DNA of 64,000 bases from Carbonactinospora thermoautotrophica (GTDB taxonomy: Bacteria > Actinomycetota > Actinomycetes > Streptomycetales > Carbonactinosporaceae). Location of the stretch: positions 124,001 to 188,000 of the forward strand of contig NZ_JYIJ01000015.1 in assembly GCF_001543895.1 (NCBI RefSeq), given 5' to 3'. How positions within the stretch are numbered: the first letter of the stretch is position 1; each line of letters opens with the position of its first letter. The notes beneath the pieces are model-generated. The model made no database searches. It was not told the DNA's origin and saw only the letters and a list, made by a program, of their open reading frames with translations. Below, one piece after another: positions 1-64,000 of this stretch. Position numbers and translations under genes: made by a program.

Positions 1-412
1 CGCCGAACAGGTAGAAGACCCAGCTGAACTGGCTGATCACCGCGGCGCCCACCGCGATGAACACCCCGCGCATGATGAGCGCCAGCAGGATGCCGATGAG
101 CAGAACCCGGTGCTGGTGGATGGCGGGCACCGCGAACCGGGCCATGATGATCACGAAGACGAAGAGGTTGTCGATGCTCAGGCTGTACTCGGTGAGATAA
201 CCGGCGAAGAACTCGCCCCCGCGTACCGGTCCGGCCAGCGCGAAGACGCCGATGCCGAACAGGATCGCCAGCACGACGTAGAAGACGACCCAGAGTCCAG
301 CTTCCTTGATCGAGATCTCGTGCGGTTTGCGGTCGACGATGAACAGGTCGATCGCCAGCAGGACCAGCAGACCGCCGATCGTGAGAGCCCAGACCCAAAA
401 GGGCACGTTCAT
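1..412 (-). CDS. TerC-family integral membrane protein (C-terminus outside window)
   Basis: This gene runs off the left edge, so only the first 137 codons are visible. The reading starts MNVPFWVWALTIGG and continues through several hydrophobic segments. It contains the TerC-type stretch YSLSIDNLFVFVIIMARF at roughly residues 80-100, with the acidic residue in a membrane helix that marks the family. TerC/Alx proteins are inner-membrane proteins linked to metal ion (Mn2+) or tellurite homeostasis; the exact substrate cannot be told here. The ATG at 412-410 has a good GGAGG about 8 nt upstream. It lies upstream of the uvrB region, an arrangement I recall from Streptomyces. Confidence 0.88.
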   Translation of the reverse strand, partial: MNVPFWVWALTIGGLLVLLAIDLFIVDRKPHEISIKEAGLWVVFYVVLAILFGIGVFALAGPVRGGEFFAGYLTEYSLSIDNLFVFVIIMARFAVPAIHQHRVLLIGILLALIMRGVFIAVGAAVISQFSWVFYLFG

Positions 413-636
413 CAGGCAATCCTCCGGTAGGTACGAGGGCAGGCTCGACTACCAGAGGTCTCTTCCGTCCGTTCCATACCACTGGTACGCGATACGGAAT
501 CGGACCGGCGGCCCCGGGTGTCACTCACTCACATGAACACCGTGCTGACGAAACCGCCGCGAAGGAGTACTCCCCTCTATCCGAGCGCTCAGTCTAACGG
601 ACACCGTTGAACGGACACTGCCGGGCCCGCCGCGCC

Positions 637-1671
637 CTACGCGCGCCGCCGCTCCTCGAGAGCCGAGTTGCCGGTGAGCCAGCCACGCCGCGCGGCCTGC
701 CAACCGAGCTGCACCCGGGTGTCGACGCCGGCCAGCGTCATGAGGTCACGTACCCGGCGTTGCACGGTACGCAGGCTCAAGCCCAGCTGGCGGGCGATGA
801 CGTGGTCGGTGAGCCCGGCCAGCAGCAGCGAGAGCAGTTGGGTGTCCAGAGCGGACAGCGACTCCCCGCCCTCGCCGCGCGGGCCCGGTATGCCCGGCCG
901 GGTGCGCAACGGCGCGGCCCGCAGCCACAGCAGGTCGAACAGCGAGACCAGGACGTCCAGCAGCCCGCAGCGACGGATCAGCAGGAAGCTGCGCTCGCGC
1001 CCGGGCACCGGGTCGCCATCGCCGCTCTCCCCGGACAGCAGCGGCACGAGCGCCACCTGCCGGTCCAGGATGGCCAGGTCCGCAGGCACCGGCCCGGTGC
1101 GCGCCTCGCCCCCGGCGTCGGTGAACGCCGTGATCCGCTCCAGCACGTTCGGCGTGTCCAGCGCATCTCGCGCGTACAGGGCGCGGCGGGCCACCCCGCC
1201 CTGGAGCAAACGGAACGCGCCGTTCCTCGGGTCACCGAACAACGGCGTGTCCGTGCTCTTCACGAATACCAACACCTCACGGCGCACATCGTGCTGGAGC
1301 TGGGTGAACCGCTGCGCCACCGCGTCGTCGCCGACGATGATCTCGACGAGCTCGTTCGCCGCCAGGTCCCGGGTGGCCGACCGGTACTCCTCGAGCAGCC
1401 GGCTCCCGGCGATCCGGGCCTCCTGCAGCTCCGCGTACCTGCGCGCGACGAGCGCCTCCACGGCGAGGTCCGGCCGCGCGGCCACGACCGGCCCGTCCCC
1501 GGCCGCCCGAGTGACGAGCCCCTTGGCCGCCAGCCCGGCCAGCGCCTCGGCCACCTGTTCCTCGGGCATGCCGAGGCTCTTGCCGAGATCCGTCGCGTCG
1601 GCCCATCGCTCCCGCAGCAGAGCTAGGTAGACGCGTTCCTCGTCCTGAGTTACTCCAACCGCCTCAAGCAT
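637..1671 (-). CDS. TrmB/LuxR-type helix-turn-helix transcriptional regulator
   Basis: Predicted cytoplasmic DNA-binding regulator of about 344 residues. The N-terminal part (EERVYLALLRERWADATDL and following) looks like a TrmB-type winged helix. A middle region of about 150 residues carries no motif I recognise. The C-terminal 65 residues form a LuxR/GerE-type HTH (LLAGLTDHVIARQLGLSL followed by RTVQRRV). This architecture is common in actinomycetes and its ligand is usually unknown. I start at the ATG at 1671 because GGGGG lies 8 nt upstream; an ATG seven codons earlier (1692) is the alternative. The upstream spacer is unusually AT-rich (about 1763-1812) and probably holds the promoter. Confidence 0.8.
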   Translation of the reverse strand: MLEAVGVTQDEERVYLALLRERWADATDLGKSLGMPEEQVAEALAGLAAKGLVTRAAGDGPVVAARPDLAVEALVARRYAELQEARIAGSRLLEEYRSATRDLAANELVEIIVGDDAVAQRFTQLQHDVRREVLVFVKSTDTPLFGDPRNGAFRLLQGGVARRALYARDALDTPNVLERITAFTDAGGEARTGPVPADLAILDRQVALVPLLSGESGDGDPVPGRERSFLLIRRCGLLDVLVSLFDLLWLRAAPLRTRPGIPGPRGEGGESLSALDTQLLSLLLAGLTDHVIARQLGLSLRTVQRRVRDLMTLAGVDTRVQLGWQAARRGWLTGNSALEERRRA

Positions 1672-1692
1672 CCGCAGCACCCCCGTGATCAT

Positions 1693-1812
1693 TTATGGCA
1701 CAGATGCATACAGGCGGTACACGGATCACCACAAGTTGACGCCAATGAGGCGGTCCAACTGATGGAAGATATTCCTTTTTGTTCGTTTTATTACTATTTC
1801 GAACACTGCATG
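1693..1812. other. AT-rich intergenic stretch
   Basis: This spacer lies between the LuxR/TrmB-type regulator and the broken VOC gene. It contains about 45 bases (1763-1807) dominated by A and T, in sharp contrast to the roughly 70% GC around it. On the minus strand it reads through AT-rich hexamers such as TAATAA, so it is a plausible promoter for the regulator. No repeat or RNA gene was recognised in it. Confidence 0.5.
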
Positions 1813-2175
1813 TCAGTCATGGTGGACGGCCTCGACGTTGTTGCCGTCCGGGTCGTACACGAACGCCGCGTAGTACCGCGGGGAGTACTCAGCCCGGATC
1901 CCTGGCGGGAGCTTGGGCTCCCCCGGCCGCGACGGCCGCGGTGTAGAAGGCGTCCACCTGCTCCCGGCCACGAACGCGATGTGCGCGCCGCGCGTCACCG
2001 GCTCCGGGCCGGCCCCGATGTAGAAGTCGTCGATCCCCCGAACCCGACCGTGTCATCCCGCACCACCAGCTCGGTGAACCCCAGGGCTCCAGGGCGGCCC
2101 GGTAGAACGCCCGGCTGCGCTCCAAGTCGCTCACGGTGATGCCGACTCGACCACGATCCGACGCTCGATCGGCAT
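1813..2175 (-). pseudogene. VOC (glyoxalase/bleomycin-resistance-like) protein, multiply frameshifted
   Basis: Read across frames, the minus strand gives a small VOC-superfamily protein of about 125 residues. Pieces include SDLERSRAFYRAALEP, LGFTELVVRDDTVGFGG, REQVDAFYTAAVAAGG and the typical ending YDPDGNNVEAVHHD. No single frame holds them together. At least five shifts are needed, near 2150, 2095, 2040, 1965 and 1920, and each looks like the loss of one base. Either the gene is decayed or this stretch of sequence contains errors. VOC proteins are metal-dependent lyases, isomerases or resistance proteins; the substrate is unknown. It sits 21 bp downstream of the uvrB stop. Confidence 0.75.
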
Positions 2176-2196
2176 GCTCGTGCCACCCCTGGGCCG

Positions 2197-4308
2197 TCAG
2201 CCCACGCCCGCCGCGTCCATGCCGCGCAGCTCGCGCTTGAGCTCGTTGATCTCGTCGCGTAGCCGGGCGGCCAGCTCGAACTGCAACTCGGCCGCTGCCG
2301 CGTGCATCTGCTCGGTGAGCTGCTCGATGAGACCGACCAGCTCCTCACGCGGCATGCCGGCCAGGTCCTTGGCGTGCCGGCCCACCTCCCCGCCCCGGGA
2401 GCCCAGCCCGGGGACGGGCGCCTTGCCACGGCTCTGCTGCCGGCCCGCGCCGCCGATGAGCGTCTGGGTGTCGGCGTCCTCACGGATGATCGCGTCAAGG
2501 ATGTCGGCGATCTTCTTGCGCAACGGCTTGGGGTCGATGCCGTGCTCGCGGTTGTAGGCGAGCTGCTTCTCCCGGCGGCGGTTGGTCTCGCCGATCGCCC
2601 GCTCCATGGACGGCGTGATCTTGTCGGCGTACATGATGACCTGTCCGGACACGTTCCGCGCTGCCCGCCCGATGGTCTGGATCAGGGAGGTCTCCGAACG
2701 CAGGAAGCCTTCCTTGTCCGCGTCCAGGATTGCCACCAACGACACCTCGGGCAGGTCCAGGCCCTCCCGCAGCAGGTTAATGCCGACCAGCACGTCGAAC
2801 TCGCCCAGCCGCAGCTCCCGCAACAGCTCCACGCGCCGCAGCGTGTCCACCTCGCTGTGCAGGTACCGCACCCGAATGCCGAGCTCCAACAGGTAGTCGG
2901 TGAGGTCCTCGGCCATCTTCTTGGTGAGCGTGGTGACCAGGACCCGCTCGTCCCGCTCGGCGCGCAGCCGGATCTCGTGGACCAGGTCGTCGATCTGCCC
3001 CTCGGTCGGCTTGACGATCACCTCGGGGTCGACCAAGCCGGTCGGGCGGATGATCTGCTCGACCACCCCGGTGGCCTTCGACAGCTCGTACGGGCCGGGG
3101 GTGGCCGACAGGTACACGGTCTGGCCGATCCGCTCCAGGAACTCCTCCCACTTCAGCGGCCGGTTGTCCATGGCGCTGGGGAGCCGGAACCCGTGCTCGA
3201 CCAGGGTCCGCTTGCGGGACATGTCGCCCTCGTACATGCCGCCGATCTGCGGCACGGTCACGTGCGACTCGTCGATGACCAGCAGGAAATCCGCCGGGAA
3301 GTAGTCCAGGAGGCAGTGCGGCGGGCTGCCCGCGGGCCGGCCGTCGATGTGGCGGGAGTAGTTCTCGATCCCCGAACAGGTGCCGATCTGGCGCATCATC
3401 TCGATGTCGTACTGGGTGCGCATCCGCAGCCGCTGCGCTTCCAACAGCCTGCCCTGCCGCTCCAGCTCCGCCAGCCGCTGCTCCAGCTCCGCCTCGATGT
3501 CGCGGATCGCCCGCTCCATGCGCTCCGGCCCGGCCACGTAGTGGCTGGCCGGGAAGATGTACGCCTCGTCGTCCCGGCTGACCACCTCGCCGGTGAGTGG
3601 ATGCAGGGTGGACAGCGCCTCGATCTCGTCCCCCCACAGCTCGACCCGGACGGCCAGCTCCTCGTACATGGGGAAGATCTCGATCGTGTCGCCACGCACC
3701 CGGAACGTCCCCCGCGTGAACGCCAGGTCGTTGCGGGTGTACTGGATGTCGACGAGTCGGCGCAGCAGCTGGTCCCGGTCGACCTCCTCGCCGACCCGCA
3801 GCCGGACCATGCGGTCCACGTACTCCTGCGGCGTGCCGAGGCCGTAGATGCAGGAGACGGTCGCGACCACCACCACGTCCCGGCGGGTGAGCAGGGAGTT
3901 GGTCGCCGAGTGCCGCAGCCGCTCGACCTCCTCGTTGATCGAGGCGTCCTTCTCGATGTAGGTGTCGGTCTGCGGGACGTACGCCTCGGGCTGGTAGTAG
4001 TCGTAGTACGAGACGAAGTACTCGACCGCGTTGTTCGGGAAGAACTGCCGCAACTCGTTGGCGAACTGGGCCGCGAGCGTCTTGTTCGGCTCGATCACCA
4101 GCGTGGGCCGTTGCAGCCGCTCCACCAGCCACGCGACGGTCGCCGTCTTACCGGTGCCGGTGGCACCCAGCAGCACCACGTCATGCTCGCCGGCCCTGAT
4201 CCGGCGTTCCAGCTCCTCGATGGCCTGGGGCTGGTCGCCTGCGGGCTCGAACTCGCTGACGACCTTGAACGGGGCAACCTTGCGCACGAGGTCGGTAACG
4301 GGTCGCAC
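2197..4308 (-). CDS. uvrB: UvrABC excinuclease subunit B
   Basis: UvrB is the damage-verifying helicase-like subunit of nucleotide excision repair; it takes damaged DNA from UvrA and recruits UvrC. The protein is about 703 residues. The Walker A motif GATGTGKT is near residues 48-55. The beta-hairpin [12 protein letters not shown] used for strand insertion is near residue 101. A DESH Walker B follows, then a helicase C-terminal domain and a final UVR motif (about residues 655-690) that contacts UvrC. I start at the GTG at 4308, which gives VRPVTDL, matching homologues; the frame is open for another 69 codons upstream but that part looks like spacer. The Shine-Dalgarno is weak or absent. I saw no LexA box upstream. 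Confidence 0.96.
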
Positions 4309-4337
4309 TCCTACACCGTACGTCGAGACGGCGACAA

Positions 4338-4370
4338 GCGCGGGAAGGGACCCAGGTTCCCTTCCCGCGC
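4338..4370 (-). terminator. 13-bp perfect hairpin between coaE and uvrB
   Basis: The arm GCGCGGGAAGGGA (4338-4350) pairs perfectly with 4358-4370 across a 7-nt loop. It lies about 110 bp after the coaE stop and about 30 bp before the uvrB start on the same strand. It may terminate coaE transcripts or fold in the uvrB leader. There is no U-tract. Confidence 0.6.
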
Positions 4371-4426
4371 TCTCGAGGTAAGGCGGACGGTCGCGCAGCG
4401 GCAACCGGCTACCAGGACGACGCAGG

Positions 4427-4458
4427 GCCCATCCACGTTGCAGCCCATCCACGTCGCA
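4427..4458. repeat. Tandem 16-bp direct repeat (2 copies)
   Basis: GCCCATCCACGTTGCA (4427-4442) is followed directly by a copy with one mismatch (4443-4458). It lies in the coaE-uvrB spacer, just outside the 13-bp hairpin. Function unknown; it may be a slippage duplication or a pair of protein-binding sites. Confidence 0.6.
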
Positions 4459-4481
4459 TGGGAGAGGTAGAGAGCCCGGCG

Positions 4482-5081
4482 TCAGGTGCGTGCGCGCCGG
4501 ACCAGCTCCGCCCACAACTGGTCGACCTGGCGCTTCAGGTCCGCCAGCGACCCGGAGTTGTCGATCACCACGTCGGCGACCGCTAGCCGCTCCTCCCGCG
4601 ACGCTTGTGCCGCGATCCGAGCCCGCGCCGCCTCCTCGGTCATGCCGCGCCGGCGCACCAGCCGCTCCAGCTGGATCTCCACCGGCGCGTCCACGACCAC
4701 CACCAGGTCGTACAGCGGCGCCATCCGGTTCTCGACGAGCAGCGGCACGTCATGCACCACGACGGCGTCCTCCCCGGCCTGAGCGGTGAGCTCCTCGGCG
4801 CGCCGGCGCACCAGCGGGTGGACGATCTCGTTGAGCGCCCGCCGCCGCTCGGGGTCGGCGAACACGATGCCGGCCAGTTTCTCCCGATCGAGCGAGCCGT
4901 CGGGCCGCAGCACACCCGGCCCGAACTCCTCGACCACCCGGGCGAGCCCGGGCGAGCCCGGCTCCACCACCTCGCGCGCGAGCCGGTCCGCGTCAACCAC
5001 GATCGCCCCGTGCGCGGCGAGCAGCCGCGAGACCTCGCTCTTCCCGGACCCGATCCCGCCGGTCAGCCCAACCTTGACCAT
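4482..5081 (-). CDS. coaE: Dephospho-CoA kinase
   Basis: CoaE phosphorylates the 3'-hydroxyl of dephospho-CoA, the last step of coenzyme A synthesis, in the cytoplasm. The protein is 199 residues. It begins [17 protein letters not shown], giving the P-loop with Lys14. [10 protein letters not shown] (base-binding region) and HDVPLLVEN are further family motifs. The ATG at 5081 puts the P-loop at the very N-terminus, as in homologues; the frame runs 18 codons further up without family similarity. It lies between rpsA and uvrB with hairpins on both sides, so it is probably its own transcription unit. Confidence 0.95.
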
Positions 5082-5113
5082 GGCGCCCACCCTAACCGCG
5101 GCCCGCCCGTGGT

Positions 5114-5174
5114 CCTGGTTCCCCCTGGGAGCCACTGGACAGCGCGGTCAGGCGGCCCCCAGGGGGGAACCAGG
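5114..5174. other. Long-range imperfect inverted repeat upstream of coaE
   Basis: CCTGGTTCCCCCTGGG near 5114-5129 is complementary to a segment near 5158-5174, with one extra G, across a loop of about 28 nt. It lies between the rpsA terminator and the coaE start. It could be part of the rpsA 3' region or the coaE leader; its role is not clear. Confidence 0.4.
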
Positions 5175-5247
5175 TCCGGGCCGGAAGGGGTGGACTTCAC
5201 CCGACGTGCCTCGCCACGCCCGAGATCGCCCGCGTGCTCCAAACGTC

Positions 5248-5279
5248 GAAGCCCCCGCCCTACTCCGGGCGGGGGCTTC
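5248..5279 (-). terminator. rpsA intrinsic terminator
   Basis: GAAGCCCCCGCCC (5248-5260) pairs perfectly with 5267-5279 over a 6-nt loop. It begins 47 bp after the rpsA stop codon on the minus strand. This is a strong GC-rich stem typical of actinobacterial terminators, without a long U-tract. Confidence 0.8.
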
Positions 5280-5326
5280 GATCAGGCTGTGCTGAACAGG
5301 ACGTGCTGAACAGGCTGCCTCAGGCG

Positions 5327-6760
5327 TCAGCTCTGGCCGCCCGCCAGCTTCTCCCGCAGCGCGGCCAGCGCCTCGTCCGTGGCGAGCGTCCCGCTCTCCG
5401 GCGCCTCGGAGGGATACTGCTCGCCCGCCGCCGCGACCGCGGCGCGACGCGCCTCCTCGATCTGCTTCTTGTGCGCCTCGTAGCGGGCCTGCGCCTCGGC
5501 GTACTGGCGCTCCCACTCCTCGCGCTGCTTCTCGTAGCCCGGCAGCCACTCACCCGTGTTGGGGTCGAAGCCCTCCGGGTAGATGTAGTTGCCCTGCTCG
5601 TCGTACTGCGCGGCCATGCCGTACAGCGTCGGGTCGAACTCGACCTCACCGGCCTCGTTGGCCTGCTTGAGCGAGAGGCTGATCCGCCGCCGCTCCAGGT
5701 CGATGTCGATGATCTTGACAAAGATCTCGTCGCCGACCTGGACGATCTGCTCGGGGATCTCCACGTGCCGCTCGGCGAGCTCGGAGATGTGGACCAGGCC
5801 CTCGATGCCCTCCTCGACACGGACGAACGCGCCGAAGGGAACCAGCTTGGTCACGCGGCCCGGGACGACCTGGCCGATCTGGTGCTTGCGCGCGAACTGC
5901 TGCCACGGGTCCTCCTGCGTCGCCTTCAGCGACAGCGAGACCCGCTCGCGCTCCATATCGACGTCGAGCACCTCGACGGTGACCTCCTGGCCGACCTCGA
6001 CGACCTCGCTCGGGTGGTCGATGTGCTTCCAGGAGAGCTCGGAGACGTGCACCAGGCCATCGACGCCGCCCAGGTCCACGAACGCCCCGAAGTTGACGAT
6101 CGAGGACACCACGCCGGTCCGGATCTGACCCTTCTTGAGGGTCGTGAGGAAGTTCTGGCGCACCTCGGACTGGGTCTGCTCCAGCCAAGCCCGGCGGGAC
6201 AGGACCACGTTGTTGCGGTTCTTGTCCAGCTCGATGATCTTGGCTTCGAGCTTCTTGCCGACGTACGGCTGGAGGTCGCGGACCCGACGCATCTCGACGA
6301 GCGAGGCGGGCAGGAAGCCCCGCAGGCCGATGTCGAGGATCAGACCGCCCTTGACGACCTCGATGACGGTGCCCTCGACGACGCCGTCCTCTTCCTTGAT
6401 CTTCTCGATCGTGCCCCAGGCGCGCTCGTACTGCGCCCGCTTCTTCGAGAGGATCAGGCGGCCCTCCTTGTCCTCCTTCTGGAGAACCAGGGCCTCGATG
6501 TGGTCGCCGACCTTGACGACCTCGTGGGGGTCGACGTCGTGCTTGATGGACAGCTCTCGGGAGGGAATGACGCCCTCGGTCTTATAGCCGATGTCGAGCA
6601 GGACCTCGTCCCGGTCGACCTTGACGACCACACCGTCCACGATGTCGCCGTCGTTGAAGTACTTGATGGTCTCGTCGATCGCGGCGAGGAAGGCCTCCTC
6701 CGACCCGATGTCGTTCACCGCTACCGATCGGGTGTTGGCGGCCTCGATGCTGCTCGTCAT
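5327..6760 (-). CDS. rpsA: 30S ribosomal protein S1
   Basis: S1 binds mRNA on the 30S subunit and helps initiation on structured leaders. The protein is 477 residues with four S1 (OB-fold) repeats. These start near residue 33 (GDIVDGVVVKVDRDEVLLD), residue 120 (VVEGTVIEVVKGGLILD), residue 205 (GVVSSIVNFGAFVDLGGV) and residue 290 (PGRVTKLVPFGAFVRVEEG). A variable, charged tail with a coiled-coil look (residues 400-477) follows. Four repeats rather than six is usual in actinobacteria. The ATG at 6760 gives MTSSIEAANTRSV, as expected; upstream in-frame codons look like leader. It is divergent from the methyltransferase gene. Confidence 0.96.
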   Translation of the reverse strand: MTSSIEAANTRSVAVNDIGSEEAFLAAIDETIKYFNDGDIVDGVVVKVDRDEVLLDIGYKTEGVIPSRELSIKHDVDPHEVVKVGDHIEALVLQKEDKEGRLILSKKRAQYERAWGTIEKIKEEDGVVEGTVIEVVKGGLILDIGLRGFLPASLVEMRRVRDLQPYVGKKLEAKIIELDKNRNNVVLSRRAWLEQTQSEVRQNFLTTLKKGQIRTGVVSSIVNFGAFVDLGGVDGLVHVSELSWKHIDHPSEVVEVGQEVTVEVLDVDMERERVSLSLKATQEDPWQQFARKHQIGQVVPGRVTKLVPFGAFVRVEEGIEGLVHISELAERHVEIPEQIVQVGDEIFVKIIDIDLERRRISLSLKQANEAGEVEFDPTLYGMAAQYDEQGNYIYPEGFDPNTGEWLPGYEKQREEWERQYAEAQARYEAHKKQIEEARRAAVAAAGEQYPSEAPESGTLATDEALAALREKLAGGQS

Positions 6761-6988
6761 GTGGGGTAGAGCTCCGATTGCGGACAATTGTCGTGACCCT
6801 GCGTCAGGGCCCTGATCGCCCTGCCGAAGTCCGACGTTACAAGAAGTGATGATCGAACGATCGACATGCGAGCGCGGCCTGCTCCGTCCGAGTCCGCGCA
6901 GGCCCATAACGCATCCGTCAGAATACGGTGCCTGCGTGACGGGGTCAATCGGACGCCCGGATCTCATGAGCCCCGGGAGTGCACGAGC

Positions 6989-7848
6989 ATGAACGAGCAC
7001 CTCAGCGACCTGGACGGCGCTGCGGCCCTGGACGGCGTACCCACCGAGATCGGCGACGGCCTGCCCGAACGCGCCCACGTCTCCGCCGAGGAGACCCGAC
7101 GGGCCAACCGGTCCTGGTGGGACCGGTACGCCGACGCCTACCAGGCCGAGCACGGGGAGTTCCTGGGCGACGTCGCCTTCGTCTGGGGGCCGGAAGGGCT
7201 GGACGAGGCCACGGCCGGCCTGCTCGGCGAGGTGGCCGGCCGCCGCGTGCTCGAGGTCGGCTGCGGCGCCGGCCAGTGCGGGCGGTGGCTGCTCACCCCC
7301 AGGGTGCGGAGGTGGTCGGCGTGGACCTGTCCTTCCGGCAGCTGCGACACTCCCGCCGCCTGGATCTGAAGCACGGGTTGCGCCTGCCGGCCGTCCAGGC
7401 CGACGCCTGCCGGCTCCCGTTCGCCGACACCGTGTTCGACCTCGCCTGTTCGGCGTACGGGGCGGTCCCGTTCGTCGCCGACTCCGCCGCCCTGATGCGC
7501 GAGATCGCCCGCGTGCTGCGCCCCGGCGGCCGCTGGGTCTTCTCGGTGACCCACCCGATCCGCTGGTGCTTCCCGGACTCCCCGGACAGCCTGGTCGCCA
7601 CCGACTCGTACTTCGACCGCCGCCCCTACCTGGAACGCGACGAGACCGGTGCGGTGGTGTACGCCGAGCACCACCGGACCCTGGGCGACCGCGTCCGCGA
7701 GATCGTCGCCGCCGGGCTGCGCCTGGTCGACCTGGTCGAGCCCGAGTGGCCGGAGGGCCACCAGCGGGTGTGGGGCGGCTGGAGCCCGCTGCGCGGCCGG
7801 CTCATCCCGGGCACCGCGATCTTCGTGACCGAGAAGCCGGCGGGCTGA
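6989..7848 (+). pseudogene. Class I SAM-dependent methyltransferase, single frameshift
   Basis: Two overlapping frames together encode a methyltransferase of about 285 residues. The first part (from the ATG at 6989, preceded by GGGAG) contains WWDRYADAYQ and the SAM-binding motif I, RVLEVGCGAGQCGRWLL. The frame breaks near 7298-7305 in a run of C residues. The continuation, GAEVVGVDLSFRQL then QADACRLPFADTVFD and the rest, reads to the TGA at 7846. One missing base restores the gene, giving a Methyltransf_11-type enzyme of unknown substrate. This may be true inactivation or a homopolymer sequencing error. It lies between rpsA (divergent) and the lytic transglycosylase (convergent). Confidence 0.8.
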
Positions 7849-7864
7849 CGGCCGGCCGGGTCAC

Positions 7865-9184
7865 TCACCCGTCCTGCGACCGGCTGGGCGGCGGCGTGGG
7901 AATGGGGCCGGTCAGCGTGGGGATAGGGCCGGTCGGCGTAGGTGACGGGTCGGCCGGGCACGTGGGCACCGGTGTCGGAGCGGTCGGCGACGGCGTGGGC
8001 GCCATGGGATTCGTCGGGCCTGCCGTGGGGCTCGCCGTACCCGTGGGGCTGGCCGTACCCGTGGGGCTGGCCGTACCCGTGGGGCTGGCCGTACCCGTGG
8101 GGCTGGCCGTACCCGTGGGGACCGGGGTCGGGCAGGTCGGGCTCGGCGAGACGTCCTCGCCCGGCGGCTTGGCCGGCGGACTCATCGAGGGCGGCAGGAT
8201 CGTCGGCCACCAGCTCGGCAACGAGGACCCGGACGACGGCTGCGGCTCGCCCGGCTTCGACGGCGACGCGCCGAAGCTGCCGTTCGGCGTCGGCGTGGTC
8301 TTCGGCCGCTTGCCGGTCCCGGCGTCCCTCCCCGGCGCGTACGGCGGCTGCGGTGTACTCCCCGGGGCGGTGTCGTCCGGGAGCGGCCTGATCTGACCGA
8401 GCGAGTACGCGCGGATCCACTTCATGACCGCGGCGACATACTCATCGGAGTGGTTGTACCCGAAGATCGCCCGCTCGAGGTCGTGCTGGTTGCTCAGGTC
8501 CCGGTCGCCCGAGCACAGGTACCGGGCCGCGGCCAGCGCCGCGTCGTACACGTTGTTCGGGTCGCTCCTGTTGTCGCGGTTGCCGTCCTGGCCGAACATG
8601 CGCCATGAGCTGGGGATGAACTGCATCGGCCCGACCGCGCGGTCCCACACCGGGTCGTGGTCCAGCCAGCCGCCGTCGGTGTCCCGGATCGCGGCGACCC
8701 CGGGATGACCGTCCAAGCGCGGGCCGAGGATCGGCTCCAGGGCCGTGCCCCGCGCGTCCACCCGGCCGCCCCGGGCGTGGCCTGACTCGATCTTGCCGAT
8801 GCCGGCCAGCATCTGCCACGTCAGGTTGCAGTTCGGGTCGTCGTACGCCAACTCCTGGGCAGCCCACCGGTAGGCGTCCAGCACGGTCGCCGGGATGCCG
8901 AGCACGCCGCTCCCCGGCACGGGGGCCGGACCAGGCGTGGGGCCGATCGGTGGGACGGGCGGGCCACCGGGGTCGAAGGGGCCGCCGCCGGAGATCCCCG
9001 GGGCGTCGCTGACCGGCGGCCGGGCGGCGGCGGTCGCGCTCGGCTGCCTGCCCACCGGCGCCTCGGAGCCGCCGACGATCACCAGACCCATGACCACCGC
9101 TGCCGCGGCCGTCCGCCGCCACTGCGTCGGCTTGGGTACCTTGTGCTTCGGACTCTTGGGCACGCGCCGATCGCCCCTCGCCAA
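7865..9184 (-). CDS. Secreted lytic murein transglycosylase (SLT_2/MltB-like)
   Basis: Cell-wall enzyme that cleaves the MurNAc-GlcNAc bond with formation of an anhydro product. The protein is 439 residues. A basic start and hydrophobic segment (residues 24-42) form a signal or anchor, and a Pro/Gly-rich linker leads to the catalytic domain (about 93-265). [13 protein letters not shown] supplies the catalytic Glu (about E133); [12 protein letters not shown] and [12 protein letters not shown] are family motifs. The rest is a Pro/Thr/Ser-rich tail with five TGTASP repeats encoded by 18-bp units. The start is a TTG with an excellent GGGGAGGAG 6 nt upstream; a GTG seven codons later is possible. 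Convergent with the methyltransferase gene. Confidence 0.9.
8025..8114. repeat. Five tandem 18-bp units encoding (TGTASP)n
   Basis: The unit GTGGGGCTGGCCGTACCC is repeated five times (8025-8042, 8043-8060, 8061-8078, 8079-8096, 8097-8114). The units are identical apart from one base in the first copy. The repeat is in frame within the Pro/Thr tail of the lytic transglycosylase. The near identity suggests recent slippage expansion. Confidence 0.95.
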
Positions 9185-9417
9185 GACAAGCTCCTCCCCA
9201 CCCTAACGCGCCAGGGACCCGCGACGTTACGCCACTCAGGCGATGCTCAGCTAGATCAACATCGGTCATGCCCCCGCGACGGCAGGCCGCTCCCGGCGGC
9301 GCCTCCGTCCGGCTCTGGTCAACGGCGAGCCCGAGCCCCGGCCCGGTGACCTCGCCGGGCACATCCCGTACGGCCGGACGCCGGACCACCCCGGCCAGCC
9401 CGGAAACCGCCAGGGCC

Positions 9418-12120
9418 TCAGTGCCCCGCGTCCTCCCAGGTACGGCCGACGCCGACGGACACGTCCAGCGGCACGCGCAGCGGGTACGCGTTGCCCATCT
9501 CGCGGCGCACCAGCCGCTCGACCGTCTCCCGCTCGCCCGGGGCCACCTCGAGCACCAGCTCGTCGTGCACCTGCAGCAGCAGCCGCGACCGCAGCCCCTC
9601 CGTGCGCAGCGCCCGGTACAGGTTGATCATCGCGACCTTGATGATGTCGGCCGCCGAACCCTGGATCGGGGCGTTCAGCGCCATCCGCTCGGCCATCTCG
9701 CGCCGCTGCCGGTTGTCGCTGGTCAGGTCCGGCAGGTAGCGGCGCCGGCCCATGATGGTCTCGGTGTAGCCGTTGCGCCGCGCCCGCTCGACCACCTCGC
9801 GCAGGTACTCGCGCACCCCGCCGAACCGCTCGAAGTACTCGTCCATCAGCCCGCGGGCCTCCTCGGCCGAGATGCCGAGCTGCTGCGACAGCCCGTACGC
9901 GCTCAAGCCGTACGCCAGGCCGTAGTTCATCGCCTTGATCCGTCGGCGCATCTCGCCGGTGACCTCGGCCTGCGACACCCCGAACACCCGGCACGCGGTC
10001 GCGGTGTGGAAGTCCGCGCCGGAGCGGAACGCCTCCAGCAGGCCGGAGTCCTCCGACAGGTGCGCCATGATCCGCATCTCGATCTGGCTGTAGTCGGCCG
10101 ACAGCAGCGCCTCGTACCCCTCGCCCACCACGAACGCCTGCCGGATCTGCCGGCCCTCGGCGGTGCGGATCGGGATGTTCTGCAGGTTCGGGTCGGTCGA
10201 CGACAGCCGCCCGGTCGAGGTGATCGTCTGCTGGAACGTGGTGTGGATGCGCCCGTCGTCCCCGATCGCTTTGAGGAGACCCTCGACGGTGGCGCGCAGC
10301 TTGGACACGTCCCGGTGGCGCAGCAGGATCACCGGCAGCTCGTTGTCAGTCTGCGTGGCCAGCCAGGCCAGCGCGTCCGCGTCGGTGGTGTACCCGGTCT
10401 TGATCCGCTTGGTCTTCGGCAGCTTCAGCTCCTCGAACAGGATCTGCTGCAGCTGCTTGGGCGAACCCAGGTTGAACTCGCGCCCGACCACCCGGTGGGC
10501 CTCCTCGGCCGCGTGCTTCACCTGAGCGGCGAAGTGCGCCTCCAGGTGCGACAGGTACTCCCGGTCCGCGGCGATGCCGGTCCGCTCCATGTCGGCCAGC
10601 ACCTCGACCAGCGGTATCTCCACCTCGCGCAACAACCGCCCGCCGCCGGTGGCCGCGAGCTCCCGCTCCAGCGCCACCGCCAGGTCGAGCACCGCCCGCG
10701 CCCGCACCATGAGCGCGTTCGCGGCCTGCTCCTCATCACCGCCGTCGAACGACAGCTGGCCGGTGCCCGGCGACTCCGCGCGCAGCTCCTGCTTGAGGAA
10801 CCTCAGCGTCAGATCCGCCAGGTCGAACGACCGCTGGCCGGGCAGCACCAGGTACGCGGCGAGCGCGGTGTCGCAGGCCAGCCCGCGCAGCCGCCAGCCC
10901 CGCGCCTCCAGCGCCAGCATCGGGCCCTTGGCGTCGTGCAGCGTCTTCGGCCGCTCCGGGTCGCCCAGCCACTCGGCGAGCGCCTGCTCGTCCTCTTCGG
11001 TGAGCTGTGTGGGGTCGATCCAGGCTCCCGCGCCGTCCCGGCTCGCCAGCGCCAGCGCCTCCACCTCGCCGGTCCCGCCGCGCCACCAGCCGGAGACCGC
11101 CACGCCGACCGGCTCCGCGCCGGCCGCGTGCTCGGCCAGCCACTCGGGCACGTCCCCGGCCGCCAGCACCCGGCCGTCCACGTCGAAGCCGAAGGCCTCC
11201 GGCTCGGCCGGGCTCAGCGTCGCGTACAGGCGGTCGCGCAGCACCCGGAACTCCAGCGCGTCGAACACCTTGTGGACCTCGTCTCGGTCCCACGGCCGCA
11301 ACCGCAGGTCGCCGGGCGACACCTCCAGCGGCACGTCCCGCACCAGCTCGGTGAGCTGCCGGTTGCGCATCACCTGCGCCAGGTGGGCGCGCAGCGCGTC
11401 ACCCTGCTTGCCCTTCACCTCGTCCACGCGCTCGACCAGCGCGTCGAACGACCCGAACTCGCGGATCCACTTGGCCGCGGTCTTCTCCCCGACCCCGGGG
11501 ATGCCCGGCAGGTTGTCGCTGGAGTCGCCGCGCAGCGCCGCGAAGTCCGGGTACTGCCGCGGCGTCAGCCCGTACTTCTCCTCGACCGTCGCCGGCGTGA
11601 ACCGCGTCAGGTCGGACACGCCTCGTCGCGGGTACAGCACGGTCACGTGCTCGGTGACCAACTGCAACGTGTCCCGGTCACCGGTCAGGATCAGCACCTC
11701 GAATCCCGCACGCTCGGCCTGGGTGGCCAGTGTCGCGATGATGTCGTCCGCCTCGTACCCCTCCAGGCGCAGCGACGGGATCCGAAGCGCCTCCAGCACC
11801 TCGCAGATGAGGCTGACCTGCCCGCGGAAATCGTCGGGGGTCTCGGCGCGGTTGGCCTTGTACTCGGCGTACGCCGCCGACCGGAACGTCTGCCGCGACA
11901 CGTCCCAGGCCACGCCCACGTGGGTGGGCTGCTCGTCGCGCAGCGCGTTGATCAGCATCGACGTGAAGCCGTACACGGCGTTCGTCGGCTGCCCGGTCGT
12001 CGTCTGGAAGTTCTCGGCCGGCAGCGCGTAGTACGCGCGGTACGCGAGCGAATGCCCGTCGAGCAGCAGCAGCCGCGGACGGGCCGGGGCCTCGGGGGTG
12101 GGTGCTGTGTTGGCTGCCAC
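9418..12120 (-). CDS. polA: DNA polymerase I
   Basis: Polymerase for Okazaki fragment processing and repair synthesis. The protein is 900 residues. Residues about 14-300 are a 5'-nuclease domain (LLLLDGHSLAYRAYYAL; EGYEADDIIATLA; LRGDSSDNLPGIPGVGEKT). Residues about 310-490 are a 3'-5' exonuclease-like domain that appears to lack the usual acidic catalytic residues, as in many actinobacterial PolA. The polymerase domain has motif A DYSQIEMRIMAHLS, motif B RRRIKAMNYGLAYG and motif C QVHDELVLEV. The ATG at 12120 fits family length. It is divergent from the thioesterase gene, with a 49-bp shared upstream region. Confidence 0.97.
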   Translation of the reverse strand: MAANTAPTPEAPARPRLLLLDGHSLAYRAYYALPAENFQTTTGQPTNAVYGFTSMLINALRDEQPTHVGVAWDVSRQTFRSAAYAEYKANRAETPDDFRGQVSLICEVLEALRIPSLRLEGYEADDIIATLATQAERAGFEVLILTGDRDTLQLVTEHVTVLYPRRGVSDLTRFTPATVEEKYGLTPRQYPDFAALRGDSSDNLPGIPGVGEKTAAKWIREFGSFDALVERVDEVKGKQGDALRAHLAQVMRNRQLTELVRDVPLEVSPGDLRLRPWDRDEVHKVFDALEFRVLRDRLYATLSPAEPEAFGFDVDGRVLAAGDVPEWLAEHAAGAEPVGVAVSGWWRGGTGEVEALALASRDGAGAWIDPTQLTEEDEQALAEWLGDPERPKTLHDAKGPMLALEARGWRLRGLACDTALAAYLVLPGQRSFDLADLTLRFLKQELRAESPGTGQLSFDGGDEEQAANALMVRARAVLDLAVALERELAATGGGRLLREVEIPLVEVLADMERTGIAADREYLSHLEAHFAAQVKHAAEEAHRVVGREFNLGSPKQLQQILFEELKLPKTKRIKTGYTTDADALAWLATQTDNELPVILLRHRDVSKLRATVEGLLKAIGDDGRIHTTFQQTITSTGRLSSTDPNLQNIPIRTAEGRQIRQAFVVGEGYEALLSADYSQIEMRIMAHLSEDSGLLEAFRSGADFHTATACRVFGVSQAEVTGEMRRRIKAMNYGLAYGLSAYGLSQQLGISAEEARGLMDEYFERFGGVREYLREVVERARRNGYTETIMGRRRYLPDLTSDNRQRREMAERMALNAPIQGSAADIIKVAMINLYRALRTEGLRSRLLLQVHDELVLEVAPGERETVERLVRREMGNAYPLRVPLDVSVGVGRTWEDAGH

Positions 12121-12169
12121 GAGGCGATCCTAGGCTGCTCCCGGCGACATATACCCCGAGGGAGGGAAC

Positions 12170-12595
12170 GTGACCGACGCGACGGAGCTGTCCGCGCACG
12201 AGCGGCTGCGCGAGCAGATGGGCACCTTGGGCGGCCTGATCGAGCGGATGGGCATCGAGATCCTCGAGGCCAGCCCAGAACGGCTCGTGGGCCGCATGCC
12301 GGTGGAGGGCAACACGCAGCCGTACGGGCTGCTGCACGGCGGCGCGTCCTGCGTGCTCGCCGAGACCCTCGGCTCGATCGGCTCCGCCATGCACGCCGGT
12401 CCGAACCGGATCGCGGTCGGCATCGAGATCAACGCCACCCACCACCGGTCCGCCACCGCCGGGTACGTCACCGGGGTCGCCACCCCCGTCCACCTGGGCC
12501 GCACCCTCGCCACCTACGAGGTGGTGATCACAGACGAGCAGGGCCGGCGGCTGTGCACCTCGCGCATCACCTGTCTGCTGCGCGACGCGTCGTGA
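12170..12595 (+). CDS. PaaI-family hotdog-fold acyl-CoA thioesterase
   Basis: Small hotdog thioesterase of 141 residues, predicted to hydrolyse aromatic or other acyl-CoA esters in the cytoplasm. It shows the family motif NTQPYGLLHGGASCVLAET with the conserved His-Gly-Gly and an acidic residue in the following helix, then GIEINATHHRSA and VVITDEQGRRLCTSRIT. The start is a GTG preceded by GAGGGAG. In actinobacteria a gene of this type is often found divergent from polA. The substrate cannot be predicted. Confidence 0.9.
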   Translation: MTDATELSAHERLREQMGTLGGLIERMGIEILEASPERLVGRMPVEGNTQPYGLLHGGASCVLAETLGSIGSAMHAGPNRIAVGIEINATHHRSATAGYVTGVATPVHLGRTLATYEVVITDEQGRRLCTSRITCLLRDAS

Positions 12596-12598
12596 CCC

Positions 12599-13015
12599 TC
12601 AGCCCCGGCCGAAGATCCAGGGCGCGAGGATCACCACCCAGCGGTCCGGGTCCTCGAACGCGACCGCGCCGCGCCTGGCCCAGTAGGGGTTAGCCGGCGG
12701 GACCGGCTCGTGCCCGTGGGCGCGCAGCCGCTCGGCCACCCGGCCCACGGCCGGGGCGCCCGGCAGGTACAGCACGAGCTGGTTCTCCGGCGACGGTTCG
12801 GGGATGTGCGGCTCGCGGAAGGTGAGTTCCAGCTGCACGCCCGCGTCCGGCAGCCCGAAGATCACCCCGTCGTACCCGTCGTGTCCCTGGAAGTCGCCGA
12901 GGACTGGGAGCCCCAGGGCGTCCCGGTAGAACGCGACACACTCGGCGAGCCGGGCGGTGGGCCGGGCGAACCGCACCGCACCGGCGGGCAGGTGGTCTGG
13001 CCAGGTCGGCGCCAT
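12599..13015 (-). CDS. VOC family protein
   Basis: A protein of 138 residues with two beta-alpha-beta-beta-beta halves of the vicinal oxygen chelate fold: RFARPTARLAECVAFYRDAL in the first half and AERLRAHGHEPVP with VAFEDPDRWVVILAPWIF in the second. VOC members include glyoxalases, dioxygenases and resistance proteins. Without clear metal ligands I assign no reaction. It is convergent with the thioesterase gene (3 bp apart) and divergent from the DUF554 gene (45 bp). Confidence 0.85.
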   Translation of the reverse strand: MAPTWPDHLPAGAVRFARPTARLAECVAFYRDALGLPVLGDFQGHDGYDGVIFGLPDAGVQLELTFREPHIPEPSPENQLVLYLPGAPAVGRVAERLRAHGHEPVPPANPYWARRGAVAFEDPDRWVVILAPWIFGRG

Positions 13016-13060
13016 CAGAAGTTCTCCACGATCAGTTGATCCTTACCGAAGGGAGCGTAC

Positions 13061-13810
13061 GTGTTCCGAGGGGCGGGCACCGCGCTGAACGTCGCGACGG
13101 TGCTGCTCGGCTCCGGTCTCGGGGTGCTGCTGGGACACCGGCTTCCGGTGCGGACCCGCGAGGTCGTCACCGACGGGCTCGGGCTGGTCACCCTGCTGCT
13201 CGCGGCCCTCAACGCGATGAGCGTCACCGACGCCGCGTTCGCCCGGGCGGTGGGCGACAGCGCACCCGTGCTCATCGTGCTGGGATCGATCCTGGCCGGC
13301 GGCGTGATCGGCTCGCTGCTGCACGTCGAGCGACGGCTCGAGGAGCTGGGCGCCGCCCTGCAGCGGCGACTGGCCCGGCGCGGCGGGGACAGCGCGGAGC
13401 GGCTGCGGTTCGTCGAGGGGTTCATCACCGCGTCGCTGGTCTTCTGCGTGGGCCCGCTCGCCGTGCTGGGCTCGCTGTCCGACGGGCTCGGTCGCGGCTT
13501 CGATCAGCTCGCGCTCAAGGCGGTGCTGGACGGGTTCGCCTCGATCGCGTTCGCGGCGTCGCTCGGGTGGGGAGTGGCCGCCTCGGCGTTGTCGGTGCTG
13601 GCCCTGCAGGGTTCGCTGACGCTGCTGGGTTTCCTGCTCGGCGGGCTGCTGCCGGAGGCGCACGTGGCGGCGCTGACCGCGACCGGCGGCCTGCTGCTCG
13701 CGGGTGTGGGCCTGCGGCTGCTCCAGCTCAAGGCGTTCCCCACCGGGGACCTGCTCCCGGCGCTGGTGGTGGCGCCGCTGCTCACGCAGCTGGTGGTCGC
13801 CATCCGGTAG
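13061..13810 (+). CDS. DUF554 family membrane protein
   Basis: Polytopic membrane protein of 249 residues, related to YqgA/YdfK. About seven hydrophobic helices are visible: for example TVLLGSGLGVLLGHRL near the N-terminus, LVTLLLAALNAMS, VLIVLGSILAGGVIGSLL, and AALTATGGLLLAGVGLRLL near the end. A soluble loop follows residue 90 (LHVERRLEELGAALQRRL). The family is widespread and thought to be a transporter, but its substrate is not established. The start is a GTG with GAAGGGAG upstream. Confidence 0.85.
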   Translation: MFRGAGTALNVATVLLGSGLGVLLGHRLPVRTREVVTDGLGLVTLLLAALNAMSVTDAAFARAVGDSAPVLIVLGSILAGGVIGSLLHVERRLEELGAALQRRLARRGGDSAERLRFVEGFITASLVFCVGPLAVLGSLSDGLGRGFDQLALKAVLDGFASIAFAASLGWGVAASALSVLALQGSLTLLGFLLGGLLPEAHVAALTATGGLLLAGVGLRLLQLKAFPTGDLLPALVVAPLLTQLVVAIR

Positions 13811-13814
13811 CGAA

Positions 13815-13851
13815 ACGGTCGTGGGCCGCGCACGGCGCGGCCCACGACCGT
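13815..13851. terminator. Bidirectional terminator, 16-bp perfect stem
   Basis: ACGGTCGTGGGCCGCG (13815-13830) pairs perfectly with 13836-13851 across 5 nt. It lies between the convergent ends of the DUF554 gene (stop at 13810) and livF (stop at 13856), so it can serve both. Confidence 0.88.
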
Positions 13852-13855
13852 CGGA

Positions 13856-14572
13856 TCAGGCCGCGCCCAGGTCGCCGCCCAGGTAGGCGGCCCGCACGTC
13901 CGGGTCGTTCAGCAGGCTCTGCCCGGTGCCCGACTTCACCACGTTGCCGGTCTCCAGGACGTACGCCCGGTGCGCCAGCGACAGCGCCTGGGTGGCGTTC
14001 TGCTCCACCAGCAGCACCGTCGTGCCCTGCTCGTTGATCTCCTTGATGATCGAGAAGATCAACGCGATCAGCTTCGGCGCCAGGCCCATCGACGGCTCGT
14101 CCAGCAGCAGCAACCGCGGCCGGCTCATCAGCGCCCGGCCGATCGCGAGCATCTGCTGCTCACCGCCGGACAGGGTGCCGCCCGCCTGCTTGCGCCGCTC
14201 CGCCAGCCGCGGGAACAGCGAGAACACCCGGTCCAGGTCCTCCTGGCGGATCTCCTTGTACGGGTACGCGCCCATGTAGAGGTTCTCCAGGACCGTCATG
14301 CCCGGGAAGATGCCCCGGCCCTCCGGCGCCTGGCACAGACCCAACTTGACCCGCTGGTGCCCGGGCAGGTGCGTGATGTCCTCGCCCCTGAAGGTGATCG
14401 ACCCCCGGGCCACGGTCCGCAGCCCGGAGATCGTCTTCAGCAGGGTCGTCTTGCCGGCGCCGTTCGCGCCGATCAGCGACACGATCTCGCCCTCGTGCAC
14501 CTCGATCGAGATGCCCTTGAGCGCGGCGATCTTGCCGTAGTAGACGTGGACGTCGGTGAGCTCAAGAAGCAT
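13856..14572 (-). CDS. livF: Branched-chain amino-acid ABC transporter ATP-binding protein LivF
   Basis: One of two ATPases of the Leu/Ile/Val (HAAT family) importer. The protein is 238 residues. Visible motifs are Walker A GANGAGKTTLLK (about residues 34-45), signature LSGGEQQMLAIGRAL (about 134-148), Walker B LLLLDEPSMGL and H-loop LLVEQNA. VLETGNVVKSGTGQ near the C-terminus is typical of LivF. It is last in livKHMGF, its start overlapping livG by 11 bp, and is followed by a strong hairpin. Cytoplasmic, bound to the LivH/LivM permeases. Confidence 0.94.
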   Translation of the reverse strand: MLLELTDVHVYYGKIAALKGISIEVHEGEIVSLIGANGAGKTTLLKTISGLRTVARGSITFRGEDITHLPGHQRVKLGLCQAPEGRGIFPGMTVLENLYMGAYPYKEIRQEDLDRVFSLFPRLAERRKQAGGTLSGGEQQMLAIGRALMSRPRLLLLDEPSMGLAPKLIALIFSIIKEINEQGTTVLLVEQNATQALSLAHRAYVLETGNVVKSGTGQSLLNDPDVRAAYLGGDLGAA

Positions 14573-15371
14573 CGGCTGCTCCCTCGTCGGCGCTGTCGGC
14601 CGGGGTTCCCAGGTAGGCCTCGATCACCCGTGGGTCCTGCTGCACCTCGTGCGGCAGGCCTTCGGCGATCTTCTGGCCGAAGTCCAGCACCGCGATCCGG
14701 TCGCTGATCGTCATGACCAGGCTCATGTCGTGCTCGATCAGCAGCACGGTCCGGCCCGAGTCCCGGATCTTGCGGATCAGCGCCTGCAGGGCCTGCTTCT
14801 CCGCCGGGTTCATGCCGGCCGCCGGTTCGTCCAACAGCAGGATCCTCGGCTCGGTCGCCAGCGCGCGGGCGATCTCCAGCCGGCGCTGGTCGCCGTAGGA
14901 GAGGTTCTTGGCGGTCTCCTCGGCCACGCCTGGGATGCCCACGAACTCCAGCAGCCGCAGCGCCTTCTCCCGGCCCTCGCGCTCCTCCCGCCGGTGCCGC
15001 GGCAGGCCGAGCGCCGCCCCGACCACGCTGGTGCGATGCCGGGCGTCCGCGCCCACCATCACGTTCTCCAGCGCCGACATGTTGCCGAACAGCCGGATGT
15101 TCTGGAACGTGCGCGCGATCCCCAGCTTCGTGACCTTGTGCGGCTTGCGCCCGGAGATCGCCCGTCCCTCGAACAGAATCTGGCCCTCGCTCGGCCGGTA
15201 CACGCCCGTGACCATGTTGAACACGGTGGTCTTGCCGGCACCGTTCGGCCCGATCAGGGCGACGATCTCGCCCTCGTCGACGTGCAGATCCAGCTCCTTC
15301 ACCGCGGTCAGGCCACCGAACCGCATGGTGACCTTACGCAACTCCAGGACCTTCTCGCCGCCCTCGGTCAT
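14562..15371 (-). CDS. livG: Branched-chain amino-acid ABC transporter ATP-binding protein LivG
   Basis: Second ATPase of the importer, 269 residues. Motifs are Walker A GPNGAGKTTVFN (about residues 39-50), Q-loop region IARTFQNIRLF, signature LSYGDQRRLEIARAL, Walker B LLLDEPAAGMNP and H-loop LLIEHDM. The LivG-specific insertion ISGRKPHKVTKLGIARTF is present. I start at the ATG at 15371, which overlaps the livM stop by 4 bp; an open frame upstream overlaps livM and is not real. Confidence 0.94.
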   Translation of the reverse strand: MTEGGEKVLELRKVTMRFGGLTAVKELDLHVDEGEIVALIGPNGAGKTTVFNMVTGVYRPSEGQILFEGRAISGRKPHKVTKLGIARTFQNIRLFGNMSALENVMVGADARHRTSVVGAALGLPRHRREEREGREKALRLLEFVGIPGVAEETAKNLSYGDQRRLEIARALATEPRILLLDEPAAGMNPAEKQALQALIRKIRDSGRTVLLIEHDMSLVMTISDRIAVLDFGQKIAEGLPHEVQQDPRVIEAYLGTPADSADEGAADAS

Positions 15372-16537
15372 CGCTCGGCCACCTCCGCCGGTTCCTCCGC
15401 GTGCACGGTCTGCGTCGCCGCGGGACCCACCTCGGCACCCAGCGCGCCCATGCCGCCGGTGCCCTCCTCCAGCTCGGCCTTGCGCCGCCGCGACGGCAGC
15501 AGGCCCTCCGGCCGTACGATCATCACCAGCACCAGCGCGGCACCGAAGATCAGCACGCGGTAGTCGGAGAACTCCCGGAACCGTTCCGGCAGCCAGGCCA
15601 CCAGGAACGCGCCGAAGATCACGCCCGGCACGTTGCCCGAGCCGCCCAGCACGACCGCGGACAGGATCATCGCGGACAGGATGAACGGGAAGTTGTCGGG
15701 CACGATCGCGATCACCTTCGCCGCGTAGATCACGCCCGCGGCGCCACCCACCGCCGCGCCCATCGCGAACGCCCAGAGCTTGAACTTGAGCGTGGGGACG
15801 CCCATCAACTCGGCCGCGTCCTCGTCCTCCCGGATCGCCACCCACGCGCGGCCCACGCGGCTGCGCTCCAGGCGCTTCACCAGCACGATCACCAGGAAGA
15901 TGAACAGCACCAGCAGGTAGTAGTAGGGCCGCGAGTCCAGGATGCCGTACTTGAACGGCTGGACGCCCAGGATCTCGACCTCGGATAGGTTCGGCGGGTG
16001 GGGAATCCCGGAGATGCCGCGCGACCCGCCGATCGCGTCCGTGTTCAGCGCGATGATCCGGATGATCTCACCGAACCCGAGCGTCACGATCGCGAGATAG
16101 TCGCCGCGCAGTCGCAGCGTGGGCGCGCCCAGCAGCACGCCCGCCAGCATCGACAGGCCGATGCCCACCGGCAGCACCGCCCAGAAGCTCCAGCCGAACA
16201 TCGTGCCCAGCACGGCCATGCTGTAGGCGCCGATGGCGAAGAACGCCACGTACCCCAGGTCGAGCAGGCCCGCGTAGCCGACGACGATGTTCAGGCCGAG
16301 CGCGAGCAGGACGAAGATCCCGACGGGGTAGAACAGCACGGCAGCCCAATCGGACCCCGGCGTCATGAAGGCTCCCACCGTCTCCGACGGCAGAAGCAGC
16401 GCGACCACCAGCAGGCCGATGTACACGATCCACCGCTGCCACCCCGGCAGCCGCTGCCAGCGCCTGCTCATCCGGTCGCTGAACCCGGACAGCGGGTTGC
16501 GCGGCAGCTCCTTCTTGCCAGATGCCACGAGCTTCAT
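15368..16537 (-). CDS. livM: Branched-chain amino-acid ABC transporter permease LivM
   Basis: Permease subunit of the importer, 389 residues with about ten membrane helices. The family core GYAGLLDLGYVAFFAIGAY and LRLRGDYLAIVTLGFGEI are clear, followed by RVGRAWVAIREDEDAAELMG, the cytoplasmic coupling loop. A 40-residue Glu/Ala-rich cytoplasmic tail (about 350-389) is longer than usual. The ATG at 16537 overlaps the livH stop (ATGA), showing translational coupling. Confidence 0.94.
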   Translation of the reverse strand: MKLVASGKKELPRNPLSGFSDRMSRRWQRLPGWQRWIVYIGLLVVALLLPSETVGAFMTPGSDWAAVLFYPVGIFVLLALGLNIVVGYAGLLDLGYVAFFAIGAYSMAVLGTMFGWSFWAVLPVGIGLSMLAGVLLGAPTLRLRGDYLAIVTLGFGEIIRIIALNTDAIGGSRGISGIPHPPNLSEVEILGVQPFKYGILDSRPYYYLLVLFIFLVIVLVKRLERSRVGRAWVAIREDEDAAELMGVPTLKFKLWAFAMGAAVGGAAGVIYAAKVIAIVPDNFPFILSAMILSAVVLGGSGNVPGVIFGAFLVAWLPERFREFSDYRVLIFGAALVLVMIVRPEGLLPSRRRKAELEEGTGGMGALGAEVGPAATQTVHAEEPAEVAER

Positions 16538-17469
16538 GCGCGCGCCCTCGACAACGACTCGCCCAGCAGACCGGTGGGCCGGAACATCAGGATCAGCACC
16601 AAGATCGAGAACGAGATGACGTCCCGCCACTGCAGGCCGATCACGCTCGTGCCGTACGTCTCGATCAACCCGAGCACCAGGCCGCCGAGCAGGGCGCCGC
16701 GCAGGTTACCGATGCCGCCGAGCACCGCCGCGGTGAACGCCTTGATGCCGAGGATGAAGCCGATCGAGAACTTCGTCAGCTCGAAGAACACCCCGAACAG
16801 CAGGCCCGCCACCCCGGCCATGACGCCGCCGAGCAGGAACGTCACCATGACCACCTGGTCGATGTTGACGCCCATCAGGACGGCGCTCTCCGGATCCTGG
16901 GCGGTGGCGCGGATGCCCCGGCCGAGCTTGCTGCCGTTCACGAAACGGTCGAGCACGATCATCATCGCGATCGCCGCGACGAAGACCAGCACCTTGTCCG
17001 TCCGGACGACGCCGTTCCCGATCTCGAACAGCACGCTCTTTTCCATGATCCGGTCGAACCGGAGGTTGTCGCGGCCCAGCCACAGCGCGACCGCCTCCTG
17101 GAGGAAGAGCGACGCGCCGATCGCCGAGATCAGGGCGGCCAGGCGCGACGAGCCACGCCTACGCAGCGGGCGGTACGCCACCCTTTCCAGCACGACGGCG
17201 GCGCCGCCAGCCGCGGCCATCGCGGCCAGAGCCGCCAGCAGGAGGTACAGGACGAGCATGAAGCCCGCCACCGGGCTGCCCACCCCGAGAGCGTTGATGG
17301 TGAACAAGCTCCCGATGGTGGCGATCATGAAGATTTCCGAGTGGGCGAAGTTGATCAACTTCAACACGCCGTACACCAGCGTGTAGCCGAGGGCCACGAG
17401 GGCGTAGATCGATCCGATCGTCAGCCCGTCGATGGTCGACGCCCAGAACTGAGAGATGAATGCGTCCAC
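16534..17469 (-). CDS. livH: Branched-chain amino-acid ABC transporter permease LivH
   Basis: Permease subunit of 311 residues that pairs with LivM in the membrane. Features are GLTIGSIYALVALGYTLVYG at the N-terminus, the coupling loop RGIRATAQDPESAVLMGVN and AFTAAVLGGIGNLRGALLGG near the C-terminus. The start is a GTG with GAGGACGG upstream. It follows livK by about 90 bp, and that gap holds a hairpin; the downstream genes overlap. Confidence 0.94.
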   Translation of the reverse strand: MDAFISQFWASTIDGLTIGSIYALVALGYTLVYGVLKLINFAHSEIFMIATIGSLFTINALGVGSPVAGFMLVLYLLLAALAAMAAAGGAAVVLERVAYRPLRRRGSSRLAALISAIGASLFLQEAVALWLGRDNLRFDRIMEKSVLFEIGNGVVRTDKVLVFVAAIAMMIVLDRFVNGSKLGRGIRATAQDPESAVLMGVNIDQVVMVTFLLGGVMAGVAGLLFGVFFELTKFSIGFILGIKAFTAAVLGGIGNLRGALLGGLVLGLIETYGTSVIGLQWRDVISFSILVLILMFRPTGLLGESLSRARA

Positions 17470-17490
17470 GTGTCGTGTTCCGTCCTCGTG

Positions 17491-17527
17491 GGGGCGGGAG
17501 CGCAGGGGTCCCCCACGCTCCCGCCCC
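17491..17527 (-). terminator. Intercistronic hairpin between livK and livH
   Basis: GGGGCGGGAGCG (17491-17502) pairs with 17516-17527 perfectly, around a 13-nt loop. It lies after livK and before livH in the direction of transcription. A partial terminator or 3'-stabilising structure here would give more binding protein than permease, a common arrangement for ABC importers (inference). Confidence 0.7.
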
Positions 17528-17560
17528 GGGTCGCGCGATCAACTCAGAACCAGGACCGGC

Positions 17561-18733
17561 TCAGCTACTCGGCTTGGCCTCAGCCGCGGTGCCGAGGCTC
17601 ACGATCTTGCCGCCCTTGATCTCGTGGATGTAGACGTCCTTGGCCTCGAGCTCACCGGTGGGGCTGAACTTGATGTGCTTGGAGACCCCCTTGAAGTCGA
17701 CCGTCTTGATGAAGTCGTTGATCTCCTGGGGGGTCCGCTTGCCCGCCTCGATGGCCTTGATGAACACCGTCGCCGCGTCGTAACCCTCGGCCGAGTACGT
17801 GGCCGGGTCGATGTTGAACTTCTTCCGGTAGGCGTCGATGAACGCCTTGACCTGCGGGTCCGTCGACTCGGTGCTCACGTTGCAGGTGCAGGACAGCAAC
17901 GCGCCCTCGGCCGCCGGACCGGCCTGGACGGAGAGCTGCGCGTCGAGCGAGCCGTCCGAGGAGAGGAACTTCGCCTGCACGCCGCCGTCACGCATCTGCT
18001 TGAGCAGCTTGGCGGCGTCCGCGTAGTAACCGCCGTAGTACACCGCCTCGGCACCGGCCGCCTTCACCGCGTTGACGACCGGGGAGTAGTCATCGGTCTT
18101 CGCCGGCACGCCCTGGCGGTTCACGACCGAGACACCCGCGCCCTTCAGCGCCTTCTCCACGGTGTCAGCCAGGCCCTTGCCGTACTCGGACTGGTCGTCG
18201 ATCACAGCGACCTTCTTGGCACCGAGGTTCTTGGCGATGAACTCGGCCACACCCGGGCCCTGGACGTCGTCGTTCGCCAACACCCGGTGCCAAGTCTTCC
18301 AGCCGTTCTTCGCCAGGGAGACCGCGGTCGCCGACGGCGACACGTTCGGGATGCCGGCTTCCTCGAAGATCGGCACCGCGTTCTTCGACTCACCGGAGAA
18401 CGGCAGGCCGATGACACCGACGGCGCCGTCCTTGACCACGCGCGGCGCCACGGCGGTCGCCTGGTTCGGGTCGCCCTGGGTGTCGTACTCGAGCAGCTCG
18501 ATCTTCGGACCCTTGCCCTTGGCGTTGTATTCGTCGATCGCGATCTTCGCACCGTTCAGGATGTTGATGCCGAGCTGCGCTACCTCGCCCGATTTGGTAC
18601 CGACATAGGCGAGCTTGATGGTGTCACCCTGGCCGCCGCCCTGGCCGCCCTGGCCGCCACAGGCGGCGACACCCAGCGCCAGCGCAGCGGCGGCGCCCAG
18701 TAGGCGCGCTCCCCGGGAAATGTTGTGCCTCAC
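17561..18733 (-). CDS. livK: Branched-chain amino-acid ABC transporter substrate-binding lipoprotein
   Basis: Extracellular lipid-anchored receptor of the importer, 390 residues. The N-terminus is basic, then hydrophobic (LLGAAAALALGVAAC), with the lipobox ending in the Cys to be acylated, then a Gly/Gln-rich spacer. The mature part is a type I periplasmic-binding fold (IKLAYVGTKSGEVAQLG; GVIGLPFSGESKNAVP; VAVIDDQSEYGKGLAD; GAEAVYYGGYYADAAKLL). The GTG at 18733 has a GAGGAGG ribosome site. It heads livKHMGF. The exact amino acid bound (Leu/Ile/Val or other) cannot be told from the sequence. Confidence 0.93.
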   Translation of the reverse strand: MRHNISRGARLLGAAAALALGVAACGGQGGQGGGQGDTIKLAYVGTKSGEVAQLGINILNGAKIAIDEYNAKGKGPKIELLEYDTQGDPNQATAVAPRVVKDGAVGVIGLPFSGESKNAVPIFEEAGIPNVSPSATAVSLAKNGWKTWHRVLANDDVQGPGVAEFIAKNLGAKKVAVIDDQSEYGKGLADTVEKALKGAGVSVVNRQGVPAKTDDYSPVVNAVKAAGAEAVYYGGYYADAAKLLKQMRDGGVQAKFLSSDGSLDAQLSVQAGPAAEGALLSCTCNVSTESTDPQVKAFIDAYRKKFNIDPATYSAEGYDAATVFIKAIEAGKRTPQEINDFIKTVDFKGVSKHIKFSPTGELEAKDVYIHEIKGGKIVSLGTAAEAKPSS

Positions 18734-18970
18734 GTACGCCTCCTCTATCGGCTTCCTCAGCCGAGAACCGGGTGCGGCCCGAAGTGTGTGAGGAGGGTCT
18801 GAGCAGCGCCGTTGTTCAGCTTCCGTCCACCCCTCCCCTGCGCCCGGGTGGACGCCCGCCACTCCCGGAACCGCAGGGGTAGGTGTACACCGCGTCCATC
18901 GGCGCGGCGAAGAGGCGATATCGCACCGTTACGCCTTCGTGATGGCAGCAGTGCGTACTCGTCGGAAACG

Positions 18971-19588
18971 TTACTCAGGACGACCTGGACCGTCCCCGCC
19001 GTCGATGACGGCCTGGGCCACCTCGCGCATCGTCAGTCGCCGGTCCATCGAGGTCTTCTGGATCCAGCGGAACGCCTGCGGCTCGGTCATCCCGTACTCG
19101 GTCATCAGGATGCCCTTGGCCCGGTCGACCAGCTTCCTGGTCTCCAGCCGCTGCTGGAGATCGGTGACCTCCCGCTCCAGCTGGGTCAACTCCTGGTACC
19201 GCGACATCGCCATCTCGATCGCCGGCACCAGGTCCGCCTTGGTGAACGGCTTGACGAGGTACGCCATCGCACCCGCGTCCCGCGCCCGCTCCACCAGCTC
19301 CCGCTGCGAGAACGCAGTCAAGATCACCACCGGCGCGATCCGCGTGGCCGCGATCCGCTCCGCGGCCGAGATGCCGTCCAGCACCGGCATCTTCACGTCG
19401 AGTATGACCAGGTCCGGCCGGTGCTCCTCGGCCAGCTTCACCGCCGTCTCGCCGTCCCCGGCCTCGGCGACGACCTCGTAACCCTCCTCCTCGAGCATCT
19501 CCTTGAGGTCGAGCCGGATGAGCGCCTCGTCCTCGGCGATGACCACGCGGCGGGAAGGCTTCTCGGTGTCTCGCGCGTTCTCGGTCAC
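18971..19588 (-). CDS. pdtaR: ANTAR-domain response regulator, PdtaR-like
   Basis: Two-component regulator of 205 residues. The receiver domain (about 13-130) has the acidic pocket AEDE (about 18-21), phospho-acceptor Asp64 in VILDVKMPVLDG, and conserved Thr and Lys in ILTAFS and VKPFT. A coiled linker (QLEREVTDLQQRLETRKL) leads to a C-terminal ANTAR domain (about 147-200: DRAKGILMTEYGMTEPQAF, and REVAQAVI). ANTAR domains bind paired RNA hairpins and act as antiterminators; in mycobacteria PdtaR partners the kinase PdtaS. No kinase gene is in this window. The start is a GTG with AAGGA upstream. Confidence 0.92.
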   Translation of the reverse strand: MTENARDTEKPSRRVVIAEDEALIRLDLKEMLEEEGYEVVAEAGDGETAVKLAEEHRPDLVILDVKMPVLDGISAAERIAATRIAPVVILTAFSQRELVERARDAGAMAYLVKPFTKADLVPAIEMAMSRYQELTQLEREVTDLQQRLETRKLVDRAKGILMTEYGMTEPQAFRWIQKTSMDRRLTMREVAQAVIDGGDGPGRPE

Positions 19589-19737
19589 GGTGTTCCTTCG
19601 TCCTGGTCAGTGGGAACTGTGCCAGATAAGAGGGTACCTAGACGTGCACGCGCGGCATCGCGCTGCGACGTCGGCTACACTCACGATCGCCCTCAGAGTT
19701 CTGGCATGAGGTCTACTCACAACTGAAGATCTTTCGA

Positions 19738-19821
19738 GCCGGGTTGGCGGAATAGGTATACGCTGGCGCCTCAAAAGCGTCTGTCCGAAAGGACATGCGG
19801 GTTCGAGTCCCGCACCCGGCA
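19738..19821 (+). tRNA. tRNA-Leu (anticodon CAA)
   Basis: Eighty-four bases fold as a class II tRNA. The acceptor GCCGGGT (19738-19744) pairs with ACCCGGC (19814-19820), followed by discriminator A. There is a D arm, then an anticodon stem GGCGC/GCGTC with loop CTCAAAA, so the anticodon is CAA (reads UUG). The long variable arm TGTCC-GAAA-GGACA and a T arm with TTCGAGT are diagnostic of Leu. CCA is not encoded. A run of five T follows two bases after the discriminator, consistent with termination. Confidence 0.96.
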
Positions 19822-19869
19822 CTTTTTGTTTTCAATGCATCCCACTCGGGCGGACAGGCTACCCCGATC

Positions 19870-19887
19870 GGGTGATCTTTGTCACCC
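19870..19887 (+). terminator. Weak hairpin downstream of tRNA-Leu
   Basis: GGGTGA (19870-19875) and TCACCC (19882-19887) form a 6-bp stem with a 6-nt loop in the spacer between tRNA-Leu and the LAGLIDADG gene. It could add to termination of the tRNA transcript; it is short and may be chance. Confidence 0.35.
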
Positions 19888-19949
19888 ATTCGGATGACCC
19901 CGCAAACTGAACATAGGTTCGAATCTTTGCCCAAGCGGATGCTACGGGT

Positions 19950-20729
19950 ATGCGACACGACCTGCAGACCCGCCAGCACGCGCTCACCCTCCTGCGGGAG
20001 GGTAGGTCCTATGAGGAGGTCGCGCGCATCTGTCGCGTTCCTCGGGGAACAGTGGGCTACTGGCTCCATATGGACCGCGTGCAGCGTGGAGAACCGCTTC
20101 CGGACATTGAGAAGCAGACCTCATGCGCCCGGTGTGGCGACCTCCCTCTCGCCCGCGTGCCGTACGCGTACCTGCTCGGCCTGTACCTCGGAGACGGGCA
20201 CATCGTGAGGCCGAGACAACATCGGACCTGGACCCTCTCGATTTTCTGCAGCGATGACTGGCCGGGACTGAAGGACGCGGCGACAGCAGCAATGACGGCG
20301 GTAGTGCCCACCTGCCGCCCGTGTCGCGTACAGCGCACTGGATGCACGGAGATCAAGGCCTACTCAAAGCACTGGCTCTGCCTGTTCCCTCAACACGGGC
20401 CAGGAAGGAAGCACGAGCGCGCGATCCGACTCGAGCCGTGGCAACGAGATGTCGTAGCCGAGCAAACACGACATTTCCTACGTGGCCTGTTCCATTCCGA
20501 CGGCACTCGGATCTTGAATCGGGTCCGACACCGGCTCCCCAGCGGTGACCGCTGGTACGAGTACCCGCGCTACCAGTTCGACAACCGCTCACCGGACATC
20601 CTCGAACTGTGCGGTTGGGCTCTCGATCACCTCGGCATCGAGTGGCGGTACTCCAATCCCACCACGATCTCGGTCTCGAAGCGAGAGGCCGTGGCGGCCA
20701 TGGACGAGTTCATCGGGCCGAAGTACTGA
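19950..20729 (+). CDS. Free-standing HTH + LAGLIDADG homing-endonuclease-like protein
   Basis: A protein of 259 residues, not embedded in an intein or intron. Residues 8-42 look like a helix-turn-helix (EGRSYEEVARICRVPRGT followed by VGYWLH). A short CARCG pair of Cys follows at 59-62. Two LAGLIDADG-type motifs are then seen: YLLGLYLGDG (74-83, Asp82) and FLRGLFHSDG (176-185, Asp184), about 100 residues apart as in single-chain enzymes. Between them are more Cys (122, 125, 132) and FPQHGPGRKHER. It begins 128 bp after tRNA-Leu on the same strand. It may be a mobile nuclease, or a domesticated DNA-binding protein; the target is unknown. The start ATG has no strong ribosome site. Confidence 0.82.
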   Translation: MRHDLQTRQHALTLLREGRSYEEVARICRVPRGTVGYWLHMDRVQRGEPLPDIEKQTSCARCGDLPLARVPYAYLLGLYLGDGHIVRPRQHRTWTLSIFCSDDWPGLKDAATAAMTAVVPTCRPCRVQRTGCTEIKAYSKHWLCLFPQHGPGRKHERAIRLEPWQRDVVAEQTRHFLRGLFHSDGTRILNRVRHRLPSGDRWYEYPRYQFDNRSPDILELCGWALDHLGIEWRYSNPTTISVSKREAVAAMDEFIGPKY

Positions 20730-20922
20730 CACCAGCCCGCCACGCCGTGCGGACCGCCGCCCCGGACGGTGCCCGTGTCCTTCGGGCGGAGCCGTCGCGC
20801 CCCCGCGCGACCGTCCAGGTGCGGAACCGGCGGCGGTCGCGCCGGCCCTTCCGGCCGGTAGGGGCGACAAGGCGATTCAAAAGCCGCCGCGTGGCCGGCC
20901 TCGATCAACCGAGGGAGGTACC

Positions 20923-20958
20923 CGGGCTCCCGCCGCACGGTTCCCGGCGGGGAGCCCG
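20923..20958 (-). terminator. pyk terminator
   Basis: CGGGCTCCCGCCG (20923-20935) pairs with 20945-20958 with a single bulged G and a 9-nt loop. It starts 11 bp downstream of the pyk stop on the minus strand. The rest of the 20730-20969 spacer shows nothing I can name. Confidence 0.75.
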
Positions 20959-20969
20959 TGGGAGGAGCC

Positions 20970-22388
20970 TCAGACGGTCTCGCCCACGACGTGGACCCGC
21001 ATGAGGTTGGTGGAGCCGGGGGTGCCGGGCGGACTGCCGGCGGTGATCACGATGAGGTCGCCGGGCTTGCAGCGGTTGAGTTTCTGCAGCGCGTGGTCGA
21101 CCTGGCGGACCATGTCGTCGGTGTGCTGCACCACCTCGCCGAGGAACGTCTCCACGCCCCAGGTGAGGGCGAGCTGGTTGCGGACCTGCGGCACGGGCGT
21201 GAACGCGAGGATGGGGATGGGCGAGCGGTACCGGGCGAGCCGGCGGCCGGTGTCACCGCTCTGCGTGAAGCAGACCAGGTACTTGGCCTCGAGGAAGTCG
21301 CCGACCTGAACGGCGGCGCGGCCGATGGCGCCGCCCTTGGTGCGGGGCTTGCCGGGCCAGGGCTTGAGGCCCTCGGCGAGCATCTGCTCCTCGGTGGCGT
21401 TGATGATGCGGGCCATGGTCTTGACCGCTTCGATCGGGTACTTCCCGACGCTGGTCTCGCCGGAGAGCATGAGCGCATCGGCACCGTCGAGCACGGCGTT
21501 GGCCACGTCAGAGGCTTCGGCCCGGGTGGGCCGGGACGCGGAGATCATCGAGTCGAGCATCTGGGTGGCCACGATGACCGGCTTGGCCCAGCGCCGGGCG
21601 AGCCAGACGGCGCGCTTCTGGACGAGCGGTACCTGCTCCAGCGGCAGTTCGACCCCGAGGTCACCGCGGGCGATCATGATGCCGTCGAAGGCGTCGACGA
21701 TCTCCTCGAGGTTCTCGACGGCCTGCGGCTTCTCGATCTTGGCGAGCACGGGGACGCGGACGCCGACCTCGTCCATCACCCGGTGCACGTCCTCGACGTC
21801 GCGGGCGTTGCGGACGAAGGACAGCGCGATCATGTCGACGCCGAGCCGGAGCGCCCAGCGCAGGTCCCGCTCGTCCTTGGCGGAAAGCGCGGGCACGCTG
21901 ACGTTGACGCCGGGCAGGTTGAGACCCTTGTGGTCGGAGACCACCCCACCTTCGATGACCATGGTGACGACGCGGTTGCCCTCGACCGCGATCGCCTCCA
22001 GGGTGACCCGCCCGTCGTCGACGAGGATGCGGTCGCCCTTGGACACGTCACCCGGCAGCCCCTTGTAGGTGGTGGAGCAGATGTGCTTGTCGCCGGGGAC
22101 GTCCTCGGTGGTGATGACGAACTCGTCGCCACGTTCCAGGAGCACCGGTCCCTCGGCGAACGTCCCGAGCCTGATCTTCGGGCCCTGCAGGTCGACGAGC
22201 ACACCGACCCCGCGTCCGGTCTCCTCGACGGCCTTCCGGACGGCGTGGTACCGCTCCTCGTGCTCGGTGTAGCTGCCGTGGCTCAGGTTGAGCCGGGCCA
22301 CGTCCATCCCGGCCTCGACCAGCGCGTGGATCTGCTCCAGGCTGTTCGTGGCTGGGCCCAGCGTGCACACGATCTTGGCTCGACGCAT
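20970..22388 (-). CDS. pyk: Pyruvate kinase
   Basis: Glycolytic enzyme that makes ATP and pyruvate from phosphoenolpyruvate and ADP. The protein is 472 residues and starts MRRAKIVCTLGPATNS. The catalytic barrel includes GMDVARLNLSHG, the lid domain (about 70-165), and the signature IMIARGDLGVELP around the metal-binding region with KIEKPQAVENL. The C-terminal allosteric domain starts near residue 340. The ATG at 22388 fits homologues; the longer open frame upstream (62 codons) has no family similarity. Downstream is a hairpin terminator. Confidence 0.96.
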   Translation of the reverse strand: MRRAKIVCTLGPATNSLEQIHALVEAGMDVARLNLSHGSYTEHEERYHAVRKAVEETGRGVGVLVDLQGPKIRLGTFAEGPVLLERGDEFVITTEDVPGDKHICSTTYKGLPGDVSKGDRILVDDGRVTLEAIAVEGNRVVTMVIEGGVVSDHKGLNLPGVNVSVPALSAKDERDLRWALRLGVDMIALSFVRNARDVEDVHRVMDEVGVRVPVLAKIEKPQAVENLEEIVDAFDGIMIARGDLGVELPLEQVPLVQKRAVWLARRWAKPVIVATQMLDSMISASRPTRAEASDVANAVLDGADALMLSGETSVGKYPIEAVKTMARIINATEEQMLAEGLKPWPGKPRTKGGAIGRAAVQVGDFLEAKYLVCFTQSGDTGRRLARYRSPIPILAFTPVPQVRNQLALTWGVETFLGEVVQHTDDMVRQVDHALQKLNRCKPGDLIVITAGSPPGTPGSTNLMRVHVVGETV

Positions 22389-22453
22389 AGCACCGAGCCT
22401 ATTGGCTACCGGTTGGTAATCCCTTCTCATCCCACTCGGTGAGACGCAGCCGT

Positions 22454-24238
22454 TCAGCCTGGGGAACGCGCCCGGAAGGCTGCCTTGCGGGCGGCCTTGG
22501 CCACGGTCGGGTCGGGGTGGTGGCGGCCGATCGCGTCCAGCACCGGCACGGTGCTGGGGTGCTCGACCTGCCAAAGGCGTCCGACGAACTCGGCCTGGCT
22601 GCTCTCCCCCAGCATGCCCTCGGAGAAGCCCTCGACCATCTCCTCGGGTCCACCGGCCTCCAGCAGCGCCGCGCAGGTGTCGACCACGACCCAGTGGAGG
22701 ACGGACTCCTCAGGCATCCGCGCCGAGTCACGCAAGCCCAGCCACATGGCGATGTATGGGCCGAGGACGCCGTCCTGCTTGTACGGCTCCAGCAGCGGCT
22801 CGGCGTCCGCACCGAGCAGGGTGAGCACCTCGAACGCCATCTGGCGGATGCCGGGACCGCCGGACCGGCCGGCCTCCATGAGCTCGCGGACAGCCTGCTC
22901 GGGGGTACGCACCGCCAGCCAGGCGCGCCACTGGCCCTCGGCGTCGACCTCGTCGTACGCGAAGTTGGCCTCGATCATGTCGGCTGCGTCGGCATGCTCG
23001 CCGACGAGCGGGTCGGCGTCGAGAACGCGCTGGCGCAGCGCCCAGAAGCCGAGGTCGGTGAGGTCGGCGCTGTCCTCGGTGAGGCGTACCGCGCCCAGCC
23101 CGGCGAGCCGTTCCAGCACGGCGTCCAGGCCGTCGGCGATGAGGATGTCGCGGTCGCGCGACCCGGGCGGCTGGCGTTCGGCGACCGCCTCCCACAGTTC
23201 GACGACCGGGACCGGCTCCTGGGCGGCGTACAGGATGATGAGCAGGCCGGGCAGGGATCCGTCCACGAGCGCGGGGCGACCCTTCCCGCGCTCCGAGCCC
23301 ATGTCGACGGCGGCGTCGAACGCCCGGGCCCAGGTCTCCAGCGCGGCGTGGTCGTCCCCGCTGAGCCAACGGGCCAGGGCCGGTCCCTGGCGGGCGCGGC
23401 AGCCGTCCAGCTCCAGCAGGCCGGTCGTGAGCGCGAGCGCCCAGGGGCGCTGCAGCTCGGGCACGGCGCGGGCGCTGCCGAGCTGCCGCCTGTGCGCCAG
23501 GCCCAGCTCGCGGAGGGCGGCTGCGGCGTCGGCGGGACGCAGCACGCCGGTCCTGGTGACCGGGCGGCCGTCCCCGACCCACCGGGCGAGCCGCACGGCG
23601 GTGGCGAGGGCGGGGGCGCGGCGCGCGGCTCGGGCGAGCTCGGCGAAGGGCGTGGGGTGGATCGGCGGGAGGAAGAGGGATACGCGGTCGACGAGGTCGT
23701 CGGGGTTGAGCGGAATGAGGCCATCCTCGGCGCGCATGCGCGCCATGGCCGGCTCGGTGATGGCGACGCGTTCTGCCAGCGGGCGGTTGTTGAAGTCGCG
23801 CAGCCACCGGTCCAGGGCTTCGGGGTCGGTGGCGTCGACGCCCTCGTCGACGGCGGTCGCGACGAGGGTCTTCGCCAGCCCGTATCGGCCGCGGTCGGCG
23901 AGGGCGTCGGCGAGTTGCGGGCCGACCTCGGCGAGCTCTTCGCGCAGCTTCTCGACCGGGGCGGACTCGCGGCCGATCCGCCCCGCGGCGAGGTAGCGCA
24001 GGAAGGCGTCGGCAGCGGCGAGGATCTCGCCGGCCGCGCTGGGGTCGACGGAGATCTGCCGGGGATACACGTCGAGCAGCAGTTCCCGCAGCTGGCCGGC
24101 GTGCCAGCGGGCCGGATCCGGCGCGCCCAGGTGGTCGGCCCGCACCCGCAGCAGCAGGTCCACGTCCGCCGGGTCGACGTCGGGGGCGTTGGCATGCGCC
24201 CACACGACGAAGTCGTCCACCAGGGACTCGATACCCAT
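22454..24238 (-). CDS. Conserved hypothetical protein, 594 residues
   Basis: I do not recognise a defined domain. It is a long, soluble, Ala/Arg/Glu-rich protein with regular helical segments (for example LLRVRADHLGAPDPARW; LRELLLDVYPRQISVDPS; IADGLDAVLERLAGLGAVRL resembling a winged-helix edge). A C-terminal part looks like HEAT-type helical pairs (STVPVLDAIGRHHPDPTVA). No signal peptide, membrane helix or catalytic motif is evident. It starts at an ATG and ends 65 bp upstream of the pyk start on the same strand. I have the impression of similar long proteins in other actinobacteria, but this is unverified. Confidence 0.75.
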   Translation of the reverse strand: MGIESLVDDFVVWAHANAPDVDPADVDLLLRVRADHLGAPDPARWHAGQLRELLLDVYPRQISVDPSAAGEILAAADAFLRYLAAGRIGRESAPVEKLREELAEVGPQLADALADRGRYGLAKTLVATAVDEGVDATDPEALDRWLRDFNNRPLAERVAITEPAMARMRAEDGLIPLNPDDLVDRVSLFLPPIHPTPFAELARAARRAPALATAVRLARWVGDGRPVTRTGVLRPADAAAALRELGLAHRRQLGSARAVPELQRPWALALTTGLLELDGCRARQGPALARWLSGDDHAALETWARAFDAAVDMGSERGKGRPALVDGSLPGLLIILYAAQEPVPVVELWEAVAERQPPGSRDRDILIADGLDAVLERLAGLGAVRLTEDSADLTDLGFWALRQRVLDADPLVGEHADAADMIEANFAYDEVDAEGQWRAWLAVRTPEQAVRELMEAGRSGGPGIRQMAFEVLTLLGADAEPLLEPYKQDGVLGPYIAMWLGLRDSARMPEESVLHWVVVDTCAALLEAGGPEEMVEGFSEGMLGESSQAEFVGRLWQVEHPSTVPVLDAIGRHHPDPTVAKAARKAAFRARSPG

Positions 24239-24273
24239 GCGCAGACACTACCGCTGACCCGGGCCCTTCCCAC

Positions 24274-24305
24274 GCATGGGCTTCGCCCGAAGGCGAAGCC
24301 CATGC
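24274..24305 (-). terminator. Subtilase-gene terminator, 14-bp perfect stem
   Basis: GCATGGGCTTCGCC (24274-24287) pairs perfectly with 24292-24305; read on the minus strand the loop is TTCG, an extra-stable tetraloop. It lies 8 bp after the stop of the S8 protease gene and just upstream of the 594-residue gene. Confidence 0.88.
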
Positions 24306-24313
24306 CGCGGGAC

Positions 24314-26059
24314 TCACCACCCGCGGGCGGTGACGGCGGCGTACGCGTCGACGATGCCGTGGCCGTAGAAGCCGTTGAACTCGGCGTCGCCTTCGCAGTA
24401 CGCGTTCCACTCCGCGTCGCGGCCCTCGTCGGTGTACGTCACAAGGCGTGGCTCGGGGCAGGCGCGCTCGGCCGCGGTGTCGGTGAGGATCCGCTCGGTC
24501 TGCCACGGGGCCAGGCGCAGGCCGCCGGGGTGGCGCGGGTCCTTGGTGCCGTACGCGCTGACGATCAGCGCGGCCACGCCGGCTGCGTGCGGGGAGGCCA
24601 TCGAGGTGCCCTGCAGCCACTGGTAGTAGCCGCAGCGTCCATCGGGCAGACACTGCTTGATGACCCCGACGGTCTGGCCGTCCGGGGTGATCTCGCCCTG
24701 ATCGTCGACCAGGCCGGCGTGCTGGAGCGCGTTCCTCGGCGCGGTGGACAGGATCATGTTCTCGTTGGTGCGGTGCCGCGGCGTGCCGAAGAAGTCACGG
24801 AACCAACCGCCGGGGGCGGCCACGCTGATCTGCTCGACCCCGTAGTTCGAGAAGTCCGACTTGCGTCCGGAGGGACCGAGTGCGGACACCCCGATCACGT
24901 GCGGACCCTCGACCGGGAGGTCCCAGCAGGTGCGGTTGTCGATCGGCCGGGGGTAGGCGCTGTCGAGCGGGTAGTCCGGGCTGGACGTGTCAGTGCGCGG
25001 CTTGCCGAGGTCCTCGTGGTTGTTGCCGAGCGCGCCGACCAGGGTGACACCCTTGGCGTGGGCGTAGCTGAGCGCCCGGAACATCGCCGCGATGATCGTC
25101 CGCTGCTCGATCCGCGCCTCGACGGGGTCGGCCTCGTTGTTCAAGCAGTTGTACGCCCACGGGTCGACGTAGAACGACATGTTCACGACGTCGACCCCGA
25201 CGTCCGCGCCGTAGGTGAGCGCGTTGACGACCGGCTCGAGGAAGAAGAAGCCGCTGTCCTGGCCGGCGCGCAGGTTGACCAGGCTGACCTTGGGCGCGAC
25301 GCCGGAGACGCCGAACCCGTTGGCGGCCGCGGCGATGGTGCCGGCGACGTGGGTGCCGTGGCCGTCGTCGTCCCAGTTGTTGGGATCCTTGCAGCCGGCG
25401 AACTCACACGGCCCGTCGATCTCGTTGCCCTTGGGGTCGGTGGGGATGTCGGTGGTGAAGTTGCGGGACAGCTTGGCGTTGAAGTTCGGCGCCAGGTCCG
25501 GGTGGGTGCCGTCGATGCCGGTGTCGATCACGCCGACCAGGACCCGCTTGTCACCGGCCTGGACCTTGCGGGCCAAGTCGGCGCGGATCATCTTCAGGCC
25601 CCACAGCTTGTCGTCCAGCGGGTCGAGCCCGGCGCCTGCGCCGCGAGGCCCGCGCCGGCCGGCCTGGGACGGGAGCTGGCCGGCCCGGGCGGCGGCGAGG
25701 TGCTCCTTCTCGACGGTGTCCCGGTCGGCCGGGGCGCGCTTGCCCTTGGGTACGTACCCGACGGGTCGCTGGCGGGTGGCGCCGTAGACCGCGCCCGAGG
25801 CGCTGACCTTCGCGATGAAGCCCTCATCGGGCGCGGTGACGGTGAAGCTGTGGATCGCTCGGTTCTCGGCGGTGACCCGCCCGCCAGCCTCGCGGATCGC
25901 TTCCAGGGCCGCGGCGCGGTCGGCGCCCTCGGCCATCAGGACGGTGTAGGTGGTGGTCGCGTCGTTCTTGTCCGGCGTGCCCGCGGCAGGAGCGATGCCG
26001 GTGCCCAGGAGGGTGAGGGACGCGACGGTTCCGGCGGCCAGTACGGCACGCTTACGCAC
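24314..26059 (-). CDS. Secreted S8 family serine protease (subtilase)
   Basis: Extracellular subtilisin-like protease, 581 residues. A signal peptide (MRKRAVLAAGTVASLTLLG and on to about residue 27) is followed by an inhibitor I9-type propeptide (about 35-100; YTVLMAEGADRAAALEAI). The catalytic triad is Asp179 (VIDTGIDGTHPD), His234 (GHGTHVAGT) and Ser486 (GTSMASPHAAG), with the oxyanion Asn near 346. Several Cys in the mature enzyme (CEFAGC, CLPDGRC) probably form disulfides. The GTG start has a GAGGAGG site 8 nt upstream. It is flanked by strong hairpins, so probably transcribed alone; the substrate is unknown. Confidence 0.93.
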   Translation of the reverse strand: MRKRAVLAAGTVASLTLLGTGIAPAAGTPDKNDATTTYTVLMAEGADRAAALEAIREAGGRVTAENRAIHSFTVTAPDEGFIAKVSASGAVYGATRQRPVGYVPKGKRAPADRDTVEKEHLAAARAGQLPSQAGRRGPRGAGAGLDPLDDKLWGLKMIRADLARKVQAGDKRVLVGVIDTGIDGTHPDLAPNFNAKLSRNFTTDIPTDPKGNEIDGPCEFAGCKDPNNWDDDGHGTHVAGTIAAAANGFGVSGVAPKVSLVNLRAGQDSGFFFLEPVVNALTYGADVGVDVVNMSFYVDPWAYNCLNNEADPVEARIEQRTIIAAMFRALSYAHAKGVTLVGALGNNHEDLGKPRTDTSSPDYPLDSAYPRPIDNRTCWDLPVEGPHVIGVSALGPSGRKSDFSNYGVEQISVAAPGGWFRDFFGTPRHRTNENMILSTAPRNALQHAGLVDDQGEITPDGQTVGVIKQCLPDGRCGYYQWLQGTSMASPHAAGVAALIVSAYGTKDPRHPGGLRLAPWQTERILTDTAAERACPEPRLVTYTDEGRDAEWNAYCEGDAEFNGFYGHGIVDAYAAVTARGW

Positions 26060-26160
26060 GATATGGCCTCCTCGTGGACCAGGGGATCATGCGCAAGCTA
26101 GGCCACGCGGGAGGCTACAGGTGAGAGATTTTCAAGAATCGTTACCGTCCGGAAACAGGA

Positions 26161-26203
26161 ACGATCAAGGTGTTCCGGCGGAACGCCGGAACACCTTGAT
26201 CGT
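26161..26203 (-). terminator. gltBD terminator, 20-bp perfect stem
   Basis: ACGATCAAGGTGTTCCGGCG (26161-26180) pairs perfectly with 26184-26203 around a GAA loop. It lies 17 bp downstream of the gltD stop. It also faces the start of the protease gene, about 100 bp upstream of it, so it insulates that gene from gltBD. Confidence 0.92.
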
Positions 26204-26220
26204 CGTGAGACCGGGGGACG

Positions 26221-27673
26221 CTAAACGGTCAGCGGGCGGGCGGTCGGCTCCAGCGGCTCGGGCAGCTGGGTGGAGCCCATCAGGTACCGGTCCACCGCGG
26301 CGGCGGCGGAGCGGCCCTCGGCGATCGCCCACACGATGAGCGACTGGCCGCGGCCGGCGTCGCCGCAGACGAACACGCCCGGCACGTTGGTCATGTAGTC
26401 CCCGTCACGGGCGATGTTGCCCCGGGCGTCCAGCTCCAGGCCGAGCTGGTCGATCAGGCCGTTGCTCCGGTCCGGGCCGACGAAGCCCATGGCCAGCAGG
26501 ACGAGGTCCGCGCGCAGTTCGTGCTCGGTGCCCTCGACGGGTGAGAACTTGCCGTCCTTGAACTCGACCTCGACCAGGCGCAGCGCGCGGACGTTGCCGT
26601 TCCCGTCACCCAGGAACGCCTGCGTGGAGACGGAGTACACCCGCTCGCCGCCCTCCTCGTGGGCGCTGGAGACCCGGTAGATCATCGGGTACGTCGGCCA
26701 CGGCTGGTGCCTGGGACGCTCCTCCGGCGGGCGCGGCATGATCTCCAGCTGGGTGACGCTGGCCGCGCCCTGGCGGATGGCCGTGCCGAGGCAGTCCGCG
26801 CCGGTGTCGCCGCCGCCGATGATCACCACGTGCTTGCCCTCGGCGGAGATCGGCGAGGTCAGGTAGTCGCCCTCGCAGACCTTGTTGGCCAGGGGCAGGT
26901 ACTCCATGGCCTGGTGGATGCCGTTCAGCTCCCGGCCCGGGACGTGCAGGTCACGCCACTGGGTGGCGCCGGTCGCGATGACCACCGCGTCGTACCGCTT
27001 GCGCAGGTCGCGCGCGTCGACGTCGCGGCCGATCTCCACGCCGGTGCGGAACCGGGTGCCCTCGGCGCGCATCTGCTCGATCCGCCGGTTCAGGTGGCGC
27101 TTCTCCATCTTGAACTCGGGGATGCCGTACCGGAGCAGGCCGCCGATGCGGTCCGCCCGCTCGTACACGACCACGGTGTGGCCGGCACGGGTGAGCTGCT
27201 GGGCGGCGGCGAGGCCGGCCGGGCCCGAGCCGATGACGGCGACGGTCTTCTCCGAGAGCCACTCGGGCGGCAGGGGCTTGACCCAGCCCTCCTCCCAGGC
27301 GCGGTCGATGATCGAGACCTCGACGTTCTTGATCGTGACCGCGGGCTGGTTGATGCCGAGCACGCAGGCGGTCTCGCACGGGGCCGGGCAAAGCCGCCCG
27401 GTGAACTCGGGGAAGTTGTTCGTCGCGTGCAGCCGCTCGATGGCGCCCTGCCAGTCGTTCCGCCACACCAGGTCGTTCCATTCGGGGATGAGGTTCCCGA
27501 GCGGGCAGCCGTTGTGGCAGAACGGGATGCCGCAGTCCATGCAGCGCCCGGCCTGCTTGTTGATGATCGGCAGCAGGGCCTTCTCCGGGTAGACCTCGCG
27601 CCAGTCCTTGACGCGCTCCTCCACCGGTCGCCGCTTCGGGTGCTGCTGCGGCGTCGTCAGAAAGCCCTTCGGG

Positions 27674-27681
<8 letters not shown>
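26221..27681 (-). CDS. gltD: Glutamate synthase (NADPH) small subunit
   Basis: Flavoprotein that passes electrons from NADPH to the large subunit for glutamate formation from glutamine and 2-oxoglutarate. The protein is 486 residues. The N-terminal iron-sulphur region has Cys47, Cys50, Cys55 and Cys59 ([13 protein letters not shown]), with further Cys in [15 protein letters not shown] binding is at [19 protein letters not shown] and NADPH binding at [16 protein letters not shown]; the second FAD motif is [14 protein letters not shown]. Its start overlaps the gltB end by 8 bp, so the two are coupled. Confidence 0.96.
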
Positions 27682-32200
<4,519 letters not shown>

Positions 32201-32856
32201 CGGCCCGTCCCTTCGTCGTCATGCGTTCCACACTGGTTCGTGGTCGGGCTCGCGGGGCGCGGCCCTTACGTACGCACGCTCGGGACGACGTTGGCCCTGG
32301 CTGCGGTCTTAGCAGGTTACCCGATCTGGGAAGTTTTCATCCAACGAGCCCCCATGTCTCATGGGGCGAGACGGTCTGGGTACGGCGGGAGCGGCCCCGA
32401 GGGCCGGGCCCGGTGGCTGTCCCGGGAGCGTGTCGTCCGTCGGTGTAGCGCGCGAACATCGCGGCGTACGCCAGGGGCGCCTGCGTGACGTGGGTGCAGT
32501 GTAGTACCACGTACCCGCGTCGGACCAGCGTCAAGCAGGCGTCTGGGGTCCCGGTTCCCCATCCCGCCGGGTTGGCCGGGGCCGCGAACACCACCGTCGC
32601 GCCCGAAGACCGTCGTCGTTCCGGTCGGCCATGACCGTGATGACGATCACGCCCACGACGCGCGTCCGGCTTGTCGGAACTTTTCGAGCCGGGTGAACGC
32701 TTGGGCAGGTGAGCACCACCCGAGCGCGGCGTCGCCACGGTCGCGCGGATCCTGACGGGAGTCCAGCGGGTTCACCGGACCCACCGGCACACCCCAGTCG
32801 GAGAGGCGGGACCAGGCCACCCAGGGGGTGCGCGGCTCTGCCGACCGCCGACGGCA
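32201..32856. other. 656-bp gap between gltB and lgt without a convincing gene
   Basis: No frame here has a good ribosome site and a protein-like composition. On the minus strand one frame, roughly 32620-32340, reads VVFAAPANPAGW then GYVVLHCTHVTQ and AYAAMFARYTD, which looks more protein-like than chance but lacks a clear start. It may be a gene remnant. The first part (32201-32340) must hold the gltB promoter. I saw no RNA gene, repeat or strong hairpin. Confidence 0.45.
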
Positions 32857-35004
32857 CTACTTGGCGCGGGGCTTCCCCTTCGCACCGGACACGCTGTCGG
32901 CGGCGGGTTCGCCCTCGCTCTTGTCCTCGGCGGCCGACTCCTCCGCCTCGGCCCCGGTCGCGGCTTCCTGCCGGGCTGCTTCGGGCTCGTCCGCTTCCGT
33001 GGCCTTCGGCTGAGGCGCCGGTTCCTCGGCCTCGCCGACCGCCTCTGACTCACCCCGCTCACCGGCGTCCGTATCGGCGCTCCCGGCCTGACCGGACGCG
33101 GTGACCTCGTCCGCTTCGTCCCGCGCGGTCTCGGCCTCGTCAGCGTCCGCGACCTCAGCCGGCGCGGGCGCGACAGCGGCGGCGTCCTCGGCCTCCGCTC
33201 CGGTTTCGGCTGCCTGGTCCCCCGCCGCCGACTCGGGCACCCGCTCCGGCTGCTCGACAGCGGCGGCAGCGGACTCGGCGTCGGTTCCAGCCTTCGTGGA
33301 AGCCGCTTCGTCCTCAGGCGTGTCCTGGGTGGCCGTCCCTGGCTCGGTGGTCTTCGACGCAGCGGGCTCCTCCGGCTCGGCCTCCCCAGCGCCAGCGGAC
33401 GCCTCGGCCGCTTCCGGCTCCGCGGCCTGCTCGGCGGGCTCGGCCTGGTCCTGCGTCGCGGCCTCCTCCACCACGGCGGGCGTCGGCTTCTCCTCCCCCG
33501 CCTGTGTCTTCTCACCGGCCCGCTCGGCCGCCTCGACCTGCTCGGCTTCCTGCTCGGCGCGGGCCTTGGCAGCCTCCTCGGCCGCGGCCTTCTCGTCCTT
33601 GACGGCCACCGGCTGCTCGACGGGCGGGGCCTTGGGGAGCTTGCCGGCGGGCGCTTCGGCAACGGCCACGCCGGGCTTCTCCTCCCCCGCCTGTGCCTTC
33701 TCACCGGCCCGCTCGGCCGCCTCGACCTGCTCGGCTTCCTGCTCGGCGCGGGCCTTGGCAGCCTCCTCGGCCGCGGCCTTCTCGTCCTTGACGGCCACCG
33801 GCTGCTCGACGGGCGGAGCCTTGGGGAGCTTGCCGGTGGGCGCTTCGGCAACGGCCACGCCGGGCTTCTCCTCCCCCGCCTGTGTCTTCCCACCGGCCCG
33901 CTCGGCCGCCTCGACCTGCTCGGCTTCCTGCTCGGCGCGGGCCTTGGCAGCCTCCTCGGCCGCGGCCTTCTCGTCCTTGACGGCCACCGGCTGCTCGACG
34001 GGCGGAGCCTTGGGGAGCTTGCCGGTGGGCGCTTCGGCAACGGCCACGCCGGGCTTCTCCTCCTGCTTCTCCTCCTCGACCGGCGGAGCCTTGGGGAGCG
34101 TCGTCGCCTCGGCGGCGCCCTGGGACAGGACGGCGGTCGGGGCCTCGGCCGCGTCGCCGGCGGCAGCCGCCGGAGCAGCGGACGGCAGCAGGACGGTCTC
34201 CTCGCGGCCGGGACGCAGCTTGGCGGAGAGCGCGAAGTACACGACCGCACCGAGGAACACCAGGATCGAGGTCCACACGTTCAGCCGCAGGCCGAGCACA
34301 TGGTGCGCCTCGTCGACGCGCAGGTACTCGATCCAGCCCCGGCCCGCACAGTACGCGGCCACGTACAGGGCGAACGCGCGACCGTGGCCGAGCCGCCACT
34401 TGCGGTCCGCCCACACCACGAGGCCAGCCACGCCCAGGTTCCAGAAGAACTCGTACAGGAACGTGGGGTGGTACGTCGCGACGTCCGGCGACGTGGCCGG
34501 GCGGCGTGCCGGGTCGATCTCCAGCCCCCAGGGCAGCGTCGTGGGCCTGCCGAACAGCTCCTGGTTGAACCAGTTGCCCCAACGACCGATGGCCTGCGCC
34601 ACGGCGATGCCCGGCGCGACGGCGTCGGCGAACACCGGCAGACGCACGCCCCGGCGCCGGCAGCCGATCCAGGCGCCCACGCCGCCGAGCACGATCGCGC
34701 CCCAGATCCCAAGACCGCCTTGCCAGACGTACAAGGCGCGAACCGGCTCGCCTCCAGGACCGAAGTACAGCTCGTAGCTGGTGATCACGTGGTAGAGCCG
34801 GCCGCCGACCAGGCCGAACGGCACGGCCCAGATCGCGATGTCGCCGACCAACCCCTTCTCGCCGCCACGAGCCACCCAGCGGCGCTCACCGATGGCGATG
34901 GCGGCGATGACGCCCAGGATGATGCAGAACGCGTACGCCCGGAGCGGCACAGGCCCGATGTGGACAACGCCCGTCGGCGGGCTGGGAATGTATGCGAGAT
35001 TCAT
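32857..35004 (-). CDS. lgt: Prolipoprotein diacylglyceryl transferase with long repetitive acidic tail
   Basis: Lgt attaches diacylglycerol to the lipobox Cys of prolipoproteins, in the membrane. Residues 1-265 are the normal enzyme, with about seven membrane helices, GGRLYHVITSYELYF, the Lgt signature GRWGNWFNQELFG (about 140-152) and HPTFLYEFFWN. From about residue 270 to 715 there is a very long Ala/Glu/Pro-rich cytoplasmic-type tail, including three near-identical 63-residue repeats (KPGVAVAEAPTGKLPKAPPV and on). The usual length is about 260-340, so the tail more than doubles the protein. The ATG at 35004 is clear. It is downstream of trpA, as I recall from other actinobacteria. Confidence 0.93.
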   Translation of the reverse strand: MNLAYIPSPPTGVVHIGPVPLRAYAFCIILGVIAAIAIGERRWVARGGEKGLVGDIAIWAVPFGLVGGRLYHVITSYELYFGPGGEPVRALYVWQGGLGIWGAIVLGGVGAWIGCRRRGVRLPVFADAVAPGIAVAQAIGRWGNWFNQELFGRPTTLPWGLEIDPARRPATSPDVATYHPTFLYEFFWNLGVAGLVVWADRKWRLGHGRAFALYVAAYCAGRGWIEYLRVDEAHHVLGLRLNVWTSILVFLGAVVYFALSAKLRPGREETVLLPSAAPAAAAGDAAEAPTAVLSQGAAEATTLPKAPPVEEEKQEEKPGVAVAEAPTGKLPKAPPVEQPVAVKDEKAAAEEAAKARAEQEAEQVEAAERAGGKTQAGEEKPGVAVAEAPTGKLPKAPPVEQPVAVKDEKAAAEEAAKARAEQEAEQVEAAERAGEKAQAGEEKPGVAVAEAPAGKLPKAPPVEQPVAVKDEKAAAEEAAKARAEQEAEQVEAAERAGEKTQAGEEKPTPAVVEEAATQDQAEPAEQAAEPEAAEASAGAGEAEPEEPAASKTTEPGTATQDTPEDEAASTKAGTDAESAAAAVEQPERVPESAAGDQAAETGAEAEDAAAVAPAPAEVADADEAETARDEADEVTASGQAGSADTDAGERGESEAVGEAEEPAPQPKATEADEPEAARQEAATGAEAEESAAEDKSEGEPAADSVSGAKGKPRAK
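33487..34053. repeat. Three tandem 189-bp repeats in the lgt tail
   Basis: Units start at 33487, 33676 and 33865, with the next partial motif at 34054, exactly 189 bp apart. Each codes for 63 residues. Each has a Pro-rich segment (LPKAPPVEQPVAVKDEK) followed by an Ala/Glu/Gln helix (AAAEEAAKARAEQEAEQV). The units differ at only a handful of bases, suggesting recent expansion or ongoing recombination. Such repeats are easily mis-assembled, so copy number needs checking. Confidence 0.93.
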
Positions 35005-35097
35005 GACAGGGACGACGCTACCGCGCCGGACGACGCGGTAGCGTCACGAGATCATCGCGTCTTGTGATCGTTCCTGGCCCAGACCCGGCCGCGCGAC

Positions 35098-35922
35098 CTA
35101 CTGCAGCGGCTGCAGCGGCGTCATGCTGGGGTTGGGCGCCGGGGCCATGGGCTTGCCCCGGTAGCTCTCGACGGCCTTGGTGAGCGCGGCCGGGTCGAAG
35201 ACGTCCACCTCGGACGGCAGCTGCTCCTCCAGCGGATTGCGGGTGACGCGCACGCCCTGGATGTACAGCGTCGGGGTGCCGTAGATCTCCCACTTGACCG
35301 AGTTCTTCTCGGTCTGGTCCTTGACCCACTGGTTGTACTTGCCGCTGTTGACACACTGGGCGAACGCGTCGTCGGTGATGCCGACGTTCTTGCCGAGCTT
35401 GACGAGGTCCTCGTTCGTGAAGCCGCCGGTACCCTCGATCGGCTGGTTGTTGAACAGCGTCGCGTGGTACTCGGGGAACTTGCCCGCGTCCACCGCGCAG
35501 GCGGCGGCGTTGGCGGCCCGCTGGGACTCCGGACCGAGGAAGGCGAGCGTGTGGTACACGACGCGAGCCTTGCCACCGGCGGCCAGCTTCATCAGCTTCT
35601 CACCGGACGCGGCTTCGAAGGTTTTGCAGTGAGGGCACTGGAAGTCCTCCCACACGTCCACCTGCGGCGCGTCCTTGGCGTCGCCCACGACGATGCCGTC
35701 CGCGGTCCGGGTGACGGCCTGCGGCGCGGCACCCGCCTTGACCATCGACCGTTGCATCTGCCACAGCACGCCCAGGCCGACGATGACCGCGATCACGACG
35801 ACGGCGACGACGACGCGTACCGCCTGCTGCCGCCGACGCTCCTCCGCGGCTTGGGCGGCCTGCATGGCCTTGACCCGCTGCCGGGCCTGGGCGCGGGTGG
35901 GCGGCGCCTGATTCGTGCTCAT
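35098..35922 (-). CDS. DsbA-like membrane-anchored thioredoxin-fold protein
   Basis: Protein of 274 residues. A cytoplasmic Arg/Gln-rich start and one membrane helix (about 35-55, VRVVVAVVVIAVIVGLGVL) place the rest outside the cell. The thioredoxin-like domain has the redox motif CPHC (Cys96, Cys99) in WEDFQCPHCKTFE and a cis-Pro loop, YGTPTLYIQG. A helical insertion and C-terminal extension (PMAPAPNPSMTP) follow. It likely oxidises or isomerises disulfides in exported proteins. The ATG at 35922 has GAGGAG upstream. It is part of a run sco1-like, MauE/DoxX-like, DsbA-like, all on the minus strand. Confidence 0.9.
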   Translation of the reverse strand: MSTNQAPPTRAQARQRVKAMQAAQAAEERRRQQAVRVVVAVVVIAVIVGLGVLWQMQRSMVKAGAAPQAVTRTADGIVVGDAKDAPQVDVWEDFQCPHCKTFEAASGEKLMKLAAGGKARVVYHTLAFLGPESQRAANAAACAVDAGKFPEYHATLFNNQPIEGTGGFTNEDLVKLGKNVGITDDAFAQCVNSGKYNQWVKDQTEKNSVKWEIYGTPTLYIQGVRVTRNPLEEQLPSEVDVFDPAALTKAVESYRGKPMAPAPNPSMTPLQPLQ

Positions 35923-35956
35923 GCCTTCGGCTTCTCCTCGATCTCCGTAGCTGGGC

Positions 35957-36463
35957 TTACCGATCCAGGGTGAATCTGCTGCGGGGAAAGAACGCGAGCC
36001 AGGCGGCGAGCACCAGGAACCCGATGTCGCGGAGGATCTCCTCCAGGTAGCGGGTCTCACCCGGCGCGACCTGACCGCCGCCGCCGAAGCAGCCGCAGTC
36101 GATGGACAGGCCGCGGGCCCACGCGGAGGCGACGCCGCCGATGAAGGCGAGCAGCAGCAGCCCGCCGACGACGGCCGCGAACCGGGTGGCGAGCCCGACG
36201 AGCAGCACGAGCGCGAGCGCGATCTCGAGGAACGGCAGCGCGTACCCGATAAGCTGCGCGACGTTGTTGGGGAACAGCTGATATGCCTGGACGGCGCGCA
36301 CAGAGCCGTTCGGATCGCCGATCTTCAGCAGACCGGCCGCGCCGAAGATCCCGGCCAAGGCGACGCGGACCAGGGTGCTGATCCAGGGCAGGGCGCGGGT
36401 CCTGGCCGGCGCTGCCGCCACGGCGGCTTCGACGTCGCCCTCGGTGCGCATCTCAGCGCTCAT
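35957..36463 (-). CDS. MauE/DoxX-family redox-associated membrane protein
   Basis: Four-helix membrane protein of 168 residues. Helices are about 28-48, 68-90, 96-116 and 140-160. It carries an extracytoplasmic CxC (Cys123, Cys125 in SIDCGCFGGGG), the mark of MauE-like proteins that help disulfide formation or pass electrons. The ATG at 36463 overlaps the end of the Sco1-like gene by 11 bp, and the DsbA-like gene follows 34 bp downstream, which supports a shared thiol-redox job. The exact partner is not known. Confidence 0.85.
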   Translation of the reverse strand: MSAEMRTEGDVEAAVAAAPARTRALPWISTLVRVALAGIFGAAGLLKIGDPNGSVRAVQAYQLFPNNVAQLIGYALPFLEIALALVLLVGLATRFAAVVGGLLLLAFIGGVASAWARGLSIDCGCFGGGGQVAPGETRYLEEILRDIGFLVLAAWLAFFPRSRFTLDR

Positions 36464-37136
36464 CAGCGCCTCCTGTCACGAGCTTCTCGAAGTCGTGCTT
36501 GAAGTCCGCGACCGGAGTGCCTTCCAGCCAGACCACGCGGGCCTTGCCATCCGGGCCGAAGCCGTACACCTGGGCGCCGTGCCCGATCTCGTATCCGCCT
36601 CCGGGCAGCGGGGAGGCATCGGTGATGCCGACTCCGAGCTGCCGGGCGGACTTGAGGATCACGTCCGGGGGCGCGGTGAGCCCGACGAACGAGGGGTCGA
36701 AGCGGTCCAGGTACTCACGGATGACCCGTGGGGTGTCCCGCTTGGGGTCGGTGGTGACGAACACCACCTGGATCTTGTCGCGCGTGCCGGCGTCAACGCG
36801 CCGCAGCGCGGCGGCGACGTCGGCCATCACCGTGCTGCACACGTCCGGGCAGTTGGTGTAGCCGAAGAACAGCAGCGTGACCGGCTTGCGGGCGTCGGTG
36901 GCGAACCGCCATGGCCGGCCCGAGGTCTCGGTGAAGGTCGCGCTCGGCAGCGGGTACGGCTGGATGTCCGAGCCGCGGAACCCGTGCGGGTTCTTGGTGG
37001 TCCTGACGTGTACGCCGGCCGGATTGCTGGCATCCTGGGCGTCCTGGGCGGCGCAGCCGACCGACAGCAGGCCAGCGGCTGCCAGGGCCGCGACGAGGAG
37101 CAGCTTTCGGGGACGCACGCAGTGCTTAACTGTCAC
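36453..37136 (-). CDS. Sco1/SenC-family copper/thiol lipoprotein
   Basis: Extracytoplasmic thioredoxin-fold protein of about 227 residues. The N-terminus is basic and hydrophobic with a lipobox (LLSVGC, Cys28). Copper ligands typical of Sco1 are present: Cys96 and Cys100 (TNCPDVC) and His186 (EIGHGAQVYGF). Sco proteins deliver copper to, or reduce the Cys of, the CuA site of cytochrome c oxidase. The start is uncertain: a GTG at 37136 fits the signal peptide, and a GTG six codons later is also possible. It lies 28 bp after trpA, and its end overlaps the MauE/DoxX-like gene. Confidence 0.88.
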   Translation of the reverse strand: MTVKHCVRPRKLLLVAALAAAGLLSVGCAAQDAQDASNPAGVHVRTTKNPHGFRGSDIQPYPLPSATFTETSGRPWRFATDARKPVTLLFFGYTNCPDVCSTVMADVAAALRRVDAGTRDKIQVVFVTTDPKRDTPRVIREYLDRFDPSFVGLTAPPDVILKSARQLGVGITDASPLPGGGYEIGHGAQVYGFGPDGKARVVWLEGTPVADFKHDFEKLVTGGADER

Positions 37137-37164
37137 GATCAGTTCGAGGTTCCCGTGAATCGTC

Positions 37165-38007
37165 CTAATGGGTGCCCTTACGTACCCCTTCAGCCAGTTC
37201 CCGGGCCAGATCCCGGATCGCGGCGCAGCCGGCCTCAAGACCGTGCGGATCAGTCCCGGCACCCGCGTCCAGCAGGCGACGGACGAACGCCGAGCCCACG
37301 ATGACCCCGTCGGCGTACGCGGCGACCTCGGCCGCCTGGGCGCCGGTGGACACGCCGAGCCCCACGCACACCGGTTTGTCGGTGACCTCGCGCAGCCGGG
37401 CGACCAGCTCGGCGGCCCGGCTGCTCACCTGCTCACGGGCGCCGGTGACGCCCATGGTGGAGGCGGCGTAGATGAACCCGCGGCAGTGCTCGGCCGTGTA
37501 CCGCAGGCGGATGTCCGTGGAGGAGGGGGCGACGAGGAAGATCCGGTCCAGACCCTGCTGGTCACTGGCGGCGAGCCAGGGCGCGGCCTCGTCCGGGGTG
37601 ATGTCGGGGGTGATGAGCCCGGAACCGCCGGCGGCGGCCAGCTCGGCGGCGAACCGCTCGACCCCGTACCGCTCGACCGGGTTCCAGTACGTCATCACGA
37701 CCACCGGCGCGAGCGGGGCGATCTCCCGCACGGTGCGGAACACGTCCGGGGTGGTGGTGCCGGCCGCCAGCGCCTGGTCGGCGGCGGCCTGGATGACCGG
37801 CCCGTCCATGACGGGGTCGGAGTACGGCAGACCGACCTCGACCGCGTCGACCCCGCCCTCGATCATGGCGCGCATGGCCGCGATCGCGCCGTCGACGGTG
37901 GGGAACCCGGCGGGCAGGTAACCGATCAGGGCGGCCCGGTTCTCGATGCGTGCCTTGGCGAGGACGGCCTGCAGCGGGGTGACCGGCGCGATGCTGTCGG
38001 TGCTCAC
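37165..38007 (-). CDS. trpA: Tryptophan synthase alpha subunit
   Basis: Cleaves indole-3-glycerol phosphate to indole, passing it to TrpB. The protein is 280 residues with a TIM-barrel: [14 protein letters not shown], the catalytic Glu in [14 protein letters not shown] followed by catalytic Asp, and [23 protein letters not shown] and [14 protein letters not shown] complete the phosphate site. The start is a GTG overlapping the trpB stop by 4 bp (GTGA). Longer open frame upstream overlaps trpB and is not used. Confidence 0.96.
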
Positions 38008-39239
38008 TGAGCCTCGTCCTCCCCCATCAGGCCGAAGTAGTTGGCGGCCGTGTGCATGTCCTTGTCGCCGCGCCCGGAGAGGGAAACCAGGATGACCGGC
38101 TCGCGGCCCAACTCCTCGCGCAGCCCAGGCGCGATCTTCAGCGTGCCGGCGAGCGCGTGCGCGGACTCGATGGCGGGGATGATGCCCTCCAGCCGGGACA
38201 GCAGCCGGAACGCCGCCATGGCCTCGTCGTCGTCCACCGGCAGGTAGGTGGCCCGTCCGGTGTCGTGCAGCCACGCGTGCTCGGGGCCGACAGCCGGGTA
38301 GTCCAGGCCGGCGGAGATGGAGTGGCTCTCCTTGGTCTGGCCGTACTCGTCCTGGAGCAGGTACGTGCGCGCGCCGTGCAGCACGCCGACCGCGCCGCCG
38401 GTGATGGAGGCGGCGTGCCGGCCGGTCTCCACGCCCTCACCGCCGGCTTCGAAGCCGTACAGGCGAACACCCTCGTCGGGGATGAACGCGTGGAAGATGC
38501 CGATCGCGTTGGAGCCGCCGCCCACGCACGCGGCGACCGCGTCGGGCAGCGCGCCGGTGAGGTCGAGGACCTGCTGGCGGGCCTCGACGCCGATGCAACG
38601 GGCGAAGTCGCGCACCATCGCCGGGAACGGGTGTGCGCCCGCGGCGGTGCCGAGCAGGTAGTGGGTGGTCTCGACGTTGGTGACCCAGTCGCGCAGCGCC
38701 TCGTTGATCGCGTCCTTGAGGGTGCGGCTGCCGGTCCGGACCGGGATGACCTCGGCCCCGAGCACCCGCATGCGGGCGACGTTGAGGGCCTGGCGGCGGG
38801 TGTCCTCCTCGCCCATGTAGATCACGCACTCCAGGCCGAGCAGCGCGCAGGCGGTGGCGGTGGCGACGCCGTGCTGGCCGGCGCCGGTCTCCGCGATCAC
38901 CCGGGTCTTGCCCATGCGCTTGGTGAGCAGCGCCTGGCCGAGCACATTGTTGATCTTGTGCGACCCGGTGTGGTTGAGGTCCTCGCGCTTGAGCAGCACC
39001 CGGGCCCCAGCGTGCTCGGAGAACCGCTTCGCCTCGGTCAGCAGGCTCGGGCGGCCCGCGTACGTGGTGAGCAGATGCTCGAACTCCGCCTGGAAGTCGG
39101 GGTCGTCCTTGGCCTTCTCGTACGCCTCGGTCAGCTCGTCCAGGGCGGCCATCAGGGCCTCGGGCAGGAAGCGCCCGCCGAAGGGTCCGAAGTGGCCGAA
39201 CGCGTCGGGAAGGCTGCGCGCAGTGCGATCGGTGTTCAC
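38004..39239 (-). CDS. trpB: Tryptophan synthase beta subunit
   Basis: Pyridoxal-phosphate enzyme that joins indole and serine to tryptophan. The protein is 411 residues from the GTG at 39239. [15 protein letters not shown] opens the core, and the PLP Lys lies in HTGSHKINN. Further motifs are [13 protein letters not shown] and the phosphate loop [10 protein letters not shown]. An ATG at 39317 extends the frame by 26 residues (MAGSPDLQV), but that segment runs through a tandem repeat and is unlike the family. The Shine-Dalgarno of the GTG start is poor, so the start is not certain. Confidence 0.94.
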
Positions 39240-39270
39240 GGGAGATGGTCCTGTCTGGGATCGGGCTCGT

Positions 39271-39302
39271 CCGTCACCTGGAGGTTCCGTCACCTGGAGG
39301 TC
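39271..39302. repeat. Tandem 16-bp repeat in the trpC-trpB spacer
   Basis: CCGTCACCTGGAGGTT (39271-39286) is followed directly by the same sequence with the last base changed (39287-39302). It sits about 30 bp upstream of the trpB start and overlaps the end of a tiny open frame. Confidence 0.7.
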
Positions 39303-39334
39303 CGGCGAGCCCGCCATCGCTCGCGCAGCAGCAT
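39290..39334 (-). other. 14-codon open frame before trpB (possible leader)
   Basis: From an ATG at 39334 the minus strand reads [14 protein letters not shown] and stops at a TGA inside the 16-bp repeat. It has one Trp codon. Streptomyces have a small trpM gene in this place; this frame is far shorter and may be chance, a remnant, or a translated leader. No ribosome site is obvious. Confidence 0.25.
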
Positions 39335-39354
39335 GACCCCAGCCTAGTCAACCG

Positions 39355-40161
39355 CTAGCGTCCGTGCCGCAGGGCCGGATGGGCGCCGGCCGCCACCAGG
39401 TCGGCGACCGCGCCGCGCGGGTCGCGGCCACGGACCAGGCTCTCGCCGACAAGCACGGCGTCCGCGCCGGCGTTCGCGTACTGGATGAGATCGTGCGGGC
39501 CTCGCACACCGGACTCGGCGATCTTGACCACCTCGCTCGGGATCTTCGGGGCCAGCCGGGCGAACGTGGAGCGGTCGACCTCCAGGGTCTTGAGGTTGCG
39601 CGCGTTGACGCCGATGACCCGGGCCTCGGCGGCCAGCGCTCGCTCCAGCTCCTCCTCGTCGTGCACCTCGACCAGCGGGGTCAGCCCGATCGACTCGGCC
39701 CGATCGATGAGGGAGACGAGCGCGTTCTGGTCCAGCGCGGCGACGATGAGCAGCACCATGTCGGCACCGTGGGCGCGGGCCTCCCACAGCTGGTAGCTGG
39801 AGACGATGAAATCCTTGCGCAGGATCGGCAGGTCGACCGTGGCGCGTACGGCGGCCAGGTCCTCCAGCGACCCGCCGAACCGGCGGCGTTCGGTCAGCAC
39901 GCTGATCACGCTGGCGCCGCCGGCCTCGTACTCGGCGGCGAGTCCGGCCGGGTCGGCGATCTCGGCCAGCGGCCCCTTCGAGGGGCTGCGCCGCTTGACC
40001 TCGGCGATGACCCGGACGCCCTGGCCCTTGAGCGCGGGGACGGCATCCTTGGCGGACGGCGCCTTGGCGGCCCTCTCCTTCAATTCCTCGAGCGAGACGC
40101 GCTCTTGACGCTCCGCGAGGTCGGCTCGAACGCCGTCGAGGATCTCCTCCAGTACGTTCAT
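39355..40161 (-). CDS. trpC: Indole-3-glycerol-phosphate synthase
   Basis: Closes the indole ring in tryptophan synthesis. The protein is 268 residues with a TIM-barrel: [15 protein letters not shown] (substrate phosphate and catalytic Lys region), [25 protein letters not shown] (catalytic Lys) and [14 protein letters not shown]. The ATG at 40161 has an AGGAGGGC site upstream. It follows the HGxxPAAW gene by about 165 bp that include a hairpin, and precedes trpB by 115 bp. Confidence 0.96.
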
Positions 40162-40266
40162 GCGCCCTCCTCGCAGTCGCTCGCGGTCGTGACCGATGGT
40201 AGCCAGGTAGGCGCCGCGCCAACCAATCGGGCGATCTTGACCCCGTGCTTGATCCCGGAGAGGGCG

Positions 40267-40298
40267 GGCGCGGCAGGCCGGGCCAGGGCTGCCGCGCC
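40267..40298 (-). terminator. Hairpin between the HGxxPAAW gene and trpC
   Basis: GGCGCGGCAG (40267-40276) pairs with CTGCCGCGCC (40289-40298) over a 12-nt loop. It is 28 bp downstream of the HGxxPAAW stop. It may end or attenuate the hisI-trpE transcript before trpC. Confidence 0.6.
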
Positions 40299-40326
40299 GG
40301 AAAGCCGGCTCGGCGGTGCCACCAGG

Positions 40327-40569
40327 TCAGCGCCGCTCGGCCTGCTCCTGGCGCCGCTCGGCGCCGACTTGGTGGTAGCTGGCCGTCTGACCCAGGCCCA
40401 TCATCTGCATGACCTTGCCCGCGACGGCACCCGCGACCACGACGCCGAGCCCGACGAAGAACAGCCAGGGCATCGCGAGGACGACCGCGAGCCCAGCCAC
40501 CGTGAAGCCGATGAGCATGGTGATCACGGCTGTCCACGCGGCCGGAGTCTGCCCGTGGTTGTCCGACAT
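40327..40569 (-). CDS. HGxxPAAW family small membrane protein
   Basis: A protein of 80 residues with the defining motif HGQTPAAW at residues 5-12, then two membrane helices (about 14-33 and 36-53) and a polar tail (ASYHQVGAERRQEQ). The family is limited to actinobacteria and its function is unknown. It is placed between the Trp-associated membrane protein and trpC, which suggests a link to tryptophan metabolism or just conserved order. Confidence 0.9.
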   Translation of the reverse strand: MSDNHGQTPAAWTAVITMLIGFTVAGLAVVLAMPWLFFVGLGVVVAGAVAGKVMQMMGLGQTASYHQVGAERRQEQAERR

Positions 40570-40653
40570 TGGCTGCTCCTTTCTCGAAGGTCTACGTACG
40601 CCATTGTCACCCGTGCCCGGCCGACTCGGAGAACCGGGTGGCCACCCGCCCGC

Positions 40654-41217
40654 TCAGGCGGTCGGGTCATCGCCCCGGTCCAGGGCGTCCCACATCCGGG
40701 CGGACTCCCGAGCGGCGCCGGCTGCCGGACGGGATCGCTCGTACCGGGCGGACATGGCCGGCCAGCGCCGCCCCCGGGCCAGGGTGAGCGCGCCGGACGC
40801 CGCCGTCAACGCCCCACCGGCCGTGGCCACCCACGGCCAGGCGCTGCCCCGCACGTCGCGCGGCCGGGCGTCCTGCTGGGCGACGGCGCGGCCGGCTTCC
40901 TCGCGCAGCGCCCGGGCCGGGTCCTGGCCGGTCGTGACCGCGTTGGCCGCGAGACCGAGGCCGGCCAGCACGAGCACGACCCCCGCCAGGACACGCCCTA
41001 CCCGCCGGCCGGCCCACAGCACGATCGGCGTGGCGATCGCGACCAGCCCGAGGGCGGGGACGAGGGGTGCGAGGGTGCGCCCGGTGGCGGCCACGGGGAT
41101 GGTGACCGGGCCGGTCACCATCCCGCGCGCCCAGGTCTGGGAGGCGGCGAGCAGGGCGAGCCCCCCGCCGGCCACGGCGAGCAGGACGGCGAGGAGGAGT
41201 TCCCGCCGGTCCTTCAC
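40654..41217 (-). CDS. Trp biosynthesis-associated membrane protein (TIGR02234-like)
   Basis: Protein of 187 residues with four predicted membrane helices (about 7-25, 48-65, 70-88 and 120-138). It opens [17 protein letters not shown] and includes ASQTWARG, a pattern seen in this family, found next to trp genes in actinobacteria. Function unknown. The GTG at 41217 overlaps the trpE stop by 4 bp, so the two are translationally coupled. No extra-membrane domain is recognised. Confidence 0.85.
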
Positions 41218-42719
41218 CGCACGCTCCGCAAGGTCTCGGCGACCGCGATCGCGCGGAGCACGGCAGCGGCCTTGTTGCGGCACTCGCGGTCCTCGTACGC
41301 GGGGTCGGAGTCGGCGACCACGCCCGCGCCGGCCTGCACGTACGCGGTCCCGTCGCGCAGCAGGGCGGTGCGGATGGCGATCGCGGAGTCCAGGTCGCCG
41401 GCGAAGTCCAGGTACGCGATGCACCCGCCGTACAGCCCGCGCCGGGTGGGCTCCAGCTCCTCGATGAGCTCCATCGCGCGCGGCTTGGGCGCGCCGGACA
41501 GGGTGCCGGCGGGGAAGCAGGCGGTGAGCGCGTCGAACGCGGCGCGCCCCGGCGCGAGCCGGCCCACCACGGTGGACACGATGTGCATCACGTGGCTGTA
41601 CCGCTCGATCGCCATGAAGTCGACCACCTCGACGCTGCCCGGCTCGCACACCCGCCCCAGGTCGTTGCGACCCAGGTCGACGAGCATGATGTGCTCGGCC
41701 CGCTCCTTGGGGTCGGCGAGCAGTTCGGCGGCGAGCGCCGCGTCCTCCTCCGGGGTCGCGCCCCGCCAGCGGGTGCCGGCGATCGGGTGCGTCATGGCGC
41801 GCCCGTCAGCGACCTTGACCAGCGCCTCGGGGCTGGAGCCGACGACGTCGAAACCCTCGAAGCGCAGCAGGTACATGTATGGGCTGGGGTTGGTCATCCG
41901 CAGCACGCGGTACACGTCCAGCGCGCTCGCCCGGGTCGGCATCTCGAACCGCTGGCTGAGCACGACCTGGAACGCCTCGCCGGCCTTGATCGCCTCGACC
42001 GCCCGCTCGACGGCGGCCATGAAGTCGGCGCGCGAGGTGCGGGAGACGTACTCAGGTGTCGCGTCCGGGTCGAGCGCGGCGGCGTTGGGTGCGACCGGAC
42101 GGGTGAGGTCGGAGGTCATCGCGTCCAGCCGGGCGACGGCCCGGTGATAGGCGGCGTCGACGCCGGACGGCTGGTCGTCGTGGTTGATCGCGTTGGCGAT
42201 GAGCAGCACCGTGCCGTCCTCGTGGTCGAGCACCGCGAGGTCGGTGGCGAGCATCATCGCCAGCTCCGGAAGGCCCAGGTCGTCTTGGGCCAGGTTCGGC
42301 AGGCGCTCCAGGCGGCGCACCGCGTCGTACCCGATGTAGCCCACGAACCCGCCGGTGAGCGGCGGCAGGCCGGGGGTCCGCGGGGTGCGCAGCGCCTCGA
42401 CGCTCTCCCGCAGCGCGCGCAGCGGGTCGCCCCCCGTGGGCAGCCCCACCGGGGGTTCGCCGAGCCAGTGGGCGGCGCCGTGCCGCTCGGTGAGGGTGGC
42501 GGCGCAGCGGACGCCGATGAAGGAGTACCGGGACCAGACCCGGCCGTGCTCGGCGGACTCCAGCAGGAACGTGCCGGGCCGCTCGCCGGCGAGCTTGCGA
42601 TACATGCCGACCGGCGTGTCCCCGTCGGCGAACAGCTTGCGGACCACCGGGATGACCCGCCGGTCCTCGGCGAGCTTGCGGAACATGTCCAGGTCCGGGG
42701 TGACGGCGCCGGTGGTCAT
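41214..42719 (-). CDS. trpE: Anthranilate synthase component I
   Basis: Chorismate-using enzyme, first step of tryptophan synthesis. The protein is 501 residues. The N-terminal region carries the feedback-site motif LLESAE (about 48-53). The chorismate-binding domain includes [51 protein letters not shown] and [13 protein letters not shown] start at the ATG at 42719, with AGGGG upstream; a GTG at 42728 that overlaps the hisI stop is the alternative. No trpD or glutamine amidotransferase partner is in the window. Confidence 0.95.
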
Positions 42720-42724
42720 GGCGC

Positions 42725-43102
42725 TCACCCCTGGCCCGGGCCGGTCGCCAGCTCGCCGGCGTCGAAGCAGGTGCGGTCCCCGGTGTGGCAGGCCGCGCCG
42801 ACCTGGTCGACCTTGACGAGCACGGTGTCGCCGTCGCAGTCCAGCGCCACCGACTTGACCCACTGGACGTGGCCGGAGGTGTCCCCCTTCACCCAGTACT
42901 CCTGCCGGCTGCGGCTCCAGAACGTGCAGCGGCCGGTGGTGAGGGTGCGGTGCAGCGCCTCGTCGTCCATCCACCCGAGCATGAGCACCTCACCGGTGTC
43001 GTACTGCTGGACGACGGCTGGGAACAGCCCCCGGTCGTCGCGTTTGAGGCGGGCGGCGATCGCCGGGTCGAGGTTGGAAGGTCGGGCGGGTTCTCCTGGC
43101 AT
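42725..43102 (-). CDS. hisI: Phosphoribosyl-AMP cyclohydrolase
   Basis: Third step of histidine synthesis: opens the purine ring of phosphoribosyl-AMP. The protein is 125 residues from the ATG at 43102, which has GGGAG upstream; an earlier ATG gives nine more residues. Motifs are [28 protein letters not shown] (catalytic and zinc region), DCDGDTVL (Mg-binding) and [10 protein letters not shown] (zinc Cys). It stands apart from the other his genes, heading the trpE run. Confidence 0.95.
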
Positions 43103-43175
43103 GCGCCCATTCTCCCGGACGCGCCGCATCGTGCGTTCACCACGCCGTCGTCGGGCTCTGGCAAGCTTTCACGCC

Positions 43176-44003
43176 ATGACCGTTCCGCCTCGAGAGCCGT
43201 TCCCGTACGGGCAGCCGGGACCCGGCCCGGCACAGCCCCCGTACGGGTCACCGCAGTCCCCACCGTACGACACGCAGCCGCAGTACGGGGCGCAGCAGTA
43301 CGGGGCCCAGCAGTTCCCGCACCCGCCGTACGCGACGCCGCCGCGGCGGACGAACCCGTTCGCGATCGCGTCGCTCGTGTTCGGCGTCATCGGCGGCAGC
43401 CTGCTCTCGATCATCTTCGGCATCGTCGCGCTCAAGCAGATCAAGGAGCGCGGCGAGCAGGGCCGTGGCCTGGCCCTCGCCGGATTCGTGCTGTCGGTCT
43501 GCTGGATCCTGCTCATCGGCGTGGGAGTGACCGTCGCGATCGTCGCCGCGTCGCAGGAGGAGAAGACCAACGTCAGCGCGGACCAGCGGCCCGGCGCCGG
43601 CTCGGACACCGGCACCGACGTGGGCACGGGTGACGGCTCCGACACCAAGCGTGTGAACGAGCTGGAGGTCGGCGACTGCCTCAAGCGGCTGTCCGAGGGC
43701 ACGCACTTCTTGGTGTCGGTGGTGCCCTGCTCCACGCCGCACCGGGCCGAGGTGTTCGCGAAGGTGACCCTGACCGGGATCAGCTATCCCGGCGAGAGCG
43801 TGATCGCCGAGGAGGCCGAGAACCGGTGCAGCCAACGGCTGACCAGCATCGCCGACCCGGAGAAGCTGGAGGACCTGAACCTTTTCTACTTCGGCCCCAC
43901 CCGCTCGTCGTGGGAGGACGGTGACCGGCAGGTGCTCTGCCTGGTCATGGACCCCAACCGCGACCGCACGGGCCGGATCCTGGAGGGCGGACCGGCGGCC
44001 TGA
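43176..44003 (+). CDS. DUF4190 membrane protein with septum-formation-like C-terminal domain
   Basis: Protein of 275 residues. A Pro/Tyr/Gln-rich cytoplasmic tail (residues 1-60, repeats of PYG/YGAQQ) is followed by two helices (ASLVFGVIGGSLLSIIFGIV and LALAGFVLSVCWILLIGVG) typical of DUF4190. A Thr/Gly/Asp linker leads to an extracellular domain with two to three Cys (VGDCLKRLSEG, VPCSTPHRAEVF, NRCSQRL, VLCLVM) like the actinobacterial Septum_form/DUF4333 group. Function unknown. It is convergent with an ABC exporter gene and divergent from hisI. Confidence 0.82.
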   Translation: MTVPPREPFPYGQPGPGPAQPPYGSPQSPPYDTQPQYGAQQYGAQQFPHPPYATPPRRTNPFAIASLVFGVIGGSLLSIIFGIVALKQIKERGEQGRGLALAGFVLSVCWILLIGVGVTVAIVAASQEEKTNVSADQRPGAGSDTGTDVGTGDGSDTKRVNELEVGDCLKRLSEGTHFLVSVVPCSTPHRAEVFAKVTLTGISYPGESVIAEEAENRCSQRLTSIADPEKLEDLNLFYFGPTRSSWEDGDRQVLCLVMDPNRDRTGRILEGGPAA

Positions 44004-44200
44004 GCCGGGCACCGACGCGCACCTGTGGCGTCCTTCCGCGCCGTGGCCGTTCCACCCGGCGTGTCCCCCGCCCTGACCGGGGTCGCCCGCCGGGTACCAC
44101 AGCACGTCCACGCTCGCCTTCCGCTGCCCCCCGGGTACGGCATCGTCGCGCGTCGGTGCCGATCCGGTCGGGAACCGGGCCTGGCGATCACGGGACGGAT

Positions 44201-44224
44201 CGCCGAGGGCGACCGTCCTCGGCG
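44201..44224 (-). terminator. Terminator hairpin after the ABC half-transporter gene
   Basis: CGCCGAGG (44201-44208) pairs with CCTCGGCG (44217-44224) around an 8-nt loop, directly after the stop of the ABC gene at 44226. The rest of the 44004-44200 spacer shows nothing notable. Confidence 0.6.
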
Positions 44225-44225
44225 C

Positions 44226-46016
44226 CTAGACCGCCTTCTGCTGGGCCGCCCAGGAGGCGTGCAGCCGGGCGTACACCCCGCCGCGTGCGACCAGCTCCGC
44301 GTGCGGGCCGCGCTCCACGACCCGACCGGCGTCGAACACGATCACCTCCTCGGCCGCCTCGGCCGTGGACAGCCGGTGCGCGATCGAGATGGCGGTACGG
44401 CCCCGGGTCAACCCCTCCAACGCCCGCTGGATCCGCATCTCGGTGCCCGGGTCCACCGCGGAGGTCGCCTCGTCCAGCACGAGCAGGTCCGGGTCGGCGA
44501 TGTAGGCGCGGGCGAGCGCGACGAGCTGGCGCTCGCCCGCGGACAGCGACTCCCCGCGCTGCCCGACCGGGGTGTCGAGGCCGCGCCGCAGCCCGTCCAG
44601 CCAGTCCGCGAGTCCCAGCTCGGTGAGCGCGAGACGGATCTCCTCGTCGGTGGCGTCCGGCTTGCCGTACCGGATGTTGTCCCGCAGCGAGGCGTCGAAC
44701 AGGAACCCGTCCTGGGGCACCATGACGACCCGCTCGCGCAGTGACGAGAACCGCACCCGGGTGAGCGGCACCCCGTCGAAGAGGACGCGGCCCTCCGTGG
44801 GGTCCATGAGCCGGGTGAGCAGCTTGGCGAACGTGGTCTTGCCGGACCCGGTCTCGCCGACGACGGCCACCCGGGAGCGGGGGGCGATCACCAGGTCGAC
44901 GTCGTGGAGCACGGTCGGCCCGCCCGGGTACGCGTACGAGACGTGCTCGAACCGGACCTCGATCGGCCCGCGAGGCAGCTCCACGCCGTCCGCGCCGGGG
45001 TCGGCGACGTCGGGGCGGGTGTCGAGCAGGCCGAGCACGCGCCGCCACCCGGCGGCGGCGTTCTGCGCCTCGTTGAGCACCTCGGTCCCGAGCTGGACCG
45101 GCGTGATGAACAGGTTGACCAGGAACAGGAACGCGACCAGCTCGCCCAGCGTGATCTGGCGGTCGACCCCGAGCAGCACGCCGGCCACGACGAGCGCGCC
45201 GGTCGCGAACGCCGCCACCACCTCGCCGGTGGAGAACGTCAGCGCCACCACGGTCTGCGCCCGGGTCTGCGCCTTCTTGAACCGCTCGATGCCCTCGTCG
45301 ATTCGCTTCGCGGTGCGGTCCTCGATCCCGTAGGCGCGGACCACCGCGGCACCGACGACCGACTCCGAGATAGCCGCGAGCATCTCCCCGACCCGCTCGC
45401 GCACCCGCCCGTACGCGCGCTGCAGCCGCCGCTGGAAGGTGCGCACCAGCAGGAACAACGGGAGGAAGCAGGCCCACACCAGCAGCGTGAGCTGCCAGGA
45501 GTACACAGCCATGAGCACGGTCGAGGTGGCCAGCTGGCCGACGCTCACGATCGCGAGCATCCCGCTCCACTGCACGAACTGGCTGATCGTGTCCACGTCG
45601 CTGGTCACCCGGGACACCAGCGCGCCGCGCCGTTCGGAGTTCTGGTGCAGCACCGACAGGTCGTGCACGTGCCGGAACGCCTTGATCCGTAGCGTGGCCA
45701 ACCCGCCCTCCGCGGCCCGGTACAGCCGGACGTTCATCGCGTACCCGGCTGCGGCGGTCACCACCACGGCGACCGTGGCCAGGGCGACCATCCAGCGGAC
45801 GAAGGGGAGGTCCGGCCCGTGCGGCCCGCGCAGCCCGTGGTCGATCGTCTGCTGGATGGCGATCGGAGTGACGATCCGCCCGGCCGTGGCGACGAGCGCC
45901 AGCAGCAGGGTGACCCAGAACCCGCGGAGGAACTCCGGTGACTCCTTGAGCCCCCGCAGCACCGCCTGCCAGGCGGTCAAGGACGAGGACTCCAGCGCTA
46001 GGGAGGGGTTACTCAC
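44226..46016 (-). CDS. ABC exporter half-transporter (consensus-site subunit)
   Basis: A protein of 596 residues: six-helix exporter domain (about 30-310) and an ATPase domain (about 350-590). Motifs are Walker A GETGSGKT (387-394), signature LSAGE (491-495, degenerate), Walker B LLVLDE with catalytic Glu516, and H-loop His547 (SIAHRLST). It therefore has an intact catalytic Glu and His but a weakened signature. The other ABC half-transporter at 50090-51889 has the reverse pattern, so the two probably form a heterodimer. A multispecific drug or lipid exporter is the usual role; the substrate is unknown. Divergent from the WXG100 module. Confidence 0.9.
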   Translation of the reverse strand: MSNPSLALESSSLTAWQAVLRGLKESPEFLRGFWVTLLLALVATAGRIVTPIAIQQTIDHGLRGPHGPDLPFVRWMVALATVAVVVTAAAGYAMNVRLYRAAEGGLATLRIKAFRHVHDLSVLHQNSERRGALVSRVTSDVDTISQFVQWSGMLAIVSVGQLATSTVLMAVYSWQLTLLVWACFLPLFLLVRTFQRRLQRAYGRVRERVGEMLAAISESVVGAAVVRAYGIEDRTAKRIDEGIERFKKAQTRAQTVVALTFSTGEVVAAFATGALVVAGVLLGVDRQITLGELVAFLFLVNLFITPVQLGTEVLNEAQNAAAGWRRVLGLLDTRPDVADPGADGVELPRGPIEVRFEHVSYAYPGGPTVLHDVDLVIAPRSRVAVVGETGSGKTTFAKLLTRLMDPTEGRVLFDGVPLTRVRFSSLRERVVMVPQDGFLFDASLRDNIRYGKPDATDEEIRLALTELGLADWLDGLRRGLDTPVGQRGESLSAGERQLVALARAYIADPDLLVLDEATSAVDPGTEMRIQRALEGLTRGRTAISIAHRLSTAEAAEEVIVFDAGRVVERGPHAELVARGGVYARLHASWAAQQKAV

Positions 46017-46102
46017 GGGTCGCCATCATCCTTCATGGCGTCCGGGAACGCGAACGGTTTCGCCGCATGCACCCGACCCGGCCGCTAAGGCGACCTTCTC
46101 GA

Positions 46103-46175
46103 GATCAAAGCAAGTTGATCAAGTGTATAGACTTGAGGATCGTTATTGAGATCAATCGTTGGGATTCCATTGATC
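46103..46175 (+). promoter_or_regulatory. Paired GATCAA/TTGATC inverted repeats upstream of the WXG100 module
   Basis: GATCAA (46103-46108) faces TTGATC (46115-46120) with a 6-nt gap. GATCAAT (46150-46156) faces ATTGATC (46169-46175) with a 12-nt gap. The two centres are 51 bp apart, close to five helical turns. The stretch is AT-rich and ends 14 bp before the GTG start of the first WXG100 gene. I infer an operator for a dimeric regulator, or two regulators; no promoter hexamers are certain. Confidence 0.5.
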
Positions 46176-46189
46176 TTCACGAGGGTCAC

Positions 46190-46486
46190 GTGAGCGGACC
46201 TGCGATCATCGACGTCGACTTCGCGCTCATGCAGCAAGGTGTCGATGCCATCAAGAACACCGGCAAGGTCATGTACGAACAGCTCTCCCAGATCAAAAAG
46301 GACGTGCAGAGGCTACGCGGCGTCTGGGAGGGCGAGGCCAGCGACGCGTTCGACCAGCGCTGGCAGGACGTCGAGAAGTACGCGGAGTCCGCGATACTCA
46401 ACCTGGCCCGCCTCGGCGAGATCCTCGGCAACGCCAAGGAGATCTTCAACACCGCCGAGCGGCAGAACCTGCAGATGCTCGGCTAG
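46190..46486 (+). CDS. WXG100 family (ESX-type) small protein
   Basis: Protein of 98 residues forming a predicted helical hairpin, the WXG100 shape. The turn holds the motif WEG (residues 46-48, in RLRGVWEGEASDAF). There is no signal peptide and no YxxxD/E at the end. WXG100 proteins are secreted as dimers by type VII (ESX) machinery. The GTG start has GAGG upstream. It heads a plus-strand run of four genes with no ESX core component in the window, so it would depend on a distant system, or act as part of a stand-alone module. Confidence 0.87.
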   Translation: MSGPAIIDVDFALMQQGVDAIKNTGKVMYEQLSQIKKDVQRLRGVWEGEASDAFDQRWQDVEKYAESAILNLARLGEILGNAKEIFNTAERQNLQMLG

Positions 46487-46532
46487 CCACCCGAGCGCGG
46501 CCTGCACCAGCACCGAGACCAGGGGAGAGCCG

Positions 46533-46835
46533 ATGTCTGGCCGAATCCATGCCGACCCGGCGCGGATGAAGCAGATCGCGGATGCGATCAAGCAGACCGC
46601 CGAGGCGTTCCAAGCCAAGGTAAACGAGTTCGGCAGGGTGGCGCCGGACGTCGATGACGCCTTCGGCGTCATGAGCGAGTCCACCGAGGCCTTGCGCGAG
46701 TACGTGAGCCTGGCCCAGCACGCCGCCGAGGATCTGGAGAAGCTGCACCAGCGACTCGCCGGCCTCGCCGCCGTCGTCGAGGCTGCCGCGAAGAACTACA
46801 CGACGGCCGACAGCAAGGCGGTGCCGCGAAGGTAG
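46533..46835 (+). CDS. Type VII secretion-associated small helical protein (EspC/ESX-like)
   Basis: Protein of 100 residues, all helical, with no WXG motif. Near the C-terminus it has YTTAD (Tyr89 to Asp93), matching the YxxxD/E secretion signal of type VII substrates. The pattern suits the EspC-like or partner class that pairs with a WXG100 protein. The ATG at 46533 has AGGGGAGAG upstream. It lies 46 bp after the WXG100 gene and is followed 6 bp later by the 633-residue gene. Function is inferred from size, fold and neighbours only. Confidence 0.75.
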   Translation: MSGRIHADPARMKQIADAIKQTAEAFQAKVNEFGRVAPDVDDAFGVMSESTEALREYVSLAQHAAEDLEKLHQRLAGLAAVVEAAAKNYTTADSKAVPRR

Positions 46836-46841
46836 GGGCTG

Positions 46842-48743
46842 ATGGACGAGGCGACACGGGCTGACCAGCAAACCATCGAGAAGAGCTTCAACATCTTCAA
46901 GCCGGGCGGCGACCCCGAAGTCCTCCGCGAGTGCGCCCAGCAGTGGCGCAGCATGAAGGCCTGCCTTCAGCAGACGTTCTCCCACCTGGACGGACAGGTC
47001 GACCAGCTCCGCGAGGCATGGCAGGGCGCGGCCGCCGACAAGTACCAGGAGCGGTACAAGCAGCTCAAGGAGGCCGCGCTCAAGGATCTGGACCAGTTCG
47101 ACCAGATCGCCAACCAGCTCGAGCAGTGCGCGAACGAGATCGAGAAGGTCAACGACGAGATCCAGAAGATCCTGGCGGAGATCGGGATCTCGATCGCGAT
47201 CGGAGTCGGCCTCTCGGTCATCACCGCGGGCTTCGGCAGCGCCGCCGCAGCGGCCGCGGCCAGCGCCCAGGTCGCGCGCGGCGCCACGATCGTCGCCCGG
47301 CTCGGGCAACTGCTGCTCCGCCTCGCGCAGTGGTTCCGCGGGCTCAGCGGCTTCACCCGGTTCGCGATCCGCACCGGCTTCGAGTTCGCCGGCAACATGG
47401 GCGCGACCTTTGTGGCCAAGTCACTTACCGGGCAGCAGGTCAAGGGCGAGGACTGGGCGTCGGGCGCGGTCGGCGCGCTGGCGGCCAGCGGTCTGGGCAC
47501 CGCCGTCGGCGCCTCGCAGCGGCTGTCGAAACTCACCGGCGCCGGGGCTGTCCTGCGCGACGGCATGACCGGGTTCACGGCGGGCGCCATCGGCACTGGT
47601 GCTTTCGAGACCGGCAAGGGCGTCGTGACCGGGGAGGGCGTCGACGCTGGCGAGGTGCTCACCAAATCCCTGATCAGCGGCGCGGGCCAGGGCATCGCAG
47701 GCAGTGCCTCGCACGGCCTGAACTGGCTCGGTACCAAAGGCGGGGACGCGCTGATGAAGAGGGCCTTCGGCCTCGACCTGGACGCTCCTGCCGTCTCCAC
47801 CCCGACGTCCAGCGGCGACGGGGACGGTCTCGACCTGCCGACGAGCACGGCAGGCGGCGGAGGCGGCGGCTCCAGCCAGGGCAGTGTCCTCGACCTGCCC
47901 ACCGTGCGGACCGGCCAGCCGGACGCCGGTCCGAGCCCCACTCCAGACGGCCCGAGTGCCACACAGGACGGTCCGAGCACGCGCGCGGACGCACCGGTCC
48001 GCACCGGCTCGGTCGACGCGCCCGCGCCGCAGGGCGGGCTGTCGCGCGGCTCCGACACAGCGCCGGCGGCGGACACCTCGGCCCGGTCCACCCCGGACGC
48101 CAACTCGGTTCCCACCCAGCCGGCCGAGGCGCCTCCGCAGACCGCCGACGCTCCGCCCGCCCAGAGCGGCGAGCCATCCGGCGGGGACACTCCAGCCACG
48201 CAGGGCAACGGCACGCCCACGCAAGGCGATGACGCCCCACCGGCACAGCGGACCCCCGACGCGCCAGCACAGGACGCGACGCCAGCCCAGGCCAACGACA
48301 CGCCCGCCCAGGACGGCGACGCATCGGCACAGCACAACGACGCTTCCGCATCCCAGAGCACGCAGACGCAGCCCGCCCAGGGCGACGAGGCGCCGTTCCA
48401 GAGCGTGGACGGGTCGGGCCGACAGAACGGCGGCGGGTCTGGTCAGGGCGACCAGACACTCAACCAGGACGGGGACTCGAGCAGCGGTGACGGCTCGGGC
48501 GAACAGCAGCAGGAGACCTGGCGCGACCGTATCTCGCAGGAGAACCAGGACAACCTGGACACCTACGACAACGAGATCCGCGGGCCGGTCTACGGCCTGC
48601 CCAACGCGGTCGGCTGGCAGGGCGCGGCGGCCATCTACGACGAGGAGTTCGTCACTGGCGACAATGCCGAGGACCACCGCAAGGACATCGACGCGGCGGC
48701 CAAGAACCTCGCGGAAACGGCACGGGAGATCAGGAATCACTGA
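46842..48743 (+). CDS. Large WXG100-headed protein with long Pro/Gln linker
   Basis: Protein of 633 residues with a modular layout. Residues about 15-112 are a WXG100 helical hairpin with WQG at 60-62 (AWQGAAADKYQERY). Residues about 112-300 are Gly/Ala-rich with hydrophobic helices (IGISIAIGVGLSVITAG; MTGFTAGAIGTGAF). Residues about 315-555 are a low-complexity Pro/Thr/Gln/Asp linker. The last 80 residues (ETWRDRISQENQDNLDTYDN onward) form a charged domain with a second WQGAAA at 592-597. This is the shape of type VII-exported polymorphic proteins, but I recognise no toxin domain. The end overlaps the next gene by one base. Confidence 0.8.
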   Translation: MDEATRADQQTIEKSFNIFKPGGDPEVLRECAQQWRSMKACLQQTFSHLDGQVDQLREAWQGAAADKYQERYKQLKEAALKDLDQFDQIANQLEQCANEIEKVNDEIQKILAEIGISIAIGVGLSVITAGFGSAAAAAAASAQVARGATIVARLGQLLLRLAQWFRGLSGFTRFAIRTGFEFAGNMGATFVAKSLTGQQVKGEDWASGAVGALAASGLGTAVGASQRLSKLTGAGAVLRDGMTGFTAGAIGTGAFETGKGVVTGEGVDAGEVLTKSLISGAGQGIAGSASHGLNWLGTKGGDALMKRAFGLDLDAPAVSTPTSSGDGDGLDLPTSTAGGGGGGSSQGSVLDLPTVRTGQPDAGPSPTPDGPSATQDGPSTRADAPVRTGSVDAPAPQGGLSRGSDTAPAADTSARSTPDANSVPTQPAEAPPQTADAPPAQSGEPSGGDTPATQGNGTPTQGDDAPPAQRTPDAPAQDATPAQANDTPAQDGDASAQHNDASASQSTQTQPAQGDEAPFQSVDGSGRQNGGGSGQGDQTLNQDGDSSSGDGSGEQQQETWRDRISQENQDNLDTYDNEIRGPVYGLPNAVGWQGAAAIYDEEFVTGDNAEDHRKDIDAAAKNLAETAREIRNH

Positions 48744-50083
48744 TGAGATCCACGGCGGCGACCCGGGCCTGTGGGGCGCTCACGCTCGTCTCGCTGGCGG
48801 CCCTCCTCCTCACGCCCGCGTTCCTGTACCGGGATGAGCCGTGGGGCCCGGCGGTCCTCACGGCAACCGGGCTCTTCCTCGGTTCGCTGGCCCTGTGGGC
48901 GCTGGTCTCGGCCGCATCCGGCGGTGCCGGGGCGACCGCGCCCGGCGCGGGCCCGCGGCCGGCTGCCCGAGCCGCCGCGGTGCCGGTGCTGCCGACTGAA
49001 TGGCCGAGCGCGTACCCGTGGTGGTGGCCGCGGGCGGTGGCGGGTGGGCTGGCCTTCCTGGCGCTGGGCCTGTGCATCGCCCTGCTGGGCAAGACCGACA
49101 ACGCGGAGGCCGCGGCGACGCAGCGCATCCGGGACCTGGGCGGGGTGGAACGCCAGGTCCCCATCGTCGAGGTCGAACGGGCCGAGCTGCGCCGCGAGGG
49201 CCGGAACACCTCCCGGCACTGGCAGGCCGACCTCGTCCTCGAGTTGCGCGACGCCCAGGGCAACCCGCACCGGACGCTGGTGCGGGACGCGCGGCTGCCG
49301 CAGCGGCACAAGCCGGAGCCGGGCGGTTCGATGCGCGTGCTGTACGCGCCGGCCGCCATCGAGGCGGGCGTGCTCGCCGACGAGACCCGTGTCCCGAACC
49401 GCCGTCTGCACCTGCTGCTGGCCTCCCCCGCGCTGGTCCTGGCGGTCGTTCCGCTGCTGCTGCCGTTCTTCGCGCGGCAGCGGTTCGTCCGGGCGGTACG
49501 GCGGGGTACGGCGGTCACCCGCCGGGGATGCGTGCAAGGGATCGAGCAGGGCGGCCTGCGGTTCGTGGACGCCCAGGGCGAGCGCTGGCTGCTGAGGCCG
49601 GCGTCCCGGGCCCACCTGGACCGGCTCGCCGCGGATCTGGACGCGGTGCCGGCAACGCTGGTCTGGGTCCCGGGTCGCGCCCGCGAGCAGGACACCCGGG
49701 TCGCCGCACTGCTGACGGACCGCGACGAGGTGGTGTGGCTCCGGGTCGCGGGGCAAGCGCGTGACCTGCGCCCGCCGGCCGCCGTGCCGCCCGCGTACCA
49801 GCTCCTGGACTCCCACCGGGTGCGGCTGCTCCCCCGCTACCGTGCCTGGGACGCCCGCCTGATCCCGCGTCTCGGTCTGGTCTTCCCGGTCTGGACCCTG
49901 GCCCAGCTCGGGTTCGGTGTCACGGTCACGGCGCCCAACCCGCAGGCGTTGGCGCGCGGGTTCCTGTTCGTGCCGCTCGCGTTGACCGCTGCCGCCCTGT
50001 GCTTCCGCAGTTGGGACTTCTGGACCAACCGGTACCCCAAGCGCCACCCCGCCGACGCGCCCGGAGTGCCGTCCCGGGGCTGA
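48743..50083 (+). CDS. Multispanning membrane protein linked to the WXG100 module
   Basis: Protein of 446 residues. Predicted membrane helices lie at about 10-28, 35-57, 97-117, 226-246, 383-402 and 412-430. A soluble extracytoplasmic-type region (about 120-220) carries beta-like segments (VPIVEVERAELRREGRNTS, and ADLVLELRDAQG) of the kind seen in DUF3592-like proteins. A second soluble region (247-380) is rich in Arg and Asp. The ATG overlaps the stop of the 633-residue gene (TGATG), so they are coupled. It could anchor, chaperone or protect against the large protein; this is inference. Confidence 0.75.
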   Translation: MRSTAATRACGALTLVSLAALLLTPAFLYRDEPWGPAVLTATGLFLGSLALWALVSAASGGAGATAPGAGPRPAARAAAVPVLPTEWPSAYPWWWPRAVAGGLAFLALGLCIALLGKTDNAEAAATQRIRDLGGVERQVPIVEVERAELRREGRNTSRHWQADLVLELRDAQGNPHRTLVRDARLPQRHKPEPGGSMRVLYAPAAIEAGVLADETRVPNRRLHLLLASPALVLAVVPLLLPFFARQRFVRAVRRGTAVTRRGCVQGIEQGGLRFVDAQGERWLLRPASRAHLDRLAADLDAVPATLVWVPGRAREQDTRVAALLTDRDEVVWLRVAGQARDLRPPAAVPPAYQLLDSHRVRLLPRYRAWDARLIPRLGLVFPVWTLAQLGFGVTVTAPNPQALARGFLFVPLALTAAALCFRSWDFWTNRYPKRHPADAPGVPSRG

Positions 50084-50089
50084 GCGTGC

Positions 50090-51889
50090 TCACGTCTCCA
50101 GTGCCTGGCGTTCGGCCTGGGCGCGCTCGTACGCGGTGATGAGGTTGCGGTAGCCGGGCGAGCGGTCCAGGAGTTCGGCATGGGTGCCGCGGGCGCTGAC
50201 CTGGCCGTGCTCGATGAAGACGACCTCGTCGGCGAGGGCGATGGTGGCCTTGCGGTACGCGATGACGACGACGGTGGCGGGCAGGTCGGCGTCCCGGAGG
50301 CCGCGCAGGATCCGGGCCTCGACGGTGGGGTCGACGCTGGAGGTGGCGTCGTCGAGGATCAACAGGCGGGGCTTGCGGACAAGCGCCCGGGCGAGGGCGA
50401 GGCGCTGGCGCTGGCCGCCGGAGAGACTCATCCCGCGTTCGCCGACCCGGGTGTCGAGGCCGTCCGGGAGCTTGCGGACGAACTCGTCGGCCTGGGCCAG
50501 CCGGAGCGCCTCCCAGACGGCCTCGTCGGGGAGATCGAGGCCGAGGGTGACGTTGCCGCGCACGGTGTCGTCGAAGAGGAATGTCTGCTGGGGTACGACG
50601 GCGGCCACCTCGGGGATGCCGCCGCGGCGCACTTCGCGCAGGTCGACGCCGTCGGCGAGGACGGCGCCGCTGTCCGGGTCGACGAGCCGGACCAGCAGGG
50701 TGGTGAGGGTGGACTTGCCGGAGCCGGTGGGGCCGACGACCGCGACGGTGCGGCCGGGGGTGACCTCGAAGGTGACGTCGCGCAGCACGTCCGCGCCGGG
50801 TTCGTACCTGAACCGCACGTCCTGGACGTCCATGCGCAGCGGCTTGTCACCGCCGTCGAGGGAGCGTTCCCCGTACGGGAGCGCGCCGGTGGCGGTGAGC
50901 ACGCGGGTGACACGTTCCCAGCCGACGACGCTGCGGGCGAGGTCGCCGAGCACCCAGCCGATGGCGCGGATGGGGAACGCGATGAGCGTGAACAGGTACG
51001 CCACGCGGACCAGCTCGCCGGCGCCGAGGGCGCCGGACTGGATGCGCACGGTGCCGACGAGCAGGACGAGCAGGATGCCGAGGTTGGGCAGCGCGTCGAG
51101 GAGCGGGTCGAACATGCCGCGGATACGGCCGACGGCGATGTTGGCGTCCCGGAGCCGTTCGGCGCGTTCCCGAAAACGGGCGGTCTCCTCGGCCTCACGC
51201 CCGAGGGTCTTGATCACCAGGCCGCCGTCGAAACTCTCGTGGGCGACCTCGCTGACCTCGGCGCGCAACTGCTGGGCGCGGGTGGCGCGCGGGGCGAGCC
51301 GGCGCTGGTAGAAGACGTTGATCAGCAGGATCGCGGGGAAGACCAGGAATCCGACACCGGCCAGCACCAGGTCGGTGACCACCATGGACACGGCCGCCAC
51401 GAGCAGCATGACGAGCACGCCGGTCGCCATGGGCAGCGGCGCGATCGGGTACCAGGTGGCCTCCACGTCGGCGTTGGCGTTGGAGAGCAGCTGACCGGTG
51501 GGGTGCTTGTGGTGCCAGGCGAGCGGCAGCCGCAGGTACTGGCGGGTGACGCGCCGGCGGTACGTGGCCTGGAGGCGGTACTGCATGATGCCGGCGAAGA
51601 GCCGGCGGCCCACGATGCCGGCGGCCTTCAGGGTGCCGACGGCGGTGATGGCCAGCAAGGCGGCGGCGAGCGCGCCGGCGTCCGCGCGCCCAGTGCGGAA
51701 CGCGGGCACGACCACGGCGTCGGTGACCGCGCCGATCACCCAGGCGGCGGCGACGGTCATGAAGCCGTACAGGGCGCTTGCCAGCACGGCGACCGCGAAG
51801 ACACGCGGTTCCTCACGGATGGCCACGCCGAGGACGGCGAGCCCGCGGGTCAGCACCGACCGGCCCGACTGTGGTGATCCGCTGCTCAT
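50090..51889 (-). CDS. ABC exporter half-transporter (degenerate-site subunit)
   Basis: A protein of 599 residues with six membrane helices (about 30-320) and an ATPase domain (about 355-590). Motifs are Walker A GPTGSGKS (386-393), signature LSGGQ (489-493, intact), Walker B LLILDD with Asp514 in place of the catalytic Glu, and Tyr545 in place of the H-loop His (VVIAYRKAT). This matches the degenerate half of heterodimeric exporters, and complements the subunit at 44226-46016. The ATG at 51889 fits the family. A half iron-box-like sequence lies about 20 bp upstream. Confidence 0.9.
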   Translation of the reverse strand: MSSGSPQSGRSVLTRGLAVLGVAIREEPRVFAVAVLASALYGFMTVAAAWVIGAVTDAVVVPAFRTGRADAGALAAALLAITAVGTLKAAGIVGRRLFAGIMQYRLQATYRRRVTRQYLRLPLAWHHKHPTGQLLSNANADVEATWYPIAPLPMATGVLVMLLVAAVSMVVTDLVLAGVGFLVFPAILLINVFYQRRLAPRATRAQQLRAEVSEVAHESFDGGLVIKTLGREAEETARFRERAERLRDANIAVGRIRGMFDPLLDALPNLGILLVLLVGTVRIQSGALGAGELVRVAYLFTLIAFPIRAIGWVLGDLARSVVGWERVTRVLTATGALPYGERSLDGGDKPLRMDVQDVRFRYEPGADVLRDVTFEVTPGRTVAVVGPTGSGKSTLTTLLVRLVDPDSGAVLADGVDLREVRRGGIPEVAAVVPQQTFLFDDTVRGNVTLGLDLPDEAVWEALRLAQADEFVRKLPDGLDTRVGERGMSLSGGQRQRLALARALVRKPRLLILDDATSSVDPTVEARILRGLRDADLPATVVVIAYRKATIALADEVVFIEHGQVSARGTHAELLDRSPGYRNLITAYERAQAERQALET

Positions 51890-52250
51890 ATGACTCCCTG
51901 CGGGGGTTTTTAGCCTCACCTTCGCGCACCACCGCGCAGCAGCGCCAACGGATTCCGGGCGGCGGTGATTCCGCGAAGTCGCACGCCTTCGACTTTCCGA
52001 CAGCAACGCCGTGAGACGGCCACAGACCGTACCGCACCCACCACCTCCACCCGCTGCTGACCCGACGCTGCAGCCCGCGGGCCTTCGACCCGACCGCGAC
52101 GACACGCGGCTGCGCACGGGAGCAGGGCGCCGCCCGCTGCGAGAGACGGTCTTCCGCGACGCGTGGGGCATACCGGCCATCGACTGAACCAGTGGTGAAT
52201 CCTCCCCTCACCGGGCAGCCGTACGCGATTCGCCCGCCTAGGATCGCGTC
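51890..52250. other. 361-bp intergenic region, divergent promoters
   Basis: Separates the ABC gene at 50090-51889 (minus) from the TIGR03085-like gene (plus). The end near 51900 holds a poly-T run and the iron-box-like half site. The rest (about 51940-52200) is GC-rich and contains no frame with a convincing start or protein similarity, no RNA gene and no strong hairpin. Confidence 0.5.
51909..51922 (-). promoter_or_regulatory. Iron-box-like half site (DmdR/IdeR type)
   Basis: On the minus strand the sequence is AAGGTGAGGCTAAA. Its core AGGTGAGGCTAA agrees closely with the left and centre of the actinobacterial iron box, but the right half does not match (about 12 of 19 positions overall). 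It lies about 20 bp upstream of the ABC exporter start. Iron control is possible, but a single half match is weak evidence. Confidence 0.3.
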
Positions 52251-52889
52251 ATGACCACCAACTACTCCCGAGCCGAGCGCGTGGCGCTTTGCGACTTGCT
52301 AGAGCAGTTGGGTCCGGACGCCCCGACGCTGTGCGAGGGCTGGACGACGTACGACCTGGCCGCCCACCTGGTCGCCCGGGAACGTCGCCCCGACTCCGGG
52401 CCCGGGCTGCTGTTCAAGCCACTGGCCGGCTGGACGGAGAAGGTACGGCAGCAGCAGAAGGACCACCCCTACCCGCAGCTGCTGCACCTGATCCGCAGCG
52501 GCCCGCCCCCGTGGTCGCCGTTCGGCATGCTGCCCTCGATCGACGCGGTGGCCAACACGGTCGAGTTCCTCGTCCACCACGAGGACGTGCGCCGCGCGCA
52601 GCCCGGCTGGGAGCCGCGCGACCTGGAGCCCGCCTTCGAGGAGGTGCTCTGGCAGCGGTTGCGGGGGGCCGCCCGGCTACTGTTCCGGGGGGTGCCCGTG
52701 GGCGTGATCCTGCACTGGCCCGACGGCCGCACCGCGACGGTGCGCACCGGCTCCCCGGTCGTCGAGCTGACCGGGAAGCCGAGCGAGCTGTTGCTGTACG
52801 CCTCAGGACGCCGCGCCCACGCGCGGGTCGAACTGGCCGGCCCCGCCGAGGCCCGGCAGTTGCTCGAGGACGTGGACCTCAGACTCTGA
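52251..52889 (+). CDS. TIGR03085-type DinB/mycothiol-dependent-enzyme-like protein
   Basis: Protein of 212 residues of the maleylpyruvate-isomerase/DinB-like N-terminal type. Features are RVALCDLLEQLGPDAPTLCE, the helix with TTYDLAAHLVARERRPD (putative metal-binding His) and VEFLVHHEDVRRAQPGW with further His. TIGR03085 proteins are actinobacterial, with a predicted metal site and unclear reaction; some relatives use mycothiol. The ATG at 52251 is the clear start. It faces the DUF2231 gene, ending 40 bp before it. Confidence 0.85.
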   Translation: MTTNYSRAERVALCDLLEQLGPDAPTLCEGWTTYDLAAHLVARERRPDSGPGLLFKPLAGWTEKVRQQQKDHPYPQLLHLIRSGPPPWSPFGMLPSIDAVANTVEFLVHHEDVRRAQPGWEPRDLEPAFEEVLWQRLRGAARLLFRGVPVGVILHWPDGRTATVRTGSPVVELTGKPSELLLYASGRRAHARVELAGPAEARQLLEDVDLRL

Positions 52890-52929
52890 GCACATGTGCC
52901 CGGCGCGGCGCCGGCCGGCCCTGCCGCTC

Positions 52930-53442
52930 TCAGCCCACGCCGCCGGCGGCCGGACGGCCGGCGCGGGCCTTGCGGCTCAGCGAATTGGCCGCATTCAGGT
53001 CCTCCACCTGGTCCACGCCAACGCCGAGCCGGTCGACCAGCTCACCGCCCAGCCAGCCGGTGATCGCGCCGAGCACGATGCCGACGAAGCTGAGCGTCAG
53101 CGCGAACTCATTGGGCCGCCAGTCGGTCTCCGGGTAGCGCAGCAACCAGCTCAGCCCGAACAGCACCAGCACCAGGACGTTGCCGAGGCCGTGCAAGGTG
53201 CCGATACGCCTCGCGCGGGTGCGCGGGGGGATGGCCATCCAGTCGACCAGCCCGAACACGCCGGCGACCAGGCCGCCGATGATGCCCGCGGCCATCGTGT
53301 ACCCGGCCACGAGCGGAAACGTGGTTCCGCCGAAGATCAGGTACAGGATGTCGAAGAGCACGGCGCCGATCAGCAGCCCCAGCGGGAGCACGACGAGCAT
53401 CGGATGGACGGGATGCCCCAACATTCTGGCGCGGCTTCTCAT
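52930..53442 (-). CDS. DUF2231 family membrane protein
   Basis: Protein of 170 residues with four membrane helices (about 12-33, 41-62, 82-100 and 112-134). It begins with the family motif MLGHPVHPMLVVLPLG, where the two His may bind haem or metal, and ends with a polar tail. The function is unknown. The ATG at 53442 has AAGGGG upstream; a long open frame upstream of it has no family similarity. It is divergent from the nitroreductase gene, sharing a 386-bp region with it. Confidence 0.88.
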   Translation of the reverse strand: MRSRARMLGHPVHPMLVVLPLGLLIGAVLFDILYLIFGGTTFPLVAGYTMAAGIIGGLVAGVFGLVDWMAIPPRTRARRIGTLHGLGNVLVLVLFGLSWLLRYPETDWRPNEFALTLSFVGIVLGAITGWLGGELVDRLGVGVDQVEDLNAANSLSRKARAGRPAAGGVG

Positions 53443-53828
53443 GTCCGATCCCCTTCTGGAAGGTCCACGCGACAGACGCCGTCCCTGTACCCCCAGCGGG
53501 AAGATGACAACACTCGGCTCAGCCGTCTGGCGGCTTCCGGCCACACGCTCAGGCGTGGGAATCCTCACTCCGGCGCGATGTTCCGGTTCAGCCGGAACGC
53601 GTTGTCCGGTCGGCGGTTGAGTGCGACCGGGGCGCACGTGTCCGGCTCGTACGCCGTCGGTCGGCGCCGCGCGCTGCCGAAGGATCGTCATCGCAGGTGA
53701 CCTTTGACAGCGCGACAGGGACCTCAGGCCCTGCAGCGAAGATCCGGTCGCCGGTGACCATGAAGCAACGGCGGTTTCGCCGGGAAGCACTCCGTTTCCG
53801 TCTTGTCGCACGCCCACCGGAGAGGATC
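53443..53828. other. 386-bp divergent intergenic region
   Basis: Lies between DUF2231 (minus) and the nitroreductase (plus). It has a small inverted repeat GTTCCGG/CCGGAAC (53580-53598), a TTGACA at 53704-53709 and the DevR-like palindrome at 53716-53733. No frame here looks like a separate gene. It likely contains promoters in both directions. Confidence 0.5.
53716..53733 (+). promoter_or_regulatory. Possible DevR/DosR-type box upstream of the nitroreductase
   Basis: CAGGGACCTCAGGCCCTG is an imperfect palindrome with the GGGACC...GGCCC pattern reported for hypoxia (DevR/DosR) sites in actinomycetes. It lies about 95 bp before the nitroreductase start. Nitroreductases are often in dormancy regulons, which fits, but one site by eye is weak evidence. 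Confidence 0.3.
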
Positions 53829-54422
53829 ATGGGCCATACCGCGCCGACCAGGACGTCGTTGCATCCGCTGCTCGCCGCCCGCTGGAGCCCCTACGCCTAC
53901 GACCCGACCCGTGACCTGCAGCCGCACCAGCTTCGCGCGCTGCTGGAGGCCGCTGTCTGGGCGCCGTCGAAGGCCAACTCCCAGCCGTGGCGGTTCCTCG
54001 TCGGCCGCCGCGGCGACGCCACGTTCAAGGCGATCTTCGACGCGCTCGCGCCGGAAAACCAGGTGTGGGCCGGGAACGCGGCCGCGCTCGTCGTCGGCGT
54101 CGCCCAGACCGTGAGCGAGGCCGGCCACCCGAACTCGCACGCCGCCTACGACCTCGGCCAGGCCATGGCCCAGCTCACCGTCCAGGCCACCGCCGAGGGG
54201 CTGTTCGTACACCAGATGGCCCGCTTCGACCCGGATCGGGTCCGCGCGGCGTTCAACATCCCGGCCGGCTTCGACCCCTACGCCGTGGCCGCGATCGGAT
54301 ACCTGGGCCACCCCGCGGAACTTCCGGACGACCTGCGCAAGTGGGAGCAGGCGCCGCGGGTCCGCCGCCCGCTGCGGGAGACCGCCTTCGCCGGGGTGTG
54401 GGGCCACCCTGCCGTCGACTGA
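53829..54422 (+). CDS. Nitroreductase family protein
   Basis: FMN-dependent nitroreductase-like enzyme of 197 residues. Motifs are LLAARWSPYAYDP (FMN-phosphate Arg region), LLEAAVWAPSKANSQPWRFLV (the nitroreductase signature), QAMAQLTVQATAEGLFVHQM and a C-terminal AIGYLGHPAELP. Substrates of such enzymes include nitro-compounds, quinones and flavins. I start at the ATG at 53829 with GGAGAGG upstream; the frame is open 44 codons further but that part has no similarity. It is divergent from DUF2231. Confidence 0.92.
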   Translation: MGHTAPTRTSLHPLLAARWSPYAYDPTRDLQPHQLRALLEAAVWAPSKANSQPWRFLVGRRGDATFKAIFDALAPENQVWAGNAAALVVGVAQTVSEAGHPNSHAAYDLGQAMAQLTVQATAEGLFVHQMARFDPDRVRAAFNIPAGFDPYAVAAIGYLGHPAELPDDLRKWEQAPRVRRPLRETAFAGVWGHPAVD

Positions 54423-54629
54423 ACGGTACCCCCGCGCCGCGCGCTGGTGGAAGCGGGTGAGCCGTGGCCGGCGCGCGGGTCCGCGGTACGGACGACGGCC
54501 CTCGTCCGGTGCGGCATGCTGTGCATGACCCCAGCAGCCGACCGTTCATCGCCGTCTGGGAAGCGACCCGCGCCTACCCCCCTTGGGGCCTGCCGGGGCT
54601 GCCGGGCGGGGGCCCGTGGGACCCGGGGC

Positions 54630-55400
54630 TCAGCGCACCGGGTGGCCGGCCGCGGCGAGCGCGGCCTTCACGTCGCGGATGCGCAGGTCGCCGAAGTGGA
54701 ACACGCTCGCGGCGAGGACCGCGTCGGCGCCGGCGTCGACCGCCGGGGCGAAGTGGTCGAGCGCGCCTGCCCCGCCGCTGGCGATGACCGGGATGGAGAC
54801 GACCTTACGCACCGCGCGGATCATCTCCAGGTCGTAGCCGTCCTTGGTGCCGTCGGCGTCCATCGAGTTGAGCAGGATCTCCCCCGCGCCCAGCTCGGCC
54901 GCGCGCGCCGCCCACTCGACCGCGTCGATCCCGGTGCCGCGCCGCCCCCCGTGCGTGGTGACCTCGAACCCCGACGGCGTCTCCACCCCTTCCGGACAGC
55001 GGCGGGCGTCGATCGACAGCACCAGCACCTGGGCGCCGAACCGTTCGGCCACCTCGCGGATCAGCTCCGGCCGGGCGATCGCGGCGGTGTTGATCCCCAC
55101 CTTGTCGGCGCCGGCGCGCAGCAGCCGGTCCACGTCCTCGACGGTGCGCACGCCCCCGCCCACGGTGAGCGGGATGAACACCTGCTCGGCGGTGCGGCGC
55201 ACCACGTCGTACATGGTCTCCCGCTCGCCGCTGGACGCGGTGATGTCGAGGAACACCAGCTCGTCGGCGCCCTCGGCGTCGTACACCCGGGCCATCTCCA
55301 CCGGATCGCCGGCGTCGCGGAGGTTCTGGAAGTTGACCCCTTTCACGACCCGGCCGGCATCCACGTCCAGGCAGGGGATCACCCGCACCGCGAGGGTCAT
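54630..55400 (-). CDS. hisF: Imidazole glycerol phosphate synthase cyclase subunit
   Basis: Makes imidazole glycerol phosphate and AICAR with ammonia from HisH. The protein is 256 residues, a TIM-barrel: [18 protein letters not shown] (catalytic Asp), [28 protein letters not shown], then [18 protein letters not shown] (second catalytic Asp). The ATG at 55400 overlaps the RidA stop by 4 bp, coupling the two. The spacer downstream to 54423 shows nothing notable. Confidence 0.97.
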
Positions 55401-55789
55401 GTGCGCTCACCTCGGTACGCGACGGCTTCCACCTCGACCAGCATCCGGTAGTCGACGAGCTCCTTCACCACGACCATCGTCGCAGTCGGCGGATGCTGGC
55501 CGAACAGGTCCTTGTGGGCGCGCCCCACCTCGTCGGCGTCGCGCCGGTGGGTGATGTACATGCGGGTCTGCACCACGTCGGCGAGGGTGAGCCCGACCTC
55601 GGCGAGGGCCTTCTCGGCGACCCGGAAGGCCGTGACGGTCTGCAGGTAGGGGTCGCCCTCGTGCCGTACCTCGCCGTCCACGGTCGAGGTGCAGCCGGAC
55701 ACGAACACGAAATCGCCGGCCACGACGGCCCGTACATACCCGTACTGCTCCTCCCACGGCCCGTCGGACCGGATGCGCCGGATACTCAT
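55397..55789 (-). CDS. RidA family reactive imine deaminase
   Basis: Protein of 130 residues. RidA (YjgF) proteins hydrolyse reactive enamine/imine intermediates released by PLP enzymes and so protect metabolism. The family features are [34 protein letters not shown] (with the conserved Arg that binds carboxylate) and [13 protein letters not shown] then LVEVEAVAY. The ATG at 55789 starts 61 bp after the priA stop; its end overlaps hisF. Being in the his run suggests it handles unstable intermediates there (inference). Confidence 0.9.
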
Positions 55790-55850
55790 GGGGCCCCCTC
55801 ATCGCGCTCGTCGGCCGGATGAGCGGAGCTGCGCTTGCTCGTCCGCTCGC

Positions 55851-56570
55851 TCACCGGACCGCCTCCAGCGCCTCCTGGAGGGTGAACGCGCCCGCGTACA
55901 ACGCCTTGCCGACGATCGCGCCCTCCACGCCGAGCGGGACCAGTTGGTGAAGCGCGCGCAGGTCGTCCAGGCTGGACACCCCGCCCGAGGCGACGACCGG
56001 CCGGTCGGTGGCGGCGCACACGTCACGCAGCAGCTTCAGGTTCGGGCCCTGCAGCGTGCCGTCCTTGTTCACGTCGGTCACCACGTACCGGGCGCAGCCG
56101 TCGGCGTCCAGGCGGGCCAGCGTCTCGAACAGCTCTCCGCCCTCGGAGGTCCAGCCACGGGCAGCCAGCGTCGTGCCCCGGACGTCCAGGCCGACGGCGA
56201 TCTTGTCCCCGTACTCGGCGATGGCGCGGCGCACCCACTCGGGGTTCTCCAGCGCGGCGGTGCCGATGTTCACCCGGGCGCAACCGGTGGCCAGCGCCGC
56301 CTTCAGCGACTCGTCGTCGCGAATGCCGCCGGACATCTCCACCTTGATATCGAGCCGGCCGACGACCTCGGCGAGCAGCTCCCGGTTGGAGCCGCGGCCG
56401 AAGGCGGCGTCGAGGTCCACCAGGTGGATCCACTCCGCGCCCGCCTCCTGCCACGCGAGTGCGGCGGCGATCGGGTCACCGTACACGGTCTCCGAACCCG
56501 CCTCGCCCTTCACCAAGCGGACCGCTTGACCGTTCGCGACGTCAACGGCGGGCAGTAGGACGAGCGACAC
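55851..56570 (-). CDS. priA: Bifunctional HisA/TrpF isomerase PriA
   Basis: Protein of 239 residues with the (beta-alpha)8 barrel of HisA. Catalytic Asp are Asp10 ([15 protein letters not shown]) and Asp170 region ([16 protein letters not shown]). The sequence follows the actinobacterial PriA form ([55 protein letters not shown]). PriA isomerises ProFAR in histidine synthesis and also phosphoribosylanthranilate in tryptophan synthesis, replacing trpF, which is absent from this window. The GTG at 56570 is the clear start. Confidence 0.93.
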
Positions 56571-56859
56571 TTATCCAGACCTCCGGTCGAAAGCCAACGT
56601 AGCCAGCACCGAAAGCACTAGCACGGCCGCGCTGTGGAGCCAATCGAACACGAACCAGGCTAGGGCTTGGCCGAGGGAGAACAAACACCGCGACTCCGGT
56701 GTTCCGGGCGGCGAGCAGGCCGGGGCGCCCACGCCGCCGGGCGCGCCAGGGCAGCACCGACGTGAACACCGACGTGGGCAGGGCGCGCGGCCGTTCCTGC
56801 CCCGCGCGCAGCCTGGCCCTGTCCTTGCTCACACACCCCTGCCGGTGTCGCTTGAGCAT

Positions 56860-57489
56860 CTACAGGCTCCGCACCCAGTTCCGCAGCAGCCGCGCCCCGG
56901 CGTCCCCGGACTTCTCCGGGTGGAACTGGGTGGCGGACAGCGGCCCCATCTCGGCGGCGGCGAGGAACCGTACGCCGTGCTCAGCCCAGGTGAGCTTCGG
57001 TCGCGGGCCGAACGACGGCCAGTACTCCCAGCGTCGTACCCCGTAGGAGTGAACGAAATAGAACCGGGCGCCCGGCTCGATGCCGGCGAACAACGCGGAG
57101 CCCTCGTCCGGCTCGACCGTGTTCCACCCCATGTGCGGGATGACCGGGGCCTCCAACCGCTCGACCACGCCCGGCCACTCGCCGCAACCCTCGGTTTCCA
57201 CGCCGTGCTCCACGCCCTTGCCGAACAGGATCTGCATGCCCACGCAGATGCCGAGCACGGGTCGGCCGGAGGCGAGCCGCCGGTCGATGATCCGGTCGCC
57301 GCGCACCGCCTTCAGGCCGGCCATGCAGGCGGCGAACGCGCCCACGCCCGGCACGACGAGCCCGTCGGCCTCGAGCGCGGCACGGTAGTCGGCGGTGACG
57401 GTCACGTCCGCGCCCGCCCGTTCGAGCGCCCGTTCGGCCGAACGCAGGTTGCCCGACCCGTAGTCGAGGATGACGACCCTTGGCGTCAC
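56860..57489 (-). CDS. hisH: Imidazole glycerol phosphate synthase glutaminase subunit
   Basis: Class I glutamine amidotransferase of 209 residues that supplies ammonia to HisF. The nucleophile Cys is in [15 protein letters not shown], and the His/Glu of the triad lie in [27 protein letters not shown] forms the oxyanion region. The GTG at 57489 overlaps the stop of the preceding 48-residue gene by 4 bp. The 289-bp gap to priA (56571-56859) shows no gene or terminator that I can support. Confidence 0.95.
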
Positions 57490-57632
57490 AGCAGACTCAC
57501 CCCGTACAGCAGAGCCAGCGCGCCCAGCACGTACAGCAGGACGACCACGCCCACGTGCGCCCGCTGTTTCTGAAAGGAGATCGCGCCGCCGAGGAACAGC
57601 CCGGCCACGGCGAAGAACAGGACGGCTCTCAC
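57486..57632 (-). CDS. 48-residue membrane protein embedded in the his operon
   Basis: A small gene: GTG at 57632, stop at 57486. It reads [20 protein letters not shown], then [16 protein letters not shown] and a second hydrophobic stretch [11 protein letters not shown]. Two membrane helices joined by a basic turn are predicted. The start overlaps the stop of the 178-residue gene (GTGA) and its own stop overlaps the hisH start (GTGA), so translation is coupled on both sides. Function unknown; the coupling supports it as a real gene. Confidence 0.8.
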
Positions 57633-58165
57633 CGCGGCGCCACCGACCCCACCGGGCGGAACTTGTCGGCCAGCTCGGGCGGGATGTCGCCGGCGCGGAT
57701 CGCCCGGTAGCCGAACCGCAGCGGCGCGACCGGCAGGCCGAGCGCGCGCAGCACGGCCGCGTGGCGTTCCTCGGCGCTCGCGAAGCCGCCGCGTAGCGCC
57801 TGCTCCAGGCCGGGCAGGTCCACGCCGGTCAGGCCCAGCTGGGTGTACGCCTTCACGTCGCCGCCGACCGGGCCGTCGCTGCCGAAGCCAGGCTGGGAGT
57901 TGTAGGCGTCGAGCAGCTCCCCGTCGCGGTACGCGCCGAGCACCAGCACCTGCGAGTCGCGCACGTGCGCGGCGAGCGCGGGCCCGGGCAGTTGGGCGCT
58001 CAGCACCTGGGCGAGGTCAGCGACCCCTTCCTCGTCGTCGGGGTACACCACGGCGCGCGGCTCGCCGAGCGGCAGCACGTACGCGGCGTCGACATGGCCG
58101 CCGAGCGCGAGCGTCACGTCCGCGGCGGGCGCCCCGGCCAGGACGTTCCCGTAGCTCACGGTCAT
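57629..58165 (-). CDS. Conserved hypothetical protein in the his operon
   Basis: Protein of 178 residues, soluble by composition, of a type I do not recognise. Segments include [40 protein letters not shown] and [19 protein letters not shown]. It starts at an ATG overlapping hisB by 4 bp and ends overlapping the 48-residue membrane protein gene by 4 bp. The tight coupling suggests a role connected with histidine synthesis or regulation, but nothing in the sequence shows the reaction. Confidence 0.8.
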
Positions 58166-58755
58166 AGCGACCCCTTCGTACTCGGCACGCCCCGCACCCG
58201 CGGGTCGAGCGCGACCGCGTCGCGCAGCGCGCGGGCCACGGCTTTGAACTGCGCCTCGACGATGTGGTGGGCGTTACGTCCGTAGAGCACGTTCACGTGC
58301 AGGCAGATACCCGCGGTCGCCACGAACGACTCGAAGATGTGCCGGGTCATCGTGGTGTCGTACTGGCCGATCATGGGCGCCATGCGGTCGGGCTCGGTGT
58401 GCACGCAGTACGGCCGGCCGGAGACGTCCACCACGGCCTGGACCAAGGTCTCATCCAACGGCACCAGCGCGTCCCCGAACCGCCGGATGCCCGCCTTGTC
58501 GCCGAGCGCCTGCCGGAACGCCTCGCCGAGGGCCAGCGCGGTGTCCTCGAGCGTGTGGTGCGGGTCGATGTGCAGGTCGCCCTCGGTGCGGACGGTCAGG
58601 TCGAACAGCCCGTGCTTGCCGAGCTGGTGGAGCATGTGGTCGAAGAACCCGACGCCGGTGGACACCTCGACCCGGCCGGTGCCGTCCAGGCCGATCTCGA
58701 CCAGGACGTCGGTTTCCTTGGTGGTCCGCTTCACGCGGCCGGTACGAGCGGTCAT
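58162..58755 (-). CDS. hisB: Imidazoleglycerol-phosphate dehydratase
   Basis: Dehydrates imidazole glycerol phosphate to imidazole acetol phosphate. The protein is 197 residues, with the manganese-binding motifs [16 protein letters not shown] and [20 protein letters not shown], and [19 protein letters not shown] near the end. The monofunctional form (no phosphatase domain) is usual in actinobacteria. The ATG at 58755 overlaps the hisC stop by 4 bp; the stop overlaps the next gene by 4 bp. Confidence 0.97.
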
Positions 58756-59858
58756 GCGCGGTTCTCCTTGAGGACGGTGCGCAGCGCGTCCAGGAAGGCG
58801 TCGTTCTCGGCCTCGGTGCCCGCGGTGACCCGCAGCCAGCCGGGCAGGCCCACGTCACGGACCAGGACGCCGTGGTCGAGCAGTGCCCGCCAGGTCACCG
58901 CCTGGTCGGGGAACCTGCCGAACAACACGAAGTTGGCGTCCGAGGGCACCACCTCCAGGCCCATCGCGCCCAGCTCGGCGACGACGCGGTCGCGCTCGCG
59001 CTTGATCGCCTCGACGTTCTCCAGCAGCTCGTCGCGGCAGGCGAGCGCGGCGAGCGCGGTCACCTGAGTGACCGTGGACAGGTGGTACGGCAGGCGGACG
59101 AGCAGCAGCGCCTCGACCACGGCCGGGTCGGCGGCCAAGTATCCGAGCCGGACGCCGGCCGCGCCGAACGCCTTGGACATCGTGCGGGTCACCACGAGGT
59201 TCGGCCGGCCGTCGAGCAGCGGCAGCAGCGAGGGGTGGTGGGAGAACTCCGCGTACGCCTCGTCCACCACGACCAGGCTCGGCTTGACCCGCTGCGCCGC
59301 CTCGTACACGGCCACAACGGTCTCCCGTGGCAGCGCGGTCGCGGTCGGGTTGTTCGGCGAGCAGAGGAACACCACGTCGGGGCGGTGCTCCTCGATCGCG
59401 GCGACGGCGGCCTCGGCCGGCAGCGTGAAGTCCGCCGCGCGGCGAGCACCCACCCAGGCGGTGCCGGTGCCGCGGGAGATGATCGGGTGCATCGAGTACG
59501 ACGGCTCGAAGCCGAGCGCGACCCGGCCGGGCCCGCCGAACGCCTGCAGGAGCTGCTGCAGCACCTCGTTGGAGCCGTTGGCGGCCCACACCTGCTCGTA
59601 CGTCACGACGTGGCCGGTGGTGTCCGACAGGTACCGGGCCAGCTCGGTGCGCAGCCGCACCGCGTCGCGGTCGGGGTACCGGTTGAGGTCCCGGGCCACG
59701 GCGGCGATGTCCGCGGTGAGCCGCTGGACGAGCCGGTCGGGGGCCGGGTAGGGGTTCTCGTTCGTGTTCAGCCGCACCGGCACGTCGAGCTGGGGAGCCC
59801 CGTAGGGCTTCTTGCCGCGCAGCTCGTCGCGGATGGGCAGGTCCTCCAGCCTCGTCAC
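58752..59858 (-). CDS. hisC: Histidinol-phosphate aminotransferase
   Basis: PLP-dependent transaminase of 368 residues. Features are [37 protein letters not shown], the aspartate that holds the pyridine N in [13 protein letters not shown], and the PLP Lys in [19 protein letters not shown]. The ATG at 59858 overlaps the hisD stop by 4 bp (ATGA). It lies between hisD and hisB as in other actinobacteria. Confidence 0.97.
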
Positions 59859-61156
59859 GGGACCTCACCGCCGAAACGTGCCGTGATCGCCGTGCCATGC
59901 GCGGGCAGGTCCTCAGCGTTCGCCAGCGTCACCACGTGGCCGGCGACGTCGGCGAGGGCCTCGCGGGTGTAGTCGACCACGTGGATGCCCTTGAGGAAGG
60001 TCTGCACCGAAAGACCTGAGGAGTGGCAGGCGCAGCCACCGGTGGGCAGCACGTGGTTGGACCCGGCGCAGTAGTCGCCGAGCGACACCGGCGACCACGG
60101 ACCGAGGAAGATCGCTCCCGCGTTGCGCACCCGCAGGGCCAGCTCGCGCGCGTTGGCGGTCTGGATCTCCAGGTGCTCGGCGGCGTACGCGTTGACGACC
60201 TCCAGGCCCTGCTCCAGGTCGTCGACGAGCACGATGCCGGACTGCTTGCCGGCCAGCGACTGGCGGATCCGCTCGCTGTGCTTGGTCGCGGCGACCTGGA
60301 CCTCCAGCTCGCGCTCGACCGCGTCGGCCAGCTCCTCGCTGTCGGTGACCAGGACGGCCGCGGCGAGCACGTCGTGCTCGGCCTGGGAGATGAGGTCGGC
60401 GGCCACGTGGACCGGATCGGCGGTGGCGTCGGCGAGGATCGCGATCTCGGTGGGGCCGGCCTCGGAGTCGATGCCGATGCGGCCCTTGAGCAGCCGCTTG
60501 GCTGCGGCGACCCAGATGTTCCCCGGTCCGGTGACCATGCTGACCGGGCGGCACTCCCCGGCGCCGTACGCGAACATGGCGACCGCCTGGGCGCCGCCGA
60601 CCGCGTACACCTCGTCCACGCCGAGCAGCGCGCACGCGGCGAGGATGGTCGGGTGGGGCAGGCCGCCGAACTCCTCCTGCGGCGGAGACGCGACCGCGAG
60701 CGAGGGCACGCCGGCCTCCTGGGCCGGGACCACGTTCATGACGACGCTGGAGGGGTACACGGCGAGCCCGCCCGGCACGTACAGCCCGACGCGCTCGACC
60801 GGGACCCAGCGCTCGGTGACGGTGCCGCCGGGCACGACCTCGGTGGTGATGTCGGTCCGTCGCTGGTCGCGGTGGACGAGGCGGGCGCGCCGGATCGACT
60901 CCTCCAAAGCGGTGCGCACCTGCGGGTCAAGCTCGTCCAGGGCGCGGCGCAGGGCCTCGGCGGGCACCCGGATGTCGGTGAGCCGCACCCCGTCGAACCG
61001 CTCGGTGATCTCGATCAGCGCGGCGACACCCCGACGGCGGACGTCGTCGCAGATCGGCCGTACCTTCTCCACAGCGGCTTCGACATCCAGCTCGGCCCGA
61101 GGCAGCGCTTCTCGCGGGTCCTGTGTGGATCCGCGCAGGTCAATCCGGGAGATCAC
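59855..61156 (-). CDS. hisD: Histidinol dehydrogenase
   Basis: Oxidises histidinol to histidine with two NAD, zinc-dependent. The protein is about 433 residues. Motifs are [27 protein letters not shown]-type [31 protein letters not shown], zinc ligands in SQAEHDVLA and the C-terminal region [19 protein letters not shown] start at the GTG at 61156 ([10 protein letters not shown]), matching homologues. An ATG at 61192 gives 12 more residues and is possible. No clear ribosome site is seen for either; the start may be leaderless. It is first in the his run. Confidence 0.95.
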
Positions 61157-61252
61157 CCTGTCAAGTTTAAGGGAGCCGGGAATGGTGCCCATCTGGTGAG
61201 ACGACCGACCACCCGGATGGCCCCGCGCCGAGGGCGCGGCCGGTGCCGGCGT

Positions 61253-61738
61253 TCAACCCCTGGCGATCGGCGCGACGACCGCGTCGGTCAGCTTCACCAG
61301 GTCCGCCGGGGCCAGCTCCACGTCCAGGCCCCGGCGGCCGGCCGACACGTACACGGTCTCGAAGCCGAGCGCGCTCTCGTCGACGACCGTGGGCAGGCGC
61401 CTGCGCTGGCCAAGCGGGCTGATGCCCCCCACCACGTATCCGGTGGCGCGCTCGGCCTCGGCCGGGTCCGCCATGGTCGCCTTCTTGCCGCCGGTGGCGG
61501 CGGCCAGGGCCTTGAGGTCCAGTTGCCGGTCGACCGGAACCACGCCCACGGTGAGCTTGCCGTCCACCCTGGCGATCAGGGTCTTGAAGACCCGCTCCGG
61601 GGGCAGGCCGAGCGCGTCCGCCGCCTCCAGCCCGTACGAGGGGGTGTTCGGGTCGTGCTCGTAGGAGTGCAGGGTGAACGGCACCCCGGCCTTGGTGAGC
61701 GCGACGGTCGCCGGCGTGCTGGCCTTGGCTTTCGCCAC
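61253..61738 (-). CDS. ybaK: YbaK-type aminoacyl-tRNA deacylase (Cys-tRNA(Pro) deacylase)
   Basis: Protein of 161 residues from a GTG with an excellent GGAGG site. The YbaK/EbsC fold removes Cys mischarged to tRNA-Pro. The family features are STPATVALTKAGVPFTLHSY, LGLPPERVFKTLIARVDG (with the conserved Lys of the active site), VVPVDRQLDLKALAAATGGKKATM and GYVVGGISPLGQRRRLP. A longer frame of 18 codons upstream is not needed. Function by family only. Confidence 0.92.
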   Translation of the reverse strand: MAKAKASTPATVALTKAGVPFTLHSYEHDPNTPSYGLEAADALGLPPERVFKTLIARVDGKLTVGVVPVDRQLDLKALAAATGGKKATMADPAEAERATGYVVGGISPLGQRRRLPTVVDESALGFETVYVSAGRRGLDVELAPADLVKLTDAVVAPIARG

Positions 61739-61757
61739 TGGTTCCTCCGGTCGAAAC

Positions 61758-62321
61758 TCAGCGCCGCGCCGACCTGGCGGACGGACGGTCAAGGTCGCCG
61801 CTTCGGAGGCGCGGCAGGCTGTCGTGACGGCTCGGCTCGGCGCCCGCGGTCAAGGCGAGGAACACCGTGGCGGCAGCGATCGGCCACAGCAGCAGCACCC
61901 CGTACGCGCGCACATCGGCCGGGGCCGTGAACGGCTGGTTCTCCGCGACCGTGCGGGCCTGCACGGCGACGTCGGCGGGGCCGAGGGCGTGGCCGAACCG
62001 CCACGCGACGAGCGCGCCGAGCACACCGCCGATGACCAGGCCGAGCGCCGCGCCGACGCCGTGGTCACGGTACCGGGCGTAGACGGCACCGGCACTGAGG
62101 GCGCCGGCCGCCGCACCGAGGGCCGCGAACCACCCGTCGGCCGCGATGAACTCCTTGCCCTCGGGGTTCTCCAGGAACAGCCGGCCGCCGGACACCAGGA
62201 CCACCGGATGGGGGGCGAGGGCGTTCCAGAACGCGCCGATCGGGAGGCCGGCGAGCGTGACGACGCCGATGACGAGCAGCGCGGTGCCGATGTCGGCCCG
62301 GTAGCGACTCATGAGACCCAT
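61758..62321 (-). CDS. DUF2567-like membrane protein
   Basis: Protein of 187 residues with four predicted helices (about 12-34, 62-84, 88-107 and 142-160). An extracytoplasmic segment between the first two contains VLVSGGRLFLENPEGKEF, which resembles the DUF2567 type in actinobacteria. The tail is basic and probably cytoplasmic. The ATG at 62321 has GGAGAG 5 nt upstream; an ATG three codons later is less good. Function unknown. It lies 19 bp before the ybaK-type gene. Confidence 0.75.
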   Translation of the reverse strand: MGLMSRYRADIGTALLVIGVVTLAGLPIGAFWNALAPHPVVLVSGGRLFLENPEGKEFIAADGWFAALGAAAGALSAGAVYARYRDHGVGAALGLVIGGVLGALVAWRFGHALGPADVAVQARTVAENQPFTAPADVRAYGVLLLWPIAAATVFLALTAGAEPSRHDSLPRLRSGDLDRPSARSARR

Positions 62322-62443
62322 TGCTCTCCAGATTCCCTCGGCGCGCCGAAGTGCCGGGTGGTCCGGCCGCTCGCGCCGCTCCCCTGACCTGCCCGGCCGC
62401 GCCCGGCGGGTTGGCCCGGCGGCGTGAGCAGGCTCCGGTCAGC

Positions 62444-63589
62444 CTAGCCACTACTCGCACCGGTACGGCAGGGACTCCGCCGGTGCGCGCCCGCCCCGGT
62501 CTCCCGGTGCCAGCGGCCGTCGGCGACCGTGACGAGCGGGCGCCGCCACGCGGCGGAGTCCGCCAGCGGGTCACCGATCAGGACCACCGCCGCGGCCGGC
62601 TCGCCGACCGCCAGACGACCGGTACGGCGACCCCGCAGCCCGGGCGCGGCGGCGGCCAGGTCGGTGGCGGCGCGCAGCGCCCCGAGCGGGCCGAGCCCGG
62701 CCGCGGCGAGCCGGTCCAGCTCGCGCGGCTCAGCACCGGGGCGGGTGCCTTCGTTGCCGAGGTCCGTGCCGTACCGCACCGGCACCCCGGCGGCGACCAG
62801 GCGCGCGGCGTTGCGGGTCACCGCCTCGGCGTCCCCGCACTCGGCCAGGGTGTGCAGGGTGGAGACCACCGGGACGCGAGCGTCCGCCAGCCGCTGCACC
62901 AACGGGTCCGGCAGTATCTCGGTGGGCATGTGGCACAGTTCATCCACGCCCGCGTCCAGGGCGCGCTCGACCATCCGGGCACCCAGCGCGTGCGCGGTGA
63001 CCGCGAGCCCGTGCTCGTGCGCGGCGTCCACGACCGCCTGGGCGGTGGCAGGGTCGGGCACAGGCTGGCCACCCGCGGGTTCGAGGGCGAGCTTGATCAA
63101 GTCGACGCCGGCGGCCGCCAGCTCGGCGACGGCCCGGCGGGCGTCTTCAGGGGTGGCGACGGGCCGGGCGAACCCGTTCGCGCCCCAGGAGTTGCCCGGG
63201 TACCCGCCCGGCGCGGTGAGGATCGGCCCGGCCACAGCCACCACCGGATACCCCGGCGGCGGTGCGGTGTCCGGGGTGCGCCAGCGCAGCGCGTCCGTCA
63301 GGGGCGCGCCGAGGTCCCGGACCGCGACGACACCGCCCAGCAGCGCCTCCCGCGCCGACCCGAAGGCCAGGTGCACGTGCGCGTCGACCAATCCCGGGCC
63401 GACCCAGCAAGCCCGGTTCCCGTACCAGGGCAGGTCCGGCGGCACGTCCAGCTCGCGTGCCGGTCCGAGCGCGGCGACCCGCCCCTCGGCGTCCACGACG
63501 ACCACCCCGTCGTCGATCACCGGCGCGTCCCCGCCCGGCCACAGCCGGCCCCTCAGCACGGCTCCGCGCGGTTCCACCACGATCCCCAT
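62444..63589 (-). CDS. Amidohydrolase family metalloenzyme
   Basis: Protein of 381 residues. The amidohydrolase barrel is marked by GLVDAHVHLAFG (His71, His73), a Lys in DLIKLALEPAGG that could be carbamylated, His in AVTAHALGARMVE and in DELCHMPTEI, and Asp in VRYGTDLGNEG. The N-terminal segment and the C-terminal stretch GRLAVGEPAAAVVLIGDPL form the small beta-domain typical of imidazolonepropionase/prolidase-like enzymes. The substrate cannot be assigned. It may be histidine-linked, but it is not coupled to the his genes. The ATG at 63589 is the usual start. Confidence 0.88.
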   Translation of the reverse strand: MGIVVEPRGAVLRGRLWPGGDAPVIDDGVVVVDAEGRVAALGPARELDVPPDLPWYGNRACWVGPGLVDAHVHLAFGSAREALLGGVVAVRDLGAPLTDALRWRTPDTAPPPGYPVVAVAGPILTAPGGYPGNSWGANGFARPVATPEDARRAVAELAAAGVDLIKLALEPAGGQPVPDPATAQAVVDAAHEHGLAVTAHALGARMVERALDAGVDELCHMPTEILPDPLVQRLADARVPVVSTLHTLAECGDAEAVTRNAARLVAAGVPVRYGTDLGNEGTRPGAEPRELDRLAAAGLGPLGALRAATDLAAAAPGLRGRRTGRLAVGEPAAAVVLIGDPLADSAAWRRPLVTVADGRWHRETGAGAHRRSPCRTGASSG

Positions 63590-63673
63590 AAACCGCAGAT
63601 TACGCGCGAGGGAGGACCACCTCGACCGGCTCGCCCCGGCACCCGCCCGCGGCCAGCGGAGCCCACCGGGCCG

Positions 63674-64000
63674 CTAGCTGACGCAGGCGGGGCCGAGCAG
63701 CGCCTTAAGGTCGCCCATGAGCGCGGGCGAGGGGGTCACGCGGAGGTTGTGGTCCAGCCGCATCACCAGGGTCTTGCTGCCGTTGACCAGGTTGATGCGC
63801 ACCTCAGTCATGCCGGCGTGGGTGGTGAGCACCTCCTTGAGACGTTCCACGACCGACGGGGTGCACCGGGCGGTCGGCATGGTGATGACGATGGGGTCGT
63901 TCTTGCCCCGTTCCGATAAATCGGCGGCGGTCAACTCGGAGGCGATCAGTTTGGGCACGTCCTCACGCCGGTCGACCCGTCCCTTGACGAAGACCACCGC
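63674..64000 (-). CDS. dnaE: DNA polymerase III alpha subunit, C-terminal end (partial)
   Basis: The last 108 codons of a gene that enters from the right edge. It reads VVFVKGRVDRREDVPKLIAS, then SKTLVMRLDHNLRVTP and ends ALLGPACVS. This is the OB-fold/C-terminal portion of DnaE1-type replicative polymerase, the catalytic subunit of the chromosomal replicase. The frame is open up to position 64000, so the start and active site are outside. The assignment rests on the tail only, but the sequence is typical. Confidence 0.88.
   Translation of the reverse strand, partial: AVVFVKGRVDRREDVPKLIASELTAADLSERGKNDPIVITMPTARCTPSVVERLKEVLTTHAGMTEVRINLVNGSKTLVMRLDHNLRVTPSPALMGDLKALLGPACVS

Follow-up and report, generated by a model that had tools for sequence, protein, structure and literature searches.

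The gene that directly follows the tRNA-Leu(CAA) gene in the window (the whole stretch of 64,000 nucleotides of Carbonactinospora thermoautotrophica DNA analysed here) is probably a free-standing homing endonuclease gene of the LAGLIDADG type, with an active product that targets a tRNA-Leu gene, in this case tRNA-Leu(CAA). The comparisons with related loci suggest a selfish element that spreads through replacement of its host's tRNA gene; the endonuclease gene rides beside the tRNA and is not spliced into it. Coordinates are listed in Table 1.

Table 1. Features of the endonuclease locus, numbered from the first nucleotide of the window.
Feature	Position	Strand	Basis
PdtaR-like response regulator ORF (presumed identity), left flanking marker	18971..19588	-	ORF; conserved neighbour at homologous loci
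Presumed tRNA promoter region	19693..19737	+	By homology: 45 bp upstream of tRNA within replaced segment of relatives
tRNA-Leu, anticodon CAA, canonical long-variable-arm form	19738..19822	+	ARAGORN; Rfam RF00005, 52.8 bits at 19738-19821
Spacer from tRNA to endonuclease gene, 127 bp	19823..19949	.	
HTH-LAGLIDADG endonuclease gene, 259 aa	19950..20729	+	ORF, Pfam, alignment, model, fold matches
HTH domain, residues 3-46	19956..20087	+	Pfam HTH_23, residues 3-40; model helices 5-46
Cys pair, Cys59 and Cys62	20124..20135	+	Family conservation
First LAGLIDADG helix and motif, residues 69-83 (Asp82 at 20193-20195)	20154..20198	+	D82 invariant; model helix 69-82
Family signature PQHGxGxKHxRxI, residues 147-159	20388..20426	+	Near-invariant alignment columns
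Second LAGLIDADG motif, residues 172-191 (Asp184 at 20499-20501)	20463..20522	+	Pfam LAGLIDADG_3; D184 invariant
N-half, residues 1-144, putatively the part that moves with tRNA form in relatives	19950..20381	+	By homology with Streptomycetaceae
C-half, residues 150-259, putatively the part that tracks species in relatives	20397..20726	+	By homology
Pyruvate kinase (pyk, presumed identity), right flanking marker	20970..22442	-	ORF; neighbour at many homologous loci

The tRNA-Leu(CAA) is the sole tRNA of the window and also the only Rfam match at the gathering score, so no group I or group II intron was detected in the window. The endonuclease ORF has its own start and stop and lies outside any intron or intein, and on this ORF structure and the Rfam scan an intron or intein host was ruled out, as the original prediction had claimed. 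That prediction had also placed the gene 128 bp after an intact tRNA-Leu on the same strand; position and strand were correct, and the distance is one nucleotide shorter. The gene is single-copy in its genome, the only other match (E 0.03) being to the HTH part alone.

The predicted domain plan, with an N-terminal HTH, a Cys pair and two LAGLIDADG motifs carrying Asp82 and Asp184, was confirmed by Pfam, the family alignment and a structural model. HTH_23 matched with 29.9 bits (cut-off 24.6), and LAGLIDADG_3 with 22.5 bits, exactly its cut-off. The AlphaFold2 model, built from an alignment of 54 family members, reached a pLDDT of 94.4 and a pTM of 0.84 and contains the HTH helices as well as LAGLIDADG helices at residues 69-82 and 173-184. 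Its best Foldseek matches were I-Tsp061I, I-AniI and I-DmoI, and inteins were matched too. Re-alignment with VIA-align, which covered residues 58-259, gave Z scores of 15-16 overall and of about 15 for I-DmoI and I-Tsp061I. The protein therefore has two marks of a LAGLIDADG endonuclease, the pair of LAGLIDADG helices with acidic residues and the characteristic fold. Asp82 and Asp184 were identical in 126 of 126 aligned members, which ruled out a loss of catalytic residues in the family; Cys59 was kept in 124/125 members and Cys62 in 113/124, and the PQHGxGxKHxRxI signature was near-invariant. With dN/dS mostly about 0.1-0.2 in close pairs with the same tRNA form (NG86 script), the protein is under purifying selection and the family neither decaying nor inactivated. 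Like I-DmoI, I-Tsp061I and PI-SceI, the window protein has a single-chain LAGLIDADG fold and two motifs with acidic residues. Unlike these intron- or intein-encoded enzymes, it is specified by a free-standing gene beside its presumed target and carries the N-terminal HTH and the signature.

By sequence similarity, the window gene belongs to a widespread, unnamed family associated with tRNA-Leu. In the order, 204 of 293 genomes carried a member, as did 88/394 genomes of the class (protein query) and 23/296 genomes across the phylum (profile query). Although the loci were gathered by protein similarity, independent of tRNA presence, 144 of the 145 distinct loci in the class had a tRNA-Leu at most 208 bp away (CAA in 136, UAG in 8), and the one locus without a tRNA-Leu nearby (L099) is located at a contig end. 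Because this neighbourhood recurs so consistently, the adjacency in the window is not due to chance, and homologues do sit beside tRNA genes, a point on which the original prediction was to be judged. Among 15 loci from other classes, the nearest tRNA was Leu in 14 (10 CAA, 2 CAG, 1 UAG, 1 UAA) and Trp in one; eight distinct viral loci comprised four beside tRNA-Leu, two beside another tRNA and two with none seen. The 5' end of the gene pointed towards the tRNA at 144/144 class loci; gene and tRNA shared a strand at 131 of them and lay on opposite strands at 13, namely the loci of family f6 with UAG and the f21 loci. The tRNA was at the 3' end of the gene in six loci of other classes. Three loci (L095, L105 and L172) had the endonuclease gene in two tandem copies after one tRNA-Leu(CAA).

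Since tRNA genes are common insertion sites for mobile DNA, the locus could be a plain integration hotspot at which the choice of tRNA-Leu has no functional meaning. We regard this as very improbable, given the strong restriction to leucine tRNAs. Matches to tRNA-Leu fragments away from annotated tRNAs occurred only at L006, L045, L243, L247 and L270, so that the tRNA 3' relics of integrating elements are not usual here, and integration that leaves such relics was rejected. A phage or plasmid origin of the gene was rejected on the absence of tblastn matches: the window protein had none in 50,697 phage and 72,556 plasmid records, the proteins of L247 and L244 had none in phages, and that of L267 had none in plasmids. 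IMG/VR contigs yielded distant relatives only, and a scan with the window protein alone gave none. A search of the open-access literature found no description of the endonuclease family or of the short-arm tRNA form described below, which does not prove that none exists.

The gene was absent from 89 of the 293 genomes of the order. Of these, 80 were searched for the flanking pdtaR gene, and 78 carried it (E 1e-60 or better); one tRNA-Leu(CAA) adjoined pdtaR in all 30 gene-less loci that were read. When full sites were aligned with empty ones (L171/L067, L176/L231), the stretch from the tRNA terminator to the end of pyk lacked the gene in the empty sites. Only remnants were left at L045, L222, L225, L226 and L233, and frameshifted or truncated copies were found at L107, L120, L127, L130, L131 and L132. 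Together with the empty sites, these remnants and broken copies indicate that loss of the endonuclease gene is common. Such presence/absence polymorphism at one site (204 with, 89 without) is a mark of a free-standing homing gene. The empty site that the original prediction asked to be sought in relatives thus exists, and neither outcome that would have spoken against that prediction was found, that is, homologues at unrelated loci with lost acidic residues, or the same place in all relatives with no empty site.

At a single syntenic site between pdtaR and pyk, the Streptomycetaceae (family f2) have tRNA-Leu(CAA) in one of two forms, defined here as a long-variable-arm form (ARAGORN length above 79 nt) and a shorter one of 74-77 nt that lacks this arm. 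In the f2 sample, in which gene-bearing genomes are biased to good matches so that the counts are not frequencies, the gene was intact beside 53 long and 23 short forms, broken beside 5 short forms, and absent beside 10 long and 40 short forms. The form thus varies also among gene-less Streptomycetaceae, a point against the homing reading, although these may have lost the gene. Both forms were also found in f3, f16, f19, f21 and f28; in f19 and f28 there was one CAA gene per genome among the matches listed, and the f38 genome G590 apparently has one long and one short tRNA-Leu(CAA). The short form is widespread in actinobacteria (L044:2239-2311 and 31 further loci).

The 32 distinct short-form sequences fitted a cloverleaf in 98.9% of alignment cells, with 13 of 20 pairs changed on both sides, a fit reached by 0 of 500 shuffles. 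Judged by these compensatory changes, the short form is a genuine, structured tRNA, and its anticodon and A73 suggest that it would be charged with leucine. Five short-form CAA genes tested against Rfam, one of them viral, scored 51-61 bits; in the same run the long-form gene of L018 fell below the gathering score, yet it was found by ARAGORN. Several features accompany the forms. A near-palindrome close to CCTTCGATTCGAAGG flanks the short-form tRNA on both sides in Streptomyces (e.g. L027, L056) and could be a site for a protein or form hairpins used in processing. In many long-form loci (e.g. L018) a hairpin resembling a terminator (AAGCGGA..TCCGCTTTTT) lies between tRNA and gene, and it is retained in empty sites. 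Locus L025 has a long-form tRNA with a short-form-like 3' flank and is an apparent recombinant of the two forms.

Gene-bearing f2 loci were compared in pairs wherever their pdtaR identity reached 0.935 or more, which gave 41 pairs, 16 with different tRNA forms and 25 with the same form. The pairs are not independent, lineages are shared among them and in the tree counts given below, and the positive sample leans to good matches. The flanks were alike in both groups (pdtaR 0.951 in different-form vs 0.953 in same-form pairs, pyk 0.929 vs 0.942). Between the flanks, identity dropped in different-form relative to same-form pairs, with 0.30 vs 0.74 for the 45 bp ahead of the tRNA, 0.51 vs 0.82 for the tRNA, 0.37 vs 0.77 for the spacer and 0.57 vs 0.84 for the N-half of the gene; it recovered in the C-half, with 0.76 vs 0.88. 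The drop was visible in 50-column windows for L173/L202 and L018/L190. Close relatives thus differ by a replaced segment that comprises the tRNA promoter, the tRNA and usually the N-half of the endonuclease gene. N-half identity was below 0.60 in 12 of the 16 different-form pairs and 0.68-0.85 in the other four (0.85 in L020/L167). It was also below 0.60 in 3 of the 25 same-form pairs, and in nine of these 25 the tRNA alone had been replaced (tRNA at most 0.70, N-half at least 0.82). From this pattern of identities the tRNA is the shared centre of replacement and the right-hand end is variable; the four alike N-halves and the nine tRNA-only replacements show that N-half and tRNA are linked, not strictly matched, and strict one-to-one matching was ruled out.

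Trees of 73 gene-bearing f2 loci (FastTree, with changes counted by a Fitch script against 200 shuffles) agreed with this division of the gene. Changes of tRNA form numbered 9 on the N-half tree (mean of shuffles 19.7, minimum 15), 16 on the C-half tree (mean 19.8, minimum 16) and 18 on the pdtaR tree, where the count was as in shuffles (mean 19.7, minimum 15). Distances in the C-half tracked those in pdtaR (r 0.51, permutation maximum 0.21), and no tracking was found for the HTH (r 0.16, maximum 0.23) or the first LAGLIDADG half (r 0.17, maximum 0.24). At pdtaR identities of 0.90-0.94, HTH identity was 0.69 between loci of the same form vs 0.38 between loci of different form, and the C-half had almost no such gap. 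Within the short form, tRNA and N-half distances showed a weak link; within the long form they showed none. Set against the species tree, the N-half and the tRNA spread horizontally and the C-half vertically. The endonuclease gene is therefore a mosaic of a C-half that descends with the species and an N-half that moves with the tRNA form.

The original prediction had offered domestication as a regulator as a second possibility. The protein would then be a regulator or tRNA-maintenance factor that binds the tRNA-Leu promoter or the tRNA and serves a host function as WhiA does, in which the order is LAGLIDADG-HTH and the catalytic acidic residues and nuclease function are lost. Both proteins combine the two domains, and the LAGLIDADG domain of WhiA aligns to the endonuclease model with a Z score of 15.6. 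The gene has also been retained for long at one site, and we keep domestication in view because the C-half is vertical and the protein is under purifying selection. The HTH of the window protein, however, is N-terminal (Pfam, model) and not C-terminal, which reverses the domain order of WhiA; the N-half is exchanged horizontally, and remnants and frameshifted copies exist. Since both catalytic Asp residues are invariant and the gene is missing from many relatives (89 of the 293 genomes of the order), domestication is not favoured, and we consider it distinctly unlikely.

Variation in other tRNAs bears on whether the endonuclease drives these replacements. No family member was found within about 1.5 kb of the Streptomyces tRNA-Leu(UAG) at any of 18 Leu-tRNA loci (from 19 regions, L290-L308). 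The 18 sequences of this tRNA nevertheless included 17 distinct ones with a mean pairwise identity of 0.73, about as variable as tRNA-Leu(CAA) within each form (0.79), and tRNA-Lys(UUU) and tRNA-Met, taken as controls from a tRNA covariance search of 30 genomes, stood at 0.98. Leucine tRNAs therefore vary beyond the reach of a linked gene, which counts against the endonuclease as the sole driver and ruled out the notion that only the element-linked tRNA-Leu is variable. A switch of architecture was seen in tRNA-Leu(CAA) only. These observations leave room for a different explanation, in which the diversity of tRNA-Leu has a separate cause (phages, anticodon nucleases or toxins that cleave tRNA, for example), ordinary recombination exchanges the alleles, and the endonuclease gene is just a passenger linked to them or a homing gene of the ordinary local kind. 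The tRNA-only replacements, which happen without the gene, also favour it. It does not explain why the endonuclease sits beside tRNA-Leu of four isoacceptors, in several classes and on viral contigs, or why its catalytic residues are invariant. Moreover, in family f20, where no gene was found in 35 genomes, the anticodon-to-T-arm string was identical in 33 of the 35; in gene-free f38 the tRNA was moderately variable (12 sequences, 0.89). On balance we judge the passenger role unlikely and prefer a homing endonuclease directed at tRNA-Leu.

Viral copies give some indication of where such an enzyme would act. In the viral locus L247 the gene lies inside a split tRNA-Leu, with the 3' tRNA part directly after the stop codon and a 5' part whose 24 nt (3925-3948) match a bacterial tRNA-Leu(CAA) without a difference. 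A further tRNA-Leu(CAA), complete and of the short form (4118-4191), is located within the reading frame between the HTH and the nuclease, which makes L247:3925-4752 a nested arrangement, a whole tRNA in an endonuclease gene that itself splits a tRNA-Leu. This single case comes nearest to an insertion into tRNA-Leu caught in place, with a putative break between D-arm and T-arm. At locus L273, also a single case, a C-terminal fragment of the gene is accompanied by two tRNA-Leu(CAA) copies, one intact and the other altered upstream of the anticodon stem, which would fit the same break region. On three further viral contigs (L248, L249 and L250) an HTH-less relative of the endonuclease directly follows tRNA-Met.

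Free-standing homing endonucleases cut alleles that lack them and are copied along with their flanks. In the cycle that we propose, the HTH and the LAGLIDADG halves would recognise a tRNA-Leu allele unlike the linked one, and the tRNA gene would be cut, the likeliest place being between D-arm and T-arm. Repair from the element-bearing locus would proceed through pdtaR on the left and pyk or the C-half of a resident endonuclease gene on the right, so that the endonuclease gene, in part or in full, would be copied together with the tRNA and tRNA promoter of the donor. The incoming tRNA would escape cutting and go on decoding UUG. The data fit a cut inside the tRNA gene that is repaired from the donor locus, provided that the donor tRNA is itself uncut; we infer that the protein cleaves DNA, that its linked tRNA is immune and that this cleavage caused the tRNA replacements. 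The original prediction had offered homing into tRNA-adjacent sites as one possibility. Its core stands with the tRNA-Leu neighbours, the empty sites, the kept catalytic residues and the horizontal tRNA and N-half, and the part that needs revision is the target, which is likely to be the tRNA gene itself rather than merely an adjacent site.

A more far-reaching version of this cycle is conceivable, and we put it forward tentatively, as doubtful in its full extent. The tRNA and the N-half would form an exchangeable self/non-self module in which the N-half cuts the tRNA-Leu(CAA) of other alleles and spares its own, the tRNA serving as a built-in immunity gene. Competing modules of this kind, each fused to a vertically inherited C-half, might have driven the repeated swaps between the ordinary form and the form without the long variable arm across actinobacteria.

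A comparable mode is known from phages. In endonuclease competition and in SegF-type intronless homing (reportedly the topic of Belle 2002), differing flanking markers spare the element's own copy and are co-converted with it. The window system would likewise rely on differing flanking markers that spare its own copy and are replaced with the element; unlike in SegF-type homing, a tRNA gene would take the part of the marker, and the exchange usually extends to the N-half of the endonuclease only. SegB is said, in the title of Brok-Volchanskaya 2008, to be responsible for the preferred inheritance of the T4 tRNA gene region. Two accounts describe SegB of T-even phages as a free-standing GIY-YIG enzyme encoded between tRNA genes (PMC2988022), with cleavage peaks inside tRNA genes, the motif RAWTSGAAC and frequent co-localisation with tRNAs (PMC13096335). 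Read as its reverse complement, the motif becomes GTTCSAWTY, a sequence that fits the tRNA T-arm. The window gene resembles SegB of T4 and T6 in being a free-standing endonuclease gene beside a tRNA gene. Unlike SegB, which is GIY-YIG, phage-borne and located in a multi-tRNA cluster, the window family is LAGLIDADG with an HTH, chromosomal and mostly single-copy, is found almost only beside tRNA-Leu and is linked to the exchange of two tRNA architectures. As the window protein has no GIY-YIG nuclease domain and is LAGLIDADG by Pfam and by fold, it is not a member of the SegB family and is similar only in its presumed mode; by this analogy it would work like SegB without being SegB, and we claim no homology. 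With the mode already known, what would be new is a chromosomal, leucine-tRNA-specific LAGLIDADG homing system tied to the exchange of tRNA architecture.

If this reading is correct, a core gene of translation is being remodelled in bacterial chromosomes by a selfish endonuclease, and tRNA architecture, normally among the most conserved of features, would be altered by gene conversion and not by gradual mutation. The nuclease would travel with an immune copy of an essential-type gene, a natural case outside phages of the principle behind a rescue gene drive. Such a system would, in addition, account for the occurrence of two unrelated-looking forms of one leucine tRNA gene in neighbouring species of Streptomyces.
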